DNA of 64,000 nt from Flavobacteriaceae bacterium PS02336 (GTDB lineage: Bacteria; Bacteroidota; Bacteroidia; Flavobacteriales; Flavobacteriaceae), in the NCBI GenBank assembly GCA_029960065.1, contig JASCOF010000004.1, positions 186,001 through 250,000 of the forward strand. The letters run 5' to 3'. Shown one piece after another: positions 1 to 64,000 of this stretch. The translations under genes were made by a program, and so were the position numbers. The stretch's first letter is position 1, and every line of letters starts with the position of its first letter. Below the pieces are notes generated by a model, which saw only the letters and a list, made by a program, of their open reading frames with translations, had not been told where the DNA came from and did no database searches.

Positions 1-1
1 T

Positions 2-1480
2 ATTTACTGCTTAAGCCGTAAAAAAGTAGAATCAATTGCCGAAGTTTTACAAGTCAACGGAATCAGCGCTGTTCCTTATCATGCTGGTTTAGATGCAAAA
101 ACCCGCGCCAAACATCAAGATATGTTTTTGATGGAAGATGTAGATGTTGTTGTAGCGACAATTGCATTCGGAATGGGAATTGATAAACCAGACGTTCGCT
201 TTGTAATTCACCACGATATTCCAAAATCATTAGAAAGTTATTACCAAGAAACGGGTCGTGCAGGACGTGACGGAGGAGAAGGACATTGTTTGGCGTATTA
301 CTCCTATAAAGATGTAGAAAAGCTAGAGAAATTTATGTCTGGGAAACCAGTTGCAGAACAGGAAATTGGTTTTGCACTTTTGCAGGAAGTGGTGGCTTAC
401 GCCGAAACTTCAATGTCACGCCGAAAATTCTTGCTTCATTATTTTGGAGAAGAGTTTGACAGTGAAACAGGTGAAGGTGCAGATATGGACGATAACGTTC
501 GTAATCCAAAAAGTAAAGTAGAAGCAAAAGAACAAGTGGTTAAACTTCTTGAAATTGTTCGCGATACCAAACATATCTATAAATCGAAAGAAATTGTCTT
601 TACTTTAATTGGTCGTATCAATGCGGTTATTAAAGCACATAAAACAGATACCCAGCCTTATTTCGGTTCAGGATCAAGTCATGACGAAAAATATTGGATG
701 GCATTATTAAGACAGGTCTTAGTAACTGGATACTTATCTAAAGATATTGAAACATACGGTGTCATAAAAATTACACAAGAAGGTTTAGATTATATCAAAA
801 ATCCAGTTTCATTTATGATGTCTGAGGATCATGAGTACAGCGAAGCAGACGATGAAGCGATAGTTACAGCAGCAAAATCATCTGGCACTGCTGATGAAGT
901 TTTAACTGGAATGCTTCGTGAACTTCGTAAAAAAGTAGCCAAAAAACTTGGAGTGCCTCCATTTGTTGTTTTTCAAGATCCTTCTCTTGAAGATATGGCT
1001 TTAAAATATCCAATAACGATACAGGAATTATATAATATTCACGGTGTTGGAGAAGGAAAAGCTAAAAAATACGGAAGCGAATTTGTGGCGCTAATCAGCA
1101 GGTATGTTGAAGATAATGATATTATTCGTCCAGATGATCTTGTAGTAAAATCTACTGGAGTTAACTCAGCAAATAAATTATATATCATTCAGAACATCGA
1201 CCGAAAACTGTCGTTGAACGATATTGCTTCTGCAAAAGGCTTAACGATGGATGCTTTGATCAAAGAAATGGAGCAGATCGTATATTCTGGAACCAAATTA
1301 AATATCAAATATTGGATTGATGATATGCTTGATGATGACCAGCAGGAAGAAATTCACGATTATTTCATGGAATCAGAATCGGATAAAATCGAAGATGCAT
1401 TGAAAGAATTTGATGGCGATTACGATATTGACGAATTGCGTTTAATGCGTATAAAGTTTATTAGTGAAGTCGCGAATTAA
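2..1480 (+). CDS. recQ: ATP-dependent DNA helicase RecQ (5' end outside window)
   Basis: 3'-to-5' DNA helicase acting in recombination and repair. The reading frame is open from base 2, so the first internal ATG (122) is not the start; the DEAD-box ATPase half lies upstream of the window. Visible parts, in order: the helicase C-terminal lobe with motif V (ATIAFGMGIDKPDVRFV) and motif VI with its arginine finger (YYQETGRAGRDG); an RQC region; an HRDC domain (about bases 900-1110); and a helical acidic tail. The subdomain that in E. coli RecQ holds zinc through four cysteines reads SMSRRKFLLHYFGEEFD and then an acidic stretch without any cysteine, so the zinc site is absent. Family identity is very clear; the cysteine loss is directly visible. 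Confidence 0.95.
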   Translation: MYCLSRKKVESIAEVLQVNGISAVPYHAGLDAKTRAKHQDMFLMEDVDVVVATIAFGMGIDKPDVRFVIHHDIPKSLESYYQETGRAGRDGGEGHCLAYYSYKDVEKLEKFMSGKPVAEQEIGFALLQEVVAYAETSMSRRKFLLHYFGEEFDSETGEGADMDDNVRNPKSKVEAKEQVVKLLEIVRDTKHIYKSKEIVFTLIGRINAVIKAHKTDTQPYFGSGSSHDEKYWMALLRQVLVTGYLSKDIETYGVIKITQEGLDYIKNPVSFMMSEDHEYSEADDEAIVTAAKSSGTADEVLTGMLRELRKKVAKKLGVPPFVVFQDPSLEDMALKYPITIQELYNIHGVGEGKAKKYGSEFVALISRYVEDNDIIRPDDLVVKSTGVNSANKLYIIQNIDRKLSLNDIASAKGLTMDALIKEMEQIVYSGTKLNIKYWIDDMLDDDQQEEIHDYFMESESDKIEDALKEFDGDYDIDELRLMRIKFISEVAN

Positions 1481-1488
1481 AAAGTTTA

Positions 1489-1540
1489 CAGTCTCGGTTT
1501 TCAGTTTACAGTTTTTCGCTGAAACTGAAAACTGAGACTG
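1489..1540. terminator. Inverted repeat between convergent genes
   Basis: Two 19-base arms (1489-1507 and 1522-1540) are complementary except at one position and flank a 14-base loop. The element lies between the convergent recQ and the small gene at 1548 and could stop transcription from both sides. It lacks a long T run, so it may equally be a dispersed repeat: part of the arm sequence (ACTGAGACTGAAAACT) recurs at about 5690-5706. Confidence 0.55.
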
Positions 1541-1547
1541 CGATTTA

Positions 1548-1790
1548 TTACTGCTCAATATAAACTTCCCCGCGATGCGGTTTTAGAGCATCTCTTACCT
1601 GGATCATATTTTCGTCAGTAACAACCATAAAAGCAATGGCGTGCATATCATTTATGATTGAAAATCCTGTAATGTTTAAAGGTAATTTTTCAATTGCAAT
1701 ATATTCTTTCAAATGGATTTCGTGGTGCTCTGCAGTTTTTGCAGAAGCCGGTCCACGGAAATCCCAAATCAGTTTTATTTTTCTAGACAT
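1548..1790 (-). CDS. Small conserved hypothetical protein
   Basis: An 80-residue protein that I do not recognise by name. It begins MSRKIKLIWDFRG and contains paired histidines (AEHHEIHLKEY) near residue 22, followed by an alternating hydrophobic pattern compatible with a small alpha/beta fold. There is no signal peptide and no membrane segment, so it is probably cytoplasmic. Codon use and the compact full-length frame look genuine. It is convergent with recQ and separated from it by the inverted repeat at 1489-1540. No function can be assigned from sequence alone. Confidence 0.7.
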   Translation of the reverse strand: MSRKIKLIWDFRGPASAKTAEHHEIHLKEYIAIEKLPLNITGFSIINDMHAIAFMVVTDENMIQVRDALKPHRGEVYIEQ

Positions 1791-2099
1791 TTTTTTTAAA
1801 GGTGCAAAGGTTCAGAGTTGCAAAGGTACAAAGGTTAGTTTGAAAAAAAAGGTTCTGAGGTTCTGAGTTTTTTTCTGTAGAGACGCACTGTAGTGCGTCT
1901 AACGTATTGTAGATATTCGTTGCGTAGATGCACTGCGGTGCGTCTCTACTATATGCTTTGTGCTGAAAATCTCCAAAATCTGCTTAGATCTGTGTCAATC
2001 TGCGTGAAAATTTACAGTAAAGATAAAATCTCATTTCAAAATAGTACTTTTGCATCTTCTTTTCATAGAAAGAAAAGCTAATAGAATAAAAACAAAAAA
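1791..2099. repeat. Gene-free stretch made of repeat families
   Basis: No gene is supported here. Bases 1799-1836 hold a degenerate run built on CAAAGG (a family also found at 48619, 56428 and 56869). Bases 1877-1949 hold a palindromic element: GTAGAGACGCAC at the left end and GTGCGTCTCTAC at the right, with two inner AGACGCACTG-type palindromes. Bases 1970-2015 carry AATCTG-type repeats resembling those at 48716-48787. The promoter of the following FAD dehydrogenase must lie near 2030-2080; ATAGTACTTTTGC at about 2041-2053 contains a good -7 box (TACTTTTG). Confidence 0.7.
1877..1949. repeat. Palindromic intergenic element (GTAGAGACGCAC ends)
   Basis: The ends are perfect inverted copies of each other (GTAGAGACGCAC at 1877-1888, GTGCGTCTCTAC at 1938-1949). 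Inside, each end carries its own small palindrome around CTGTAG and CTGCGG. This is a dispersed palindrome of the REP type rather than a terminator, because no T run follows. Confidence 0.7.
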
Positions 2100-3659
2100 A
2101 TGCCTAAAGAACTTTTACTTCAAGTAACACCAGAAATTGCTGCAAATGAATCCTTGCTAAAAGACTATTTGTCTAAGCAAATAAAAGTTTCTGCTCAAGA
2201 AATACAGCACGTTTCAATTTTAAAACGCTCTATTGATGCACGTCAAAAAGCGATTAAAATCAACTTGAAAGTTCTTATTTATCTAAAAGGCGAACCGTTT
2301 CAGGAAACCAAAATTGTACTTCCAGAATATAAAGACGTTTCAAAAGCGCAGGAAGTTATTGTTGTGGGTGCTGGTCCAGCTGGACTTTTTGCTGCTTTAC
2401 AATTAATCGAATTGGGTTTAAAGCCCATTGTACTCGAACGCGGAAAAGACGTTCGCGGACGCCGTCGTGATTTAAAAGCAATTAATAGAGAACATATCGT
2501 AAACGAAGATTCTAATTATTGTTTTGGCGAGGGCGGTGCAGGAACGTATTCTGACGGGAAATTATACACACGTTCTAAAAAACGCGGCGATGTAACTAGA
2601 ATTTTAGAACTTTTAGTTGCTTTTGGAGCTTCAGAAGATATTTTGGTAGAAGCGCATCCGCATATTGGGACTAATAAACTCCCTAAAATTATTGAAGATA
2701 TCCGCGAAAAAATTATCGAATTCGGCGGGCAGGTTTTGTTTGAAACCCGAGTAAACGATATTTTGGTAAAGAACAATGAAGTGGAGGGTATCGTAACGCA
2801 AAACGGAGATAAAATTCTAGCCAATAAATTAATCTTGGCGACTGGACATTCGGCGCGTGATATTTTTGAATTATTAGATAAAAAGAAAATTTTAATAGAA
2901 GCAAAACCTTTTGCTTTGGGAGTTCGTGCAGAACATTCGCAGGAGTTAATAGACAGTATTCAATATAGCTGTGATTATCGCGGAGAACATTTGCCACCAG
3001 CGCCATATTCTATTGTAAAACAAGTTAACGGTCGCGGCATGTACTCGTTCTGTATGTGTCCGGGAGGTGTAATCGCGCCTTGTGCTACAAGTCCTGGAGA
3101 AGTAGTTACAAATGGCTGGTCGCCATCAAAACGTGATCAATCTACAGCGAATTCTGGAATTGTGGTCGAATTAAAATTGGAAGATTTTAAACCTTTTGCA
3201 AAATTTGGTGCTTTAGCTGGAATGGAATTTCAAAAAAGTATCGAACAAAAAGCGTGGTATTTGGCTGGGCAAACTCAAAAAGTTCCAGCGCAAAGAATGA
3301 TCGATTTTACACAAAGTAAAGTTTCATCAGATATTCCGAAAACTTCTTATGTTCCTGGAACGACTTCGGTTGAATTGGGACAAGTTTTTCCGGGTTTTTT
3401 AACTCAGATTATGCGTCAGGGTTTCCAGGATTTTGGAAAATCAATGCGTGGTTATTTAACAAACGAAGCCATTTTGCACGCGCCAGAAAGTAGAACTTCG
3501 TCACCGGTTAGAATTCCACGTGATTCTATGACTTTAGAACATTTGCAAATCAAAGGATTATATCCGTGTGGAGAAGGTGCAGGTTACGCCGGCGGAATCA
3601 TTTCTGCAGCGATTGATGGTGAAAAATGTGCGTTGATGATTGCGGAGTCCTTGAAATAA
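2100..3659 (+). CDS. FAD-dependent dehydrogenase (COG2509 type)
   Basis: A 519-residue flavoprotein of the uncharacterised FAD-dependent dehydrogenase family. About 85 N-terminal residues form a separate small domain before the dinucleotide-binding motif VIVVGAGPAGLFAAL (about residues 86-100). The family block FGEGGAGTYSDGKLYTR follows near residue 140, and the C-terminal FAD contact CGEGAGYAGGIISAAIDG is near residue 490. It has no signal peptide, so it is cytoplasmic. The substrate is unknown; sequence relatives are sometimes compared with geranylgeranyl-reductase-like flavoproteins. The start ATG follows an A-rich stretch, as usual in this genome. It is a single-gene unit, with a promoter for the next gene just after its stop. 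Confidence 0.9.
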   Translation: MPKELLLQVTPEIAANESLLKDYLSKQIKVSAQEIQHVSILKRSIDARQKAIKINLKVLIYLKGEPFQETKIVLPEYKDVSKAQEVIVVGAGPAGLFAALQLIELGLKPIVLERGKDVRGRRRDLKAINREHIVNEDSNYCFGEGGAGTYSDGKLYTRSKKRGDVTRILELLVAFGASEDILVEAHPHIGTNKLPKIIEDIREKIIEFGGQVLFETRVNDILVKNNEVEGIVTQNGDKILANKLILATGHSARDIFELLDKKKILIEAKPFALGVRAEHSQELIDSIQYSCDYRGEHLPPAPYSIVKQVNGRGMYSFCMCPGGVIAPCATSPGEVVTNGWSPSKRDQSTANSGIVVELKLEDFKPFAKFGALAGMEFQKSIEQKAWYLAGQTQKVPAQRMIDFTQSKVSSDIPKTSYVPGTTSVELGQVFPGFLTQIMRQGFQDFGKSMRGYLTNEAILHAPESRTSSPVRIPRDSMTLEHLQIKGLYPCGEGAGYAGGIISAAIDGEKCALMIAESLK

Positions 3660-3676
3660 TTGATCTCAACATTTTT

Positions 3677-3704
3677 TTGTGTAGTAAAAAGATTGTTATC
3701 TTAG
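3677..3704 (+). promoter_or_regulatory. Promoter of the SUKH gene
   Basis: TTG (3677-3679), 17 bases, then TATCTTAG (3697-3704), one mismatch from the TAnnTTTG -7 box. The predicted transcript start near 3710 would coincide with the upstream TTG codon at 3709 and therefore favours ATG 3736 as the translation start. Confidence 0.6.
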
Positions 3705-3735
3705 TGGTTTGATTCTAATAGAAATTGCCCCAAAG

Positions 3736-4437
3736 ATGACTATAAAAGACATTGAAACAAAATACGGATTCGAATTTCCAGTTTTATACAAACAATTAGA
3801 TGCCGATGGCATGCTGGATGTTGGAGAATACGGTCCAAATTGGTTTACAGAAGTTTATCCTACTTTAAAAGATAATCCACCTTTACTTTTGCATTCTTAT
3901 GATTTTGAATCACTTAATTTAAAATCGGTTGCAGAAGAAATTGAAGAACTGAGAGATCCAGAAGATTATCGAAATATAAATCCTGAATTTAAATTTATTC
4001 CGTTTGCCAAAAGCGGTGGCGGAGATCATTATTGTTTTTTTCTAAATGAAGAAGAAAATGGAGATGTGCCAATCGTTTTTGTATGGCATGATTCCAATGA
4101 AGTCAACTATCTCGCTAAAAACCTGCAGGATTTTATCTTTAAAGTTTTACTGATAGATATGTCTCAGCAAGATCTTTATAACGAATTGAGCGATGAAGAA
4201 TTTAGAAGTGATTTAGAATCTGTTTTTAAATCTCATCAAAAGTACTTAACCGATCGCCAGCGAGAGATTTTGTCAGGAATATTGAAACGCGAAATTATAG
4301 ATTACGAAATTAATGTATCTCCAAAAATAAAAGAATCGGCAAGAGGATTATTGACAGATGTTGAACTGGAAACGATTGTCAATGAAATTATTCCTTTTGA
4401 TAAAATGAATAAAAGTTTTAAATATTCAAACGAATAA
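3736..4437 (+). CDS. SMI1/KNR4 (SUKH) family protein
   Basis: SUKH-superfamily protein of 233 residues. The recognisable core is LPxx-like YGFEFPVLYKQL at the N-terminus, an FIPFAKSGGGDHYCFFLN segment near residue 90, and PIVFVWHDSNEV, the pattern of the family's central sheet. In bacteria, SUKH proteins are often immunity proteins of contact-dependent or polymorphic toxins, or stand-alone cytoplasmic proteins. No toxin is visible nearby. A longer frame begins with TTG at 3709, but the promoter position supports the ATG at 3736. It is followed 29 bases later by an unrecognised acidic protein in the same direction, probably co-transcribed. The role as immunity protein is inference. Confidence 0.75.
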   Translation: MTIKDIETKYGFEFPVLYKQLDADGMLDVGEYGPNWFTEVYPTLKDNPPLLLHSYDFESLNLKSVAEEIEELRDPEDYRNINPEFKFIPFAKSGGGDHYCFFLNEEENGDVPIVFVWHDSNEVNYLAKNLQDFIFKVLLIDMSQQDLYNELSDEEFRSDLESVFKSHQKYLTDRQREILSGILKREIIDYEINVSPKIKESARGLLTDVELETIVNEIIPFDKMNKSFKYSNE

Positions 4438-4466
4438 TCCTTATTTTAAATCCATAAAAGCCTTTT

Positions 4467-5555
4467 ATGAAAAATATTTTTGCGAATTTATTTAATAGAA
4501 ATAACGATCCGAAATCCATAATTTCATTTGATGTTATAAATCCCATTTACTCGTATTTATATAATGAACAAGCGAGTCTTGATTTTAAAGTAAAAGGGAT
4601 TCAGGAAAATGTTATTGTCAATTTGTTTTACTTTCCGGGCTCATTAGATCATGAAGAAGGAAATGCAGAAATTAAAAAAGCTGGTTTTAATAATTCTTAT
4701 GAAGTTTTAAATGAACTTTATAAAAAAATGAATATTGGTACTCTTTCCGAAGAAATGATCCAAGAAGGATTAGAATACGATTTTATACATATTCAATTTT
4801 ACTCTGAACCGACTGTAGAAGAGAAAAAGTTTTTTAAACGTTCCATTAAAAATTTCGTTATATTTTTTTGCTCTACGAATAGTTTAGAAACAAACGATTT
4901 TAGAATATTATATTCAGGAAAACATTTCTTTGATTACACAAAGGGATTATTGGAAAGTGAAGTTCTAGATGTAAATAATCCGAAGAATGAAAGTGAAGAA
5001 ATTGGAATAAGAGATTTTAAAAAAGTGCTTCAGGGAATTTGTCAGTATTTAAATATTGAAATTCCAGAAAGTGTAGAACTTCCATCTTCTGAAAATTTAT
5101 TAGCAAATGAAGAAGCAACAGAAACAGATTTTGAAGAGTTTATACAATTGGTCTCTAGAGGAAATATTGAAGAAAAAGAGCTGAAAAAACACTCAAAAAA
5201 ACTTTTCAAAAATTATAAAAAAGAAGCAAGTGAATACCATGATATTGTCGAAGATCATTTTACCTTTTTTGAAAGTATTGATGCTTGGAACAGCGACTGG
5301 AAATTTGATCCCGAAGATGCAGAGTACTTCATTTCTAATTTAATTGGCGAAGATTTTACTTTTGCCTACCCTGAAGAAACCTACAGTCACGATTTGTTTC
5401 CTTATATTCAATCAGAATTAGAAAAATCGAATCTTGAATTATTGACTTATGAAACTTTTGGTGACAATTACCTGTTTTTTGTCGCCAATAAAGATGAAGT
5501 CGAAAGAATCTTAGAATTGTCTGAATTAACGAAGATTGAAATTAATCAGTTGTAA
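4467..5555 (+). CDS. Unrecognised acidic protein downstream of the SUKH gene
   Basis: A 362-residue, strongly acidic, cytoplasmic protein without signal peptide or membrane segments. It seems to have two halves: residues 1-200, with a hydrophobic alpha/beta pattern, and residues 215-362 (from EEFIQLVSRG to the end), which look like a separate domain with DW and DPEDAEYF motifs. The second half vaguely recalls the small DUF6630-type proteins, but I cannot confirm that. It lies 29 bases after the SUKH gene and probably shares its promoter. The pairing resembles clusters of orphan immunity proteins; function is otherwise unknown. Confidence 0.65.
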   Translation: MKNIFANLFNRNNDPKSIISFDVINPIYSYLYNEQASLDFKVKGIQENVIVNLFYFPGSLDHEEGNAEIKKAGFNNSYEVLNELYKKMNIGTLSEEMIQEGLEYDFIHIQFYSEPTVEEKKFFKRSIKNFVIFFCSTNSLETNDFRILYSGKHFFDYTKGLLESEVLDVNNPKNESEEIGIRDFKKVLQGICQYLNIEIPESVELPSSENLLANEEATETDFEEFIQLVSRGNIEEKELKKHSKKLFKNYKKEASEYHDIVEDHFTFFESIDAWNSDWKFDPEDAEYFISNLIGEDFTFAYPEETYSHDLFPYIQSELEKSNLELLTYETFGDNYLFFVANKDEVERILELSELTKIEINQL

Positions 5556-5569
5556 AAATAACCACATTT

Positions 5570-5671
5570 TTGTCATTCCGAGGATCGAGGAATCACACTA
5601 GTAACTCCGCAAAGATTGATAAAATTCTGTGCAGAATTAATAGTATGATCCTTCCTTCATCAGGATGACAA
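5570..5671. repeat. TGTCA-ended imperfect inverted repeat
   Basis: The left arm (5570-5598) begins TTGTCATTCCGAGG and the right arm (5643-5671) ends CAGGATGACAA; reverse-complemented, the arms agree over most of about 29 bases. The pattern TGTCA..C.GAG followed by TCGA matches the units around the GIY-YIG gene at 26987-27720, so the two are probably branches of one repeat superfamily. Confidence 0.7.
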
Positions 5672-5712
5672 GATTGTGTTGAAAACTGTGACTGAGACTG
5701 AAAACTAAATAT

Positions 5713-6672
5713 TTACGGAATCAAAATAATCTTTCCTGTGCTTTTTCTGCTTTCTAAGAAATCATGCGCCAGCTTTCCATCTGATAATTTAAAAGAGGTA
5801 GGTTCTGAAAGTTTGATTTTTCCAGCAACAATCCAATCGAATAATTGTGTGGATCTTTTGATTCTTTCGTCTTTAGAGTTTAAATAACTCCATAAATCGC
5901 CTCCTGTTAGGGTTTTAGAGGTATCCATTAACATTCTTGGATCTATTGCCGATGGATCTCCGCCCGCCATTCCAAAGAAAACAACTTGCCCGCATTCTTT
6001 GGTAACTTCAAAACTTTCCATTAAGGTGCTTCCAATACTGTCATAAACAGCATCAACACCTTTTGGTAAAACTTTAAAAATTTGAGATTTCCAATCTTCA
6101 TTATAAAGAAAAACATGATCTGCGCCTTGTTCAAAACCAATCTTTGCTTTTTCAGAAGAGGAAGTTAAACCAATAACATTAGCGCCTAAAAGTTTACTAA
6201 TTTGTGTTAGAATCTGCCCGACTCCGCCAGCAACGGCGTGAATTAAAACGGTTTCACCTTTTGCTGTTTTATGACTATCCGTAGCTAAATAATGTGCCGT
6301 CAAACCTTGTAATAAAACCGAAGCAGCAGTTTCAAACGAAATATTTTCAGGCAATGGTAAAACATGATTTACATTCACGGCAACCAATTCTGCATTTGCA
6401 AAAGGAACATCGGCGAAAGCCACACGGTCTCCAATTTTATATTCAGTATGATTGTTGGCGTCAATAACAATTCCGGCTCCTTCGTAACCCGCTATAAAAG
6501 GCGGATTTCCTTTTAAATGGTAATTTCCTTTTCGTCTGTAAACATCGGCAAAATTCAATCCTATTGCTTTCATTTCGACTAAAATCTCGTCGTTTTTCAA
6601 CTGCGGATTAGGAATCTCGATATATTCTAAAACATCTGAATCTCCAAAAGTAGAGAAGGTAAGTGCTTTCAT
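5713..6672 (-). CDS. Quinone oxidoreductase, zinc-free MDR family
   Basis: NADPH-dependent quinone reductase-like medium-chain dehydrogenase, 319 residues, the usual length. The N-terminal GroES-like fold has the family block GLNFADVYRRKG (about residue 38) and FIAGYEGAGIV. The Rossmann part carries VLIHAVAGGVGQILTQ near residue 143, which is the A-x-x-G-V-G nucleotide motif of the QOR branch. The structural and catalytic zinc cysteines of alcohol dehydrogenases are absent, as expected for this branch. Cytoplasmic, probably reducing quinones or enones. It is transcribed alone; a hairpin at 6714-6753 separates it from the M24 peptidase upstream. Confidence 0.9.
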   Translation of the reverse strand: MKALTFSTFGDSDVLEYIEIPNPQLKNDEILVEMKAIGLNFADVYRRKGNYHLKGNPPFIAGYEGAGIVIDANNHTEYKIGDRVAFADVPFANAELVAVNVNHVLPLPENISFETAASVLLQGLTAHYLATDSHKTAKGETVLIHAVAGGVGQILTQISKLLGANVIGLTSSSEKAKIGFEQGADHVFLYNEDWKSQIFKVLPKGVDAVYDSIGSTLMESFEVTKECGQVVFFGMAGGDPSAIDPRMLMDTSKTLTGGDLWSYLNSKDERIKRSTQLFDWIVAGKIKLSEPTSFKLSDGKLAHDFLESRKSTGKIILIP

Positions 6673-6713
6673 TTTTAATTTGTTTAAGAATACAAAGTAC
6701 GTGAAAATTCAAA

Positions 6714-6753
6714 AAAATAAGCCTCACTTAAAAATTTAAATGAGGCTTATTTG
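6714..6753 (-). terminator. Terminator of the M24 peptidase gene
   Basis: Hairpin with arms AAATAAGCCTCA and TGAGGCTTATTT, followed on the minus strand by a T run. It lies directly after the stop of the gene ending at 6770. Confidence 0.8.
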
Positions 6754-6769
6754 TTCTTTTTTTTTAGAA

Positions 6770-8173
6770 TTATATCTTAGGAAATTTCATTTCATTAAAA
6801 GTGCTTTTCTGCTTTGCTAAAGCCTCTACTTCCTGCCATTTTCTTGGAGATTCTGCAGAAAGGTTTTCGTATGAATCTTTGGTTATTAAAATGTCATCTT
6901 CAATACGAACGCCGATATTCCACCATTTCTTATCACATTTACTGTTAGCCGGAATGTAAATTCCAGGTTCAACCGTAAAGATCATGTTTTCTTTTAAACT
7001 GCTCATGTAATTTCCTTTATCATGAACGTCTAAACCAAGAAAATGAGAACAGCCGTGCGGATAATAAATTCTAACATCTTTAGGGTCTGTAATAATTCCT
7101 AGTTTGATTAATCCAGCTGCAATAACTTCTCTTGATTTTTTGTTTAAATCTTGAAAAGGAGTTCCAGCTTTACAGATTTTGAATACTTCTTCCTGAGCTT
7201 CATAAACCAATTGGTAAATTGCTTTTTGCTCTTCAGTAAATTTTCCATTTGCAGGAACTGTTCTGGTAACATCGGCAGAATAACCGTGATATTCAGATCC
7301 AACATCCATCAATAATAACTGGTTGTCAATTTTGGTTGCATTGTTTTCGCCATAGTGTAAAATACAGCCATTTGCGCCAGCCCCAACAATTGGAGGGTAG
7401 CCTTCGTCTTCTGCGCCATAATGTCTGTGGATGTATCTGTGGATTCCGTCTGCTTCATTCTCGCTCATATCTGGACCTACAGCTTTCATTACTTCGTTAT
7501 GCGCAATACACGAAAGTTTTACCGATTTTCGCATTAAGTCAATTTCTTCAGGAGTTTTTATTTCTCTTAAAGAATTAGTTATAGTATTGAAAAGCACTAC
7601 AGGAGCGTCATTTTCAGCTGTAATTGAAGCTTTAGATTTGAAAGATTCAATTAACCCAAAAAGATCAAAACCTGATTTGTTTTTGCCAAGATCTGTTGGA
7701 ATTTTATCGTAGATAATTTTATCAAATTTTTTGAAGTCGATTGCAAAAGCATTAAAATCTTTTCCATTATAAACAGTGGTAAAGCCTAATTTAGATTTTG
7801 CACCTTCAATACCTAAACGTCTTCCTGTCCAGGTTTCCTGTCCAGCGTTTCTTTCTCTCACAAAAAGAACTTCATTGTATTTTTCATCTCCTTGAGGTTC
7901 TTTAAAAAGCACTAAAACGGCATCTGGTTCTTTGTATCCTGTTAAATAATACATGTCAGGATTTGCATGATAAGTGTAATTAATATCTTTTGAAAAAACT
8001 CTTTCTGGATAAGAAAAAACTACCGCAACAGAATTGGCAGGCATTAAGTTTCTAAAAGCTTCGCGACGGCCTTTGTGAAATTCTTTTGAAAGGAAATCTG
8101 TTGGAAGATTTTCTTGTGAGTGAATTTGAAATCCGCAGATTAATAAAGTAACAAATAATAAAAACTGTTTCAT
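6770..8173 (-). CDS. Exported Xaa-Pro aminopeptidase (M24B)
   Basis: Metallopeptidase that removes an N-terminal residue ahead of proline; 467 residues from the chosen start. The signal peptide MKQFLLFVTLLICGFQIHSQ begins at 8173; the upstream in-frame ATG at 8218 would add a charged extension before it and is less likely. An aminopeptidase P N-terminal domain is followed by the pita-bread domain, with metal ligands in DVGSEYHGYSADVTRT, HFLGLDVHD, FTVEPGIY and GVRIEDD. Export suggests action on peptides in the periplasm. The gene stands alone, with its own terminator. Confidence 0.93.
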   Translation of the reverse strand: MKQFLLFVTLLICGFQIHSQENLPTDFLSKEFHKGRREAFRNLMPANSVAVVFSYPERVFSKDINYTYHANPDMYYLTGYKEPDAVLVLFKEPQGDEKYNEVLFVRERNAGQETWTGRRLGIEGAKSKLGFTTVYNGKDFNAFAIDFKKFDKIIYDKIPTDLGKNKSGFDLFGLIESFKSKASITAENDAPVVLFNTITNSLREIKTPEEIDLMRKSVKLSCIAHNEVMKAVGPDMSENEADGIHRYIHRHYGAEDEGYPPIVGAGANGCILHYGENNATKIDNQLLLMDVGSEYHGYSADVTRTVPANGKFTEEQKAIYQLVYEAQEEVFKICKAGTPFQDLNKKSREVIAAGLIKLGIITDPKDVRIYYPHGCSHFLGLDVHDKGNYMSSLKENMIFTVEPGIYIPANSKCDKKWWNIGVRIEDDILITKDSYENLSAESPRKWQEVEALAKQKSTFNEMKFPKI

Positions 8174-8429
8174 TTTTTGGTTTTTTGATGATGATTTTAG
8201 GTTTTTTGATCGATGCAAATTACAAAAAAAATGGAATCGAATACTTTAATTTAAATTTTTGATTTGTAATGATTTAAATAAAATAACGTAACTTAGATAT
8301 GGCTAAATTATGGCTGAGAATGAAATCAGACCAATTATTGGAAGCGATATTTTTTTGAGGAATTTAATAATTGGGCATAAATATTGAGAATCGAATGTTT
8401 ATAGGATAATTAATTTTAAAAACAATTTT

Positions 8430-8864
8430 ATGAAAAAATACACACTCGCAGTCGTTTCAGTTTTAACTTTATTATTGACTTCATGTATGGCCACAAAAGA
8501 AAAAAGTGCAGGAAATTTGTATGATGCAACTTGGGAATTAGAATACATTTCTGGGCCAAGAATTGCTTTTGAAGGATTGTATCCAAATAAAAAACCACAA
8601 CTTACTTTTGATCAAAAGGAAACGAGAGTTTATGGCAATAACGGATGTAATGGTTACAGTGCTCCATATACGCTTAGTGGGAAATCTTTGACTTTTGGAG
8701 AAGCAGGTCCAACTACAATGATGTTTTGTGAAGGCGGGGGAGAACAAGTTTTTCTAAAACAAATAAAACAGATTACAAGTTATGCTATTGATAAAGATGG
8801 AAAACTGAATTTAATTCAAGGTGATATTCCAATGATGCGATTTAAAAAAGTAGCAAAACAATAG
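8430..8864 (+). CDS. META domain lipoprotein (HslJ-like)
   Basis: A 144-residue lipoprotein with signal peptide and lipobox ending at Cys19 (LLLTSC). The META domain is seen in WELEYISG, the NGCNGYSAPY block near residue 72 and TMMFCEGGGEQVF. Two cysteines in the NGC and MFC blocks are conserved in HslJ-like proteins. Such proteins are envelope stress or heat-induced factors of unknown biochemistry. It is convergent with msrA; the intervening sequence has a palindrome and a bidirectional terminator. Confidence 0.85.
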   Translation: MKKYTLAVVSVLTLLLTSCMATKEKSAGNLYDATWELEYISGPRIAFEGLYPNKKPQLTFDQKETRVYGNNGCNGYSAPYTLSGKSLTFGEAGPTTMMFCEGGGEQVFLKQIKQITSYAIDKDGKLNLIQGDIPMMRFKKVAKQ

Positions 8865-8882
8865 TTTTACTAATTCAGCTTT

Positions 8883-8903
8883 GTCAAAGTTTTAAACTTT
8901 GAC
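8883..8903. repeat. Perfect palindrome GTCAAAGTTT/AAACTTTGAC
   Basis: Ten-base arms with a single central base, without a T run. It sits between convergent genes ahead of a normal terminator, so it is not needed for termination and is more likely a dispersed palindrome. Confidence 0.6.
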
Positions 8904-8921
8904 ACAGTTCAGTCTTAATAA

Positions 8922-8957
8922 AAAAGGGAAATGAATCAACTTCATTTCCCTTTTTTT
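8922..8957. terminator. Bidirectional terminator between META lipoprotein gene and msrA
   Basis: Arms AAAAGGGAAATGAA and TTCATTTCCCTTTT with a five-base loop, A run on one side and T run on the other. Confidence 0.9.
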
Positions 8958-8965
8958 GTTGCAGT

Positions 8966-9574
8966 TTATTTCTTTTTGAGTTTGTCTTTAAAAACCTTTT
9001 CGAATTTTTCCAATTTAGGCTGAATCACCATTTTGCAATACGGCTGATTTTTATTGTTTGCATAATAGTTTTGATGGTAATCTTCGGCTTTATAAAAAGC
9101 TTTGAGTGGTTCAACTTTAGTTACAATAGGAGTTTTGTATACTTTTGCTTTATTTAAATCGGAAATAATGCTTTCGGCTGCTTTTTTCTGTTCAGCGTTT
9201 TTATAGAAAATAATAGAGCGGTACTGTGTTCCCACATCGGCTCCTTGACGATTTAAGGTTGTAGGATCGTGAACGGTAAAAAAGACTTTGAAAATTTCAT
9301 TAATATCCGTTACAGTTTTATCGTACGTTATCTGAACAACTTCTGCATGACCTGTCTCTCCAGTACAGACTTCTTCGTACGTAGGATTGGCAACGCTGCC
9401 ACCAGAGAACCCGGAAACCACAGATTTTACTCCATTTAAATCTTCGTAAACGGCTTCAACGCACCAGTAACAGCCTCCTCCGAGTGTGATGGTTTCTAAA
9501 TTAGAAGTTTTTTTATTCTGAGCAATTCCATTCAGCGAAAGCGCTATAAAACACATTAAAAGTATATTTTTCAT
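8966..9574 (-). CDS. msrA: Exported peptide-methionine (S)-S-oxide reductase
   Basis: MsrA, which reduces the S epimer of methionine sulfoxide in proteins. An N-terminal signal peptide ([19 protein letters not shown]) places it in the periplasm. The catalytic motif [13 protein letters not shown] is at about residue 35, followed by VVSGFSGG and the [10 protein letters not shown] segment. The 202-residue length fits a single MsrA domain plus signal. It starts six bases after the msrB stop, so the two are co-transcribed, and together they repair both sulfoxide epimers in envelope proteins. No fused MsrAB is present. Confidence 0.95.
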
Positions 9575-9580
9575 AATAAA

Positions 9581-10138
9581 TTATTTAGAATCAGGAATAA
9601 AATCAAGTGCAATTGAGTTCATGCAATAGCGTTTTCCAGTTGGTTCGGGGCCATCATCAAATATATGTCCTAAATGGCCGCCGCATCGACCGCAAAGCGT
9701 TTCAATTCTTTCCATTCCAATTGAATTATCTTCTTTAAAAACAATGCTTTTTTTGTTGTCCTGTTCAAAGAAACTTGGCCATCCGCAGCTACTGGAAAAT
9801 TTTGAAGTAGATTTAAAAAGTTTGTTCCCGCAAGAGGCGCAATAATAAGTTCCTTTTTCGTCAGTGTTCCAATATTTTCCTGTAAAAGGTCTTTCGGTGT
9901 CAGCTTCACGCATCACAGCATAAACATCTTCGGGAAGTACTTTTTTCCATTCAGCATCCGTCACGTTTAGTTTTGTAGTATCAGTATTAGAGTAATAAGG
10001 ATTTCCGGGTTTTTCAATGACATTTTTCATAGAAGTCGGTTTAATGTATTTTTTATTGTTTTGTCCGCACGCCTGCAAAATGAAAAGCGGCAGTAAAAAA
10101 CAAAGGCAGAAAAAATGAGTTTGAGATTTCATAAACAA
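9581..10138 (-). CDS. msrB: Peptide-methionine (R)-S-oxide reductase lipoprotein
   Basis: MsrB, reducing the R epimer of methionine sulfoxide. The signal peptide ends in a lipobox (ILQAC, Cys24), so the protein is membrane-anchored. Two CxxC pairs (YYCASCG, ETLCGRCGGHLGH) bind zinc, and the catalytic cysteine is in RYCMNSIALDF near residue 172. Either the ATG at 10138 or the one at 10132 could be the start; both keep the signal intact. It is the first gene of the msrB-msrA operon, and a -7 box on this strand lies at 10192-10199. Confidence 0.95.
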   Translation of the reverse strand: MFMKSQTHFFCLCFLLPLFILQACGQNNKKYIKPTSMKNVIEKPGNPYYSNTDTTKLNVTDAEWKKVLPEDVYAVMREADTERPFTGKYWNTDEKGTYYCASCGNKLFKSTSKFSSSCGWPSFFEQDNKKSIVFKEDNSIGMERIETLCGRCGGHLGHIFDDGPEPTGKRYCMNSIALDFIPDSK

Positions 10139-10458
10139 ATAGTGGTTTTTGCGTTAAATCAGTCTTCTTTAAGGCTTTAAATTTTGTTGCTCAAAGATAC
10201 GATGAGATTGAGCTCGAAATACTTACTTTAAAAGAATTCAGATTTTTTTAAGTGTGTTTTAACTTTTTATTAGTTACGTAAAACAATACAATCTAGTTTT
10301 TATGTCTTAATTTTAACAGCTTTTAATTTTGAAACAGAATTTATTATTTTGTAAATCAGTGAAATAGAGATTGAGTGACGGTTTGGAATTTTTTGTAATT
10401 AGAATTAGGATTTTTAAGCCATTTCTTTTTTCGTATTTTTGTTTGCTTAAGAAGCCTT
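10139..10458. other. Divergent promoter region msrB / idi
   Basis: No gene here. On the minus strand TATCTTTG (10192-10199) is a perfect -7 box for msrB, giving a leader of about 45 bases. On the plus strand TATTTTTG (10434-10441) is the -7 box for idi, only about 18 bases before its ATG. No convincing -33 TTG was found at standard spacing for either. The rest is AT-rich without visible structure. Confidence 0.6.
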
Positions 10459-10986
10459 ATGATAGAAGAAAACGTAATATTAGTCAATCAAAATGATGAG
10501 CAGATTGGCTTAATGCCAAAATTAGAAGCACATGAAAAAGCGCTTTTGCACCGTGCATTTTCAGTTTTTGTTTTAAATGAACAAAATGAAATTATGCTCC
10601 AACAGCGTGCGCATCAAAAATATCATTCTCCTTTGCTGTGGACAAACACTTGCTGCAGTCATCAGCGTGAAGGTGAAACCAATATTGAAGCAGGAAGCAG
10701 AAGATTGTTTGAAGAAATGGGGTTTAAAACAGATTTAAAAGAACTGTTTCATTTTATTTATAAAGCACCTTTTGATAACGGATTGACAGAACATGAATTG
10801 GATCATGTGATGATTGGATATTATAACGAAGATCCAAACATTAATACCGAAGAAGTAGAAGATTGGAAATGGATGAAGATTGAAGAGGTAAAAGCAGATA
10901 TAGAAAAACAGCCCGAAATATATACGGTTTGGTTTAAAATAATTTTTGATGAATTTTATCATTATTTAGAAGATCATAAACTTTAA
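10459..10986 (+). CDS. idi: Isopentenyl-diphosphate delta-isomerase, type 1
   Basis: Interconverts isopentenyl and dimethylallyl diphosphate for isoprenoids (menaquinone, carotenoids, undecaprenyl phosphate). The protein has 175 residues and a Nudix-like fold: LLHRAFSVFV near residue 30, the catalytic cysteine in WTNTCCSHQREGE near residue 67, the Nudix-related segment EAGSRRLFEEMGF, and the metal/catalytic glutamates near ELDHVMIGYY. Cytoplasmic. It is the first gene of a plus-strand run with the PTPS-like gene (23-base gap), bcp (3-base gap) and manA. Confidence 0.95.
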   Translation: MIEENVILVNQNDEQIGLMPKLEAHEKALLHRAFSVFVLNEQNEIMLQQRAHQKYHSPLLWTNTCCSHQREGETNIEAGSRRLFEEMGFKTDLKELFHFIYKAPFDNGLTEHELDHVMIGYYNEDPNINTEEVEDWKWMKIEEVKADIEKQPEIYTVWFKIIFDEFYHYLEDHKL

Positions 10987-11009
10987 TCCAAACAAACCAA
11001 AAACCTAGA

Positions 11010-11420
11010 ATGAGAGTAACCATATCAAGAAAAGCACATTTTAATGCTGCACATCGACTACATCGAAAAGATTGGTCATTTGAAAAAAACGACGCTGTTT
11101 TTGGAAAATGCAACAATCCTAATTTCCATGGTCATAATTATGGTTTAACAGTAAGTGTTACAGGAAAAATTGACCCAGAAACTGGTTTTGTTTTAGATGT
11201 GAAAGTATTGGCGGACATTATACGAGAAGAAGTAGAAATTCCGTTTGATCACAAAAATCTAAATCTGGATGTTCCAGAGTTTTTAGATTTGAATCCAACT
11301 GCAGAAAATATTGCTGTTGTGATATGGAATAAAATTAGAACAAGAATTCACGCTGACTTTGATTTAGAAGTCGTCCTGAATGAAACGGACCGCAATTTTG
11401 TAACTTATAAAGGAGAATAA
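11010..11420 (+). CDS. 6-pyruvoyltetrahydropterin synthase / QueD family
   Basis: T-fold pterin enzyme of 136 residues. Zinc histidines are in FNAAHRLH (about residue 16) and HGHNY; the catalytic cysteine lies in FGKCNNPNFHGHNYG, and the C-terminal acid motif is LNETDRNFVTYKGE. Automated annotation would call it 6-carboxytetrahydropterin synthase (queD, queuosine pathway). However, the C-x5-HGH spacing, the LDHKNLDxDVPxF-type segment (here FDHKNLNLDVPEF) and the YKGE ending are those of the eukaryotic-type 6-pyruvoyl enzyme. The reaction is therefore uncertain between the two. It is co-transcribed with idi and bcp. Confidence 0.85.
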   Translation: MRVTISRKAHFNAAHRLHRKDWSFEKNDAVFGKCNNPNFHGHNYGLTVSVTGKIDPETGFVLDVKVLADIIREEVEIPFDHKNLNLDVPEFLDLNPTAENIAVVIWNKIRTRIHADFDLEVVLNETDRNFVTYKGE

Positions 11421-11423
11421 AAA

Positions 11424-11882
11424 ATGTCATTAAAAATAGGAGATATAGTTCCGAATTTTACTGCGAAAGACAATAACGGTGAAACTTTTGAAAGCCAGAG
11501 TGTTTTAGGAAGAAAACCACTGGTAATTTATTTTTATCCAAAAGATAATACACCTGGCTGTACAACAGAAGCCTGCAGTTTTCGGGATCAATATGAAGAT
11601 TTCAAAGATTTGGGAGCTGAGGTAATCGGGATTAGCAGTGATAGTGTCAAATCACATCACAAGTTTGCTGCTAAATATCAATTACCTTTTATTTTGCTTT
11701 CAGATCGAGATAAAAAATTAAGAAAGCTTTTTGGTGTTCGTAACAATTTGTTCGGACTTCTTCCAGGCCGTGTTACTTACATAATTGATAAAAATGGTTT
11801 AGTCATTTCGATATTTGACAGTGTAAATGCAGCTAAACACATTCCGAAAGCTCTAGAAACTATTAAAGAATTAGTGTCTTAA
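11424..11882 (+). CDS. bcp: Thioredoxin-dependent peroxiredoxin (Bcp/PrxQ)
   Basis: Thiol peroxidase reducing hydrogen peroxide and organic peroxides, 152 residues. The peroxidatic and resolving cysteines sit five apart in NTPGCTTEACSFRD (about residues 45-50), the alpha-helix type of PrxQ with an intramolecular disulfide. The conserved arginine is in LPGRVTYIIDKNG. No signal peptide, so cytoplasmic. It begins three bases after the PTPS-like gene stop and is probably translated from the same message. Confidence 0.94.
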   Translation: MSLKIGDIVPNFTAKDNNGETFESQSVLGRKPLVIYFYPKDNTPGCTTEACSFRDQYEDFKDLGAEVIGISSDSVKSHHKFAAKYQLPFILLSDRDKKLRKLFGVRNNLFGLLPGRVTYIIDKNGLVISIFDSVNAAKHIPKALETIKELVS

Positions 11883-11934
11883 ATTAAAAATAGAATAAAA
11901 TAGAATTAATCAAACAAATATATTAGCCTAAAAC

Positions 11935-12903
11935 ATGAGCCAAAATTTATACCCTTTGCAATTTGAACCGATTTTGAAAGAAAGAATCTGGGGAGGAGAA
12001 AAATTAAAAACAATTTTAAACAAACCAATCGTTTCTAAAATTACTGGGGAAAGCTGGGAATTGTCTACTGTAGAAGGAGATGTAAGTGTGGTTGCAAATG
12101 GAGATTTAAAAGGTAAATCTTTAATGGAACTTATTGATGAAGCTCCAGATGCCCTTTTAGGAACTAAAGTTTATGAGCGTTTCGGAAAACAATTTCCACT
12201 GCTTTTTAAATATCTTGATGCACGAGAAGATCTTTCTATCCAAGTTCACCCAAACGATAAATTAGCAAAAGAGCGTCACAATTCATTTGGAAAAACAGAA
12301 ATGTGGTACGTAACGCAGGCAGATGCAGATGCGAGAATTATTGTTGGTTTTAAAGAAGACTCTAATAAAGAGGAATATTTAAAACATTTACACGACAATA
12401 CCTTAGTTTCAATTTTAGATGATGTAAAAGCGAAGCCGGGCGATGTTTTCTTTTTAGAAACAGGAACTGTTCACGCAATTGGAGCTGGTTTGGTTGTTGC
12501 CGAAATTCAGCAGACTTCTGATATTACGTATAGATTATACGATTTTGATCGTGTAGACGCGCAAGGAAATAAAAGAGAATTGCATGTAGACTTAGCGCTT
12601 GATGCTATCAACTACAATAAAGTAGATACGCAGAAGAAATACGATTCTAAAGTAAATACTTCAAATACAATTGTAGATTGTCCTTATTTTACAACTAATT
12701 TCCTTCCGTTAGAAAATCAATTGGAGGTTTCTAAAAATGGAGAAACATTTACGGTGTATATGTGTATCGAAGGTAATTTTGAAATTGAATATAACGGGTT
12801 TAAAAACAGTTACAAAAAAGGAGATACCATTTTGGTTCCAGCTGCGATAAATGCATTTAAGTTGACTGGAAATGCTTCAATTTTAGAAATTTACATTTCT
12901 TAA
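11935..12903 (+). CDS. manA: Mannose-6-phosphate isomerase, class I short form
   Basis: Interconverts mannose-6-phosphate and fructose-6-phosphate and feeds GDP-mannose for surface glycans. The 322-residue length is that of the short Bacillus-type enzyme. Zinc ligands are in LSIQVHPND (Gln, His), GKTEMWYV (Glu) and TGTVHAIGAG (His), with the cupin C-terminal half ending near KKGDTILVPAAINAF. Cytoplasmic. The 52-base gap after bcp may still be within the same operon; a separate promoter was not evident. Confidence 0.94.
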   Translation: MSQNLYPLQFEPILKERIWGGEKLKTILNKPIVSKITGESWELSTVEGDVSVVANGDLKGKSLMELIDEAPDALLGTKVYERFGKQFPLLFKYLDAREDLSIQVHPNDKLAKERHNSFGKTEMWYVTQADADARIIVGFKEDSNKEEYLKHLHDNTLVSILDDVKAKPGDVFFLETGTVHAIGAGLVVAEIQQTSDITYRLYDFDRVDAQGNKRELHVDLALDAINYNKVDTQKKYDSKVNTSNTIVDCPYFTTNFLPLENQLEVSKNGETFTVYMCIEGNFEIEYNGFKNSYKKGDTILVPAAINAFKLTGNASILEIYIS

Positions 12904-12925
12904 CACATATTCTAAAGATAATATG

Positions 12926-12933
12926 TACTTTTG
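12926..12933 (+). promoter_or_regulatory. -7 box for the small helical protein gene
   Basis: TACTTTTG followed by C, 26 bases before the ATG at 12960, matching TAnnTTTG exactly. The -33 element is not clear. Confidence 0.55.
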
Positions 12934-12959
12934 CAACGCAAATTAAAATTATAATAAAA

Positions 12960-13226
12960 ATGGCAAACGTTAAAAATTTAAAGAAAGACATCAACTTCGT
13001 ATTAGGAGATATTATTGAGGCAGTTTACTTGTTCGAGATGTCAACAACGGGAAATCCAACTCCAGAAACGAATGCTTTGATCGATGAAGCTATTGCTGCA
13101 TTTGATACTTTGATTACAAAAGTGAACGCAAAGAACGTTGAAAATAAAAAAGCACATTTCAAACAAATTAATGTTGAATTAGAACAAACTGCTAATCAAT
13201 TGGTTGAAAAAATCAACGCTTTATAA
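12960..13226 (+). CDS. Small conserved helical protein, function unknown
   Basis: An 88-residue protein with no signal peptide, predicted almost wholly helical and acidic. It begins MANVKNLKKDINFVLGDIIE, continues with a helix rich in alanine and aspartate, and ends in a second amphipathic helix. I do not recognise a named family, though proteins of this look are common in Flavobacteriaceae. It has its own -7 box and lies immediately ahead of the two tRNA-Thr genes. Strong codon bias (AAA, GAA, ATT) and a clean start suggest a well-expressed gene. Confidence 0.75.
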   Translation: MANVKNLKKDINFVLGDIIEAVYLFEMSTTGNPTPETNALIDEAIAAFDTLITKVNAKNVENKKAHFKQINVELEQTANQLVEKINAL

Positions 13227-13259
13227 GAAAAAAAAAGTGTAAAAAAGTGCAAATTTATT

Positions 13260-13289
13260 TTGGGAAATTGAAAAACCGCTTTATATTTG
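13260..13289 (+). promoter_or_regulatory. Promoter of the first tRNA-Thr
   Basis: TTG (13260-13262), 19 bases, TATATTTG (13282-13289); the mature tRNA begins 14 bases after the box. Confidence 0.8.
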
Positions 13290-13302
13290 CACCCGTAATG
13301 AG

Positions 13303-13376
13303 GCCGATGTAGCTCAGCTGGCTAGAGCAGCTGATTTGTAATCAGCAGGTCGTGGGTTCGAGTCCCTCTATCGGCT
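13303..13376 (+). tRNA. tRNA-Thr(UGU), copy 1
   Basis: Full cloverleaf: acceptor GCCGATG pairs with TATCGGC (one G-U), anticodon stem GCTGA/TCAGC with a seven-base loop TTTGTAA giving anticodon TGT (13337-13339), and a T arm with GGTTCGAGTCC. The discriminator is T; CCA is not encoded. It is identical to the copy at 13485. It has its own promoter and is followed by a terminator. Confidence 0.97.
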
Positions 13377-13382
13377 CAACGG

Positions 13383-13412
13383 AAACCATCACAGAAATGT
13401 GATGGTTTTTTT
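13383..13412 (+). terminator. Terminator after tRNA-Thr copy 1
   Basis: Arms AAACCATCACA and TGTGATGGTTT around a GAAA loop, then a T run. Confidence 0.9.
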
Positions 13413-13440
13413 AATTATAGAGAGTGGTGCGAAATTTTTT

Positions 13441-13470
13441 TTGGAATATTAAAAAACATTTTTATCTTTG
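13441..13470 (+). promoter_or_regulatory. Promoter of the second tRNA-Thr
   Basis: TTG (13441-13443), 19 bases, TATCTTTG (13463-13470): the same spacing as the first copy's promoter, but with different flanking sequence. Confidence 0.82.
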
Positions 13471-13484
13471 CACTCGCAAAATAG

Positions 13485-13558
13485 GCCGATGTAGCTCAGC
13501 TGGCTAGAGCAGCTGATTTGTAATCAGCAGGTCGTGGGTTCGAGTCCCTCTATCGGCT
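13485..13558 (+). tRNA. tRNA-Thr(UGU), copy 2
   Basis: Identical in sequence to the first copy, including the TCA that follows the acceptor stem. It has an independent promoter and an independent terminator, so the two are separate transcription units rather than a processed tandem transcript. Confidence 0.97.
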
Positions 13559-13563
13559 CAAAA

Positions 13564-13593
13564 AACCATTCACAACGTGAATGGTTTTTTTTT
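13564..13593 (+). terminator. Terminator after tRNA-Thr copy 2
   Basis: Arms AACCATTCAC and GTGAATGGTT with a three-base loop, followed by nine T. Confidence 0.92.
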
Positions 13594-13599
13594 GCGCAA

Positions 13600-13978
13600 A
13601 TTCCAAATTTCAAGTTTTAGGTTTTAAATGGATCAACATGGAAACCTCTAGATTGAAGAAAAATTTTTAACGCAAAGAGCGCAAAGATTTACGCAAAGTA
13701 CACCAAGATGTTTTTTAAGAATGCAAAGTTCACAAAGCTTAATTGAGAAAACTTTGCGATTTTTTTTGCTTCATTATAATTTCTCCTTAATCATATTAAA
13801 ATATAGCCCGTGGTTTCAACCACGGGAACACGATATGTAAAAACGTCTCTCTTGATTGTAAAAATTCCAAAATTCCAAGTTTCAAATTGGAATTTGGAAT
13901 TTGGAATTTTTTAATTGAAATCTATATTAAGAATATTTTTCCTATGTTTGTTAGATAACCTAAAAACATTTTTACCTA
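13600..13978. repeat. Gene-free stretch carrying several repeat families
   Basis: Contains in turn: a CGCAAAG-type degenerate repeat (13669-13760) that ends in a complementary CTTTGCG; the palindrome CCCGTGGTT/AACCACGGG (13807-13826); and an imperfect inverted array of AATTCCAA/TTGGAATT units (13861-13912). No coding frame is credible here. The following membrane-protein gene must be transcribed from a promoter near 13930-13960, but no consensus box was found. Confidence 0.65.
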
Positions 13979-14437
13979 ATGGAAGAAACATCTGCATTTG
14001 AAAAATTTGAATTACAGCTGGATACTACAGCAAAAGATTTTGTACAAGAAATAGCAAAATGGGCTTATTTCTTATCAATCATTGGTTTTATCGGAATCGG
14101 ACTTTTACTTTTAATCGCTGTTTTTGCCGGTACTATATTTTCTGCAATGGGAAGCACAATGCCAGGAATGGGAGCTTATGGAGGTTCTTTTGGAGCGGCA
14201 ATGGGAGCTATTTATTTTTTAATGGCTGCTTTTTATTTCTTTCCGGTTTATTATTTGTTTAAATTTAGTTCAAGCGCGAAAAAAGCTTTTAGAGATAATG
14301 ATTCAGAAGCTTTAACTTCTTCGTTCGGATATTTAAAATCGCATTACAAATTCATAGGTATTCTTATGATTGTCTTGCTGGCTATTTATGCACTTATATT
14401 TGTATTTGCAGTTCTTGGCGGTTTAATGGCAGGATAA
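13979..14437 (+). CDS. Small integral membrane protein (DUF5362-like)
   Basis: A 152-residue protein with a short cytosolic N-terminus followed by three or four membrane segments (about residues 25-50, 75-95 and 120-145). A glycine/methionine-rich loop (about residues 55-72) joins the first two. An acidic and basic stretch, SSSAKKAFRDNDSEAL, separates the last helices. It resembles DUF5362-type proteins, whose function is unknown. It stands alone and is convergent with the DUF4369 lipoprotein gene, with which it shares a terminator. Confidence 0.75.
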   Translation: MEETSAFEKFELQLDTTAKDFVQEIAKWAYFLSIIGFIGIGLLLLIAVFAGTIFSAMGSTMPGMGAYGGSFGAAMGAIYFLMAAFYFFPVYYLFKFSSSAKKAFRDNDSEALTSSFGYLKSHYKFIGILMIVLLAIYALIFVFAVLGGLMAG

Positions 14438-14455
14438 GTTCTTACTAGTAATAAT

Positions 14456-14488
14456 AAAAAATGCCCTGATATTTCAGGGCATTTTTTA
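14456..14488. terminator. Bidirectional terminator
   Basis: Hairpin AAAAAATGCCCTGA / TCAGGGCATTTTTT between convergent genes, with A and T runs on either side. Confidence 0.9.
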
Positions 14489-14509
14489 TTTAGTTCTGTC
14501 ATAGAAGAA

Positions 14510-15244
14510 TTATTCTGCTTTTGGCGTTTGATTTTGTTCTTCTTTCTTTAAATCATCAACATATTTTGTCAATTTCTTTCCGTAATATGATTTTGCCACT
14601 TTTGGAGTCATTGATTTCTGAATCGTATCTAAAAACTTTAAATTGATGTCATAAATCTCTGCTAAGGCAATATATGGAGAAACCTCATAGTCTTTATTGT
14701 TTAAAGCAAAGTTCGTAGCATACAAGTATCTTCTTTTGATATTAGATTCTTGTAATTTAGTTATGCTGTCTACTGCTTTTTGATCTTGTCTTTTTAATGC
14801 TCTAAAACGTGGTTCAACCAATGAAAGGTTTTCATCTGTAAAACGACCATTTATTTTTGCATACTGTTCGTATAACTCATGGTTTTTTGAACCTGTGATT
14901 TTAGCATCAGAGATATAGCGATCCAGATTAGTATTAATAGTAATGTTTCCAGGTTCTGCAAAAAACAAAATGTTATTGTCTAATGAATTGGTAACTCCTC
15001 GGTCTAAAAATAAATATAATACTTGTGGTGAGTCTAATGTGATATTGCTTTCAAAAGCAGAATTCCCATCTATTTTAATACTGTCAATTGCAACAAGCGA
15101 AGTGTCAACAATTTTCTGAATATATAGCGTTCCTTTTTTTAATCCTTTAACGTTTCCAGTAATATGTACATTACCAGTAGTTTCTTTTTTACTGCATGAT
15201 GCAAGCAAGGCAAGCGTAACAAAAGCAATTAATGTTTTTTTCAT
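14510..15244 (-). CDS. DUF4369 lipoprotein
   Basis: A 244-residue lipoprotein (lipobox LLASC, Cys17). After the anchor, residues 25-120 form a beta-rich DUF4369 domain (VHITGNVKGLKKGTLYIQK ... ILFFAEPGNITI), which in Bacteroidota normally precedes a thioredoxin-like domain in thiol-disulfide proteins. Here a helical charged region follows instead, and no CxxC motif or thioredoxin fold is visible. It is therefore a DUF4369 protein without the redox half. Location: periplasmic face of a membrane. Function unknown. Confidence 0.85.
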   Translation of the reverse strand: MKKTLIAFVTLALLASCSKKETTGNVHITGNVKGLKKGTLYIQKIVDTSLVAIDSIKIDGNSAFESNITLDSPQVLYLFLDRGVTNSLDNNILFFAEPGNITINTNLDRYISDAKITGSKNHELYEQYAKINGRFTDENLSLVEPRFRALKRQDQKAVDSITKLQESNIKRRYLYATNFALNNKDYEVSPYIALAEIYDINLKFLDTIQKSMTPKVAKSYYGKKLTKYVDDLKKEEQNQTPKAE

Positions 15245-15315
15245 TGTTGGTTTATTAGATTTGGGTGCAAAATAAAGAAAATAGTTTAAATGTAAAGAGG
15301 CGGGAGTTTTATTTT

Positions 15316-15358
15316 TTATAAAAAAATAAATCCCAATCTATTTCTAAATTGGGATTTA
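15316..15358 (-). terminator. Terminator of the lipoprotein gene at 15379
   Basis: Arms TAAATCCCAAT and ATTGGGATTTA, with a T-rich run downstream on the minus strand. Confidence 0.8.
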
Positions 15359-15378
15359 AAGTATAGTGTGAAAAGGTT

Positions 15379-16206
15379 TTACATCGATAGATTGAATGAA
15401 GCACCGTTTTCGTGTGTGTAAGTATAAAAAGAATCACAGTCATTATTCCCGTAATCTACTACGCCGTTTAAAATGCCTCCTTCAATTTTCAATTGACCTT
15501 TGGAGATAAATGTACAAGAGTATTTTTTGGTTAAAGGTTCTTTTACTGTCAAAGTAAGCGTTGTTCCGTTTGAAGTTGTAACAGTGTGAGTTCCTTCAGT
15601 TATTTCGTAAACATTGTCAGATAAGACATAAGGAGTATCAACTCCAGCTGTTTGTTTTGTTGTGTAAATTCCAGAATTGGTATAAACTGCCCCTTGTAAA
15701 TCAGTTAGTTTTCCATTGGTGACTTTGCGGGTCCACTGTGGAACTGTAGGTACAGTTGTAGTATTAGTGTATTCAATAGTTCCTTCTAATTTAATGTTAT
15801 TAATAGAGTAGTCTATTCTTTTAATTGTTAATTTGCTTCCAGTTGTAGTAACTGGACCAGTAAGAGTTATTTCTAGTTTTCCTTTTCTAGTAAGATTGTT
15901 ATCGTCTTTACATCCAGTTCCAAAATCTATTAAAAATACTTTAGGATATTCTGTTCCATTTGGAGTTGTTATTGTAATTGCAGCACAGATTCCGACAACA
16001 GTTTCGGTTGTTTTTGCTGTAGCGGTAGAAGTTGCAACTGCCAAACCAGTATTAAGATCCATTTCATTAGAAATGTCAATCGCAATAGATGCACCAATAT
16101 TTGTTAGATCTGTTGAGGCTGTTCCTTCGTTGCTATCGTTTGAGCAAGAAAAAAACAAAAGAGCAGCTGCACAAATTGTTGTTAGTAATATAGCGGTTTT
16201 TTTCAT
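15379..16206 (-). CDS. Unrecognised threonine-rich lipoprotein
   Basis: A 275-residue lipoprotein with signal MKKTAILLTTICAAALLFFSC (Cys21). An upstream in-frame start at 16242 would place extra residues ahead of the signal and is rejected. The mature part is rich in threonine, beta-strand-like and of low charge, with a few cysteines (GICAA, GTGCKDD, KYSCTF, NDCDSF) that could form disulfides. I recognise no family. It is probably surface or periplasmic. It has its own terminator at 15316-15358. Confidence 0.75.
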   Translation of the reverse strand: MKKTAILLTTICAAALLFFSCSNDSNEGTASTDLTNIGASIAIDISNEMDLNTGLAVATSTATAKTTETVVGICAAITITTPNGTEYPKVFLIDFGTGCKDDNNLTRKGKLEITLTGPVTTTGSKLTIKRIDYSINNIKLEGTIEYTNTTTVPTVPQWTRKVTNGKLTDLQGAVYTNSGIYTTKQTAGVDTPYVLSDNVYEITEGTHTVTTSNGTTLTLTVKEPLTKKYSCTFISKGQLKIEGGILNGVVDYGNNDCDSFYTYTHENGASFNLSM

Positions 16207-16274
16207 GGTGGTATTTGTGTTTTGTGTTAGATAAAAAGGCAATCAAATTTAATCAAAAAAGTAATTCCTTAATA

Positions 16275-16305
16275 AAAAAATCCTGTAAGCATTTATTACA
16301 GGATA
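16275..16305 (-). terminator. Terminator of the patatin gene
   Basis: Arms TCCTGTAA and TTACAGGA, with a T run on the minus strand. Confidence 0.8.
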
Positions 16306-16371
16306 TTATAACGGGTTTTTGAAGAAAAAAGTATAAGCAACGTAAAAAATGTTTTTTTATTGTTGAAAATC

Positions 16372-17631
16372 TTAAACCGACTTGTAATAATCGCTTTTTG
16401 CCTTTCTGATTTTCTTATATTCTTCCCAGTTAAAACGGTTTAAAAAATCGGCGGCATTTTGGGCTCCGCGAATGAATAGATCTATTTTGGCGTCTTCTGT
16501 CAAATTAAAATTAAGCCAGTTGTGGCTTCCTGTATCAATGTAGCCAATTAGGTTTTTAAAGTCAGGATTTTTTCTTAAAAATTCCGAATCGTAACCATAT
16601 CTTGCTGTATCAAACATCGAACTTATTAAGTTGGAGAATTTTTCATTTTTATTGATTTCATTTTTATCATAACCCAATTTGATTCCGAAAGTTGGAGAAG
16701 CGGGAACATTTAAATTTTCATGAAAAATATCAATCGGGAAATTCGAAATAATACCGCCATCCATAAACATAACTTCTGATGGGACAGAAGTTCTCAAACA
16801 AGTAGCTTCGTTCCACTTGTTCCAGGCATCAACGCCGCTGGGAATATTTTTAATTTTAAACGGAGTAAAAAATAAAGGAATTGACATGGAAGCACGAACA
16901 AAATCGGCTGGGTTTTGTACTTCTGGATTGGAGTAGAATAAATCCATCATTTTTGGGAAAACAATTTTACTTTCTGTAGTAATGTCTGCGGCTATAATGG
17001 CCATTTCGCTCCAATGGTCTTCTCTCTTATATTCATCTTTTTTGCCTTGATCGTTTATTCGGAATAATTTGTTTTTATCCGAAACTCCTTTTTTGCGTAA
17101 TGCTTCCAGATCAGCGTAATTTTTAATTCCTTTCTGCGAAAGTAAATTGGTCATCCATTGATGGAAATTATTTCCAGGATTTAAGCCTAAATCATCTTTA
17201 AAATTATCTACGACTTGGTATCCCTTCATGATGAGTTTTAGATTGCCAGCATCGCTCAACAAGGCATCAATAAATTCACGGGCATCTCGATCTCCATCTA
17301 CAAAATCATATAAATTTTTATTGCAGAGACAGTCCAGAATCCATTCTGATTTTTCAACGTCACAGGTTCCAGCGGCCGCCATCAGCATCGTATTGATGCT
17401 TCCGGCAGAAGTTCCGGCCAGACTTAAAAACCGAATTCCCATTTTTTCCAAAACATAAACGTATCCAATTAAGGCAATTCCGAGAACACCGCCGCCTTCC
17501 TGTACAAGATCGACATATTGAAAATTATTATTATCAGTAATATCAGAAAAGCTTTTTCCTTTAATCTGTTCTTTTAAATCTTTTATAATTGCTAGAATTG
17601 CTCCATTCTCCGTAAATTTTCTTTTATCCAT
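16372..17631 (-). CDS. Patatin-like phospholipase
   Basis: Lipid acyl hydrolase with a Ser-Asp dyad, 419 residues from the ATG at 17631. The in-frame start at 17754 lies within the htpG terminator and gives a basic extension, so it is rejected. Oxyanion-hole motif [13 protein letters not shown] near residue 45, nucleophile elbow AGTSAGSI near residue 77, and the catalytic aspartate in [13 protein letters not shown] near residue 290. There is no signal peptide, so it is likely cytoplasmic. On the minus strand TATTTTTG (plus positions 17670-17677) is a -7 box 39 bases upstream of the start. Confidence 0.9.
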
Positions 17632-17735
17632 GATTTCTAGAATTTGATTTAAATTAATTTGCTGATAATCAAAAATATATAAAAGTTTTTTTGAAGGAAA
17701 GGGGAGAATCACCCTTTTTTGAAGGTTTTTTTTAA

Positions 17736-17774
17736 AGCAAAAAAAATCCTGCAAAAATGAATTTGCAGGATTTT
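17736..17774 (-). terminator. Terminator of htpG
   Basis: Arms AAAATCCTGCAAA and TTTGCAGGATTTT, with a T run on the minus strand. Confidence 0.88.
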
Positions 17775-17795
17775 AAAAATATATTTTTTGAATGC

Positions 17796-19679
17796 TTATT
17801 TGATCATTTCAAAACTTCTTTTTACGAAAGCTGTAAGTGCTTCACCTTTTAATAGGTTTTGAGATAATTTAGCTAAATCTAATGCTTGTTTAACCAAATG
17901 CTCTTGGTGCACTTTATCTTCAGTATTTAGAATGCTTGATGCTAAATCAGAGTTTGTGTTTACAACCAGATTGTACATTTCTGGCATATTACCCATTCCA
18001 AACATTCCGCCTCCGCCAGTCTGGCTCATTTCTTTCATTCTACGCATAAATTCTGGCTGCGTAATAATAAATGGAGCTGCTTGCGAATCCATAGCTTCTA
18101 ATTGCACGCTGTACGCTTTTGGAATGTATGCTTCTAAAGAAGTTTTTAAAGTTTCTTTTTCTTCATCAGATAATTTTGAAATTGTATTTTCGTCTTTCTT
18201 GATTAAATTATCAATATGATCAGAGTCAACACGTACAAACGTTACATCTTTATTGTCGTTTTCGATTTTCTGGATTAAGTGTGAAATAATCGGCGAATCT
18301 AAAAGCAGCACTTCATAACCTTTCTCTTTTGCAGCTTCAATATAAGAATGCTGTGCATCTTTATTTCCGGCATAAAGAACTACAAGTTTACCATCTTTAT
18401 CAGTTTGGTTTTCTTTTAGTTTTTCTTTTAATTCTTCTAAAGTAAAGTAAGTGTCATCTACAGTTGGGTATAAAACAAATGCACCTGCTTTTTCGTAAAA
18501 TTTATCTTCAGAAAGCATTCCGTACTCTAAAACGATTTTAATATCGTTCCATTTTGCTTCAAAATCAGCACGGTTTTCGTTAAATAAAGCTTTCAATTTA
18601 TCCGCTACTTTACGAGTGATATAATTTGAAATTTTCTTAACTGCTCCGTCTGCCTGTAAACCAGAACGAGAAACGTTCAACGGAATATCTGGTGAATCGA
18701 TTACCCCTTTTAACATCGTCAAGAATTCAGGTACAATTCCTTCTACATTATCAGTAACGTAAACTTGATTTTGGTACAGTTGAATTTTGTCTTTCTGGAT
18801 CTGCATGTCGTTTCCTAATTTAGGGAAATACAAAATACCAGTTAAGTTAAACGGATAATCTACATTTAAATGAATGTTGAATAAAGGTTCTTCGAACTGC
18901 ATTGGATACAATTCTCTATAGAAGTTTTTGTAATCTTCATCAGATAATTCAGAAGGCTGTTTTGTCCAAGCTGGGTTTGGATTATTGATGATGTTGTCAA
19001 CTTCAATAGTCTCGTTAACATAATCCTCAGGAGCATCTTCTGGTTTTGGAAGCGTTTCAGTTCTAGTTCCAAATTTAATTGGAATAGGCATAAACTTATT
19101 ATACTTATTCAATAAACTGCTGATTTTAGAATCTTCTAAAAATTCTAAAGAATCTTCGGCAACGTGCAAAATGATTTCTGTACCACGTGAAGTTTTGTCA
19201 GCTGGCTCTAAAGTAAATTCAGGGCTTCCGTCACAAGTCCAATGTGCAGCTGGTTCGTCTTTGTATGACTTTGTAATGATTTCTACTTTTTCAGCTACCA
19301 TAAAAGCAGAATAGAAACCAAGACCGAAATGACCGATAATTCCAGAATCTTTAGCAGAATCTTTGTATTTGTCTAAGAACTCTTCAGCTCCAGAAAAAGC
19401 AACTTGGTTAATGTATTTTTCAACTTCGTCAGCCGTCATACCTAGACCTTGGTCGATAATGTGAATTTTTTTACCCTCTTTATCTACTTTAACTTCGATA
19501 ACTGGATTTCCGTATTCAACTTTAGCTTCACCAATACTGATAAGGTGCTTTAACTTTAAAGTAGCATCAGTTCCATTTGAAATTAACTCTCTAAGAAAGA
19601 TTTCATGGTCACTGTATAAGAACTTTTTGATTAAGGGAAAGATGTTTTCTACTGAAACATTAATTTTACCTGTTGTCAT
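17796..19679 (-). CDS. htpG: Molecular chaperone HtpG (Hsp90)
   Basis: ATP-dependent Hsp90 chaperone of 627 residues, full length. The N-terminal GHKL ATPase has LRELISNGTDATLKL with the asparagine replaced in position as usual, the IIDQGLGMTADEV motif and GHFGLGFYSAFMV. The middle domain has LNVSRSGLQ with the catalytic arginine region, and the C-terminal dimerisation part is shorter than in eukaryotes and without MEEVD. Cytoplasmic. A palindrome GACAAATTGTC (19751-19761) overlaps the predicted -33 region and may be a heat-shock operator. Single-gene unit. Confidence 0.97.
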   Translation of the reverse strand: MTTGKINVSVENIFPLIKKFLYSDHEIFLRELISNGTDATLKLKHLISIGEAKVEYGNPVIEVKVDKEGKKIHIIDQGLGMTADEVEKYINQVAFSGAEEFLDKYKDSAKDSGIIGHFGLGFYSAFMVAEKVEIITKSYKDEPAAHWTCDGSPEFTLEPADKTSRGTEIILHVAEDSLEFLEDSKISSLLNKYNKFMPIPIKFGTRTETLPKPEDAPEDYVNETIEVDNIINNPNPAWTKQPSELSDEDYKNFYRELYPMQFEEPLFNIHLNVDYPFNLTGILYFPKLGNDMQIQKDKIQLYQNQVYVTDNVEGIVPEFLTMLKGVIDSPDIPLNVSRSGLQADGAVKKISNYITRKVADKLKALFNENRADFEAKWNDIKIVLEYGMLSEDKFYEKAGAFVLYPTVDDTYFTLEELKEKLKENQTDKDGKLVVLYAGNKDAQHSYIEAAKEKGYEVLLLDSPIISHLIQKIENDNKDVTFVRVDSDHIDNLIKKDENTISKLSDEEKETLKTSLEAYIPKAYSVQLEAMDSQAAPFIITQPEFMRRMKEMSQTGGGGMFGMGNMPEMYNLVVNTNSDLASSILNTEDKVHQEHLVKQALDLAKLSQNLLKGEALTAFVKRSFEMIK

Positions 19680-19722
19680 ATTTTTTTATTTTTTGAGTTT
19701 AATGTGATGATTTTCATTTGTT

Positions 19723-19761
19723 CAAATAAAATACCAATTGTTTTTAGGGTGACAAATTGTC
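19723..19761 (-). promoter_or_regulatory. htpG promoter with palindromic operator candidate
   Basis: On the minus strand, TTTATTTG (plus 19723-19730) is one base from the -7 consensus, and 22 bases upstream lies a TTG inside the perfect palindrome GACAAATTGTC (19751-19761). A repressor bound there would block the -33 element. Family of the regulator unknown. Confidence 0.5.
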
Positions 19762-19823
19762 GCAAGTGTTAATTTTGAAAGAAAATAAATGGATTCTAGA
19801 ACGAAAAATATCTCGACGAATCG

Positions 19824-19831
19824 TATATTTG
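19824..19831 (+). promoter_or_regulatory. -7 box of the lipocalin-ompA operon
   Basis: TATATTTG, exact TAnnTTTG match, 53 bases ahead of the lipoprotein ATG. The -33 element is unclear. Confidence 0.6.
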
Positions 19832-19884
19832 TGGTACAATAATTGTTAAAAAGGCAAGTATTAATCTATAAAAAATTGTACAAA

Positions 19885-20388
19885 ATGAAGAAGAGTATCT
19901 TAATATGCATGATTGCCGCTCTGTTTTTTGCGTGTAAATCGGCTTCGTCAACAGCTTCATCTTCTGAAGCAACAACACTTTCAACGAAACTTGACAAGAA
20001 AACTCAGGTAGCTTTAAAAGGGAATTGGGTTCTTACCAATGTATCATATCCCGGTTCAGATTATATCAAGGTAAATTCATTTGATCTTGCAGATTCAAAA
20101 TGTTTTATTGGAAGTACTTGGAGTTTTATTTCAAACAACAATAAAGGGTCAATGGCATTAACAGCGCCAAGCTGTACTGGATTTTCTTCTCCAATTGTAT
20201 GGAGTATTAACAATCAAGGATTGTTCGTATTGAAAATTCTTGATGCTGGCGAAAAAGCTAAAAAAGTAAGAGATGGGTATTTACTTAAAGTTGCTGGCGT
20301 AACTGAAAGCTCATTTCAATTAGTGGATAACATAAACGTAGGTGGTCAAGTTAAAGATGTAACGTACCAATTTCAAAGAGCAAATTAA
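19885..20388 (+). CDS. Lipocalin-like lipoprotein
   Basis: A 167-residue lipoprotein; signal MKKSILICMIAALFFAC with the lipid cysteine at 17, which fixes the start at 19885 rather than at the upstream 19843. After a serine-rich linker, LKGNWVLTNVSYPG begins a small beta-barrel-like domain of the bacterial lipocalin type, with the GSTWSFISNNN segment and a C-terminal YQFQR strand. Ligand unknown. It is followed 18 bases later by the OmpA-family lipoprotein, and the two likely form an operon of envelope proteins. Confidence 0.8.
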   Translation: MKKSILICMIAALFFACKSASSTASSSEATTLSTKLDKKTQVALKGNWVLTNVSYPGSDYIKVNSFDLADSKCFIGSTWSFISNNNKGSMALTAPSCTGFSSPIVWSINNQGLFVLKILDAGEKAKKVRDGYLLKVAGVTESSFQLVDNINVGGQVKDVTYQFQRAN

Positions 20389-20406
20389 TATTTAAAGAGA
20401 TAAAAG

Positions 20407-21102
20407 ATGAAAAAGATAACTGTTTTAGGTTTATGTAGTTTACTTGTATTGACTAGTTTTTTTACTAGCTGTGATTCAGTAAAAAATGCAAATAATACAC
20501 AAAAAGGTGCTGGAATTGGTGTTGTTGCAGGTGGTGTTATTGGAGCTGTATTAGGAAATAACTTAGGAAGAGGTGGAAACGCTGCTTTAGGTGCTGCAAT
20601 TGGTGCTGCCGTTGGTGGTGGAACTGGAGCGCTTATTGGGAACAAAATGGATAAACAAGCGCGTGAAATCGATCAAGCTCTTCCAGGTGCTTCTGTAGAA
20701 AGAGTTGGAGAAGGTATTCACTTGACTTTGAATGAAAATTCAGTTCGTTTTGATACTAACAAATCAACTTTAACTTCACAGGCAAAAGCTAATTTAGATA
20801 AATTGGTTCCAGTATTTAATGAATATGGTGATACTGATATTCAAATTTTTGGATACACTGATAGTACAGGGAAACCAGAATATAACTTAACGCTTTCTGG
20901 TCAAAGAGCAGCTTCTGTGCAGGCTTATTTAGTTGCAAAAGGATTAAAATCAAGCCGTTTCAAAACTTCAGGTTTAGGAATTGCAGATCCAATTGCTACT
21001 AATGATACTCCAGAAGGAAGAGCGCAAAACCGTCGTGTTGAATTTTCAATTACAGCAAATGACAAAATGGTAAATGACGCTAAAGCGGAAGCTGGAAAAT
21101 AA
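20407..21102 (+). CDS. OmpA-family lipoprotein with glycine zipper
   Basis: A 231-residue lipoprotein (lipobox FFTSC, Cys22). Residues 33-85 form a glycine-zipper segment (repeats of GAGIGVVAGGVIG and GNNLGRGGNAALGAAIG) that can insert into membrane. Residues about 110-220 are an OmpA C-terminal domain, with the peptidoglycan-binding aspartate and arginine in IQIFGYTDSTG and GRAQNRRVEF. It therefore anchors the outer membrane to peptidoglycan. Second gene of the operon with the lipocalin-like protein. Confidence 0.92.
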   Translation: MKKITVLGLCSLLVLTSFFTSCDSVKNANNTQKGAGIGVVAGGVIGAVLGNNLGRGGNAALGAAIGAAVGGGTGALIGNKMDKQAREIDQALPGASVERVGEGIHLTLNENSVRFDTNKSTLTSQAKANLDKLVPVFNEYGDTDIQIFGYTDSTGKPEYNLTLSGQRAASVQAYLVAKGLKSSRFKTSGLGIADPIATNDTPEGRAQNRRVEFSITANDKMVNDAKAEAGK

Positions 21103-21126
21103 TTTCTAGATAAAATAAAAGATAAA

Positions 21127-21162
21127 AAAAGCTGTTTCTTAAATGAAGCAGCTTTTTTTTTT
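21127..21162 (+). terminator. Terminator after the OmpA-family gene
   Basis: Arms AAAAGCTGTTTC and GAAGCAGCTTTT (one G-U) followed by a long T run. Confidence 0.9.
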
Positions 21163-21174
21163 GATTTTATAAAA

Positions 21175-22014
21175 TTATTGTTGGTAAGTTAGAATCATAG
21201 ATGATGATATTTTCCCATACTTTTCCCAAGTTCCCTGACTTCCAAATTTGTAATAGTGAGTAGAACTAAAAGATGGAATTATTATAGGAAGACTTAATTT
21301 GTTTCCCTCATTTGAATATTCAATCCATTCTACCGTAAGAATTATGTCTTGCTGAGTAACAATATCAAAAGGGGTTAAATCAATAATAACCCAATCTTTT
21401 AAATTATTGTCGACTTCAGTAAAAATGTCTAAATTATTAAGTCTCTTATTTGGTTTATTGTCTTTTATGCTGTAGATATTAATTCTAAATTTAACTTTTT
21501 TAAAATTGTTTTCTTTAATGAAAAATTTAAACTCAGTTAGTAAACTTGGCTTTTTTGTTCCTAATGAAAACTTTTTGCCAATTTCGGTTCCTAAATTCAT
21601 GCTTTTATAATTTGGATTGGCAAATAGTACTTGATGTTTAGTTTCGGTTTTATCTTTTCCATCAGTATAAAATTTTAGATTATTTTTGGAAAGGATAATT
21701 TCATCTAGTTTTTCAATATGACTTTTGAGTGTTATTGTTGTTCCTTCTTCAGTTAAATCTTTTAGAAGATAATCTTTTGAGGTAAATGACACTGAAGAAA
21801 ACCTGATTGTATCAAGATTTGTAGTGTTTTCCAGAATAAAAGAGAATTTGCCATTCTCATCAGAAACAGTGCCGACAGGTTTGTTTAAAATTCCAATATT
21901 TACATACGGAATTGGCCTTTTTAAGCTGTCTAAAACAATTCCTGCAATTGTTTTGTTTTGAGCGTTTAAGAATGCAGAGATAAATACAAAAGCAATAATT
22001 AGATGGTTTTTCAT
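21175..22014 (-). CDS. Exported protein with carboxypeptidase-like regulatory domain
   Basis: A 279-residue protein with signal peptide MKNHLIIAFVFISAFLNAQ. Residues 22-100 form the carboxypeptidase D regulatory-like domain (AGIVLDSLKRPIPYVNIGI ... VGTVSDENGKFSFIL) common at the N-terminus of TonB receptors, but no barrel follows. The C-terminal part has a jelly-roll-like strand pattern (FRINIYSI ... ILTVEWIEYS) and ends SSMILTYQQ. Probably a periplasmic or surface protein. No other genes share its unit, and no function can be given. Confidence 0.8.
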   Translation of the reverse strand: MKNHLIIAFVFISAFLNAQNKTIAGIVLDSLKRPIPYVNIGILNKPVGTVSDENGKFSFILENTTNLDTIRFSSVSFTSKDYLLKDLTEEGTTITLKSHIEKLDEIILSKNNLKFYTDGKDKTETKHQVLFANPNYKSMNLGTEIGKKFSLGTKKPSLLTEFKFFIKENNFKKVKFRINIYSIKDNKPNKRLNNLDIFTEVDNNLKDWVIIDLTPFDIVTQQDIILTVEWIEYSNEGNKLSLPIIIPSFSSTHYYKFGSQGTWEKYGKISSSMILTYQQ

Positions 22015-22183
22015 GTTATGTATTTTGGAAAAGGATTAGGTAATAGTATTAACGTAAACAAATGTTTTTTCTTACAATTTTCAAGATTTTATATTCAGAT
22101 AAAAATTAAAAATAACAATCTGATTTTATTTTTTTGACTTTAGAAATTAAACATCGTAAATTTGACCTCTCATATTACAACTC

Positions 22184-23134
22184 ATGCTTGACATTCAAAA
22201 TATATCTTTTACTTATACTGATAAACCCGTTATAAACAATATTTCTTTTTCGATTGAAAAAGGACAAAATATTTCTATTATCGGCGAAAGTGGATGTGGA
22301 AAAAGTACACTTCTTAAGCTTATATACGGTTTGTATGACTTAGACGAAGGACAGATTTTTTATGGTGACAAACCTATTTTAGGACCAAAATTTAATTTGA
22401 TTCCAGGAATGCCGTATATGAAATATCTTGCCCAAGATTTTGATTTGTCTCCCTATGAAACTGTAGCAGAAAATGTGGGTAAGTTTCTTTCGAATGGTTT
22501 TGCCAATATGAAAAAACTGCGTGTTCAGGAATTACTGGAAATGGTAGAAATGGATCAATTTGCTCATGTAAAAACTAAGTTTTTAAGTGGCGGTCAACAG
22601 CAGCGTGTGGCATTGGTAAGAGTTTTGGCATTGGAACCAGAAGTTATTTTGTTGGATGAACCATTCAGCCAGATTGATGCTTTTAGAAAAAATGCACTCC
22701 GCCGTAATTTGTTTCGTTACCTAAAACAAAAAGGAATTACCTGTATTATTGCTACACACGATAGTACAGATGCTTTGTCTTTTGCAGATCAGGCTATTGT
22801 AATGCGAAACGGTGAAGTAATTGTTAAAGATGATCCTTTAAAAATTTATGAAGATCCAAAAATAAAATATGTGGCTTCACTTTTTGGAGAAGTAAATGAA
22901 ATTCCGACACATTTGCTCCTTCCTTATGAAGATGAAACTCATAAAACATTAGTTTATCCGCATCAGTTTAAAATGGTTTCTGAATCCAGATTAATGGTAA
23001 AAATTAGAAGAACTTATTTTAGAGGAAGTCATTATTTAATTGAAACGGTTTATAAAAGACAATTAATCTTTTTTGAAAGCGAAATTGATTTACCGCTGGA
23101 ACAGGAAGTCTTTCTCGTATTAAATTATTTATAA
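22184..23134 (+). CDS. ABC transporter ATP-binding protein, no permease nearby
   Basis: A 316-residue ATPase. Walker A is GESGCGKSTLL near residue 37, the Q-loop is in YLAQDFDLSPYE, the signature is FLSGGQQQRVALVRVL near residue 140, Walker B is VILLDEPFSQID, and the switch histidine is in IATHDSTDAL. The sequence resembles importer ATPases of the polyamine, sulfate and ferric-ion class, with a C-terminal regulatory extension of about 90 residues. No membrane or binding-protein gene lies beside it, so its partner must be elsewhere, or it works in a non-transport role. Confidence 0.88.
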   Translation: MLDIQNISFTYTDKPVINNISFSIEKGQNISIIGESGCGKSTLLKLIYGLYDLDEGQIFYGDKPILGPKFNLIPGMPYMKYLAQDFDLSPYETVAENVGKFLSNGFANMKKLRVQELLEMVEMDQFAHVKTKFLSGGQQQRVALVRVLALEPEVILLDEPFSQIDAFRKNALRRNLFRYLKQKGITCIIATHDSTDALSFADQAIVMRNGEVIVKDDPLKIYEDPKIKYVASLFGEVNEIPTHLLLPYEDETHKTLVYPHQFKMVSESRLMVKIRRTYFRGSHYLIETVYKRQLIFFESEIDLPLEQEVFLVLNYL

Positions 23135-23139
23135 AAAAT

Positions 23140-23167
23140 AACCCGACAGTTTTTGTTCTATCGGGTT
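23140..23167. repeat. Hairpin AACCCGA/TCGGGTT
   Basis: Seven-base arms around a 14-base loop; a shorter relative of the terminator-like palindrome at 23188. Confidence 0.55.
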
Positions 23168-23187
23168 GAAATATTGAGTTTTCATAT

Positions 23188-23222
23188 AAACCCGACAGGT
23201 TTCAAAACCTGTCGGGTTTTTT
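23188..23222. terminator. Bidirectional palindromic terminator (CCCGACAGG family)
   Basis: Fifteen-base perfect arms AAACCCGACAGGTTT / AAACCTGTCGGGTTT with a two-base loop and a T run, between two convergent genes. The same palindrome type appears as a dispersed element in related genomes. Confidence 0.85.
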
Positions 23223-23236
23223 ATTTGGTAATAAAA

Positions 23237-25648
23237 CTAGTTTTTTAAATATTTCTCTAAAAACTGATCTTGTTCCCAAAGCAGGTGTAAAATGTTTTCT
23301 TTTGCAACATAACCATGAGATTCTTTAGGTAAAATTACCATTCTTGCAGGCGCACCTAAACCTTTTAAAGCTTGAAAATAACGCTCTGTCTGCAATGTAA
23401 AAGTTCCTGGGTTATTGTCGGCTTCACCGTGAACCAATAAAATAGGAGTTTTCATTTTGTCAGCATTCATAAAAGGCGACATTGTATTATAAACTTCTGG
23501 AACTTCCCAGTAATTGCGCTGTTCTGTCTGGAATCCAAAAGGAGTTAATGTTCTATTGTATGCGCCGCTTCGAGCAATTCCGCAGGCAAATAAATTAGAA
23601 TGCGTCAATAAGTTTGCGGTCATAAAAGCACCATACGAATGCCCGCCCACAGCCACTTTTTTACGGTTAATATAACCCAAAGCATCGACAGCATCAATCG
23701 CGGCAGCTGCGTTGTCTACTAATTGCGAAATAAAGTTGTCATTTGGTTCTGTGTTACCTTCTCCAATAATAGGAAAAGCGGCATCGTCTAAAACAACGTA
23801 TCCTTTGGTTACCCAATAAACAAAAGATCCGTAATATGGGAAAGTGAATTCATTTGAGTTTTGAGTAGACTGAGAAGCACTGTTTCGGTCTTTGTATTCA
23901 GCTGGATAAGCCCAGATTAGCAATGGCAGTTTTTCTTTTTTAGCTTTGTCATAACCAGCAGGAAGATAAAGAGTTCCGGAAAGTTCCAATCCGTCTTTAC
24001 GTTTGTATTTGATAACTTCTTTACTTACGTTTTTGATACTCTCAAACGGATTTTTAAAATCAGTAATTGCTGTTAAGCTATTTTGCTTTTTAATATTTCT
24101 GAAGTAATAATTAGGATATTCTGTCTTTGACTGAACCTGAACTAAAACTTTACCCGATTTAAAATCTTCAATTTCTAAAATATCTTCTTTTTTGTCTTTA
24201 TACGGAGAAGTATAGATACGTTTTGATTTTAAATTGGACACATTAAATTCATCAATAAAAGGAAATTGGCCTTCTTTAGTATAACCGTCACCAATTCGGT
24301 AAAGATTATCTTTTTCGATTGCTAAAACATATTTATTGTATTCATTTTTTCTAGTTTCAAAAACACCTGGATCAGAATAAACGTCTTGTGAATTACGATC
24401 TGTAATAATTTTAGGCTGCTGGCTAGGATTTGACGGGTTTATCAAATACGTTTTTGTATTTCGGGTGTCGTACCATTCATCAGAAAGAACAGCAAGATTA
24501 TCATTCCCCCAAGTAATGGTATTAAAACGCTGAGGAGTTTTTACCAATGAAGATGCTTCTTTTTCAAACGGTGCATTCCAAAGAAAAACCTCATCTCTAA
24601 AATCAACTTTATTAGCAGGATCTCCTTCGTCTAAAGCCACAACATAAGAAAGTGTTGCTGGTTTGTCACTTCTCCACGACATCTCTCTTTTCCCTTTACG
24701 CACTGCCATAAAACCTTTAGGCATAATTTCGTTTAGCGGTACTTCATTAACTGTTTTAACTTCTTTTCCTCTTATATCATATACAATAGTTTTAGAAGGA
24801 AATCTATTTAAAGGAACGACATATGAGAATGGTTTGTGAATTGTAGTCAGCATAATATAGTTTCCATCTGGCGAAATTCTTTCTCCGGCAAACATGGCCG
24901 CTTCTTTAAATAAGACAGCATCACCATTTAGTTTTATTTTATATAATTCTGAAGTAATGCTGTTTTCAAAATTGATTTCATCATTTTTGTTTTTAAGCAT
25001 ATCTGGATATGTTCTGTTTTGAGATTTCTCACCAGAAGTATTGGAAACAATTGGTCCTGTTGGCAGATCTTTTTTAGAATCCAAAAGAGCAGGTTTATTT
25101 TTAGGCAGCATTTTGACTAAAATCGTTTCATTGTCTGAAAACCAACTGAAAGGATTGCCTAGATTAGCATTAACAGTTGCTTCGGTAAGTTTTGTTGCTT
25201 TCGCTGATTCTACATCGATAACCCAAAGTTCAACTCCAGAATTTGTAGTATGAGAGAAGAGAATCTTTTTGTCGTTTGGAGACCAAAGTATATTTGCAAT
25301 TTTTGGATTATCTGGTAAACCTGAAACCTGAATTTCTTCTTTCCCAGTTATTTTTCTTATTTTAAGATTATTAAGGTAAGTTACCGTGCTTGAAATGTTA
25401 GTAACCGGATTAATTCTTAAACCAGCCAGACGAACTTCGTCCTGATTTAGATCGTCAAGAGTTTTGTACGTGTTACGATACATAAAAAGCATATTCTCTT
25501 TTTTAGTATCCATCGAAACAGTTGGAGCTCTTTGATAATCGGCTAAATCAAGAATAGATTTAGAAGGTTTTTGATAGGTTAGATTCTCTTGCGCAAAAGA
25601 ATAAGATCCAAAACTGAAAAGTAAAAACAAAGTAATCTTTAATTTCAT
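23237..25648 (-). CDS. S9 family serine peptidase, glutamyl endopeptidase (S9D) type
   Basis: Prolyl-oligopeptidase-fold enzyme of 803 residues with a signal peptide (MKLKITLFLLFSFGSYSFAQ). The N-terminal two thirds form a beta-propeller (TolB-like strands). The catalytic part has the nucleophile in GGHSYGAFMTANLL (about residue 667), the acid in HGEADNNPGTF and the histidine in LPKESHGYVAKE. The block RSGAYNRTLTPFGFQTE is typical of the S9D glutamyl endopeptidases best known from plant chloroplasts. It probably degrades peptides in the periplasm. Single-gene unit, convergent with the ABC ATPase. Confidence 0.9.
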   Translation of the reverse strand: MKLKITLFLLFSFGSYSFAQENLTYQKPSKSILDLADYQRAPTVSMDTKKENMLFMYRNTYKTLDDLNQDEVRLAGLRINPVTNISSTVTYLNNLKIRKITGKEEIQVSGLPDNPKIANILWSPNDKKILFSHTTNSGVELWVIDVESAKATKLTEATVNANLGNPFSWFSDNETILVKMLPKNKPALLDSKKDLPTGPIVSNTSGEKSQNRTYPDMLKNKNDEINFENSITSELYKIKLNGDAVLFKEAAMFAGERISPDGNYIMLTTIHKPFSYVVPLNRFPSKTIVYDIRGKEVKTVNEVPLNEIMPKGFMAVRKGKREMSWRSDKPATLSYVVALDEGDPANKVDFRDEVFLWNAPFEKEASSLVKTPQRFNTITWGNDNLAVLSDEWYDTRNTKTYLINPSNPSQQPKIITDRNSQDVYSDPGVFETRKNEYNKYVLAIEKDNLYRIGDGYTKEGQFPFIDEFNVSNLKSKRIYTSPYKDKKEDILEIEDFKSGKVLVQVQSKTEYPNYYFRNIKKQNSLTAITDFKNPFESIKNVSKEVIKYKRKDGLELSGTLYLPAGYDKAKKEKLPLLIWAYPAEYKDRNSASQSTQNSNEFTFPYYGSFVYWVTKGYVVLDDAAFPIIGEGNTEPNDNFISQLVDNAAAAIDAVDALGYINRKKVAVGGHSYGAFMTANLLTHSNLFACGIARSGAYNRTLTPFGFQTEQRNYWEVPEVYNTMSPFMNADKMKTPILLVHGEADNNPGTFTLQTERYFQALKGLGAPARMVILPKESHGYVAKENILHLLWEQDQFLEKYLKN

Positions 25649-25870
25649 AATTTGATTTTTATAGTTTGAAAAATTGGTGTTTAAATGTTTGTCTAAAATA
25701 CATTTGTCTTGTTACATTTTAGGTCTTATTTTTAATTTTTTTCAAAGAATAACACAAAATGTTGTTTTTTCAAAATATAAAATCAAACAAATAGATATAT
25801 AATTAGATGATATTAAATTGCTAATTACGAAAAAAATAGTATTTTGTGTACGTATATTTTAAAGTATGCG

Positions 25871-25878
25871 TAAATTTG
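25871..25878 (+). promoter_or_regulatory. -7 box of the fabH-like gene
   Basis: TAAATTTG followed by CA, 32 bases before the ATG at 25911; a TTG lies 24 bases upstream (25844-25846), slightly over the usual spacing. Confidence 0.6.
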
Positions 25879-25910
25879 CAATCCAAATTTTTAATAAATA
25901 ATAATAGAGT

Positions 25911-26918
25911 ATGTATCATTCAAAAATAGCTGGTTTAGGATATTATGTTCCTTCAAATGTGGTGACTAATGATGATTTGTCTAAGATAATGGATACCAAT
26001 GACGAATGGATTCAAGAAAGAACGGGGATTCAGGAGCGTAGACACATTATTCGTGGAGAAGACACCACAACTTCAATGGGAGTGAAAGCAGCTAAAATTG
26101 CAATCGAACGTTCTGGCGTTGCCAAAGAAGATATTGATTTTGTAGTTTTTGCTACGTTAAGTCCAGATTACTATTTTCCAGGACCAGGAGTTTTGGTACA
26201 AAGAGATTTGGGGTTAAGAACAGTTGGTGCTTTAGATGTTAGAAACCAATGTTCAGGATTTGTTTATGCACTTTCTGTTGCAGATCAATATATCAAGACC
26301 GGGATGTATAAGAACATTTTGGTAATCGGTTCTGAGGTTCATTCTACAGGATTAGATATGACAACTCGTGGACGCGGTGTTTCGGTAATTTTTGGAGATG
26401 GAGCAGGGGCAGCTGTTTTGAGCCGTGAAGAAGATTTAACAAAAGGAATTCTTTCAACGCATTTGCATTCTGAAGGAGAACATGCAGAAGAGCTGGCTTT
26501 ACAGGCGCCAGGAATGGGAGCACGCTGGGTAACGGATATTATTGCAGATAATGATCCAAACGATGAAAGTTATTATCCATACATGAACGGTCAGTTTGTA
26601 TTTAAAAATGCTGTAGTTCGTTTCGCAGAAGTAATCAATGAGGGATTAGAGGCAAATGGTCTTCAGGTTTCAGATATTGATATGCTGATTCCGCATCAGG
26701 CTAACCTTAGAATTTCTCAGTACATTCAAAATAAATTCAAGCTGACAGACGATCAAGTTCATAACAATATCCAGAAATACGGAAACACAACTGCAGCGTC
26801 TATTCCGATTGCTTTAACAGAAGCTTGGGAACAAGGAAAAATTAAATCTGGAGATACTGTAGTTTTAGCAGCCTTCGGAAGTGGATTTACTTGGGCTAGT
26901 GCTATCATTAAATGGTAA
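25911..26918 (+). CDS. 3-oxoacyl-ACP synthase III family protein (FabH-like)
   Basis: Beta-ketoacyl-ACP synthase III fold, 335 residues. The catalytic triad is present: cysteine in VRNQCSGFVYAL near residue 120, histidine in LIPHQANLRI near residue 263, asparagine in KYGNTTAASIP near residue 293. N-terminal GLGYYVPSNVVTNDDL is typical. It condenses an acyl-CoA starter with malonyl-ACP. The gene stands outside any fab cluster, so it may be a second copy serving a special starter or a secondary product rather than the main fatty acid FabH. A terminator follows at 26945-26977. Confidence 0.88.
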   Translation: MYHSKIAGLGYYVPSNVVTNDDLSKIMDTNDEWIQERTGIQERRHIIRGEDTTTSMGVKAAKIAIERSGVAKEDIDFVVFATLSPDYYFPGPGVLVQRDLGLRTVGALDVRNQCSGFVYALSVADQYIKTGMYKNILVIGSEVHSTGLDMTTRGRGVSVIFGDGAGAAVLSREEDLTKGILSTHLHSEGEHAEELALQAPGMGARWVTDIIADNDPNDESYYPYMNGQFVFKNAVVRFAEVINEGLEANGLQVSDIDMLIPHQANLRISQYIQNKFKLTDDQVHNNIQKYGNTTAASIPIALTEAWEQGKIKSGDTVVLAAFGSGFTWASAIIKW

Positions 26919-26944
26919 AATAATCATCTTACATTATATTTTTT

Positions 26945-26977
26945 AAACCTGTTCAGTTTTGCTGAGCAGGTTTTTTT
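26945..26977 (+). terminator. Terminator after the fabH-like gene
   Basis: Arms AAACCTGTTCAG and CTGAGCAGGTTT (one mismatch), followed by T7. Confidence 0.85.
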
Positions 26978-26986
26978 ATATCTATT

Positions 26987-27054
26987 TGTCAGGCTGAGCG
27001 AAGTCGAAGCCCACGTTCCAATAGGATCGCCCTTCGACTTCGCTCAGGGTGACA
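26987..27054. repeat. TGTCAGGCTGAGCG inverted-repeat unit 1
   Basis: Arms of 23 bases (26987-27009 and 27032-27054) match as an inverted repeat except at two adjacent positions. The spacer contains ACGTTCCAATAGGA, also found in unit 3. Confidence 0.9.
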
Positions 27055-27073
27055 GCAAGTGGACAAGCTTTTT

Positions 27074-27139
27074 TGTCAGGCTGAGCGAAGCCGAAGCCCA
27101 TTTGTAACAGGTCGCTCTTCGACTTCGCTCAGCCTGACA
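27074..27139. repeat. TGTCAGGCTGAGCG inverted-repeat unit 2
   Basis: Arms 27074-27096 and 27117-27139 are complementary with one mismatch; the spacer differs from units 1 and 3. It lies 90 bases ahead of the GIY-YIG gene. Confidence 0.9.
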
Positions 27140-27229
27140 GTTTAGGCTTTAGAATTTTTTAAGGTTAAAAAAAGAAATATTTTTCTTACTTTTAATTTGA
27201 AAAACAATTCATAATTAAGATTTGAAATA

Positions 27230-27553
27230 ATGAAGCGATACTATGTTTACATACTAAAATGCTCAGATAATAGTTATTACACAGGATTTACCAATAATAT
27301 TGATAGAAGGTTTAATGAGTATAATTACGGTTTAAATAAAGAATGTTATACTTATGATAAAAGACCAGTTCAATTGGTTTTTTGCACAGATTTTAATGAT
27401 GTGAATCAGGCTATTGCTTTTGAGAAACAAGTAAAAGGATGGAGTAGGAAAAAGAAAGAAGCAATAATAAATGACAAGTGGGAAGATTTAAAAAAGTTGG
27501 CTGAATGTTTAAACGAATCCAGTCATAAAAATTTTCATAAAAAGAACGTTTAA
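27230..27553 (+). CDS. GIY-YIG nuclease domain protein
   Basis: A 107-residue single-domain GIY-YIG endonuclease-like protein of the UPF0213/YhbQ size class. The family motifs are seen as YYVYILKCSDNSYYTGFTNN (GIY and YIG equivalents, residues 4-23), the catalytic arginine in NIDRRFNEYN, and the glutamate in AIAFEKQVKGWSRKKKEAI, followed by NDKWEDLKKL. It has no DNA-binding extension. It is bracketed by inverted-repeat units of one family (two upstream, one and a half downstream) between fabH and cutC, suggesting that the gene travels with these repeats. Expression signals are weak. Confidence 0.92.
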   Translation: MKRYYVYILKCSDNSYYTGFTNNIDRRFNEYNYGLNKECYTYDKRPVQLVFCTDFNDVNQAIAFEKQVKGWSRKKKEAIINDKWEDLKKLAECLNESSHKNFHKKNV

Positions 27554-27602
27554 TAGTAAATTAGCCGTCGCTCTCTATACCATTAAGAAAAATTAATAAT
27601 TT

Positions 27603-27670
27603 TGTCAGGCTTAGCGAAGCAGAAGCACGCGTTCCAATAGGAGTACCCTTCGACTTCGCTCAGGGAGACA
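27603..27670. repeat. TGTCAGGCTGAGCG inverted-repeat unit 3
   Basis: Arms 27603-27625 and 27648-27670 form a slightly decayed version of units 1 and 2; the spacer shares CGTTCCAATAGGA with unit 1. Confidence 0.88.
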
Positions 27671-27692
27671 GAGATTGAACATCATTTTTTAG

Positions 27693-27720
27693 CTTGACAG
27701 GTTGACCGAAGTTGGAGCCC
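27693..27720. repeat. Decayed half unit of the same repeat
   Basis: TTGACAGGTTGACCGAAG followed by TTGGAGCCC resembles only the left arm of the unit; no partner arm follows before cutC. Confidence 0.6.
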
Positions 27721-27738
27721 TATAAAAAAAAATAACTA

Positions 27739-28410
27739 ATGAAAAAAAATCAACTAGAAATAGCTTGTTTTAATTACGAATCTGCAATAATTGCTCAGGA
27801 AAGCGGGGCGGACAGAATAGAGCTTTGCGAAAACATGAAACTTGGCGGCACAACACCAAATTCTATTTTAGTGGTAAAAGTCCGCGAAAATCTGGAGATC
27901 AAAATGCATGTAATTATTAGACCTCGAGGCGGCGATTTTGTGTATTCTGATGAAGAACTTACCGAAATGAAACAAGATATTAAACAGTTTAAAAAGTTGG
28001 GAGTCGATGGTTTCGTTTTCGGAATTTTGAAGGATAACGGAAAAATAAATAAAAAACAGAATAAAGAATTGGTGCATCTGGCGCATCCGCTTTCTTGTAC
28101 TTTTCATCGTGCTTTTGATGTCGTTAAAAATGTCGAAAAAGCATTGGAGGATGTCATTGAATGCGGTTTCAAAACAATTCTAACTTCTGGTCAGGGAATA
28201 AATGTAGCAGAAGGAATTCTGGCTTTGGAGAGAATTCAGGAATTGGCTGGAGACAGAATTGAGATTATGCCGGGCGGCGGATTGAGATCTTCCAATATAA
28301 AATTACTGCAGGAAAGATTAGATTTAACTTTCTATCATTCATCGGCAATTACAGATGATACAGAAATTGCAAATCCTGAAGAAGTAAAAGAGCTTAAAAA
28401 CTTTCTTTAG
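27739..28410 (+). CDS. cutC: Copper homeostasis protein CutC
   Basis: TIM-barrel protein of 223 residues. Family motifs: LEIACFNYESAIIAQESGADRIELCENM at the N-terminus (in parts), IRPRGGDFVYSDEE near residue 60, CTFHRAFDVV near residue 120, TSGQG and the EIMPGGGLRSSNI block. CutC has been linked to copper tolerance, though its biochemical role remains unsettled. Cytoplasmic. It directly follows the repeat cluster and ends at a good terminator, so it is monocistronic. Confidence 0.92.
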   Translation: MKKNQLEIACFNYESAIIAQESGADRIELCENMKLGGTTPNSILVVKVRENLEIKMHVIIRPRGGDFVYSDEELTEMKQDIKQFKKLGVDGFVFGILKDNGKINKKQNKELVHLAHPLSCTFHRAFDVVKNVEKALEDVIECGFKTILTSGQGINVAEGILALERIQELAGDRIEIMPGGGLRSSNIKLLQERLDLTFYHSSAITDDTEIANPEEVKELKNFL

Positions 28411-28420
28411 TATAAAATAG

Positions 28421-28456
28421 AAAAGCCTGGAGTTGGCATACTCCAGGCTTTTTTTC
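28421..28456 (+). terminator. Terminator after cutC
   Basis: Perfect arms AAAAGCCTGGAG and CTCCAGGCTTTT with an eight-base loop, then T run. It may also serve the convergent receptor gene. Confidence 0.92.
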
Positions 28457-28504
28457 TACAAGAACTTATTTAAAATATTAAAAATCGGTCTAATAAAGTC
28501 GTAA

Positions 28505-30922
28505 TTAGAACATTCCGCCTCCGCCTTTATTAGTATTATCATCTCTTTGTTTACGCTGTAAATTTTTGATTTTTCCACCGCCAAAGTTGTATGTTAAACC
28601 TAAATATACGGTTTGGCTTTCCCATGTAAACTGACCTGCCTGCGGATAAGGAGACATCGTGTCAAAAGCATATTTCATAGTATTGAAAACGTCATTAAAA
28701 CGCACACTAATGTTCATTTTGTTGTCCAGCAAAGTGTAACGAGATCCAATATCCATTTTGTACATTTCGTGGCTGTTATTTTGAAGTCCGTCAACAGCAC
28801 CTCTGTAGAATCCAAATAATAAGAAACTTAAACGTTTATTTACTTTAAAGTTTGAATTCATACGTCCGTTAAATGCCGCTACAGTAACCTTTTTTTGTTC
28901 TGGAATACTTTCGCTTCCCTCTACGTATTTAAATACGATTCCTTCTTGATTAATACTTGAAAAATCAATCGACGGCTGAATATCCCACCATTTTGTAATT
29001 TTATAGTTAAATGATACTTCAAATCCGTAAGCCGTATTATGATCAAAGTTTGTAAAAGTCATAATTTGCTTTTCATTGCTTGGATCTGCAGGATCTGGAT
29101 ATAAAATTCTGCTGATTTGATCGTTAATGCTTCTCACAAAAACACCTGCAGTAAAACTTCCTTTTTCTAAAGTTTTTGTATAATTCACTTCGACAGAATT
29201 GGTAAACTGTGGTCTTAATTCAGGATTTCCTAAAGAAGTTACCAAAGGCGTAGCAAATTCACGAATAGGTTTCGTCTGTTCTAAACTTGGACGGTCTACA
29301 CGACGGCTGTAACTAAACTGAAGCGTATTTTTCTCATTTAAGTTATAGGTTAAATAAGCTGAAGGATATAAAGTGATATAATCATCATCAAACATTGTCT
29401 GGCCGTGGTTAAGATTAGCTTGAACTTTATAACTTTCAAAACGTGCTCCTAACTGATAGCTGAATTTTTTGAATTTCTGTCCAAAAGTTACGTAAGCAGA
29501 ATAAATATCTGTATCATAAGTATAGTCAGAATTTTGAGAGGTAACAGGAAGTAAAGGATTTCCAGTAATGTAAGTGTTTCCAGTTCTAGTAATTCTAGCT
29601 TCTGCACCAGCCTCAAGAGTTGTTTTGTCGTTTAACGGATTAACATAATCAACGTTAATAGTGCTTAGTTTTCGAGTACCTTGTAAATAATCTTCAAAGT
29701 ATATGTTTCCAGCAGTATTATCTGTTTTTGTAGTTTCAGTATCAAAAGAAGCGTGCTGCGTTTCTTTGTTGTCGCTGTAATTTGCTTCAAAATCTAAAGT
29801 ATGTCCTTCTTTTTTGAAAATATGTTTGTAGGCTAAATTGTAAGTTCCAACTCGGTCTGGTCCCCAGTATCTTGATTTTTGAAAAATGTTTGAAATATCA
29901 GAATTAGTCACATTATTGTAATCAATATCAGTATCTACAAAACCTTTTCCATTCGATTTGTTTTGGTTGGTATAGATTGATATCGTGTTGTGATCATCGA
30001 TAAAATAATCCATTCCAATTTTATATAAATAAGAATCATTATCATTTACAACATCAATTTTCTGAACGATATCTTGGTCAAATCTTCTGATAAATCCATC
30101 ATTGTAATACGTTCCAAAGTTTTGTCCCACATTTCCAAAGAAATTTACTTTACCTGTTTTATAATTTAAATCTAAAGACTGATTGTATTTTGCAGTTTCT
30201 CCAAATGTGATTCCACCGCTGTAAGTACCATTAAAACCAGTATTAGCGTTTTTATGCAAGATGATATTGATAATTCCAGACATACCTTCTGGGTTATATT
30301 TCGCACTTGGATTGGTAATCAATTCAATTTTTTTGATTGATGTTGACGGAATTTGTTTCAACAACTGCGCTGGATCAATATTAGATGGACGTCCGTCAAT
30401 TAAAACACGAACATTATCATTTCCACGAAGTGAAAGTTTTCCGTCCTGATCCACATTCACAGAAGGGATATTGTTCATAATATCAGATGCAGAAGCACCA
30501 GCAGTTGTTAAATCCTTACCAACCGTTACAACTTTTCGATCAATTTTTTGTTCGATTGTAGAACGTTCGGCAATAATATTTACGCCTTTAAGCTGAGTAG
30601 CTTCTTCTTCAAGCGCAATGTTTACAGTTGCTGTTTTTTTATTTTCGCTTAAAAGAACAGAACCGATGTATTTTCTAAATCCGATATATTGAATTTCGAT
30701 TGTATAGCTTTTTAAAGCAATGTTTTTAAATGAGTAGTCTCCGTTGTCATCTGTATTCACTCCAGAAACTACTTTTCCATTTTCTTTAAGCGAAACGGTT
30801 GCATAAGAAATTGGCATTCCGTTTGACTTTTCTGTAATTTTTCCAGAAACATTTCCAGTATTCTGAGCTTGTGCTGTCGCGATTACCCCCAATAACGCGA
30901 ACAGAAAGAATTTTAATTTCAT
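28505..30922 (-). CDS. Outer-membrane beta-barrel (TonB receptor-like) protein
   Basis: An 805-residue outer-membrane protein. Signal peptide MKLKFFLFALLGVIATAQAQ, a carboxypeptidase-like regulatory domain (residues 24-110), a plug-like region with NVRVLIDGRPSN and KIELITNPSAKYNPEGMSG, then a barrel of the outer membrane beta-barrel family that replaces the classical TonB barrel. The tail is basic and ends KGGGGMF. The substrate is unknown. It is a single gene with a long upstream gap, convergent with cutC. Confidence 0.9.
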   Translation of the reverse strand: MKLKFFLFALLGVIATAQAQNTGNVSGKITEKSNGMPISYATVSLKENGKVVSGVNTDDNGDYSFKNIALKSYTIEIQYIGFRKYIGSVLLSENKKTATVNIALEEEATQLKGVNIIAERSTIEQKIDRKVVTVGKDLTTAGASASDIMNNIPSVNVDQDGKLSLRGNDNVRVLIDGRPSNIDPAQLLKQIPSTSIKKIELITNPSAKYNPEGMSGIINIILHKNANTGFNGTYSGGITFGETAKYNQSLDLNYKTGKVNFFGNVGQNFGTYYNDGFIRRFDQDIVQKIDVVNDNDSYLYKIGMDYFIDDHNTISIYTNQNKSNGKGFVDTDIDYNNVTNSDISNIFQKSRYWGPDRVGTYNLAYKHIFKKEGHTLDFEANYSDNKETQHASFDTETTKTDNTAGNIYFEDYLQGTRKLSTINVDYVNPLNDKTTLEAGAEARITRTGNTYITGNPLLPVTSQNSDYTYDTDIYSAYVTFGQKFKKFSYQLGARFESYKVQANLNHGQTMFDDDYITLYPSAYLTYNLNEKNTLQFSYSRRVDRPSLEQTKPIREFATPLVTSLGNPELRPQFTNSVEVNYTKTLEKGSFTAGVFVRSINDQISRILYPDPADPSNEKQIMTFTNFDHNTAYGFEVSFNYKITKWWDIQPSIDFSSINQEGIVFKYVEGSESIPEQKKVTVAAFNGRMNSNFKVNKRLSFLLFGFYRGAVDGLQNNSHEMYKMDIGSRYTLLDNKMNISVRFNDVFNTMKYAFDTMSPYPQAGQFTWESQTVYLGLTYNFGGGKIKNLQRKQRDDNTNKGGGGMF

Positions 30923-31253
30923 GATTTCCTTGTTGATTATTTTGATTTGATTGATGATGATTTTGTTTTGTTAGTTTTTCTTTGTTTTTTTTTTTGGTGC
31001 CTCAAACAAAATTTGAAGTCTCTATTAAGACTCTCATGTGTTTGATATGTTACAGAAATTTTAATAAAAAATTATAAAAATTTTCTCGTGGCCTGTTTTG
31101 TAAGACATTAAGCTTTTGATTTTTTGATAATTTTAACAATTGAAAATTCAAGTTTTTTATCAATTTCAGAATCTTTTAGTGAATTTAATATGTTTTTGAT
31201 TTTCTCTAATTGATGAATAAGCAGTATCTTTGCTCACTTTAAAATAAGTTTAC
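30923..31253. other. Gene-free divergent promoter region
   Basis: No gene seen. AT-rich, with the argS -7 box TATCTTTG at 31225-31232. A short inverted repeat (AGTCT-N6-AGACT, about 31017-31032) lies upstream of the receptor gene, but the receptor's own promoter is not obvious. Confidence 0.55.
31225..31232 (+). promoter_or_regulatory. -7 box of argS
   Basis: TATCTTTG followed by CTC, 21 bases before the ATG; no TTG at standard distance. Confidence 0.6.
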
Positions 31254-33032
31254 ATGTCATTAGCACAAATTCTAACACCTTCTATACAAAAAGCAATTCA
31301 GGCATTATTTGATGTTACTGTTGATAAAATCGAATTTCAAACTACTAGAAAAGAGTTTGAAGGCGATATTACAATGGTAATTTTTCCATTGCTCAAAGTC
31401 ATTAAAAGCAATCCAGCAGAACTAGGAAATAAAATCGGAAATTATTTAGTTGAAAATGTTGAAAATGTTGCACGCTTTAACGTAGTTTCTGGTTTCTTGA
31501 ATATTGTGATTTCAGATCGTTATTATTTGAATTTTTTTAATGGAATAAAAGACCAAAAACAATTTGGTTTTGTATCACCAAATCCTGCTGAGAAAGCTGT
31601 AATGGTTGAATATTCCTCTCCAAATACAAACAAGCCTTTGCACTTAGGTCATGTTCGTAACAATTTGTTAGGATATTCTGTTGCTGAAATTCTAAAAGCT
31701 TCTGGTAAAAAAGTGTACAAAACACAAATTATCAACGATAGAGGAATTCACATTTGTAAGTCAATGTTGGCTTGGGAAAAATTCGGAAACGGAGAAACTC
31801 CGGAAACTTCTGGTTTAAAAGGCGATAAATTAGTTGGAAAATATTATGTTGAGTTTGATAAAGCTTACAAAGCTGAAATTAATGGTTTAATAGAAACTGG
31901 TAAAACAGAAGAAGAAGCCAAAAAACAAGCACCAATCATTATTGAAGCGCAAGATATGCTTAAGAAATGGGAAGCTGGTGATGAAAAAGTGATTGAGCTT
32001 TGGAAAAAAATGAATGAATGGGTTTATGAAGGTTTCGCAACAACTTACACCAACCTTGGAGTTAATTTTGATAAATATTACTACGAAAGTAACACTTATT
32101 TATTAGGAAAAGATGTTGTGCAGGTAGGTTTAGATAAAGGTGTTTTCGAAAAAGATCCGGACGGTTCTGTTTGGATTGATTTGACTGATGAAGGTCTGGA
32201 TCGTAAAATTGTTTTACGTTCTGATGGAACTGCGGTTTATATGACGCAGGATATTGGAACTGCCATTCAGCGTGTAAAAGACATGCCAGATGTGGGCGGA
32301 ATGGTTTACACTGTTGGAAACGAACAAGATTACCACTTTAAAGTATTATTCTTGATCTTGAAAAAATTAGGTTTTGACTGGGCTTCAAGCTTATATCATT
32401 TATCATACGGAATGGTAGATTTACCATCTGGAAAAATGAAAAGCCGTGAAGGAACTGTTGTAGATGCAGACGATTTAATGCAGGATATGACTGATACTGC
32501 AAAACAAATATCTGAAGACTTAGGAAAATTAGACAGCTATTCTGACGAAGAAAAAGCAAAACTGTATAAAACAATTGGTCTTGGAGCGTTGAAATATTAT
32601 ATTTTAAAAGTAGATCCTAAAAAACGTATTTTGTTTAATCCAGAAGAATCTGTTGATTTTGCAGGAAATACAGGTCCGTTTATTCAATATACATATGCAA
32701 GGATTCAGTCGATAATTCGTAAAGCAGATTTTGATTTTTCTGCTAAAATTGAGATTGAAGAACTTCACGAAAAGGAAAAAGAATTGGTTAAGCAGATTGA
32801 ACTTTTTCCAGAGGTAATTCAGAATGCTGCTCAAAATCACAGTCCAGCTCTGATTGCCAATTATACTTACGATTTGGTAAAAGAATATAATTCATTTTAT
32901 CAATCTGTTCATATTTTAGGAGAAGTTGATTTAACTAAAAAAATATTTAGAGTACAGCTTTCTCAGAAAGTAGCAGAAGTAATTAACTCTGCATTCCAAT
33001 TATTAGGAATTGAAGTTCCAGAGAGAATGTAA
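31254..33032 (+). CDS. argS: Arginine--tRNA ligase
   Basis: Class I aminoacyl-tRNA synthetase of 592 residues. The N-terminal Add1 domain (residues 1-110) is followed by the HIGH motif in SSPNTNKPLHLGHVRNN near residue 129, the KMSK equivalent MKSREG near residue 394, and the anticodon-binding all-helical C-terminal domain with YTYARIQSI. Essential cytoplasmic enzyme. It stands alone with its own promoter and terminator. Confidence 0.97.
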   Translation: MSLAQILTPSIQKAIQALFDVTVDKIEFQTTRKEFEGDITMVIFPLLKVIKSNPAELGNKIGNYLVENVENVARFNVVSGFLNIVISDRYYLNFFNGIKDQKQFGFVSPNPAEKAVMVEYSSPNTNKPLHLGHVRNNLLGYSVAEILKASGKKVYKTQIINDRGIHICKSMLAWEKFGNGETPETSGLKGDKLVGKYYVEFDKAYKAEINGLIETGKTEEEAKKQAPIIIEAQDMLKKWEAGDEKVIELWKKMNEWVYEGFATTYTNLGVNFDKYYYESNTYLLGKDVVQVGLDKGVFEKDPDGSVWIDLTDEGLDRKIVLRSDGTAVYMTQDIGTAIQRVKDMPDVGGMVYTVGNEQDYHFKVLFLILKKLGFDWASSLYHLSYGMVDLPSGKMKSREGTVVDADDLMQDMTDTAKQISEDLGKLDSYSDEEKAKLYKTIGLGALKYYILKVDPKKRILFNPEESVDFAGNTGPFIQYTYARIQSIIRKADFDFSAKIEIEELHEKEKELVKQIELFPEVIQNAAQNHSPALIANYTYDLVKEYNSFYQSVHILGEVDLTKKIFRVQLSQKVAEVINSAFQLLGIEVPERM

Positions 33033-33050
33033 TTTTACATTTTAATATAT

Positions 33051-33092
33051 AAAGAGCCGATAATTAATTTTTAATTATCGGCTCTTTTTTTA
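33051..33092 (+). terminator. Terminator after argS
   Basis: Sixteen-base arms AAAGAGCCGATAATTA and TAATTATCGGCTCTTT followed by a T run. Confidence 0.92.
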
Positions 33093-33364
33093 ATGGCGTA
33101 TTTATAACAGCGGTGTTTTTTGGGCTGAAATTAAAGACAATATCATTATAATGTTAAGGAATTCAATGAATGAATTTTCGTGTAAAAAATTGTAAATAAC
33201 ATTTGGGAATATCGTTTTTATATTTATGTTTACGGTAAGAAAAATTTTAGTAATAATCACGCGTAAATGCAATAAAAATAGATGTTTAGATATTTTTTTA
33301 TTGTCAAAAATAATCGAGGAAGCCGAAAATCGTGAGAGTAGGCAAAATTTTAAACCCAAAAACA
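33093..33364. other. Gene-free stretch before the secreted protein gene
   Basis: AT-rich sequence without a credible frame; a minus-strand frame here lacks coding character. No clear promoter box was found for the gene at 33365. Confidence 0.5.
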
Positions 33365-34075
33365 ATGATTAAAAAACCTTTACTATTAATGATGTTATTT
33401 TTTGCATTTACAGCAATGAATGCGCAAGATTTAATTAACCCATCTTATGGATTTTCACACAACAAAACAGCTTACATTACTCTGGCAGATGGAACAGAAC
33501 TTAGCGGAACTATCAGAGACATTGACAGAGACAAGGGATTAATAGAATTCATTAAATTACAAGATGCTGCTGGAAAAAAACACAAACTAAAACCAGAAGA
33601 TATCAAACATATGTACTTACCGCCAAGCGGACTAGACAGCTTTGCTAAAAAACTTGATTTTATTTCAGATTTTAAACAATGGAATGATGATCAATTGAAC
33701 CAAGAATACATCAAAGAAGGTTATGCTTATTTTGAAACAGCTGACGTAAAAATTAAGAAAAAAACATCGAAACTATTAATGCAGTTATTAAACCCTGCAT
33801 TTAGTAAAGAAATTAAAATCTACTGCGACCCGCATGCAAAAGAAACTACATCTTTAGGAGTTGGTGGAGTTAAATTTGTTGGAGGAGATGCAAAATCTTA
33901 TTACGTAGCTAAAAAAGATGCGCCAGCATTTTTATTAAAGAAAAAAGAATACAAAAAAGAATTTGCTCCATTATGGGGAGGTTGCGATAAATTAATTTCT
34001 GCAACTCCAGAACCAAAATGGACAGACTTAACAAAACATGCAATTAGTTATTCTGAATGTGCAGAAGGTAAATAA
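33365..34075 (+). CDS. Exported protein of unknown function
   Basis: A 236-residue protein. Signal peptide MIKKPLLLMMLFFAFTAMNAQ begins at 33365; the in-frame earlier start at 33332 adds a short basic extension and is less likely. The mature part starts with an SH3-like small beta region (TAYITLADGTELSGTIRDI, about residues 34-52) resembling RNA/DNA-independent Sm-like or DUF sequences, followed by a basic stretch. Near the C-terminus are two cysteines (LWGGCDKLI, YSECAEG) and one in IYCDPHAKE. I recognise no family. It lies alone between two terminators. Confidence 0.75.
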   Translation: MIKKPLLLMMLFFAFTAMNAQDLINPSYGFSHNKTAYITLADGTELSGTIRDIDRDKGLIEFIKLQDAAGKKHKLKPEDIKHMYLPPSGLDSFAKKLDFISDFKQWNDDQLNQEYIKEGYAYFETADVKIKKKTSKLLMQLLNPAFSKEIKIYCDPHAKETTSLGVGGVKFVGGDAKSYYVAKKDAPAFLLKKKEYKKEFAPLWGGCDKLISATPEPKWTDLTKHAISYSECAEGK

Positions 34076-34108
34076 TACAGTTTCACTAGAACACATAATT
34101 TAAATGCG

Positions 34109-34142
34109 AAAGCCGGTAGTTTTATAACTATCGGCTTTTTTT
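34109..34142 (+). terminator. Terminator after the exported protein gene
   Basis: Arms AAAGCCGGTAGTT and AACTATCGGCTTT (one G-U) with a four-base loop and a T run. Confidence 0.9.
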
Positions 34143-34546
34143 TGGATTGAACCCAAGAAGACTACAATATATTAAAGTAATAAAAGGTATATAATTTGGC
34201 TTTTTCTATTGTTTTTTTGACTCTTAAGGGATATCTGAAGCCTTACTCTTATAATACATTTGTGCAAAATTTTATTATAAGAAATAAACAGAAGAGTAGA
34301 AATATCCATCTGTGTATTTTGAAAAGTTTATAGAGATATTTTCCGATACACCATTTTATCTATTTTGAATTAGTAAACTTTTAGAAAAGAATGATTAAAA
34401 GGAATAAGCCGTCTAGAATTTCTAGGCGGTTTTTTTATTTTGTAAGTTAAGTATTTCATTTTTTAATGTTAAAAAGAAATAATTTCTTGTTAAAATTATT
34501 TTAATTTTCTAAGTTGCGCCCCTTAATAATTCAAAACAAAAAAATA
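34143..34546. other. Long leader region of the susCD operon
   Basis: No protein gene. TACATTTG at 34255-34262 is an exact -7 box; a transcript from it would meet a terminator-like hairpin (34406-34437) before reaching susC. Bases 34360-34437 form copy A of a duplicated element whose copy B lies after susD (39061-39135). Possible readings are a small RNA, or an attenuated leader. Confidence 0.55.
34360..34437 (+). ncRNA. Duplicated hairpin element, copy A (candidate small RNA)
   Basis: Begins with CTATTTTG, which resembles a -7 box, and ends 78 bases later in a terminator (AAGCCGTCTAGAA / TTCTAGGCGGTTT then T run). The element is clearly similar along its length to copy B. The conserved pattern promoter-like box, about 60 bases, terminator fits a short RNA gene. 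Expression is not shown by sequence. Confidence 0.4.
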
Positions 34547-37500
34547 ATGAAACAAAAGCTACGAGGATTAACGGTGTTTTTTTTTGTTTTAGCAATGCAA
34601 TTTGCTTTTGCGCAACAAAAAAAAATTACAGGAACAGTTTTAGACAATGCAGGAATGCCTTTACCTGGTGCTAGTATTTTGGTTAAGGGTACAAAATTAG
34701 GAGCTCAAACTGATTTTGATGGAAAATATGTAATTAGTGCAGCATCTAATCAGGTTCTGGTATTTAGCTACATCGGAATGAAAACACAAGAAGTTCCAGC
34801 AACTTCCACTTTAATTAATGTAAAATTAAAAGACGATTCGGTTGAGTTGGAAGGTGTTGTAGTTACTGCACTGGGAATTAAAAAAGATGAAAAAAAGCTA
34901 GGTTATGCTGTTTCTAAAGTAACTTCAGAAGAGATTACAAGGTCAGGGGAGCAAAATGTTGTTCAAGCTTTGGCAGGAAAAGCTGCAGGAGTTCAAGTAA
35001 TTGGTTCAGGAGGAACACCAGGTGCTTCAAGTAAAATTATTATTAGAGGTGTAAATACGATTACAGGAACGTCAGATCCCTTAATTGTTGTTGATGGAGT
35101 GCCAATTGATAACAGTACAAGTCAAACAAGTGCCGGAGATAATCCTTTTAATGCAAACTTGTCAGGAATAAATAATTCAAATAGAGCTTTAGATATTAAC
35201 CCAAATGATATTGAAAGCGTATCTGTTCTTAAAGGCCCAGCCGCAGCGGCTTTATATGGAGAAAGAGCAGGAAACGGCGTTATTATTTATACAACTAAAA
35301 AAGGTAAGGCTGGAAAAGGCTTAGGGATTGATTATTCAACTTCATTGGCAATTGATAAAGTAAGTCAGCTTCCGGCAAGGCAGAATAAATATGTTCAGGG
35401 TACTAGTGAAACAGCAACAGGAGTGAACCTAGGTACACCTCAAAGCTGGGGGCCTTCTGCAGAATCTATTGGCGTACCAATGTATGATAATGTTAGGAAT
35501 TTCTTTCAAGAAGGTCTAACATTTACAAATAATTTATCATTTTACGGAGGAGATGAAAAAGCAACTTATAGGGCTTCTTACGGAAATGTTACGCAAACAG
35601 GTATGGTCCCAGAAACAGGTTTAAAAAGAAACACTCTGAGGGTTGTTGGAGATTTAAAATTAAGTGAAAAATGGAAAACGGGAGGAAGTCTTCAATACAC
35701 CCATACAACAAATACATTGGCTCAAAACGGAAGTAATGTGTCTGGAGTAATGTTAAGTTTATTGCGATCTGTAGGAAATTATGATTTAAGAAATTATATA
35801 GATGCGGAAGGGAATAATGCTAATTATGTTTCAAGTTATGATAATCCATATTTTACAGTTCATGAAAACCCTGCAACAAGTGATGTTAATCGTGTTTTTG
35901 GAAATATGTATTTAACTTATTCTCCTGCTGATTGGTTATCCTTAACAGCAAAAGCAGGGCTCGATACCTATTCAGATTACAGGAAACAAGTTTATGCAAT
36001 TTCATCAAACGGGGATAATCTTGCTGGTATTGGAGAAGTAGCTTTTAATAATATTAATAATAAGCAATTCTACGGAGATTTTATAGCAAGTGGTTTATTG
36101 CCATTGCGGTCTGAATGGCTTAAAATAAATTATACAGCAGGACTTAATTTACGTTCGTCACAAAATACAGATGTATTTTCAAGAGGTAAAGAACTTGCTG
36201 TAAGAGGGGTTTACAATTTGTCAAATGCAACCCAGCTATATGCATCTAATTCAGAAGTTAATATAATGTCTAGAGCATTATTTGGACAATTGGAATTTGA
36301 TGTTAAAAACCAGCTTTTTATAACAGGTTCTGTTAGAAAAGAATGGTCATCAACTTATGGAACAAATGCAAACAGTGCTATTTTTCCTGCTGCTTCAGCT
36401 TCATGGATTTTGACAAATTCATTTGATCTTCCAGAATGGACCAGTTTTGCAAAATTGACATACGGTTATGGAGAAGTTGGTATTGCGCCTCAGCCTTATT
36501 ATACGATCAGTACTTATTCACAGCCATTTATGACAGATGGTTTCACGGATGGTTTAAGTTTTCCATATAATGGAGTTAATGGAATGTCTGTTTCGGGTGT
36601 TTTAGGAAATCAAAATTTAAAACCTGAAAGAGTCTTAGGTCATGAACTAGGATTGAGCACTAAATTTTTAGAAAATCGTTTAACATTAGATGTGAATTTA
36701 TATTATAAAACATCTAAAGATTTATTGATCAGAATGCCATTACCACAATCAAGTGGATTTGGTTTAGTATATCAAAATGCAGCAGAATTAGTAAATAAAG
36801 GTATTGAAGTTGAATTAGGTTTTGACCTATTCAAGAAAGGCAGCTCATTTCAATGGAATGTGAATGCAAACTGGGCTAAAAACGAAAATAAAGTTACAGA
36901 TATTTCAGGAAATTTAGATGCAATTTCTATTGAAACTGCTTTTGGTTCAATAGGATATTATGCAGTTAAAGGACAGCCTTTAGGTAGTTTTTATGGAACA
37001 AAATGGCAAAGAGATGCAAACGGACAAAAGATTATTGGAACTGATGGTTTGCCATTAATAGAATCTGAAACAGGAAATCTAGGAAACTCTGCTCCAAAGT
37101 GGACAGGTGGTTTTAGAAATACTTTTTCTTATAAAAGAGTTACACTGTCTGGTTTATTAGACTTTAGACATGGTGGTGCAGTATATAACGGAACATTAGC
37201 GAGATTGCACAACTTTGGTGTATCTGAAGCTTCTGCTGACAGAGAACATACTTATGTTATTGACGGTGTAAAAACAGATGGTACTGTAAATGATATTGCT
37301 ATTTCAGCTAAAAATTATTATCAAAAATACTTAGGTGATGGAGGAGGTGCATCAGAAGAAGCAATAACAGATGTTAATTGGGTTAGACTGCGTGACATTA
37401 CTTTAAGTTATGATTTCAATGTCAAAAAAATTGTGGCTATTAATTCGGCTCAATTGTCATTTACAGGAAGAAATCTATGGTTAGATACTAATTATAAAGG

Positions 37501-37612
37501 AGTTGATCCCGAAACTAGTTTGACTGGTGCTGGCTCAAGAATTAATGGCTTAGATTACTTTAATAATCCTGGAAGCAAATCATTTATAATGACTCTTAAA
37601 GTCGGATTCTAA
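34547..37612 (+). CDS. SusC/RagA family TonB-linked outer-membrane protein
   Basis: TonB-dependent importer of 1021 residues, partner of the SusD-like lipoprotein that follows 17 bases later. The signal peptide starts at 34547 (MKQKLRGLTVFFFVLAMQFAFAQ); an in-frame upstream codon at 34514 is rejected. Domain order: carboxypeptidase-like N-terminal domain (residues 25-100, with GTVLDNAGMPLPGASILVKG), TonB-box region, plug with AGKAAGVQVIGSGG and DPLIVVDGVPIDN, and a 22-strand barrel ending FIMTLKVGF. No glycoside hydrolase, sulfatase or regulator lies nearby, so the substrate is unknown. Confidence 0.95.
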   Translation: MKQKLRGLTVFFFVLAMQFAFAQQKKITGTVLDNAGMPLPGASILVKGTKLGAQTDFDGKYVISAASNQVLVFSYIGMKTQEVPATSTLINVKLKDDSVELEGVVVTALGIKKDEKKLGYAVSKVTSEEITRSGEQNVVQALAGKAAGVQVIGSGGTPGASSKIIIRGVNTITGTSDPLIVVDGVPIDNSTSQTSAGDNPFNANLSGINNSNRALDINPNDIESVSVLKGPAAAALYGERAGNGVIIYTTKKGKAGKGLGIDYSTSLAIDKVSQLPARQNKYVQGTSETATGVNLGTPQSWGPSAESIGVPMYDNVRNFFQEGLTFTNNLSFYGGDEKATYRASYGNVTQTGMVPETGLKRNTLRVVGDLKLSEKWKTGGSLQYTHTTNTLAQNGSNVSGVMLSLLRSVGNYDLRNYIDAEGNNANYVSSYDNPYFTVHENPATSDVNRVFGNMYLTYSPADWLSLTAKAGLDTYSDYRKQVYAISSNGDNLAGIGEVAFNNINNKQFYGDFIASGLLPLRSEWLKINYTAGLNLRSSQNTDVFSRGKELAVRGVYNLSNATQLYASNSEVNIMSRALFGQLEFDVKNQLFITGSVRKEWSSTYGTNANSAIFPAASASWILTNSFDLPEWTSFAKLTYGYGEVGIAPQPYYTISTYSQPFMTDGFTDGLSFPYNGVNGMSVSGVLGNQNLKPERVLGHELGLSTKFLENRLTLDVNLYYKTSKDLLIRMPLPQSSGFGLVYQNAAELVNKGIEVELGFDLFKKGSSFQWNVNANWAKNENKVTDISGNLDAISIETAFGSIGYYAVKGQPLGSFYGTKWQRDANGQKIIGTDGLPLIESETGNLGNSAPKWTGGFRNTFSYKRVTLSGLLDFRHGGAVYNGTLARLHNFGVSEASADREHTYVIDGVKTDGTVNDIAISAKNYYQKYLGDGGGASEEAITDVNWVRLRDITLSYDFNVKKIVAINSAQLSFTGRNLWLDTNYKGVDPETSLTGAGSRINGLDYFNNPGSKSFIMTLKVGF

Positions 37613-37629
37613 TTTTAAATTTAATAAAA

Positions 37630-39021
37630 ATGAAAAGATATATAAAAAGTATTATTCTGGCAGCATTTAGCCTTAGCTTGCTTACAGGTTGTGATTCTGA
37701 GTTAGATCACTTTAATGAAAATCCAAACTCTCCAATCTCTACTACTCCAACTTTATTGTTGTCTGCGATGGAAGTTTCTACTTTTTCAACTCATACAGGA
37801 GGATTAATTAGAACTTCAAATATTTTTGACCAGCATTTAGCTGGAACTAGTGTGGGGCAATTAGGCGATATTCAGCGTTACATCGTTAGTGAACAAGATG
37901 TAAATAATGAATGGAATACACTGTATGGAACTACTTTAATCAGCGGTCATATATTAAATCGTGATTTTGCTGAACATTATCCTTATTATAATGGTATCGG
38001 ACAAATATTGACTGCAATAAATTTAAGCTATGCAACAGATTTATGGGGAGATGTTCCTTATGATGATGCTTTTAAAGCAGATCAAGGAAATAAAATGCCA
38101 AAATATAATACGCAACAAGAAATTTATCAAAGACTACAGGAAATTTTGGATGAAGCGATTGTAAACTTAAACAAATCGGTTTCAAGTAATATTTCTTTGC
38201 CGGCTAATGATGATTTTATTTTTAATGGTGATACTAAAAAATGGATTCAGACAGCTTATGTCCTTAAGGCAAGATTTGCTTTAAGGCTGACTCAAGTTGA
38301 TACTGATGCAGCAAAAAAAGCTTTGGAATATATAAGTGCTTCTGGAGTAAGTTCAAATGATGATGATGCTAATACTTTTTTTCCTGGTACATCAAATGGA
38401 CTTAACCAATGGTACGCTTTTGATAGAAGCCGTGTCAATTATCTAAAAACTGGTGCTTATTTTGTGAATTCATTGCAAAATGTAAATGATCCAAGATTGC
38501 CATTTTCGATCGCTTTGAATAAGCCAAAGCCACCTATAGTTCCAATTTATGTGGGTAATGCTCCCGAAGATTTAGACACAACTTCATCATCTTATATTGG
38601 TTCTGCTTTTGCAAGTGCTACGTCTGCAATTGGCTTAGTTACTTATACTGAAGCGAAATTTATTGAGGCTGAAGCAAAACTGCGTTTAGGTCAAGATGCC
38701 AAATCAGCATTCCAACAGGCAGTTGGTGCATCGGTGTTAAAAATTACAGGAACTGCTCCTACATCTGAGTTTTTGGAATCTGCGACTGCAATAGTAGATT
38801 TAGAAAATATTATTAAACAAAAATATCTTGCTTTATTCTTAACTATGGAGCCTTATAATGATTATAGAAGAACTGGATTTCCTGCTTTAGTACCAAATCA
38901 GTCTTCTAATAAAAAAGAGATTCCATTAAGATTACCGACTCCTTCAGACGAGAGACAGTACAATGTAAATGCAACAGTAGTAAGTAATGTTACTACAAAT
39001 GTGTGGTGGGATAAAAACTAA
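37630..39021 (+). CDS. SusD/RagB family nutrient-binding lipoprotein
   Basis: A 463-residue surface lipoprotein (lipobox LLTGC, Cys21) of the second SusD class (SusD-like_2). After the anchor it shows the family start FNENPNSPISTTP, TPR-like helices with YATDLWGDVPYDDAFK near residue 130, the ARFALRLTQ helix, and the ending NDYRRTGFPALVP followed by PLRLPTPSDERQYN. It captures the ligand and closes the SusC lid. It is co-transcribed with susC; the pair is bracketed by the duplicated hairpin element. Confidence 0.95.
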   Translation: MKRYIKSIILAAFSLSLLTGCDSELDHFNENPNSPISTTPTLLLSAMEVSTFSTHTGGLIRTSNIFDQHLAGTSVGQLGDIQRYIVSEQDVNNEWNTLYGTTLISGHILNRDFAEHYPYYNGIGQILTAINLSYATDLWGDVPYDDAFKADQGNKMPKYNTQQEIYQRLQEILDEAIVNLNKSVSSNISLPANDDFIFNGDTKKWIQTAYVLKARFALRLTQVDTDAAKKALEYISASGVSSNDDDANTFFPGTSNGLNQWYAFDRSRVNYLKTGAYFVNSLQNVNDPRLPFSIALNKPKPPIVPIYVGNAPEDLDTTSSSYIGSAFASATSAIGLVTYTEAKFIEAEAKLRLGQDAKSAFQQAVGASVLKITGTAPTSEFLESATAIVDLENIIKQKYLALFLTMEPYNDYRRTGFPALVPNQSSNKKEIPLRLPTPSDERQYNVNATVVSNVTTNVWWDKN

Positions 39022-39060
39022 AAAAAGTTGAATGTTTTTTAAATCCTTATATCTTTTTAA

Positions 39061-39135
39061 CTATTTTGGATAAGTAAACCTTTTAATGAAAAAGAATGTA
39101 AGGGATAAACCGTCTAAGTTTTTTAGATAGTTTTT
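39061..39135 (+). ncRNA. Duplicated hairpin element, copy B (candidate small RNA)
   Basis: Starts CTATTTTGGATAAGTAAAC and ends with hairpin AAACCGTCTAA / TTAGATAGTTT (one mismatch) plus T run, paralleling copy A at 34360-34437. It may be a decayed duplicate, and could be the susD terminator, although a stronger terminator follows. Confidence 0.35.
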
Positions 39136-39143
39136 AACGTAAA

Positions 39144-39174
39144 AAAGCCGGAAGTCTCAAAACTTCCGGCTTTC
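39144..39174. terminator. Bidirectional terminator susD / DUF6607 gene
   Basis: Arms AAAGCCGGAAGT and ACTTCCGGCTTT with a six-base loop between convergent genes. Confidence 0.88.
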
Positions 39175-39193
39175 TTATAACAACTAATTCTAA

Positions 39194-40096
39194 TTACTTA
39201 ACAAATTTGTCAATGATTTTATCCGTTTCTGCTTTTGCAGTGTCTGGTTTTAAATCAAATAATAAAGAGTAAAGAGCTTTTCTATCTACTTTAGCTTCTA
39301 AGTTTAAGTCTTTATGTCTGTCAAAAAGAGTTTGCCATTTATCGCGAACATTTTTCCAAAGAACATTATTTTCTGCCCACCATTTTTGTCCAGCGATACA
39401 TTTAGAATCGTCTACTTTAGTGTAAACGTCAAATCCTTTTTCCTGCGCTAACAAAACATCTTTTCCAGCATCGTCACGAACCAATTTGTCGTTATCTTGC
39501 TCGTGATTCCATCCTGTAGCTGTGATTTCGTGAATATTTCTTCTTTTTAAAACATTATAATCGTTACGTTTTGTCTGCTCTCTTCTAGGAAGTGGAGCAT
39601 CAGCAACATTTGCCCAGTAATCTTTTCCATCTACATGTACCCAAGTTGAAGAACCTTCGTATCTTGGACTATCATCTACTTGATATACTTTTTGAGTCCA
39701 CTGACCTTTAACTGCTTTTTTATCTAATTTTTTGTATTTCCAAGAAGTTCCTTTGTCAAAACTATATAAGTCTGTGTTTTCGTATAGCCAGTCTTGTCTC
39801 CAGTGTTTGATAATCATATCAGGACTTACAATAAGTAAATGCTGCATTACAATTTTGTTAGGAGTATCCTCTAATAATTGAACCCATTCTAAAGCCGATT
39901 CATGTTTTGTCTCAGATGGTTTATAGGTAAGAGAATCTTTTGGGTATGAAAATGTTTCAGTAAAATTAAATTTCACTTCATAACAACCGCACATCGATTT
40001 AATCGATTTTATATCTTGTTGTTTCTTGTCCTGACTAAAACCAAGACTGCATGTTAAAGCCACAGCGGCTGACATTAAAAGGCTTTTTGAAATCAT
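39194..40096 (-). CDS. DUF6607-like exported protein
   Basis: A 300-residue protein with signal peptide MISKSLLMSAAVALTCSLGFSQ. It carries CGCYEVKFNFTETF near residue 38, tryptophan-rich blocks (KHWRQDWLYEN, SSTWVHVDGKDYWANVADAPLPRREQ) and RRNIHEITATGWNHEQDN. I recall this as the DUF6607 family, often encoded beside HmuY/TonB receptor genes, though I cannot confirm it here. It is divergent from the haem receptor gene and shares a compact promoter region with it, suggesting co-regulation and a role in haem or iron acquisition. Confidence 0.7.
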   Translation of the reverse strand: MISKSLLMSAAVALTCSLGFSQDKKQQDIKSIKSMCGCYEVKFNFTETFSYPKDSLTYKPSETKHESALEWVQLLEDTPNKIVMQHLLIVSPDMIIKHWRQDWLYENTDLYSFDKGTSWKYKKLDKKAVKGQWTQKVYQVDDSPRYEGSSTWVHVDGKDYWANVADAPLPRREQTKRNDYNVLKRRNIHEITATGWNHEQDNDKLVRDDAGKDVLLAQEKGFDVYTKVDDSKCIAGQKWWAENNVLWKNVRDKWQTLFDRHKDLNLEAKVDRKALYSLLFDLKPDTAKAETDKIIDKFVK

Positions 40097-40123
40097 AACT
40101 TATTGTTTTGTTTTTAATTTTTG

Positions 40124-40171
40124 CAAATATATAAATTTAATTTAGAATAGTTAAAAATAGTTATATATTTG
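40124..40171. promoter_or_regulatory. Mirror-image divergent promoters
   Basis: Minus-strand -7 box TATATTTGC (box at 40124-40131) and plus-strand -7 box TATATTTGC (40164-40171) face away from each other, with 32 bases between. Both -33 regions must overlap this AT-rich spacer, which contains TTTAGAATAGTTAAAA, a weak dyad. A single regulator could govern both genes. Confidence 0.65.
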
Positions 40172-40199
40172 CATCGGTTATTAAGACTTAATAAAAATA

Positions 40200-42314
40200 A
40201 TGAAAATAAAAATTACCTTTTTTGCTTTGCTTTTATTTGGTGCTAATTCTTTTGCTCAGCAAAAAGACACCATAAACTCGCAGGAAAAATTATCAGAAGT
40301 TGTTGTTACTGGACAATTTGAACCACAGTCTATTAAAAAGTCAGTTTTTAATGTTCGCGTCATTTCAAATAAGGATATTAAAAATTTAGCGGCCAATAAT
40401 TTGTCTGATGTTTTAAATCAGTATTTAAATATAACGGTTAGGCCGAGCGGTACAAGTGGACGTTCTACAGTTTCTTTGTTTGGATTGGATTCTCAATACT
40501 TTAAAATTTTGGTTGATAATATTCCGCTGGTCAACGAAGCTGGTTTAGGTAACAATACCGATTTATCACAGATTAATCTTGATGATGTGGAAAGGATTGA
40601 GATCGTTGAAGGTTCTATGGGAGTAGTGTACGGTGCTAACGCAGTAAGCGGAGTATTAAATATTATTACAAAAAAATCATCAGGTCATAAATGGAATATT
40701 ACAGCAGCTGTTCAAGAAGAAACAGTAAAGGATGAATATGCTCTTTTTGATGAAGGCCGTCATATACAATCGCTTAGAGTTGCTCATACATTTAACGATA
40801 ATTGGTTTGTGAGCGTTGGTGCCAATAGAAATGATTTTCAAGGATTTTTAGATGATAAAAATGGAAAAGATTACGATGTGAATGACCAGACTCGTGGTTA
40901 CAGATGGCTGCCAAAAGAACAATTAAATGGGAATGCTCTAATTGCTTATAATAAGGGATCATTTAAAGTTTTTTACAAGTTTGAATTTTTAGATGAGGAT
41001 GTGGATTATTATAATGCTACAGTACAATCAGGATATAATCCTGTATTGGGATCTTATTTATATGCCGACGATATGAGATATTTTACGAATAGATATTTTC
41101 ATAATTTAAATGCAACCGGAAAACTTTTTACTAGATTAAATTACAATGTTTCGCTTTCTCACCAGAAACAGGAGCGTAATGTTGAGGATTTTAAATACTA
41201 TTTTCAGAATAAGAGTGAAAAAGAAAACGTTACTGTAAAAGATCAATCGATGGAAGTTCTTTATTCTACTGGAACTTTAAGTAACTTTTTTACAAATAAA
41301 AAATACGATCTTCAATTAGGTTACGAATTTGTAAATAATCAGGGATATTCTTTAGTTCAAGAAGGAAATAATCTTTTTTCTCCAGTTAGAAAAACGCTTG
41401 AGAACTATGATTTCTTTGCTTCTTCAGAAATTATGGTATCAGATAGATTTTCGGTACGACCAGGATTGCGATTTTCTGCACAGTCTAGATTCAAGGATCA
41501 GTACGCGTCTTCTCTTAATTTAAAATATTTATTTGATTCAGGATTAGAGTTAAGAGGTTCATACGGTTCTTCATTTAGAACTCCAACATTTGAAGAATTA
41601 TATTCAAAATTAATATTTGACGGACATTTTTTTGTTGGAAATGAAAATCTTATTCCAGAAACCAGTAATTCATTTGAAGCTAGTTTAAAGAAATCATCTT
41701 TAATAGGTTCCAATTTAAATGTTGCTAACACCTTTGCAGCAAGTTATCTAGATGTAAATGACAGAATTGATATGGCGTTAACGCGATTTAATCCAGATAC
41801 AGGAAACCCAGAATATCAGTATATCAATATTAGTAAATACAAAATGTGGAATTTTTCTACAATGAATCAATTTAGATATAAAGATTTAACATTTAATGTT
41901 GGTGCAGCAGTTGTTGGAGTTTCAAGGAAGATAGAAAATCAGGTATTTGCATCAGACGATAAATTTTTATACTCTTTCAATATCAATAGTAGTGTTTCTT
42001 ATTTGATGCAAAAATGGGGAACAATATTTTCAGCTTATTATAAATACAATGGTAAATCACAGCAATTTATCGAATCATCTTCAGAATATGTTATTTCTGA
42101 TATCTATCCAAGTCACTGGCTTGATGCAAGTGTCAGAAAATCATTTTTCAAGAACCAGCTTGATGTGACATTAGGCGCGAGAAACATTTGTAATGTTACA
42201 AATGTGAGACAAACAAATACCAATCAGTCTGCTGGACATGCAGGAGATTCGCAAGTTATGCTTGCCTACGGAAGATCCTACTTTATTAGACTTTCATATA
42301 ATCTTAATCTTTAA
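40200..42314 (+). CDS. TonB-dependent receptor, probable haem/iron uptake
   Basis: A 704-residue classical TonB-dependent receptor without the carboxypeptidase-like N-terminal domain. Signal MKIKITFFALLLFGANSFAQ, TonB box LSEVVVTGQ near residue 32, plug with RIEIVEGSMGVVYGANAVSG near residue 135, and a 22-strand barrel ending YFIRLSYNLNL. In the barrel GSSFRTPTFEELY is typical of siderophore/haem receptors. The downstream HmuY-like lipoprotein (18-base gap) and the divergent DUF6607 gene make an HmuR-type haem receptor most likely; vitamin B12 or siderophore uptake is not excluded. Confidence 0.85.
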   Translation: MKIKITFFALLLFGANSFAQQKDTINSQEKLSEVVVTGQFEPQSIKKSVFNVRVISNKDIKNLAANNLSDVLNQYLNITVRPSGTSGRSTVSLFGLDSQYFKILVDNIPLVNEAGLGNNTDLSQINLDDVERIEIVEGSMGVVYGANAVSGVLNIITKKSSGHKWNITAAVQEETVKDEYALFDEGRHIQSLRVAHTFNDNWFVSVGANRNDFQGFLDDKNGKDYDVNDQTRGYRWLPKEQLNGNALIAYNKGSFKVFYKFEFLDEDVDYYNATVQSGYNPVLGSYLYADDMRYFTNRYFHNLNATGKLFTRLNYNVSLSHQKQERNVEDFKYYFQNKSEKENVTVKDQSMEVLYSTGTLSNFFTNKKYDLQLGYEFVNNQGYSLVQEGNNLFSPVRKTLENYDFFASSEIMVSDRFSVRPGLRFSAQSRFKDQYASSLNLKYLFDSGLELRGSYGSSFRTPTFEELYSKLIFDGHFFVGNENLIPETSNSFEASLKKSSLIGSNLNVANTFAASYLDVNDRIDMALTRFNPDTGNPEYQYINISKYKMWNFSTMNQFRYKDLTFNVGAAVVGVSRKIENQVFASDDKFLYSFNINSSVSYLMQKWGTIFSAYYKYNGKSQQFIESSSEYVISDIYPSHWLDASVRKSFFKNQLDVTLGARNICNVTNVRQTNTNQSAGHAGDSQVMLAYGRSYFIRLSYNLNL

Positions 42315-42332
42315 ATATAAACTAGAATACAA

Positions 42333-43757
42333 ATGAAAAAACTATTATTTTTATCACTTTTCGTATTATCACTGGCATCTTGCTCTAGTGATGATAACAA
42401 TACGCCTGAAGTTAATGGGGTTGCTTTTGCAACAACTTCATTGAATTTGGCCGCTGAAGAGACACCTGTTGTGATTAATTTCGCTGCAGCTACTGCTTCA
42501 GCTGGATCTTTGACAGTTACATATACTGAAACTGCAGTTGTTAATGGAACTGACTATACTACTTTACCTGCAGCAGCAGCTGGAAAAATTGTTGTGCCTT
42601 TTGAAAAAGGTGTTTCTTCAGTATCTTTTACTTTTAAGAAATTAAAAGAAGCTATCGAGGGAGAAGTAAAAAATGTTGTTTTTGCAATATCTAGTAATAG
42701 TATAAATGCTATTTTGGGCGAGAACAAAACAGTACAAGTTAATTTTAATGAGACTGCTTATACAGGCGGTGTTGTGCCGGCAAGTGTTGGCGGACCAAAT
42801 CAGCCAAATCAGCTTTATCTTGATTTTAGCTCTGGTACATCTAAATCGGTAAATAGAGAGGCTTGGGATTTTGGTTTCTATTCAGGAAATGACTTCAGAG
42901 TTATCATCAATGGATCTCTAAAAATGGCTGTTAAAAAATTAGAAACTTCTGATATTACTTTACCACAAGAAATTGATGCTAACGTTAGTGTTGGTGCAGG
43001 AACAACATTGGCTTCAAATGGATTTGTTGATAACCCAACTGGCGTTTTAACAGGTGCAGGAGCTGGATTAGGAACTGCTATTGCAGAAGTTTCAGCGACA
43101 GATGCTGATAATAAAGTATATCTTGTTAATATGGGAGCTTTGGTTGGTACTAAAGTTGCTGGAACAGGAGGAGTTGAAGTTGATGGAGATTCAAGAGGAT
43201 GGAAAAAAGTTAGAATTTTAAGAAGTGGTACTGGATATAAAATTCAATATGCAGATTTAGCGTCTACAACTTTTACAGAAAAAACAGTTACTAAAGATGC
43301 AGCTTTTAATTTTACATTCTTTAGTTTAACATCAGGAAATACTGTTTCTGTTGAGCCAGAAAAAGCAAAATGGGATTTGAATTTTACAGTATTTACAAAT
43401 TACCTAAATATGGGAGCTGGCGACGTAACTTATGGTTATGCTGATTTTATCACTTCTAACTCAAGAGGAGGAGCAAAAGTTTATCAAGTTTTAATTTCTG
43501 CGGGTGGATCTTATGCAGATTTCACTAAAGCAAAAGTTGTTGAAGATAACTTTAAAGCTTCTGAAACTGACCAAAGAATAATTGGAGCTAACTGGAGAAA
43601 TGGAGGAGGACCTACTACTCTGCCAAGTATTAGAACAGATCGTTTTTATGTTGTAAAAGATGCAGCAGGAAATTATTATAAAGTAAAATTCCTTACTATG
43701 CTTAACGAAAAAAGCGAAAGAGGAAATGTTACTTTGGAGTACGCTATGTTAAAATAA
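42333..43757 (+). CDS. HmuY-like lipoprotein with extra N-terminal domain
   Basis: A 474-residue lipoprotein (lipobox LASC, Cys17). Residues 25-140 look like a Calx-beta or similar immunoglobulin-like domain (AAEETPVVINFAAATASAG). From about residue 155 the sequence matches HmuY: LYLDFSSGTSKSVNREAWDF, KWDLNFTVFTNYL and the ending DRFYVVKDAAGNYYKVKF. HmuY binds haem and passes it to HmuR; the haem ligands are variable in the family and I cannot name them here. It is about twice the length of the Porphyromonas protein. It shares an operon with the receptor. Confidence 0.82.
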   Translation: MKKLLFLSLFVLSLASCSSDDNNTPEVNGVAFATTSLNLAAEETPVVINFAAATASAGSLTVTYTETAVVNGTDYTTLPAAAAGKIVVPFEKGVSSVSFTFKKLKEAIEGEVKNVVFAISSNSINAILGENKTVQVNFNETAYTGGVVPASVGGPNQPNQLYLDFSSGTSKSVNREAWDFGFYSGNDFRVIINGSLKMAVKKLETSDITLPQEIDANVSVGAGTTLASNGFVDNPTGVLTGAGAGLGTAIAEVSATDADNKVYLVNMGALVGTKVAGTGGVEVDGDSRGWKKVRILRSGTGYKIQYADLASTTFTEKTVTKDAAFNFTFFSLTSGNTVSVEPEKAKWDLNFTVFTNYLNMGAGDVTYGYADFITSNSRGGAKVYQVLISAGGSYADFTKAKVVEDNFKASETDQRIIGANWRNGGGPTTLPSIRTDRFYVVKDAAGNYYKVKFLTMLNEKSERGNVTLEYAMLK

Positions 43758-43866
43758 TTAAAAATGAAAAATCTAAAAAATATAAAGATTGTTCATCCTA
43801 ATATATAATGCTCTGCATTAAGATTTAGTTAATCATTAGCTTTGTTTTTTTTATTTTTTTTTTGAT

Positions 43867-43899
43867 AAAGAGGTTAGAATTTTTCTAACCTCTTTTTTT
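43867..43899 (+). terminator. Terminator of the haem uptake operon
   Basis: Arms AAAGAGGTTAGAA and TTCTAACCTCTTT, T run follows. Confidence 0.9.
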
Positions 43900-43942
43900 G
43901 TATAGTTTCTTGTTAAAATGAATTAGAAACAAAATGTTATTC

Positions 43943-43950
43943 TATCTTTG
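43943..43950 (+). promoter_or_regulatory. -7 box of the O-acylation operon
   Basis: TATCTTTG followed by CAC, an exact -7 match about 90 bases before the first gene. Confidence 0.65.
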
Positions 43951-44035
43951 CACAAATTTTTTCTGCAATAAATTAACAATAACTTAATTGGTTTAATTTT
44001 TGCGTTGCAGTTCTTCATATTTTTATAATTATTAA

Positions 44036-45514
44036 GTGAATACAAAGTCTTATTTTTTTCAGTCTTTTTCGATCGTTGCTTTGGCATTGGTTGCTTTTAT
44101 TGGATTCAAACAAATCCTTCCAGACAAAATATTTTCAGAAAGTAAATTAGATTCTAAGAACATATTAATCGATAGTCTGCTTTTAGAGTCTGTTGCCAAA
44201 GATTCACTTGCATTGGATGATGATAGTATTGCCGCAAGCGAAAGAAAATTAAACAATCAGAAAATTGTTTTTGATGAAACAGAAGGCATCGAATTTCCAG
44301 CAGAAACATTCGAGAACTATAAAGGATATCAATATCTGATTTCTTTCTATGAGAAATTATATCAGTTAGAAAAAAATCCGCAGAACAAAGTTAGAATTGC
44401 TTATTATGGAGATTCTATGACCGATGGAGATTTAATCGTTCAGGACGTTCGTGCCAATTATCAGGAACGTTTTGGAGGAAATGGTGTAGGCTTTGTTTCT
44501 ATTACATCAGAATCTGCAGCGTCTAGAGGTTCTGTAAAATCTACTTATTCTAAAAACTGGAAAACACAATCGTATTTAAATGTCAAAAAACCAACAAGTC
44601 CTTTTGGAGTTAACGGGCATGTGTTTTTTGCGAACGATCATTCGAATACAACTTGGGTGCAATACGAAGCAGGTTTAAATAAATATTCAACTTCTCTAGA
44701 TAATGCCACTTTGTTTTATGGGCGTGCGTCTAAAGAAGGGAAAGTTAATTTTATTATCGGAAAAGATACATTAAAGAAAAGCCTTTCACCAAACAATTTA
44801 GTAAATACCTTAAAAGTTTCTTCAGGAAGTTTAAAGGCATTCAAAGCAAACTTTATCCATGCAGATTCAATTCCGATTTACGGATTCAATTTTGATAATG
44901 GAGCAGGAGTTCACGTTGATAATTTTTCGCAGAGAGGGAATTCAGGACTGCCAATTTCGATGTTCAATGCAGATGTGATGAGAGCTTTTAATAACAATCT
45001 GAAATACGATTTAATAATTCTGCACTACGGAACAAATGTTTTGAATTACGGTACCAAAAATTATTCTTGGTATGAAAAAGGAATGACAAAAACCGTAAAT
45101 AAAATTAAAGAATCTTTTCCTGGAGTTTCAATTTTAATTGTTTCTACTGCTGATAAATCGACTAAATACGAATTGGAAATGAAAACCGACTCGGCAGTTG
45201 TTCCTTTAATGAAAGCGCAGAAACATTATGCATTAGAGACAGAATCTGGATTCGTAAACTTATACACTTTAATGGGCGGTGACGGATCTATGATTAAGTG
45301 GGTTGACGAAGTGCCTGCAAAAGCAAATAAAGATTACACGCATTTTAACCAGCGAGGAGCAAAAGCGATCGGTAATTTGTTGTACGGACAATTAAATAAA
45401 GGATACGAAGAATATAAGGAGCTTAGGGCAAAACGTGATGCAGAAGGAACTAAACCAAAACCAGTAAGAAGGGCCAGACCTGATTCAGTTTCAATAACAA
45501 AAGACAGCGTATGA
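44036..45514 (+). CDS. SGNH-like hydrolase or acyltransferase, membrane-anchored
   Basis: A 492-residue protein starting at GTG (44036). An N-terminal hydrophobic segment (residues 8-26) anchors it facing the periplasm, followed by a serine/aspartate-rich linker. SGNH blocks: I in IAYYGDSMTDGD near residue 126, III in LHYGTNVLNYG, V in DYTHFNQRGAKAIG near residue 433. The C-terminus is basic and disordered. It overlaps the next SGNH gene by four bases (ATGA), and an MBOAT gene follows. By analogy with PatB or AlgX/AlgJ, it is likely to transfer or remove acyl groups on an envelope polysaccharide. Confidence 0.82.
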   Translation: MNTKSYFFQSFSIVALALVAFIGFKQILPDKIFSESKLDSKNILIDSLLLESVAKDSLALDDDSIAASERKLNNQKIVFDETEGIEFPAETFENYKGYQYLISFYEKLYQLEKNPQNKVRIAYYGDSMTDGDLIVQDVRANYQERFGGNGVGFVSITSESAASRGSVKSTYSKNWKTQSYLNVKKPTSPFGVNGHVFFANDHSNTTWVQYEAGLNKYSTSLDNATLFYGRASKEGKVNFIIGKDTLKKSLSPNNLVNTLKVSSGSLKAFKANFIHADSIPIYGFNFDNGAGVHVDNFSQRGNSGLPISMFNADVMRAFNNNLKYDLIILHYGTNVLNYGTKNYSWYEKGMTKTVNKIKESFPGVSILIVSTADKSTKYELEMKTDSAVVPLMKAQKHYALETESGFVNLYTLMGGDGSMIKWVDEVPAKANKDYTHFNQRGAKAIGNLLYGQLNKGYEEYKELRAKRDAEGTKPKPVRRARPDSVSITKDSV

Positions 45515-46932
45515 TGAATAAACTTATTGTTTTCTTTTGTTGCCTTTTCTTTACCACAAATGAAAAGCCTGCAAAAGCTAATGTAGATCCAATACCAAAA
45601 AAAATGATTCAAAAAATTGATACCGCAAACGTGGATGTTCCCATTGAGGGACAAATTTATAATGCTCAAGCGTTAAAAAGTTTTTTTGAAAAATTGGAAC
45701 AGAATGAAAATCAGAAAAATCAAAAAATCAATATCGTGCATATCGGTGATTCTCATATTCAAGGTGACTTGATGACGAACGAAATCCGAAAGAATTTACA
45801 GCAGAGATTTGGAAATGCAGGGCGCGGTTTGGTATTTCCATATCAATTGGCAAAAACAAACGGATCTTATAACGAACGTTTCAAATCTAATCGATCTTGG
45901 GAAAGTTATAGAAATATTCTTCCCTTCAAAAGTAAACCAGTTGGTTTGAGCGGTATTGGACTTTGGAGAGATTCTGGCGGATTTGTGATGGAAATGAATG
46001 TAAAAGATCCAGCATATAAATTTAATACCATTAAAATCATAACGCCTCAGAATCAGAATATGTTTGATTTGGCAGTCTCTTCGAAGATTAATTCCATTCA
46101 GACTACAGAGCGAAAAGTGATCACCCATAAAATTAAAAAAGGAGAAGTTCTGGGAACCATTGCAGACAAATACAATGTTTCTATTGCCGAAATAAAAAGA
46201 GACAATCGTTTAAAATCTAACAATATTCGTGCTGGCCGAACTTTGAAAATTGCAACAAATGAAACAAGGGCAAAGACTATTTCAATGTCTGAATTCGTTC
46301 CTTTAACAATTGAGTCAGATTCATTTTCACATTATTACAATTCCGATAATGCTTTAAGCCGAATTTTTCTGATTCCGAACAAAGAAGCTTCTAATTACGA
46401 ATTAAACGGATTGGTTTTAGAAAAAGATGCTTCTGGGATTATTTACAGCGGTATTGGAGTAAATGGTGCTAAATATTCAGACTACAATAAATACCCTTTA
46501 TTCTTTGAACAACTAAAAGCTTTACATCCAGACTTACTTGTTTTTTCGTTGGGAACAAATGAAAGTTATGATCATCTGGATGCAGCAGATTATATCAAAG
46601 AACTACGAGAGTTTATTAGCAATGTCAAAGCTCAGAAAATAGATGCGCCAATAATAGTAATGACACCGGCACCATCTTTACTGAGAAGAAAACCAAATAC
46701 CTATATTGATAATTATACAAAATTAATCATCGATACAGCACAAAAAGATGGTTTTGCCGTTTGGGACTTATACGATGAGTTTGGCGGAATGAGCGGTATA
46801 AGACAATTAAAAGCTCAGGGATTAATTGGACCAGATTGGGTTCATTATTCTAAAAAGGGATATGAAAAACAAGGCAACTTGTTTACAAAGGCGTTTTTAA
46901 AAACATACGATAATTTTAAATTAAAGAATTAA
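45511..46932 (+). CDS. SGNH-like protein with inserted LysM domain
   Basis: A 473-residue exported protein. SGNH block I (INIVHIGDSHIQGD, catalytic serine about residue 81) is at the N-terminus, block III (FSLGTNESYDH) near residue 345 and block V (DWVHYSKKGYEKQG) near residue 442. Between blocks I and III, residues about 202-248 are a LysM domain (THKIKKGEVLGTIADKYNVS ... IRAGRTLKI), which normally binds peptidoglycan. So the LysM is inserted inside the hydrolase fold rather than added at an end. The operon suggests acylation of peptidoglycan or another GlcNAc polymer in the periplasm. Confidence 0.85.
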   Translation: MMNKLIVFFCCLFFTTNEKPAKANVDPIPKKMIQKIDTANVDVPIEGQIYNAQALKSFFEKLEQNENQKNQKINIVHIGDSHIQGDLMTNEIRKNLQQRFGNAGRGLVFPYQLAKTNGSYNERFKSNRSWESYRNILPFKSKPVGLSGIGLWRDSGGFVMEMNVKDPAYKFNTIKIITPQNQNMFDLAVSSKINSIQTTERKVITHKIKKGEVLGTIADKYNVSIAEIKRDNRLKSNNIRAGRTLKIATNETRAKTISMSEFVPLTIESDSFSHYYNSDNALSRIFLIPNKEASNYELNGLVLEKDASGIIYSGIGVNGAKYSDYNKYPLFFEQLKALHPDLLVFSLGTNESYDHLDAADYIKELREFISNVKAQKIDAPIIVMTPAPSLLRRKPNTYIDNYTKLIIDTAQKDGFAVWDLYDEFGGMSGIRQLKAQGLIGPDWVHYSKKGYEKQGNLFTKAFLKTYDNFKLKN

Positions 46933-46933
46933 G

Positions 46934-48616
46934 TTGACAACAATAGAGAGCATCAATAATTGGTTTATTGAAAATTTTGGTGCAATTACGATGGAACAAG
47001 TGGAGAGTTGGTTTGTTTACAATCCAGACGAGAAACTTTTATTCAATACCGGTTTATTCTTAGGATTATTTTTGGTTTTCTATTTTGTGTATGGTTTTTT
47101 ACGCAAAACATTTTATTTAAGATTAACGTATGTTATTCTTTTCTCACTTTTCTTTTATTATAAGTCAAGTGGGATTTACTTTCTGCTTTTATTGCTTTCT
47201 TCTGTTGTAGATTATGGATTGAGCCAGATCATTTACAAAGAAAGCAGGGATGGCGTTAAGAAATTATATTTAGTGATAAGTGTAATCTTGAATTTAGCAC
47301 TTTTAGGTTATTTCAAATACATGAACTTTTTGATTGTAACTTACAATGATATGTTTCATGGTAATTTTGCACTTCATAATGTTTTTCTTCCAGTTGGAAT
47401 TTCGTTTTACACGTTCCAATCTATGAGTTATATTATTGAGATTTATAGAGAAGAAATCAAACCAACCAAAAATTATATTGAATATTTATTTTTCGTATCG
47501 TTTTTCCCTCAGTTAGTTGCTGGACCAATTGTACGCGCAAAAGATTTCCTGCCTCAGATTTATCAAAAATTAAACTTGACCAAGCAGGATGTAAACAATG
47601 CTTTGTTTTTAATTATTGGAGGTTTAATCAAGAAAACTGTAATCTCAAACTACATTTCGGTAAATTTTGTCGATCGTGTTTTTGATACGCCGATGAGTTA
47701 TACTTCATTTGAAAACTTAATGGCTTCTTACGGGTATGCCATTCAGATTTACTGCGATTTCTCTGGATATTCAGATATGGCAATTGGTATTGCCTTATTG
47801 CTTGGATTTAAATTACCAGCCAACTTTAGAACGCCTTATAAATCAACTTCGATTACCGATTTCTGGAGAAGATGGCACATTTCACTTTCAACTTGGTTAA
47901 AAGACTTTTTATACATTTCTATTGGAGGAAACCGTGAGGGATCTTTCGCAGGATATTTATTCCCGAGTTTATTCTTCTTCGGATTATTGCTTTGGGGAAT
48001 GGCAAATTATACTGAAAGTATAATTCCGCTTATTATTGCAGGAAGCAGTATTTTGGTTTTCTGTTTATCATTTTTGCTTTCAAAGAAGATAAAACAAACT
48101 TTAGTAACCAATTTCAACCTGTTTACCACAATGCTTTTGGGTGGTTTATGGCATGGAGCAGGAGCACAGTTTATTGTTTGGGGAGCACTTCACGGATTAG
48201 CATTAGCGGTTCATAAAATTTTCATGGAATTCTTTCCATCGAAAAAAGATAAAAGTCCAAATTTCCTATGGAGATTTTTCTCAATCGTAATAACCTTCCA
48301 TTTTGTAGTTTTCTGCTGGATCTTTTTCCGTGCAAGAGATTTTGAAACCGCATTACAGGTAATTAATAATATTGGCCAATTAACATTTGAACCAGAGCTT
48401 TGGAAAACAATTGTACTAGGTTACAAAAACGTATTTGGATTAATGTTGTTCGGTTATGTTTGGCATTTCTTGCCAGAAACTTTTACAAACGGAATGAAAT
48501 CTGTTTTTGACAAAACGCCTTTATTAATAAAAGCAATAATTCTAGGATTCGTTTACTGGATAGTTTACGCAACAGCCGTAGCAGGTTCACAACCGTTTAT
48601 TTATTTTCAATTCTAA
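46934..48616 (+). CDS. MBOAT family O-acyltransferase (AlgI/PatA-like)
   Basis: Integral membrane O-acyltransferase of 560 residues with about a dozen membrane segments. The conserved block FPQLVAGPIVRAKDFLPQ, the IYCDFSGYSDMAIG segment, FWRRWHISLSTWLKDFLY and the catalytic histidine in GGLWHGAGAQFIVWG (about residue 405) are all present. It moves acyl groups across the membrane to the periplasmic SGNH partner. The TTG at 46934 begins two bases after the previous stop, consistent with translational coupling; the ATG at 46991 is the alternative start. Third gene of the operon. Confidence 0.92.
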   Translation: MTTIESINNWFIENFGAITMEQVESWFVYNPDEKLLFNTGLFLGLFLVFYFVYGFLRKTFYLRLTYVILFSLFFYYKSSGIYFLLLLLSSVVDYGLSQIIYKESRDGVKKLYLVISVILNLALLGYFKYMNFLIVTYNDMFHGNFALHNVFLPVGISFYTFQSMSYIIEIYREEIKPTKNYIEYLFFVSFFPQLVAGPIVRAKDFLPQIYQKLNLTKQDVNNALFLIIGGLIKKTVISNYISVNFVDRVFDTPMSYTSFENLMASYGYAIQIYCDFSGYSDMAIGIALLLGFKLPANFRTPYKSTSITDFWRRWHISLSTWLKDFLYISIGGNREGSFAGYLFPSLFFFGLLLWGMANYTESIIPLIIAGSSILVFCLSFLLSKKIKQTLVTNFNLFTTMLLGGLWHGAGAQFIVWGALHGLALAVHKIFMEFFPSKKDKSPNFLWRFFSIVITFHFVVFCWIFFRARDFETALQVINNIGQLTFEPELWKTIVLGYKNVFGLMLFGYVWHFLPETFTNGMKSVFDKTPLLIKAIILGFVYWIVYATAVAGSQPFIYFQF

Positions 48617-48680
48617 AATAAAGGTTCAAAGGGACAAAGTAACAAAGGCGCAAAGGTTTATCTTCTTGCGTCTTTTTTTG

Positions 48681-48868
48681 TTTTGCCACAAAGACGCTAA
48701 GTCGGAAAGTTTTTTCTCTCGCAGATTTTGCAGATTTAGGGAATTTTTTATTCTCAATCAAAAAATAATCTGTAGAATCTGTGAGAGAAAATTAATAGTT
48801 TAAATAATCGAGAAATTAGTGTAATTGGCGACAAAAAAACTTTGTGTCTTAGTGCCTTCGTGGCAAAA
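48681..48868. repeat. Nested inverted repeat with TTTTGCCAC ends
   Basis: Outer arms of 29 bases are imperfectly complementary, inner arms of 21 bases likewise. The ends TTTTGCCAC and GTGGCAAAA are shared with the element at 57779-57879. Confidence 0.82.
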
Positions 48869-48886
48869 AAAGCGCTTAAATAAAAA

Positions 48887-48917
48887 TTGCCTGAAATATC
48901 TAATTAGATTATCTTTG
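48887..48917 (+). promoter_or_regulatory. ffh promoter
   Basis: TTG (48887-48889), 20 bases, TATCTTTG (48910-48917), then 22 bases to the ATG. Confidence 0.85.
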
Positions 48918-48939
48918 CACTTCAAATAAAGAAAATAAT

Positions 48940-50292
48940 ATGTTTGATAATTTAAGTGATAAGTTAGATAAAGCGTTCCATATATTAAAAGGACACGGTA
49001 AAATTACAGAAGTAAACGTTGCCGATACTTTAAAAGAAGTGCGTCGCGCCTTACTTGATGCCGATGTTAACTTTAAAATTGCTAAAGATTTTACCGCTAG
49101 AGTAAAAGACAAAGCAATTGGTCAGGACGTATTGACAACCTTGCAACCAGGACAATTATTAGTAAAACTGGTAAAAGATGAGTTGACAGAATTAATGGGT
49201 GGAGATGTTGCTGGTGTTAACTTATCAGGAAATCCAACGGTTATTTTAATGTCGGGACTTCAGGGTTCTGGTAAAACAACTTTCTCTGGAAAATTAGCTA
49301 ATTTTTTAAAGACTAAGAAAAACAAAAAACCACTTCTTGTAGCTTGTGATATCTACCGTCCGGCGGCGATCAATCAGTTACACGTTGTGGGAGACCAAAT
49401 AGGTGTTGAGGTTTACTCAGAACCAGAAAATAAAAACCCTGTTGAAATTGCTCAAAATGCAATTAAACATGCCAAAGCAAACGGATTCAATGTTGTTATC
49501 GTCGATACAGCGGGTCGTTTGGCAGTAGATCAGGAAATGATGGACGAAATTGCACGTGTACACAAAGCAATTCAGCCGCAAGAAACATTGTTCGTTGTCG
49601 ACTCTATGACAGGACAAGATGCTGTAAACACAGCAAAAGCTTTCAACGATATCTTGAATTTTGATGGAGTTATTTTAACGAAATTAGACGGTGATACTCG
49701 TGGTGGAGCTGCGCTTTCTATCAAATCGATTGTAAATAAACCAATCAAATTTGTTGGTACTGGAGAAAAAATGGAAGCAATCGATGTTTTCTATCCAGAA
49801 CGTATGGCAGAGCGTATCTTAGGAATGGGAGACGTTGTGTCTCTTGTTGAAAGAGCTCAAGAACAATTTGATGAAGAAGAAGCTAGAAAACTTCAAAAGA
49901 AAATCGCTAAGAACGAATTTGGCTTTGATGATTTCCTAACACAGATTCAGCAGGTGAAAAAAATGGGTAATATGAAAGACTTGGTAGGAATGATCCCAGG
50001 AGCTTCAAAAGCCATGAAAGATGTAGAGATTGAAGATGATGCTTTTAAACATATCGAAGCGATCATTTATTCGATGACACCAGCAGAAAGAAGTAAGCCA
50101 GCTTTAATCGACGTAAAAAGAAAAGCCAGAATCGCTAAAGGTTCAGGAACGAAAGTCGAGCAGGTAAATCAGTTAATGAAACAGTTTGACCAAATGAGCA
50201 AGATGATGAAAATGATGCAGGGACCAGGCGGAAAAAATCTGATGAAAATGATGGGAGGTATGAAAGGAATGCCAGGAGGAATGCCGAGATAA
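48940..50292 (+). CDS. ffh: Signal recognition particle protein Ffh
   Basis: SRP GTPase that targets nascent membrane and secreted proteins with 4.5S RNA and FtsY; 450 residues. N domain (residues 1-90), then the G domain with P-loop GLQGSGKTTFSGKLA near residue 107, DTAGRLAVD, and TKLDGDTRGGAALS. The methionine-rich M domain ends MKMMGGMKGMPGGMPR, typical of the signal-sequence groove and RNA-binding region. Essential. Its own promoter precedes it; a hairpin terminator follows. Confidence 0.97.
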   Translation: MFDNLSDKLDKAFHILKGHGKITEVNVADTLKEVRRALLDADVNFKIAKDFTARVKDKAIGQDVLTTLQPGQLLVKLVKDELTELMGGDVAGVNLSGNPTVILMSGLQGSGKTTFSGKLANFLKTKKNKKPLLVACDIYRPAAINQLHVVGDQIGVEVYSEPENKNPVEIAQNAIKHAKANGFNVVIVDTAGRLAVDQEMMDEIARVHKAIQPQETLFVVDSMTGQDAVNTAKAFNDILNFDGVILTKLDGDTRGGAALSIKSIVNKPIKFVGTGEKMEAIDVFYPERMAERILGMGDVVSLVERAQEQFDEEEARKLQKKIAKNEFGFDDFLTQIQQVKKMGNMKDLVGMIPGASKAMKDVEIEDDAFKHIEAIIYSMTPAERSKPALIDVKRKARIAKGSGTKVEQVNQLMKQFDQMSKMMKMMQGPGGKNLMKMMGGMKGMPGGMPR

Positions 50293-50299
50293 TAAAATT

Positions 50300-50354
50300 A
50301 AAAGTTTCAAGTTTAAGGTTTCAAGTTAAGAGACCAAAACTTGAAACTTTTTTA
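50300..50354 (+). terminator. Terminator-like inverted repeat after ffh
   Basis: Arms AAAAGTTTCAAGTTT and AAACTTGAAACTTTT with a T run; the internal TTTCAAG units also make it look like a dispersed repeat. Confidence 0.75.
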
Positions 50355-50432
50355 ATTACATAAATATTTAAGTTTCGTTTTCAATTTTGAAACGTGAAAC
50401 AAAAGAAAACTTTAAACCTGAAACAAAAACAA

Positions 50433-51320
50433 ATGCAGCTACTAGACGGTAAAAAAACATCTAACGACATTAAAAACGAAATTGCAGCCGAAGTTCAATC
50501 TATAAAAGCAGCTGGAGGCAAAGTGCCTCATTTAGCAGCAGTTTTGGTGGGTAACAATGGTGCAAGTTTAACCTACGTAGGAAGTAAAGTAAAATCATGT
50601 CAGGAAATCGGATTTGATTCTACTTTGGTAAGTCTGCCGGAAACGATTACCGAAGACGAACTGCTTGCTAAAATAAAAGAGCTAAACGAAGATGATAATC
50701 TTGATGGATATATTGTGCAGTTACCGTTGCCAAAACATATCGACGAGCAGAAAATCTTACTAGCAATCGATCCAGACAAAGATGTTGACGGGTTCCACCC
50801 AACGAACTTTGGAAGGATGGCGCTTGAAATGGAAAGCTTTATTCCAGCAACACCATTTGGAATTATGGAATTACTAGAGCGTTACAAAGTAGAAACTTCA
50901 GGAAAACATACCGTTGTAATTGGAAGAAGCCACATTGTAGGACGTCCAATGAGTATCTTAATGAGCCGTAAAGGAAATCCAGGAGATTCAACAGTTACAT
51001 TGACTCACAGCCGTACTAAAAATTTAGAAGAATATACTAAAAATGCCGATATTATTATTACAGCTTTAGGAGTTCCAGAATTTTTAAAAGCCGATATGGT
51101 AAAAGAAGGAGTAACAATCATTGACGTTGGAATTACGCGTGTTGATGATGCATCAAACCCAAAAGGTTACGTGATCAAAGGTGACGTAGATTTTGATGGT
51201 GTAAGCAAAAAAGCATCTTTTATTACACCAGTTCCAGGTGGAGTAGGACCAATGACAATTGCAATGTTATTAAAAAATACACTTTTAGCACGAAAAATGA
51301 GAAGTGCAAAAAATCAATAA
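50433..51320 (+). CDS. folD: Bifunctional methylene-tetrahydrofolate dehydrogenase/cyclohydrolase
   Basis: One-carbon enzyme that converts 5,10-methylene-THF to 10-formyl-THF with NADP; 295 residues from ATG 50433. An earlier in-frame start at 50394 gives a basic leader and is rejected. The catalytic lysine is in [14 protein letters not shown] near residue 52, the [13 protein letters not shown] block near residue 120, the nucleotide-binding motif [13 protein letters not shown] near residue 165, and the C-terminal [15 protein letters not shown]. Cytoplasmic, single gene. Confidence 0.97.
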
Positions 51321-51340
51321 TTTCTTTTCAAAGTATAATG

Positions 51341-51368
51341 AAAGCCTGTTCTAGAACAGGCTTTTTTA
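51341..51368 (+). terminator. Terminator after folD
   Basis: Perfect 12-base arms AAAGCCTGTTCT / AGAACAGGCTTT, T run follows. Confidence 0.9.
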
Positions 51369-51381
51369 TTGGATTAATTTT

Positions 51382-51522
51382 TTTAAACACATAGAATCAT
51401 AGAATTTAATTTTTGTAAAAGAATACAAGAGAGAAACAAATTTCTTTTACATAGTGAGAGTCTGTCTATGTTTATTTAAAAAAAGTGAACAGTTACAAAA
51501 TCTGTGTTTCTGCGTGTTTAAA
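51382..51522. repeat. Inverted repeat with TTTAAACAC ends
   Basis: Left arm 51382-51407 (TTTAAACACATAGAATCATA ...) and right arm 51497-51522 are imperfect inverted copies over 26 bases. The interior holds related ATAG/TATG fragments. The 51321-51707 gap otherwise holds only the folD terminator and the corA leader. Confidence 0.75.
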
Positions 51523-51568
51523 ATCTCCGCAGATATCCATTTTAATATATAATTAATAGTTTAAACTT

Positions 51569-51597
51569 TTGGTTCTTAAAAATAAAGGATACTTTTG
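51569..51597 (+). promoter_or_regulatory. corA promoter
   Basis: TTG (51569-51571), 18 bases, TACTTTTG (51590-51597). The transcript would carry a leader of about 100 bases. Confidence 0.8.
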
Positions 51598-51654
51598 CAC
51601 CACTTAAAAAACACTTCTCCAAATGGACGATTATTATTCGTTAGTATTAAATTA

Positions 51655-51688
51655 AAAAGCAGCTTTTGAAATTTTCAAAATGCTGCGT
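51655..51688 (+). promoter_or_regulatory. Hairpin in the corA leader
   Basis: GCAGC-TTTTGAAA and TTTTCAAAA-T-GCTGC pair almost completely just before the corA start codon (51708). It has no T run, so it may act on translation rather than termination. Candidate magnesium-responsive element by position only. Confidence 0.4.
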
Positions 51689-51707
51689 TAAAAACCTGTA
51701 TTTTGAA

Positions 51708-52634
51708 ATGAAAGCCTTTTACACAAACAACAACGGATTGGTGGAAATCCAAAAATGGACTTCAAATTGCTGGATTCATATCGAATCTCCCACAGAATCA
51801 GACAAAAATTATTTACTAGAAGAACTTCAGGTTCCTGAAGCTTTCTACAACGACATCGAAGATATCGATGAAAGACCTCGTATAGAAATAGAAGACAGCT
51901 GGACACTTATTATCATGCGTATTCCCGTTAAAAGCGGCGACATCAAAATCCCTTTTCATACCGTTCCTCTCGGAATCATTTTTAAAGATGATATCTGTGT
52001 GACAATCAGTTTTTATAAAACAGAAATCATAAAAGATTTTGTTGCATATTCACAGCGCAAAAGCATTGAAATCGAAGATAATTTCAATTTAGTCCTGCGA
52101 TTATTACTCTCATCAAGCGTTTGGTATTTGAAATATCTAAAACAAATCAATCAGAAAATAAAACTCGCAGAAGATAATTTAGAAAAATCCATCAAAAATG
52201 AAGAATTACAGGCACTGCTTCAAATTGAAAAATGTTTTGTATTCTTCATCACTTCCTTAAAAGCAAATGATGTTTTGTTTCAAAGAATTAAAAATCTAAA
52301 AGCGCATAAAGCCAATTACGACCCAGAATTATTAGAAGATGTCGAAATCGAATTAAATCAGGCACAAGATACAGCCAATATTTACAACAACATCTTAACC
52401 GGAATGATGGACGCCTACGCTTCAGTGATTTCCAATAATATGAATACCATCATGAAACAGATGACCTCGATTTCGATCATCTTAATGATTCCAACCCTAA
52501 TCGCGAGTTTGTACGGAATGAACGTGCCCAACGGTTTAGAAGAAAGCAAATACGGAATCTGGATTCTGCTTTTAGTTTCCATAATTCTATCAACTTTCGG
52601 AGTTCTTCTATTCAAAAGAAGAAGATGGTTTTAA
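51708..52634 (+). CDS. CorA family magnesium/divalent cation transporter
   Basis: A 308-residue CorA-fold channel. The N-terminal cytosolic domain (residues 1-235) is followed by two membrane helices with the family's selectivity motif YGMNVP near residue 276, and a basic tail LFKRRRWF. The cytosolic domain shows the DIEDIDERPRIEIEDSW segment typical of CorA. The start is taken at ATG 51708; a TTG at 51666 would extend it upstream through the hairpin in the leader and is unlikely. Mg2+ or another divalent metal is the probable substrate. Confidence 0.93.
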   Translation: MKAFYTNNNGLVEIQKWTSNCWIHIESPTESDKNYLLEELQVPEAFYNDIEDIDERPRIEIEDSWTLIIMRIPVKSGDIKIPFHTVPLGIIFKDDICVTISFYKTEIIKDFVAYSQRKSIEIEDNFNLVLRLLLSSSVWYLKYLKQINQKIKLAEDNLEKSIKNEELQALLQIEKCFVFFITSLKANDVLFQRIKNLKAHKANYDPELLEDVEIELNQAQDTANIYNNILTGMMDAYASVISNNMNTIMKQMTSISIILMIPTLIASLYGMNVPNGLEESKYGIWILLLVSIILSTFGVLLFKRRRWF

Positions 52635-52651
52635 ATTAAACTACACAAAAC

Positions 52652-52682
52652 AAAAGCCTGTTCCTTATGAATAGGCTTTTTC
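52652..52682 (+). terminator. Terminator after corA
   Basis: Arms AAAAGCCTGTTC and GAATAGGCTTTT (one mismatch), short T run. Confidence 0.85.
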
Positions 52683-52697
52683 GTTTTGATATACTTT

Positions 52698-52812
52698 GGG
52701 CGTGACCGTCTCGTTGCAAAAGGGCTAATATGCTTTGTGGTTATGCGCCCTTTTGCAACGAGACGGTCGGGCTATCCGCGCTACTTCGGTAGCCAGCGCC
52801 TATCCCTCACGC
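52698..52812. repeat. Large palindromic element with UUCG hairpin
   Basis: A perfect 22-base inverted repeat (52704-52725 and 52747-52768) with a 21-base loop, followed by GGGCTATCCGCG, a GCTAC-TTCG-GTAGC tetraloop hairpin and CAGCGCCTATCCCTCACGC. Termini GCGTGA and TCACGC are inverted. G+C is clearly higher than in the surroundings. Together with flanking AT-rich bases it fills the gap between corA and the next gene. Confidence 0.88.
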
Positions 52813-52949
52813 AATCATTTTCATAAGAAAGTTTCGTTTTTACAAAAGTTTTCAGAATTCCAGAGGGATGAAATATTTATAGAAACGTGTAAGCACACCC
52901 ATTTAAGTCACAGATGGGCGAAATATTAAAAATAAAATCATTTTTTTAT

Positions 52950-52994
52950 TTGCCAATTCAAAATAAATAATAACTTTGTAACGCAAAGTACTTT
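52950..52994 (+). promoter_or_regulatory. Promoter and operator copy 1 (ACTTTG-N5-CAAAGTACTTT)
   Basis: TTG (52950-52952), 18 bases, TAACTTTG (52971-52978). The motif ACTTTG-N5-CAAAGTACTTT (52973-52994) overlaps the -7 box and the transcript start; a second copy lies before the DUF4173 gene. Likely operator of the winged-helix protein encoded in the same cluster. Confidence 0.75.
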
Positions 52995-52998
52995 AATT

Positions 52999-53613
52999 AT
53001 GAATCAAAAGCACCAAGAAGATTTAGCACATATACGTTCCATGATGGAGCGTTCTTCCAGATTTATATCATTAAGCGGACTTTCAGGAGTTTTCGCAGGT
53101 CTTTCGGCTTTAATTGGTGGAATCTATGTTTATCAAATATTCAAAGCAAACGGAATTGATTATGCCAATGATTACAGTAGGTCATATTCTGCTAATTTGG
53201 TCTCAGAACTATTTTGGATTGGAATCATAATTTTGATTTGTGCATTTGCATTCGGAATCTTTTTTACAATTCGAAAAAGCCGAAAATACAATTTGCCAAT
53301 CTGGACATCAGCAACAAAAAAGATGTTGTTCAATTTATCAGTTCCTTTATTTGCAGGTGGTGTATTCTGTCTTGCTCTTATGTATCACGGATATTTTGGG
53401 TTAGTTGCGCCATCGACTTTGCTTTTTTATGGTTTAGCGCTTATTAATGCAGAAAAATATACTTTTTCTGATGTAAAATATTTAGGTTTCTGCGAACTTT
53501 GTTTAGGATTAATTGCTCTTTTCTATATCGGGTATGGATTATTTTTCTGGATTTTGGGATTTGGAATTTTGCATATTTTATATGGTTTAGTGATGTTCAA
53601 AAAATACAAATAA
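52999..53613 (+). CDS. Membrane protein of unknown function, four to six helices
   Basis: A 204-residue protein: a charged N-terminal 20 residues (MNQKHQEDLAHIRSMMERSS), then hydrophobic segments at about residues 25-48, 70-95, 115-135, 140-155, 165-180 and 182-198. No named family recognised. It is followed four bases later by the winged-helix regulator, so the two are surely co-transcribed. Such pairs of a membrane protein with a small regulator suggest a sensing or membrane-stress role; the regulator probably controls this operon through the operator at 52973-52994. Confidence 0.78.
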   Translation: MNQKHQEDLAHIRSMMERSSRFISLSGLSGVFAGLSALIGGIYVYQIFKANGIDYANDYSRSYSANLVSELFWIGIIILICAFAFGIFFTIRKSRKYNLPIWTSATKKMLFNLSVPLFAGGVFCLALMYHGYFGLVAPSTLLFYGLALINAEKYTFSDVKYLGFCELCLGLIALFYIGYGLFFWILGFGILHILYGLVMFKKYK

Positions 53614-53617
53614 TTGA

Positions 53618-53908
53618 ATGGGAATTATTGACAAGCTAAATAAAGATTTCGAAAGCCGTGTCAGACTGGGTATTATGTCCGTTCTGATGGTTAACGACTG
53701 GGTAGATTTTACCGAGATGAAAACGCTTTTGAATATTACCGACGGGAATTTGGCAAGTCATTCTTCTGCATTGGAGAAATCAGAATACATTGAAATTAAG
53801 AAAGAATTTGTGGGCAAAAAGCCTAAAACATCTTATCAGGTAACACCGCTTGGCCGTGCGGCGTTTAAAGAACACCTTTCTTATCTCGAAAAACTAATGA
53901 AATCTTAG
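53618..53908 (+). CDS. Winged-helix transcriptional regulator (HTH_34 type)
   Basis: A 96-residue single-domain DNA-binding protein: helices from VRLGIMSVLMVND, the recognition region LLNITDGNLASHSSALEKS near residue 45, and the wing with KKPKTSYQVTPLGRAAF. This is the small MarR/PadR-like winged-helix type (HTH_34). It has no sensor domain, so it may respond through its membrane partner or by its own level. The palindromic motif ACTTTG-N5-CAAAGTACTTT occurs just before its operon and just after it, before the DUF4173 gene. Confidence 0.88.
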   Translation: MGIIDKLNKDFESRVRLGIMSVLMVNDWVDFTEMKTLLNITDGNLASHSSALEKSEYIEIKKEFVGKKPKTSYQVTPLGRAAFKEHLSYLEKLMKS

Positions 53909-53931
53909 AAACTAAATTTTTTTACCTAAAA

Positions 53932-53953
53932 ACTTTGAATTACAAAGTACTTT
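53932..53953 (+). promoter_or_regulatory. Operator copy 2 (ACTTTG-N5-CAAAGTACTTT)
   Basis: Matches the motif at 52973-52994 at every defined position and with the same 5-base spacing; AAACTTTG at its left is a degenerate -7 box, so the arrangement with respect to the promoter is the same. Confidence 0.7.
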
Positions 53954-54051
53954 TAAAAAAATAAAAATTATGAAATTGCCTATAGTGTTTTTAGCAATTA
54001 GCAGATAAGGCAATTACATTTTTGACCAATAACAAATAAAAATCTACAAAA

Positions 54052-55440
54052 ATGAAAAAACATCAAATTATCTTAGCATGTACAGCAGTTTTTGCACTGC
54101 TTTTTTACAATGAAGCTCCTGGAATCAATATTTCTATTTTTGGCGTTTTGCTGACCTTACTAATTAGTTATTTCTTTCAGGAAAAGTTTGTTAACAGGTC
54201 ACATCTTATTTTAGTAATGACTTCTATTTTGTCTTGTTTTGCCTTTGCTTGGTATGGAGATGCTGCATCTTTTTTCTCTTTGGCATTATCAATCCTGTTC
54301 TTGCAGTTTAAAACACAGGATGGCGAACTCAAAATCGTACAGGTTTTTCCATTAATCTTTTTAAACGGAATTACTTCACTTGGACGTATTTTTATTTTCA
54401 GCCAATGGCTTCCTGAACGAAAAATCCACAACGATTTTGCTAAAAAATTAGTGGCATTTGTTCTAATTCCAGTACTATTTCTAGGATTGTTTTTTATTGT
54501 TTATTCTTTTGGAAGCAATCATTTCTCTTCATTATTTACAGATTATACTTTAGACATAGATATTTTTCAATTGGTTGTAATAACCATTCTTGGATTTTAT
54601 ATCTCCTTTAGTTTTTGGAATTATTGGGTTCCAGATGTTTGTTACGAATTCAATCCAAAATTAAATAATGATTTCACTGCTATTTCTGAAGTAAAAAATC
54701 AAAGCACATTTTCATTTCTCGATTTGGATTTCGAAAGAAAAAGCGGTGAGATTACCTTGTTTTTACTAAATCTTATGCTTTTAGTTTTTATTGCTACCTA
54801 TAACTATGAACAGTTTTTTGAGGTGGTAGAAAAAACAAATCTTAGCGCTGATACGCATGAGCGTGTAAACGCTGTTATTTTTTCAATTTTGATGGCAGTC
54901 GGTGTGATTCTCTTTTATTTTAAAGGTGGATTTAATTTTGATGAAAAAGCAAAATCGATAAAAAACCTGGCTAAAGTATGGATTACATTAAATGTAGTTC
55001 TGATTGTAAGTGCCATAATTAAGAATACAGAATATGTCTCTTTTTATGGTTTAACCTACAAACGCCTTGGAGTTTATGCTTTTTTAATTTTAGCTATTAT
55101 TGGATTAGTGATTTCATTTCAAAAAATCAGAAAGCAAAAAACCAATGCTTACCTTTTCAATCAGATGGTCTGGTATTTTTATGGAACAGTTCTTCTTTGC
55201 AGTTATGTTAACTGGGGAAGTATAGTAACCAATTATAATATTTCAGTAAATAAAGGAGTGGAGCCAGTTTTTCTCAGCGAACTAAATTTTAATGATGATA
55301 CTCGAAGAGACTATTTTAAAAAGAATAATTTGGATGGCAAACATTCAGAAGTCGAAAGAGAAGAGTTGATTTCTAATTATCAAAGTGCAGGATTTTTATC
55401 TAAAGCTTTGTATTATGAGTTTTTGGATAAGAAAAAGTAA
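54052..55440 (+). CDS. DUF4173-like multi-spanning membrane protein
   Basis: A 462-residue protein with about ten membrane segments, and a polar C-terminal region of about 80 residues (from NYNISVNKGVEPVF) that includes SELNFNDDTRRDYFKK. It resembles the DUF4173/DUF4153 family of uncharacterised membrane proteins. It lies 143 bases after the winged-helix gene and has its own copy of the shared operator, so it is likely in the same regulon. Function unknown. Confidence 0.78.
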   Translation: MKKHQIILACTAVFALLFYNEAPGINISIFGVLLTLLISYFFQEKFVNRSHLILVMTSILSCFAFAWYGDAASFFSLALSILFLQFKTQDGELKIVQVFPLIFLNGITSLGRIFIFSQWLPERKIHNDFAKKLVAFVLIPVLFLGLFFIVYSFGSNHFSSLFTDYTLDIDIFQLVVITILGFYISFSFWNYWVPDVCYEFNPKLNNDFTAISEVKNQSTFSFLDLDFERKSGEITLFLLNLMLLVFIATYNYEQFFEVVEKTNLSADTHERVNAVIFSILMAVGVILFYFKGGFNFDEKAKSIKNLAKVWITLNVVLIVSAIIKNTEYVSFYGLTYKRLGVYAFLILAIIGLVISFQKIRKQKTNAYLFNQMVWYFYGTVLLCSYVNWGSIVTNYNISVNKGVEPVFLSELNFNDDTRRDYFKKNNLDGKHSEVEREELISNYQSAGFLSKALYYEFLDKKK

Positions 55441-55447
55441 GAAAACA

Positions 55448-55480
55448 AAAAGTCCCATTTACATTGCAAATGGGACTTTA
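55448..55480. terminator. Bidirectional terminator
   Basis: Perfect arms AAAGTCCCATTT and AAATGGGACTTT between the convergent DUF4173 gene and rluF. Confidence 0.92.
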
Positions 55481-55485
55481 TTATT

Positions 55486-56334
55486 TTAATTATCTCCTCT
55501 TTTTTTAAAGCGAGGATCATTTTTAGAAATATAGGCAGTTCTTCTGCTTGAATTTCCATTTGAATTTCCATTTGAACTTCTGTTGGGATTCTCAACTTTC
55601 GGGAGACTTGCTTCTTCAGTTTTGCTAGAAGGTTCAATTAATTGATTTAATTCTTTGATTTCAGCATCGGTTAAATCACGGTAACGTCCAACGGGAACAT
55701 CGAGCGAAATATTAATGATTCTGATGCGTTTTAAGGCAGTAACCTCGTAACCAAGATATTCAGACATTCTTCTAATCTGACGGTTTAATCCCTGCGTTAA
55801 AATGATCTTGAAAGTATATTTACTGATTTGTTCAACCTTACATTTTTTGGTAACAGTATCCAAAATCGGAACGCCATTTCCCATTCGCTGGATAAAACGT
55901 TCTGTAATTGGCTTGTTTACCGTAACGGTATATTCTTTTTCGTGATTGTTTCTGGCGCGGAGAATCTTGTTTACAATATCACCGTCATTAGTCATAAAAA
56001 TTAATCCTTCACTGGCTTTATCCAATCTTCCAATCGGAAAAATACGTTTTGGATAATTAATATAATCAACAATATTATTTTGAACTTCTAAATTCGTCGT
56101 ACATTCAATTCCAACTGGTTTGTTGAATGCCAGATAAATTGGTTTTTCGTTTTTCTCAACAATTAATTTCCCATCAATTCGCACTTCATCATGTGGTGAA
56201 ACTTTAGTTCCCATTTCTGGTACAGCGCCATTTATTGTTACGCGTCCTTCTTCGATTAATTTATCGGCTTCACGACGAGAACAATAACCCGTTTCTCCAA
56301 TAAATTTATTCAGACGTTTTAAATTTTCTTCCAT
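55486..56334 (-). CDS. rluF: 23S rRNA pseudouridine synthase RluF-like
   Basis: Pseudouridine synthase of the RsuA/RluB/RluE/RluF family, 282 residues. An N-terminal S4 RNA-binding domain (RLNKFIGETGYCSRREADKL), then the catalytic motif IGRLDKASEGLIFMTNDG with the essential aspartate near residue 103, and GLNRQIRRMSEYLG. The start ...EYTVTV and LPxDPRF-like sequence patterns suit RluF (U2604). The C-terminal 50 residues are low-complexity, with SNGNSNGNSS repeats and a basic end, probably disordered. Convergent with the DUF4173 gene. Confidence 0.9.
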   Translation of the reverse strand: MEENLKRLNKFIGETGYCSRREADKLIEEGRVTINGAVPEMGTKVSPHDEVRIDGKLIVEKNEKPIYLAFNKPVGIECTTNLEVQNNIVDYINYPKRIFPIGRLDKASEGLIFMTNDGDIVNKILRARNNHEKEYTVTVNKPITERFIQRMGNGVPILDTVTKKCKVEQISKYTFKIILTQGLNRQIRRMSEYLGYEVTALKRIRIINISLDVPVGRYRDLTDAEIKELNQLIEPSSKTEEASLPKVENPNRSSNGNSNGNSSRRTAYISKNDPRFKKRGDN

Positions 56335-56339
56335 ACTGC

Positions 56340-56473
56340 AAAAATAGCTAAAAGTTTAGACATCTTAGAATTTTAGATTTGAGACTTCTTAGATTTTTGA
56401 AGAAAACTTAAGAATCTCAGAACCTATAAAAAAAACCTTTGTCCCTTTGAACCTCTGCATCTTTGAACCTTTT
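56340..56473. repeat. Degenerate intergenic repeat tract
   Basis: AATCTTAGAA-type units followed by CAAAGG-type units on the minus strand (56428-56470). The tract begins within the final codons of the ABM gene, whose stop codon TAG lies in the repeat. Confidence 0.6.
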
Positions 56474-56821
56474 CTAAGATTCATGAAAAATCGAACTATC
56501 TTCCGGCGTTTCCTTTCTTTCAAACATTCCGTAATCACGAACCACAGTTGCAATTCGCAAATGATAATCTTTAAAAACTTCATTTCGCCCTTTGGCTTGC
56601 GCGTGACGATGCATTTCGAGATTTCGCCATTGCTGAATGCTTTCTTCGTCCCGCCAAAAAGATAAAGACAGAATTTTTCCAGAATCAGCTAAACTTTGAA
56701 ATCGCTCTATCGAAATAAAACCATCAATATGACTTAATTCAGGTTTTAGATTTGCTGCAATATCTAAATATTCTTCTTTTCTTCCTTCGTTTGGAATGAC
56801 TTCAAAAATTACGGCTATCAT
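56474..56821 (-). CDS. Antibiotic biosynthesis monooxygenase (ABM) domain protein
   Basis: A 115-residue ferredoxin-like dimeric protein: MIAVIFEVIPNEGRKEEYLD, then GFISIERFQSLADSGKILSLSFW near residue 38 and WRNLEMHRHAQAKGR near residue 65. ABM proteins include cofactor-free monooxygenases and haem-degrading enzymes; no clear active-site residue can be assigned here. It may be co-transcribed with the alpha/beta hydrolase 66 bases upstream. The C-terminal dozen residues (ETPEDSSIFHES) are polar and non-conserved. Confidence 0.88.
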   Translation of the reverse strand: MIAVIFEVIPNEGRKEEYLDIAANLKPELSHIDGFISIERFQSLADSGKILSLSFWRDEESIQQWRNLEMHRHAQAKGRNEVFKDYHLRIATVVRDYGMFERKETPEDSSIFHES

Positions 56822-56868
56822 CTTTTTGAGAATTATGAGTTATGAATTATAAGTTATGAGTTGAAGCA

Positions 56869-56900
56869 GAAAACCTTTGAACCTTTGTTACTTTGTCCCT
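56869..56900. repeat. CAAAGG-family repeat supplying a stop codon
   Basis: On the minus strand, GGGACAAAGTAACAAAGG spans the last codons and the TAA stop of the alpha/beta hydrolase gene; the same 18 bases occur in the tract at 48619-48657. Confidence 0.75.
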
Positions 56901-57748
56901 TCCGAAAAAAGAAAATCAATCACCTTACTATACAATTCATCATCGTGCATTCCGTGTCCTAAACCACTTGTTTCAATAAATTGGCTGTTTTTCCAATTGC
57001 TCGCTATCTTTTTTCCTTCTTCGAAAGCAACGATTTTATCTGAAGTATCATGAGCAATAAAACCAGGAATAGTAAATTGGGACGCAAATTTTTGTCCTGA
57101 AAAATCTTCCAGTTTAAAATTGAAACGATTTATGAATTTGTTTTCTAAAAGAGGCAGCATTTTTCTATTTAGACTAAGCATTGAAATGTAATTGTCAATC
57201 AAAGTTTTTAAATCAGAAGGAGCGCCAAGAATAACCATTTTGTTTATGCTCGTATTCGGAAATAAATATTGGTGATAAACACAGGCCGCACCGCCAATAG
57301 AATGCCCGATAATAATTTCAGGCTGATATTTTTCTACAGCTTTATTTATAAATTCTGCATAAAGCGGTACATTAAATTCTTTTCCACTGCTTTGTCCATG
57401 TGCTGGTGCATCTAGAGCAATAATAGTGCTGCCTGATTTTTGTAAATGCGGCAGCGTTTTTTTCCAGCGAGAAGCATTACTTTCCCAGCCATGAACCAAT
57501 AAAATTTTGGTTTCGTTTCCTTTCCAAATGTAAGTCTGAAAATGATGTTCGTTATGATGAAACATTTCTGTTTCTGTATTTTTTAAGATTTTTGGAAGTT
57601 CTTCTTTTTTTAATCTGCCAACTCTTGGCTGGCTAAAAAGAGCGTAAGAAAGTTCCATAGCTTTTTGCGGACGAACATAACTTAAGAAGTTTATATACGA
57701 TCCAACAGATTTTAATGTGATGAAACGAATTCCTTTTTTAATTTTCAA
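56888..57748 (-). CDS. Alpha/beta hydrolase
   Basis: A 286-residue serine hydrolase-fold protein. The strand-turn LLVHGWESNASRWKKTLP holds the oxyanion region, the nucleophile elbow is IIGHSIGGAACVYH near residue 140, the acid is in FIAHDTSDKIVAFEEG, and the histidine is in SGLGHGMHDDELY. Substrate unknown. No signal peptide. The last four codons and the stop are contributed by a dispersed repeat. It may form an operon with the ABM gene. Confidence 0.9.
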   Translation of the reverse strand: MKIKKGIRFITLKSVGSYINFLSYVRPQKAMELSYALFSQPRVGRLKKEELPKILKNTETEMFHHNEHHFQTYIWKGNETKILLVHGWESNASRWKKTLPHLQKSGSTIIALDAPAHGQSSGKEFNVPLYAEFINKAVEKYQPEIIIGHSIGGAACVYHQYLFPNTSINKMVILGAPSDLKTLIDNYISMLSLNRKMLPLLENKFINRFNFKLEDFSGQKFASQFTIPGFIAHDTSDKIVAFEEGKKIASNWKNSQFIETSGLGHGMHDDELYSKVIDFLFSEGTK

Positions 57749-57778
57749 AACTTAAATTTTTTCTAAAGGTAAAAAATG

Positions 57779-57879
57779 TTTTGCCACAGATTAAAAGGAT
57801 TAAAAAGATTTTATTCAGCATAAGAATAATTTAATCTGTGATAATCTTTTTATCCCGATAGCTATCGGGAGTGGCAAAA
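57779..57879. repeat. Inverted repeat with TTTTGCCAC ends and perfect inner palindrome
   Basis: Ends TTTTGCCAC (57779-57787) and GTGGCAAAA (57871-57879) are perfect inverted copies and match those of the 48681 element. The right half contains the 16-base palindrome CCCGATAGCTATCGGG. Confidence 0.8.
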
Positions 57880-57887
57880 AAAAATGC

Positions 57888-57917
57888 AAAAAAAAGTCCC
57901 GATTAAATCGGGACTTG
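57888..57917 (-). terminator. Terminator of the COG1579-like gene
   Basis: Arms AAGTCCCGATT and AATCGGGACTT, with a T run on the minus strand. Confidence 0.88.
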
Positions 57918-57920
57918 ATA

Positions 57921-58700
57921 TTAGAATTTTGCGAACAATTGTTCCATTTTTTCTTTTTCTTCTTCAGCTAATTGAGTATCAACTAAGATTCTTCCAGAGT
58001 GCTCATCTGTGATGATCTTCTTTCTTGAAGCAATTTCAACCTGAGTTTGTGGTGGAATTGTAAAGAAAGATCCTGCAGAAGCTCCTCTTTCGATAGAAAC
58101 TACAGCTAATCCGTTACGAACACTGCTTCTGATTCTGTTATAAGCCGCTAATAATCTGTCTTCGATTTGAGCAGAAAATTCAGCAGACTTTTCAGTCAAG
58201 AAAGTTTCTTCTTTCTGAGTTTCAGCCATAATGGCGTCTAATTCCGATTTTTTATGTTTTAAATGAGAGCTTTTAGCATCAAGTTTTTCTTTTAAATTAG
58301 AAATAACTTCTTTTTTGTGCTCGATAGAAGCTTTCATTTCTTTGATTTGCTTTTCAGCCAATTGAATTTCTAATTCCTGAAATTCAACCTCTTTTGTCAA
58401 AGAATTAAATTCTCTGTTGTTACGTACTGATTCTTGTTGTTTTGTGTACTTTTTGATCACTTCTTTATGCTCCTCAATAGCAATTTTCTTTGCTTTGATT
58501 TGCTCCTCAATCACTTCAAGTTCACTTTTCAGTTTTTCTGAACGAGTGCTCAAACCTGCAACTTCATCTTCTAAATCTTCAACCTCTAAAGGAAGTTCTC
58601 CTCTAACGTTTCTGATTTCGTCAATTCTAGAGTCAATAAGCTGTAAATCATATATTGCTCTTAACTTGTCCTCAACACTTAATTCTTTCGTATTCGTCAT
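57921..58700 (-). CDS. Coiled-coil protein of the COG1579 family, zinc ribbon degenerate
   Basis: A 259-residue protein. Residues 10-185 are a long alpha-helical hairpin of coiled coil, and residues 205-255 correspond to the family's C-terminal zinc ribbon. In relatives the ribbon has two CxxC-type pairs; here the equivalent positions read GASAGSFFTIPPQ and ITDEHSGRILVD, with no cysteine anywhere in the ribbon. The fold motif is otherwise intact (IPPQTQVEIA, GRILVD). Function is unknown; RNA or nucleic-acid-related roles have been suggested for the family. It lies three bases downstream of the NIF3 gene, in the same operon. Confidence 0.88.
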   Translation of the reverse strand: MTNTKELSVEDKLRAIYDLQLIDSRIDEIRNVRGELPLEVEDLEDEVAGLSTRSEKLKSELEVIEEQIKAKKIAIEEHKEVIKKYTKQQESVRNNREFNSLTKEVEFQELEIQLAEKQIKEMKASIEHKKEVISNLKEKLDAKSSHLKHKKSELDAIMAETQKEETFLTEKSAEFSAQIEDRLLAAYNRIRSSVRNGLAVVSIERGASAGSFFTIPPQTQVEIASRKKIITDEHSGRILVDTQLAEEEKEKMEQLFAKF

Positions 58701-58703
58701 ATT

Positions 58704-59798
58704 CTATAAGTACTTAACTGGATTTGTATTTTCTTCCGATAAAATGATTGCAAAATTAAGAATTTTTTTTCGAAGATAATCAACAATATAATTTTTTGTA
58801 TAGCGTTCGCTCTCAAAATGACCAATATCGCCCAAAAGTAACTTGTTTTCAGCTTCATAAAACTGATGATACTTCAAATCGGCGGTTAAAAAAGCATCGG
58901 CTCCAGCCTGAATTGCATTTTTTATGGCAAAACTTCCTGAACCTCCAAGTACAGCTACTTTTTTGATCTTTTTTCCTAAAAATGCAGAATGACGAATTCC
59001 GTCAGCTATCATTTTTTCTTTCACAGACACAAGAAAATCTTTTTCATCCATTTCATTTTCCAATTCACCGATCATTCCTAAACCAATATTTTGATGTGAA
59101 TTTTCAAGATTGTAAATTTCATAAGCCACTTCTTCATAAATATGATTGGCGAAAAGTGCTTTTAAAATGCGGGATTGAAGATGTTTTTCAAAAGTAACTT
59201 CGATTTTTATTTCTTCGGTCTGGGTTAATTCGTGGCGTTCTCCAATTACTGGATTGCTTTCAGAATTTCCTTGGTAAGTCCCGATTCCGTTTGAGTTGAA
59301 ACTGCAATTGTCATAATTTCCAATTGTTCCTGCGCCTGCATCAAATAATGCCTGACGAACTTTTTGAGCGTTTTGAGGAACTGTGTAAGTTACCAGCTTT
59401 TGTATGAAATTATTTTTTGGAACTAATATTTTAGTATTCGTCAATCCTAAAGCATCACAGAAAATTTTATTTACTCCTGCCGAATGATTGTCTAAAGCAG
59501 TATGAACAGCATAAATAGCAATATCATTTTTAATTGCTTTTAAGATTGCACGTTCTACATAATTTTTGCCTGTAATTTTCTTAATGCCAGAAAACAAAAT
59601 TGGGTGAAAGCAAACCAAAAGATTGCAGTTTTTTTTAATCGCTTCGTCAATTACATTTTCTAATGCATCGTGACAGACTAAAACTCCTGAGCAATCTGTT
59701 TCTGAGTTTCCGACTAAAAGTCCAACGTTGTCAAAATCTTCGGCGTAAGCCAAAGGAGCCATTTCTTCTAGAACTGAGATTATATTTTTGATTTTCAT
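58704..59798 (-). CDS. NIF3/YbgI family dinuclear-metal protein
   Basis: Nif3-like protein (often annotated as GTP cyclohydrolase 1 type 2 homologue) of 364 residues, with a central inserted domain of about 100 residues (from KLVTYTVPQNAQKVRQALFD) as in the long bacterial form. Metal ligands: the usual HHP motif reads FHP (LLVCFHPILFSG), so the first histidine is missing; the aspartate in HTALDNHSAG and the His/Glu pair in GDIGHFESE are present. It is the first gene of an operon with the COG1579-like protein, a pairing conserved widely. Confidence 0.92.
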   Translation of the reverse strand: MKIKNIISVLEEMAPLAYAEDFDNVGLLVGNSETDCSGVLVCHDALENVIDEAIKKNCNLLVCFHPILFSGIKKITGKNYVERAILKAIKNDIAIYAVHTALDNHSAGVNKIFCDALGLTNTKILVPKNNFIQKLVTYTVPQNAQKVRQALFDAGAGTIGNYDNCSFNSNGIGTYQGNSESNPVIGERHELTQTEEIKIEVTFEKHLQSRILKALFANHIYEEVAYEIYNLENSHQNIGLGMIGELENEMDEKDFLVSVKEKMIADGIRHSAFLGKKIKKVAVLGGSGSFAIKNAIQAGADAFLTADLKYHQFYEAENKLLLGDIGHFESERYTKNYIVDYLRKKILNFAIILSEENTNPVKYL

Positions 59799-59854
59799 TT
59801 TAAGTTTTTCAAATTTTTGTTGGTATCAACTATTTATACTAATGGTAATAATAA

Positions 59855-59888
59855 TTGATACTAAAAGTACAAATTTAGTACATTTGTA
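59855..59888 (+). promoter_or_regulatory. Promoter and operator of the toxin-antitoxin module
   Basis: TTG (59855-59857), 21 bases, TACATTTG (59879-59886). The perfect inverted repeat TACAAAT-N7-ATTTGTA (59868-59888) covers the -7 box, the usual place for an autoregulating antitoxin-toxin complex. Confidence 0.75.
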
Positions 59889-59906
59889 ATATAAAATTTA
59901 TAAGCC

Positions 59907-60152
59907 ATGACAACTATAAAAATTAACGAACAGACGAAGACAGGAAAAGCATTTATGGAAATGTTCGAAGCTTTTTTTAAAGGTCTTGAAGGAATTGAAG
60001 TTCTTGAAACAGATAATTATGGAAAGGTTAATGAGGAAGAAAGTACATATAATTCTGAATTTGTTGCAGAAATTTTAGAGCGCTCAAAAGATTTAGACAA
60101 AAAAAAACTAACTAGATTAAATCCTGATGATGTATGGGGAAGTATATTGTAG
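59907..60152 (+). CDS. Antitoxin of a YoeB-type module
   Basis: An 81-residue acidic protein (MTTIKINEQTKTGKAFMEMF), with a short N-terminal beta strand and helix, then a flexible acidic region ending LTRLNPDDVWGSIL. It looks like the antitoxins found before RelE/YoeB-like toxins in Flavobacteria, although it does not show the typical YefM/PHD motif clearly. Its 3' end overlaps the toxin gene by 19 bases. The operator at 59868-59888 is the likely autoregulatory site. Confidence 0.85.
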   Translation: MTTIKINEQTKTGKAFMEMFEAFFKGLEGIEVLETDNYGKVNEEESTYNSEFVAEILERSKDLDKKKLTRLNPDDVWGSIL

Positions 60153-60415
60153 AGTTTGAACCTAAAGCGTTAAAAGAAATTAAAGAACATTATAAATCAG
60201 GAAATCAGGCAAGTATTAAAAAGATTGCTGAAATCTTGATAGAATTATCAGAAACACCTTTTGAAGGAACGGGAAGTCCAGAAGCACTAAAGTATGAGCT
60301 TTCAGGATTCTGGTCTCGAGAAATAAATAAAAAAGATAAATTAATATATAGAGTAGAAGAAGATATTGTAACTGTACTTGTCATTGCTGCAAAAGGTCAT
60401 TACTCAGATAAATAA
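60134..60415 (+). CDS. Txe/YoeB family toxin (mRNA interferase)
   Basis: A 93-residue RelE-superfamily ribosome-dependent endoribonuclease. The Txe/YoeB signature is clear: IELSETPFEGTGSPEALKYE near residue 40 (with the catalytic glutamate), GFWSREINKKDKLIYRV near residue 57 (arginine) and a C-terminal KGHYSDK containing the histidine before the aromatic end. The start overlaps the antitoxin gene. lpxK begins only five bases after its stop, so this module and lpxK may be one transcription unit. Confidence 0.93.
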   Translation: MGKYIVEFEPKALKEIKEHYKSGNQASIKKIAEILIELSETPFEGTGSPEALKYELSGFWSREINKKDKLIYRVEEDIVTVLVIAAKGHYSDK

Positions 60416-60420
60416 CTTCT

Positions 60421-61428
60421 ATGAACTTACTTCGAAAAATACTTTTCCCCTTCGCGATTTTATACGGATTCATAACTTCAATTCGTAATTTTCTTTTTGA
60501 TAAAGGAGTTTTGAAATCAACTTCATTTAATATTCCAGTTATTGCAGTTGGAAATTTAAGTGTTGGCGGAACTGGTAAAACACCGCAAATTGAATATTTA
60601 ATAAGACTATTATCTGATAAATATAAAGTGGCAACTTTAAGCCGAGGTTACAAAAGAAAATCGGAAGGTTTTGTTTTGGCAGATCAAAATTCAAATGCCG
60701 AAATTCTGGGTGACGAACCTTTTCAGTTTTATCAAAAATTTCCAAATTTGATAGTTGCTGTTGATGCCAATCGTACCAATGGAATTCAGCAATTATTATC
60801 GCAGAATGAAAAACCAGAAGTTGTTTTACTTGATGATGCCTATCAGCACAGAAAAGTAAAAGCAGGCTTTTATATTCTTTTGACGGCTTATGGTGATTTG
60901 TATGCAGACGATTTTATGCTCCCAACGGGGAATTTAAGAGAAAGCAGGAGCGGAGCAGAAAGAGCTAATATAGTAGTGGTTACAAAATGTCCAAAAGTTT
61001 TGTCGGAAGAAAAACAAGCTGAAATTCGATTAAAATTAAAACTTAATTGCTCGCAGCAACTCTTTTTTACTTTTATCGATTATGATGAAGAAATTTTTGG
61101 TTCAGAAGGAAAAATTGCTGTAAACGAAATTAAACAAGAATCTAAATTGCTTTTGGCCGGAATTGCAAAACCAAAACCATTTTTTGAATATTTAAAAAAT
61201 GAAAATGATGAATGTCTGACTTTTCCAGATCATCATCACTTTTCTGATGCCGATTTAGAGACAATTTTAGCGAAAGCAAAAGGAAAAAAAATAATTACAA
61301 CCGAGAAAGATTATGTTCGTTTAAAAGATTCGAAATTGGTTTCTCAATTGTATTATCTTCCAATAAAAAGTACTTTCATCAATCACCAGCAAAATTTTGA
61401 CACAACAATTTTGGAGTATGTCAAATAA
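60421..61428 (+). CDS. lpxK: Tetraacyldisaccharide 4'-kinase LpxK
   Basis: Inner-membrane kinase that phosphorylates the lipid A disaccharide precursor at the 4' position; 335 residues. An N-terminal membrane helix (residues 5-25), then the P-loop VIAVGNLSVGGTGKTPQIEY near residue 45, SRGYKRKSEGF, GDEPFQFY and LLDDAYQHRKV, which is the DDGFQH-type motif of the family. Essential in most Gram-negatives. It follows the toxin gene by five bases and has no visible promoter of its own in that gap, though one inside the toxin gene cannot be excluded. Confidence 0.95.
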   Translation: MNLLRKILFPFAILYGFITSIRNFLFDKGVLKSTSFNIPVIAVGNLSVGGTGKTPQIEYLIRLLSDKYKVATLSRGYKRKSEGFVLADQNSNAEILGDEPFQFYQKFPNLIVAVDANRTNGIQQLLSQNEKPEVVLLDDAYQHRKVKAGFYILLTAYGDLYADDFMLPTGNLRESRSGAERANIVVVTKCPKVLSEEKQAEIRLKLKLNCSQQLFFTFIDYDEEIFGSEGKIAVNEIKQESKLLLAGIAKPKPFFEYLKNENDECLTFPDHHHFSDADLETILAKAKGKKIITTEKDYVRLKDSKLVSQLYYLPIKSTFINHQQNFDTTILEYVK

Positions 61429-61467
61429 AAAAAACTTAGCATCTCAGTATCTTAGAAGTGTAGAGTA

Positions 61468-63639
61468 TTAATCAAAAAACTTAGCAATTGTACTGTAAAA
61501 TTCGTCTGGTACAAAAGGTTTAGTAATAACATCATCCATTCCAAAAGAAAGAAGCATGTCGCGATTTTCGTCAAGCGAAATAGCCGTCAGTGCGATAATC
61601 GGAGTCGATTTATCAAATTCTCGAATTAATTTGGTAGCTGTTGTACCGTTAATGCCAGGAAGGTGAACATCCATTAAAACCATATCAAAACGTTTGATCT
61701 TTAAAAGCTCAACAGCATCTTCTCCGTTATCAATGATTTCGCAACTAATGTCTTTGTTTTCAAGCATTTTACGAGTTATCATTTGATTGATTTTATTGTC
61801 CTCAATCAATAAAATAGATTTGTGTTTCAATTGCGTGTCACTATATGGTTTTACTTCTTCAATTACTTCCAATGGTTCGTGGTTAATTTTAAAATTTAAT
61901 TTGAAGGTAAAAGTAGAACCTTTACCCACTTCGCTTTTTAGTTTTATTTCGCCTCCAAGGAGTTCAATTAGTTTTTTTACAATAGTAAGACCAAGTCCGG
62001 TACCGCCGTATTTTCTGTTTACTTCTATAGATCCCTGCGAGAAACTTTCGAAAACAGTCTGAAGTTTATCCTCAGGAATTCCAATTCCTGTATCAACAAT
62101 TTCAAAGTAAATTGTAGCGGTGTCTTCTTCTTGGGAATATAGCTTTGCAATAACACTTACATGTCCGTTTTGAGTGAATTTTAAAGCGTTATTAATCAAG
62201 TTTAATATAATCTGTGACAGTTTTGTCGGATCTCCCATTAAACTATCCGGAATAGATTTGTCTATCTCTAAATTAAAATAGTTCTTATTGGCCGTGGCCA
62301 ATTCTTTTAAGGAACTCTGAATATTAAATAAAAGTTCTTTTAAGTTAAAGCTAATCGTTTCGATCTCAACTTTGGTCGAATCAATTTTGTTAATTTCTAA
62401 AATCTCGTTGATAAAAGTAGTTAGATAGTTACCTGAAAATTTCAAAGATTCTAAATACTTTAATTGTTTTTTCTTCGGATTATCTTCAAGCAGAATATGT
62501 GTAATTCCGTTAATAGCGTTCAATGGCGTTCGTAATTCGTGACTTACCGTCGATAAGAATTCAGATCTTGCTTTTGATGCTTTTTCGGCTTTGTTTTTGG
62601 CTAAGATCAATTCTTTGTTTTTTTCACGGAGCAGTAAATTATTCTGATTTCTGATGATGTTGTTTTTGTACAAAGCTAAACTTAAAAGCGATAAAATCGA
62701 AATTAAAGCAATAGCCAAAATGCTGACTAACTTAGAATAACGATACGTTTTAAGCTGAATTTTTTCTTCGCTTTCTCTTTTTATAGTATTATTTAAAGAT
62801 TGATTTTTCTTGAATTTTTCGAATTCATTTAAATCAACTTTGGCATTTTTAAGTCTTAAAAGATAATTTTCAAGCTGATAGTGCTCATCTAAAAAAGAAT
62901 AAGCCATATCATAATTTTTATTCTGTTTATAATATTGGCTTATGGCTAAAACTATTTTAGATTTTTTTGGAAGATCATTACTTTTTTCATTGTATTCGAT
63001 CGCTTTGTCAAAATAAATTATGGCAGAATCGTTCCTTTTAAGCTGTGTCTCAATCAAACCAAGCTGATAATAAGAATCAACTTTTGTTCTTATAATGCCA
63101 GGATTGTTGGGTTTTAAGGTGATATTTTTAAACGTTTTTGCAGCTAAAGGAAGATCGCCGTTCTTCTTTTGTGCTAATCCTTTTTGGTAACTCAGGGCTT
63201 CGGAGTGATCGGTAATATTAAGCTCTTTAAGTAAAGCCTGTGCTTTTGCATAATAAACATCTGCAGTTTCATAATCGCCTTTAGATGTGTTGGCCACACC
63301 TATATAATACAATGCTAAAGCCTTAATACAGCTTGGTTTTAGAGTATCATATATAGAAACAGTTTTGTGGAAGTTTTTTAGAGCATCTTCAAGTTTTCCT
63401 TGGTTGTAAAAAATTTTGCCAAGCTTTAAAGTTTGATTAGCTAAATTTTCTTTCTCCCCATGAACTTCGCAAAAGTTGATAGATTTTTGGGTGTAAACAG
63501 CAGCCTCGCTGTACTTTTTATTGTTAAGATTAGCATTTGCCAGCTTGTTATAATAGGTAACGCTATCCGTATTCTTTTTAGCTTGAGAATACAAAGACGA
63601 GTTAAGGAAACAAACAACAATAAAAAGATAGTATTTCAT
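61468..63639 (-). CDS. TPR-containing hybrid histidine kinase
   Basis: A 723-residue two-component sensor. Signal peptide and periplasmic part with four to six TPR repeats (residues 20-290), one membrane helix (about residues 298-320), a HisKA domain with the phosphorylated histidine in STVSHELRTPLN (about residue 364), the HATPase N box (NLINNALKFTQ), D box DTGIGIPEDK and G box GGTGLGLTIV, then a C-terminal receiver with aspartate in MVLMDVHLPGING (about residue 656) and lysine in ITKPF. The start is ATG 63639; a TTG nine bases earlier is less likely. It follows the gap gene by 26 bases. Confidence 0.95.
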   Translation of the reverse strand: MKYYLFIVVCFLNSSLYSQAKKNTDSVTYYNKLANANLNNKKYSEAAVYTQKSINFCEVHGEKENLANQTLKLGKIFYNQGKLEDALKNFHKTVSIYDTLKPSCIKALALYYIGVANTSKGDYETADVYYAKAQALLKELNITDHSEALSYQKGLAQKKNGDLPLAAKTFKNITLKPNNPGIIRTKVDSYYQLGLIETQLKRNDSAIIYFDKAIEYNEKSNDLPKKSKIVLAISQYYKQNKNYDMAYSFLDEHYQLENYLLRLKNAKVDLNEFEKFKKNQSLNNTIKRESEEKIQLKTYRYSKLVSILAIALISILSLLSLALYKNNIIRNQNNLLLREKNKELILAKNKAEKASKARSEFLSTVSHELRTPLNAINGITHILLEDNPKKKQLKYLESLKFSGNYLTTFINEILEINKIDSTKVEIETISFNLKELLFNIQSSLKELATANKNYFNLEIDKSIPDSLMGDPTKLSQIILNLINNALKFTQNGHVSVIAKLYSQEEDTATIYFEIVDTGIGIPEDKLQTVFESFSQGSIEVNRKYGGTGLGLTIVKKLIELLGGEIKLKSEVGKGSTFTFKLNFKINHEPLEVIEEVKPYSDTQLKHKSILLIEDNKINQMITRKMLENKDISCEIIDNGEDAVELLKIKRFDMVLMDVHLPGINGTTATKLIREFDKSTPIIALTAISLDENRDMLLSFGMDDVITKPFVPDEFYSTIAKFFD

Positions 63640-63665
63640 GTATGGCAATGCTTTTACAATGAACC

Positions 63666-64000
63666 TTATTTTTTTCTTATGAGTAAAATTAAATCGATCA
63701 ATCTTGATGAATAGCCAATCTCATTGTCATACCAGCCTACTACTTTTACCATTTTATCAATAACCGAAGTTAACTGCGCATCAAACAAACAAGAATGTGT
63801 ATTGCCAATTACATCTACCGAGACAATTGGATCTTCGGTGTAATCTAATATTCCTTTTAAATTTGTTTTTGAGGCTTCTTTAAATGCTTTATTTATTTCT
63901 TCAATGCTTACAGCTCGTTTTACATTGAAGGTGATATCTGTTAATGAACCGTCTGGAACAGGGACTCTAATCCCGCAACCTCCTATTTTGTTGTGCAATT
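63666..64000 (-). CDS. gap: Glyceraldehyde-3-phosphate dehydrogenase, C-terminal part (5' end outside window)
   Basis: The last 111 residues or so of a type I GAPDH. Visible motifs: GIRVPVPDGSLTD, the LKGILDYTEDPIVSVDVIGN segment, SCLFDAQLT and VVGWYDNEIGYSSRLIDLI, with the usual tryptophan-tyrosine-aspartate-asparagine-glutamate block. The catalytic cysteine and the NAD-binding half lie beyond the window on this strand. The codon read as the start in the window is only a TTG inside the gene. Flavobacteria often have more than one gap; this copy cannot be placed in glycolysis versus another role from the fragment. Confidence 0.93.
   Translation of the reverse strand, partial: LHNKIGGCGIRVPVPDGSLTDITFNVKRAVSIEEINKAFKEASKTNLKGILDYTEDPIVSVDVIGNTHSCLFDAQLTSVIDKMVKVVGWYDNEIGYSSRLIDLILLIRKK

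Follow-up and report, generated by a model that had tools for sequence, protein, structure and literature searches.

Palindromes of the CGTC REP type have been described as small multi-copy elements that carry a CGTC, TGTC or CCTC tag and occur mainly as head-to-head dimers; they span five phyla, Bacteroidetes and Proteobacteria among them, and include dRS3 of Neisseria and RPE-4 and RPE-6 of Rickettsia (Di Nocera et al. 2013, PMC3733652). In that paper they are given a stem of 8-9 bp that starts with complementary AT and a loop of 4-5 nt; no dedicated transposase is reported for them and their mode of spread is left open. The same source describes REPtrons, in which a RAYT gene is flanked by the GTAG REPs on which it presumably acts, copies of these REPs being dispersed elsewhere (PMC3733652). 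Among openly licensed PMC papers no report that links GIY-YIG genes with repeats of this kind was found; searches with the arm sequences described below as search words returned, in the same collection, papers on subjects unrelated by title, and the available part of PMC1564403 makes no mention of palindromes, UPF0213 or YhbQ.

The stretch analysed here, called the window, comprises 64,000 nucleotides of Flavobacteriaceae bacterium PS02336 (contig JASCOF010000004.1, positions 186,001 to 250,000). The comparisons presented below suggest that one locus of the window is a two-part REP system, made of a dedicated small GIY-YIG nuclease and of TGTC-tagged palindromes on which it would act, presumably by cutting, a reading that we consider likely.

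The locus between fabH and cutC

The features of the window that concern this report are the following.

5571..5670, no strand assigned: solo head-to-head element of another arm family, with TGTCATTCCGAGGATCGAGGAATC on the plus strand and TGTCATCCTGA... on the minus strand; resembles the arms of locus L002
25911..26918, plus strand: fabH, left neighbour of the occupied site
26987..27012, plus strand: palindrome (arm) 1, TGTC-tagged, TGTCAGGCTGAGCGAAGTCGAAGCCC; left arm of unit 1
27029..27054, minus strand: palindrome 2, TGTC-tagged, TGTCACCCTGAGCGAAGTCGAAGGGC on the minus strand; right arm of unit 1
27074..27099, plus strand: palindrome 3, TGTC-tagged, core with one change; left arm of unit 2
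27114..27139, minus strand: palindrome 4, TGTC-tagged; right arm of unit 2
27230..27553, plus strand: stand-alone GIY-YIG nuclease gene, 107 aa, PF01541 E=1.7e-17; proposed cognate enzyme
27603..27628, plus strand: palindrome 5, TGTC-tagged, decayed; left arm of unit 3
27645..27670, minus strand: palindrome 6, TGTC-tagged; right arm of unit 3
27694..27720, plus strand: palindrome 7, decayed half unit
27739..28410, plus strand: cutC, right neighbour of the occupied site

The initial annotation of this DNA had placed a GIY-YIG gene of 107 residues between fabH and cutC, bracketed by inverted-repeat units, and the coordinates and the PF01541 match confirm it. Two inverted units lie upstream of the gene (26987-27054 and 27074-27139) and one downstream (27603-27670), next to a decayed half unit (27694-27720). 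Units 1 and 3 have a 13-nt spacer in common, CGTTCCAATAGGA, so that the sharing claimed by the annotation stands with a length one nucleotide below the one it had given, and stretches of the two units match at 82% across 90 nt. When up to three mismatches are allowed, the arm core has 8 matches in the window versus 1.08 expected, 7 of them around the nuclease gene; the exact core, CTTCGACTTCGCTCA, occurs in 68 copies in the 5.82-Mb genome versus none for the reversed pattern.

The window protein matches PF01541 above the cut-off and has no NCBIfam match. The GIY-YIG motif is present, with Y7, Y17, G19, R27 and E65 invariant over 36 aligned rows, and the Y, R and E among these residues are presumably catalytic. 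An AlphaFold2 model of the protein reached a pLDDT of 81.6. By sequence and by fold the nearest solved structures are UPF0213 proteins (1zg2, 1ywl), followed by fold by Slx1, which acts on branched DNA according to the title of structure 6seh; by analogy this likeness would suit a nuclease action on hairpins, short of proving it.

Organization of the arms

The tag and the core are arranged in a fixed manner. Among 358 unique candidate arms with a GAG...TCGA core, TGTC stands at one fixed distance in 236 and elsewhere in 3. The four positions flanking the core pair at 0.97, 0.94, 0.92 and 0.82 in the 236 tagged arms, and the pairing drops to 0.22 beyond them; in 104 candidate arms without GTC the flanking positions pair at only 0.27-0.40. 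Full complementarity of the variable NN pair was seen in 182 of the 236 unique arms, with 12 different types; 1,000 shuffles averaged 32 and never exceeded 48. Since copies are related, the 236 arms do not represent independent events. Each arm is a TGTC-tagged palindrome, and the units are therefore head-to-head dimers of tagged palindromes. The window belongs to the family called A here, whose arms pair over 4 bp around a 12-nt core and have one A between the TGTC tag and the pairing part; the stem starts with complementary AT in the B, C and D families but not in most A arms.

Compared with shuffled sequences, units 1 and 2 fold strongly (z -8.0 and -7.6, respectively) and the decayed unit 3 less so (z -1.7), while the folding of a single A arm is no stronger than that of shuffles. 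In Rfam nothing reached the gathering score; five matches with E of at most 1 fell below it. A conserved 2-nt mismatch "bubble", at first read as a selected recognition mark, was rejected since it corresponds to two arms of different NN type; across solo elements the NN positions are fully mismatched in 8/12 and fully paired in 4/12 in the window's own genome, and the respective values in G079, another genome of the genus, are 4/13 and 4/13. In the own genome, composite hairpins were also seen that join a left A arm to a right arm of another family and keep the TGTCA/TGACA ends (L234, about 1850-2500).

Paralogues and solo elements in the same genome

A search with the window protein recovered six small GIY-YIG genes in its own genome. 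Three of these paralogues are accompanied by three arm families: the window gene (L001) by A arms, L002 by two inverted TTGTCATTCCGAGGAACGAGGAATC arms between which it lies, and L003 by inverted TTGTCATTTCGACG...AAATC arms on either side, with one A arm also adjoining. The L003 arm family has 17 copies genome-wide at up to two mismatches. The solo element at 5570-5671, which had been put forward as a product of the window nuclease, is real; its arms are of the TGTCATTCCGAGG...GGAATC type and not of the A family, and this type is the one found around L002 in the same genome, so that the proposed origin needs correction.

The remaining three genes (L004-L006) lie behind tRNA genes, and no such arms were seen at them. 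They form a second small GIY-YIG clade, located directly 3' of tRNA-Asp and tRNA-Met genes (L004 1360-1850, L005 1370-1810, L006 1369-1810) and followed by an apparent partial copy of the 3' part of the tRNA; another genome, G057, holds two genes of this tRNA type 364 bp apart (L036, L043). This clade looks like a separate tRNA-targeting mobile gene.

Arm families and protein clades in the genus

Loci were collected from 101 genomes of the genus. The dominant arms are of the A family in 23/29 loci with a clade-A protein, the other 6/29 having none, and of the B, C or D family in 19/31 loci with proteins of these clades, 12/31 having none; the dominant arm family thereby matches the protein clade in all loci with arms (A 23/23, B/C/D 19/19), with no crossing (p=2e-12). 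Counted within 400 bp, arms were present at 23/29 clade-A loci, at 16/29 loci found with the D-type protein and at 2/2 own B/C loci. As for the controls, the same kind of detector found such arms in 0/29 Y1-transposase loci, and they were seen in 0/9 long GIY genes and 2/15 tRNA-type GIY genes. The enrichment of the repeat near GIY-YIG genes that the initial annotation had predicted is therefore borne out, arms being strongly enriched at these genes; a Y1 transposase as the mobiliser of these arms in the genus was rejected on the 29 loci examined.

The arm patterns were learned from the same loci, in two versions that differ slightly (18 vs 19 of 31 B/C/D loci), and for this reason the independent test is a pattern-free inverted-repeat score. 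This score was passed by 22/29 A loci and 19/29 loci with the D-type protein versus 26 of 5,976 sliding windows, and by 0/9 long GIY and 5/15 tRNA-type genes; at one of the latter (L040) the repeat looks like tRNA sequence. The tRNA-type label was given by sequence likeness, L004-L006 alone being checked with ARAGORN, and loci truncated by a contig end were left out, namely L031 (A), one among L168-L197 and one Y1 locus (30 matches taken, leaving 29). One genome, G047, carries two GIY-YIG genes of equal match score, with starts 906 bp apart, in an array of arms spaced about 101 bp (L016).

Copy number and gene presence

A genome was scored as carrying the A gene at an identity of at least 76% (8 genomes); G052, whose copy has one stop, was taken among the carriers and G060, which has A-gene fragments, among the genomes without it. 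With relatedness ignored, the median number of A cores is 37.5 in the 8 genomes with the A gene versus 0 in the 93 without it (p=6e-7), and that of D cores is 16 in the nine genomes with the D gene versus 1 in the other 92 (p=4e-6). At most 13 A cores were found in 89 of the 93 genomes lacking the A gene; many occur without it in G079 (140), G077 (68), G057 (65) and G053 (47), and in G098, which lacks a D gene, 35 D cores are present. When only the 22 genomes of 4.6 Mb or more are compared, carriers and non-carriers of the gene do not differ significantly in A copies (p=0.085). Because genomes with the D gene are also richer in A cores (p=0.01), relatedness confounds these tests; genomes with the A gene are not significantly richer in D cores (p=0.22). 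The proposal that the repeat number falls where the gene is lacking is thus in line with the counts over the 101 genomes, relatedness ignored, but not as a simple rule, given the four exceptions and the lack of significance among the large genomes.

An A-gene remnant was sought in G079 at 30 loci around cores and in 6 further stretches, and none was found; the A copies read in this genome are ordinary solos. Copies of this kind may have persisted after loss of the gene or be served by another enzyme. The same genome contains a tandem array with units of about 303 bp in which A and D elements alternate (L228, 2050-3350); the inner palindrome of these units, acccgacaggttttaaaaacctgtcgggt, is found at other places too and may represent another repeat family.

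Occupancy and inheritance of the site

The gap between fabH and cutC was searched in 25 genomes, 21 of which have a cutC match, and four of the 21 gave no gap measure (G057, with the cutC start unaligned; G056 and G098, with no adjoining fabH; G066, with a broken cutC). The empty-site variants foreseen by the annotation exist: in 11 species the gap measures 87-182 bp and contains neither the gene nor A arms, and in six genomes besides the window's own, making seven filled sites, it measures 678-1174 bp and contains gene and arms. The short gaps are not all virgin, as G079 has a solo D element there and G054 an apparent remnant.

Seven of the eight A orthologues lie at the fabH-cutC site and the eighth, in G066, lies elsewhere. 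The nuclease gene is therefore mostly inherited vertically, mobility of the whole locus as its main mode is rejected, and the suggestion that gene and repeats form a mobile unit has to be revised, since this unit is not freely moving here. Pairwise dN/dS among seven A genes, from which the G052 copy with one internal stop was excluded, is 0.04-0.13 in 17/21 pairs; the other 4 have no defined value, and in many pairs dS is close to saturation or has reached it. The A-type nuclease gene is under purifying selection.

The arms themselves vary at an orthologous intergenic site (L240, 7009-7097). It holds A arms in the window's own genome (G000) and B arms around an almost identical inner core in G042; G087, G049 and G063 carry further B-type variants there, and G077 a hybrid with a left B and a right A arm; at most a remnant is left in G006, and there is no element in G057, G053 and G095. 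This variation, seen at one site only, fits either the overwriting of arms or the replacement of whole elements. At a second orthologous site, solos are present in some named species and absent in others. Neither a target-site duplication nor a target motif could be fixed, in a test that is weak as the species are too divergent for exact junctions.

Distribution beyond the genus

The comparison was extended to 80 named loci, which are the highest-ranking among 367 relatives; some lie on short contigs, and cut loci were counted as failures. Inverted repeats across the gene were detected by the pattern-free score in 48/80 of these versus 26/5,976 sliding windows, and by this strict score 32/80 lack them. 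The score was passed by 32/45 loci of Flavobacterium and a few other Flavobacteriales and by 16/35 other named loci, and the passing loci outside Flavobacterium include Chryseobacterium, Pedobacter, Mucilaginibacter, Oscillospiraceae and an Elusimicrobiales bin. Tagged palindromes were assessed as short perfect stems with CGTC or TGTC, the minimum stem being 7 bp for plasmid records, 6 bp for other loci and 5 bp for Flavobacterium. In the Flavobacterium set they were found in 21/44 loci (35/719 stems near the gene and 143/11,274 far from it; ratio 4.0, p=3e-10), and in the other named loci in 5/36 (6/129 near, 17/1,757 far; p=0.003), several being unlike REPs; the long arms of these other loci are mostly without short perfect stems.

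A further 19 regions came from plasmid records and were picked from 35 and 34 overlapping records so as to avoid near-duplicates; they are not a random sample, two of them share a single S. meliloti record, and several of the records have the size of a chromosome. Palindromes tagged CGTC or TGTC lie within 400 bp of the gene in 13/19 regions, all 13 of them proteobacterial (Rhizobium, Shinella, Sinorhizobium, Neorhizobium, Azospirillum, Novosphingobium, Sphingobium, Aeromonas, Photobacterium and Neisseria gonorrhoeae), and 37/75 stems near the gene are tagged versus 14/152 farther away (density ratio 19.8, p=4e-11). In 10 of these 13 loci the stems start with AT and measure 8-10 bp with loops of 4-5 nt, which fits the description in PMC3733652. 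The gene is enclosed by a forward palindrome (start -52 to -121) and an inverted one (+284 to +360) in 9/19 loci. The pattern-free score exceeds all own control windows in 16/19 loci, L290 and L296 by one point, and does not in L295, L300 and L307. Inspected by eye and post hoc, the six loci without a detected tag showed CCTC-tagged palindromes in L300, L302 and L303 and TGTC-tagged arms in L290 and L296, and no tagged palindrome in L307. The Azospirillum protein had no match at E 1e-5 in 50,697 phage records.

Some of these genes have particular neighbours. In Azospirillum lipoferum the GIY-YIG gene lies between sufB and sufC (L298, 3986-4279), in Sphingomonas paeninsulae a relative lies between rnc and era (L307, 4097-4366), and on a Planktothrix plasmid the gene, accompanied by TGTC-type arms, has a type IIL restriction-modification gene on one side and the DISARM gene drmA on the other (L290, 3989-4273).

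Interpretation and rival explanations

Nuclease clades pair with palindrome families, the palindromes are dispersed, the gene is under selection, unoccupied sites exist, and arms have turned over at one site. That nuclease and tagged palindromes are functional partners appears very likely to us; that the nuclease drives the spread of the repeats by cutting is a view we favour slightly. Since the palindromes near its relatives in plasmid records resemble CGTC REPs, for which PMC3733652 reports no dedicated transposase, the nuclease is probably the missing partner of CGTC-type REPs, in a REPtron-like pair without a transposase. In the mechanism envisaged, the nuclease would recognise the tagged hairpin in single-stranded or extruded DNA and nick at or near its (T/C)GTC foot, and host repair would copy the element sequence into the break; such copying could carry elements to further sites and overwrite the arms of those already in place. 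DNA hydrolysis by GIY-YIG enzymes involves no covalent intermediate, and joining would for this reason be assigned to the host, unlike in RAYT and IS transposases. It is furthermore reasonably probable that the whole (C/T)GTC REP superfamily, including the dRS3-type palindromes of Neisseria and those of alpha-proteobacteria, has its dedicated enzymes in small stand-alone GIY-YIG nucleases; this would be a second, transposase-free class of REPs, in which tagged hairpins are cut and repair copies arms, both overwriting them in place and founding new sites.

Other readings account for part of these data. The gene could be a passenger that merely survives in repeat-rich gaps, the palindromes being spread otherwise, by IS or RAYT enzymes or by template switching during replication. 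The many copies in G079, G077, G057, G053 and G098 without the gene would agree with this, as would the lack of a significant copy difference in large genomes and the excess of A cores in D-gene genomes; on the other hand, the dominant arm family matches the protein clade in all 42 loci with arms, none of the 29 Y1 loci or the 9 long GIY genes has such arms, and in other groups the pairing is seen again with palindromes of a different kind, so that we hold this explanation to be unlikely, while giving it more weight than the ones that follow. The conserved tag, the family-specific pairing with one enzyme type and the arm turnover at one site speak against hairpins that act as terminators or mRNA stabilisers and nothing else, with an incidental association; the window hairpins are indeed intergenic and units 1 and 2 fold strongly, and this idea is nevertheless highly improbable.

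Strong purifying selection, a mostly fixed place and the fold similarity to Slx1 would be expected of a structure-specific host nuclease that trims or resolves hairpins, controlling rather than spreading them, with the flanking copies as regulatory sites. Such a housekeeping role is hard to reconcile with the absence of the gene from many genomes, the unoccupied site in 11 species, the separate paralogues for separate arm families and the higher copy number with the gene over all 101 genomes (relatedness ignored), and it seems to us unlikely. A little less probable again is a classical transposon, in which gene and arms would form an autonomous element with terminal inverted repeats and the solos would be MITEs cut and pasted by the GIY-YIG protein. 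L002 and L003 lie between two inverted arms, and in 9 of the 19 plasmid-record loci upstream and inverted downstream palindromes enclose the gene, as this model predicts; against it stand the single site of 7/8 A orthologues, extra units and one-sided layouts (e.g. L007 and L011) and, in a weak test, the failure to find target-site duplications. The reading as a nuclease and the tagged palindromes it acts on is accordingly preferred, and the REP/RAYT parallel with a GIY-YIG enzyme that the annotation had drawn is supported by the arm enrichment, the clade-specific families, the arm-free Y1 loci and the empty sites.

Comparison with known systems

Small tagged palindromes are common repeats across bacterial genomes, and the window elements share with the CGTC REPs the tag, the head-to-head dimer layout and the many copies (68 exact A cores), a likeness judged from the text description. 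The window A arms have a shorter stem, of 4 bp, and a larger loop, and so depart from the published stem and loop lengths; because of this the A arms are relatives by layout and unproven members. They further differ in having a GIY-YIG nuclease gene as a regular neighbour, where the CGTC REP paper found no dedicated transposase.

The UPF0213 proteins 1zg2 and 1ywl are the closest solved structures, but are titled hypothetical proteins, and the present data suggest a function for small GIY-YIG proteins that are unnamed beyond their domain in the Pfam/NCBIfam-type libraries searched. GIY-YIG homing endonucleases have the same catalytic domain, and arm overwriting resembles their cut-and-copy conversion; unoccupied sites exist here too (fabH-cutC, 11 species). 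In contrast to them, no intron or intein context was seen, and the DNA partner is a dispersed palindrome family instead of one cognate allele. If the proposed mechanism is true, a dispersed family of repeats can be maintained by a simple nuclease that has none of the chemistry of a transposase.

RAYTs are mostly inherited vertically, with separate enzymes for separate REP families, and against this general background mostly vertical inheritance and separate enzymes for separate repeat families are traits shared with the genes studied here. As in the REPtrons, the gene is flanked by its presumed substrate palindromes and copies are dispersed elsewhere; the enzyme is of the GIY-YIG type (PF01541) and not an HUH/Y1 transposase (TnpA-REP), and the tag is TGTC/CGTC and not GTAG. 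The GTAG class has a known enzyme in RAYT, and the CGTC class now gains a specific, conserved and testable enzyme candidate.
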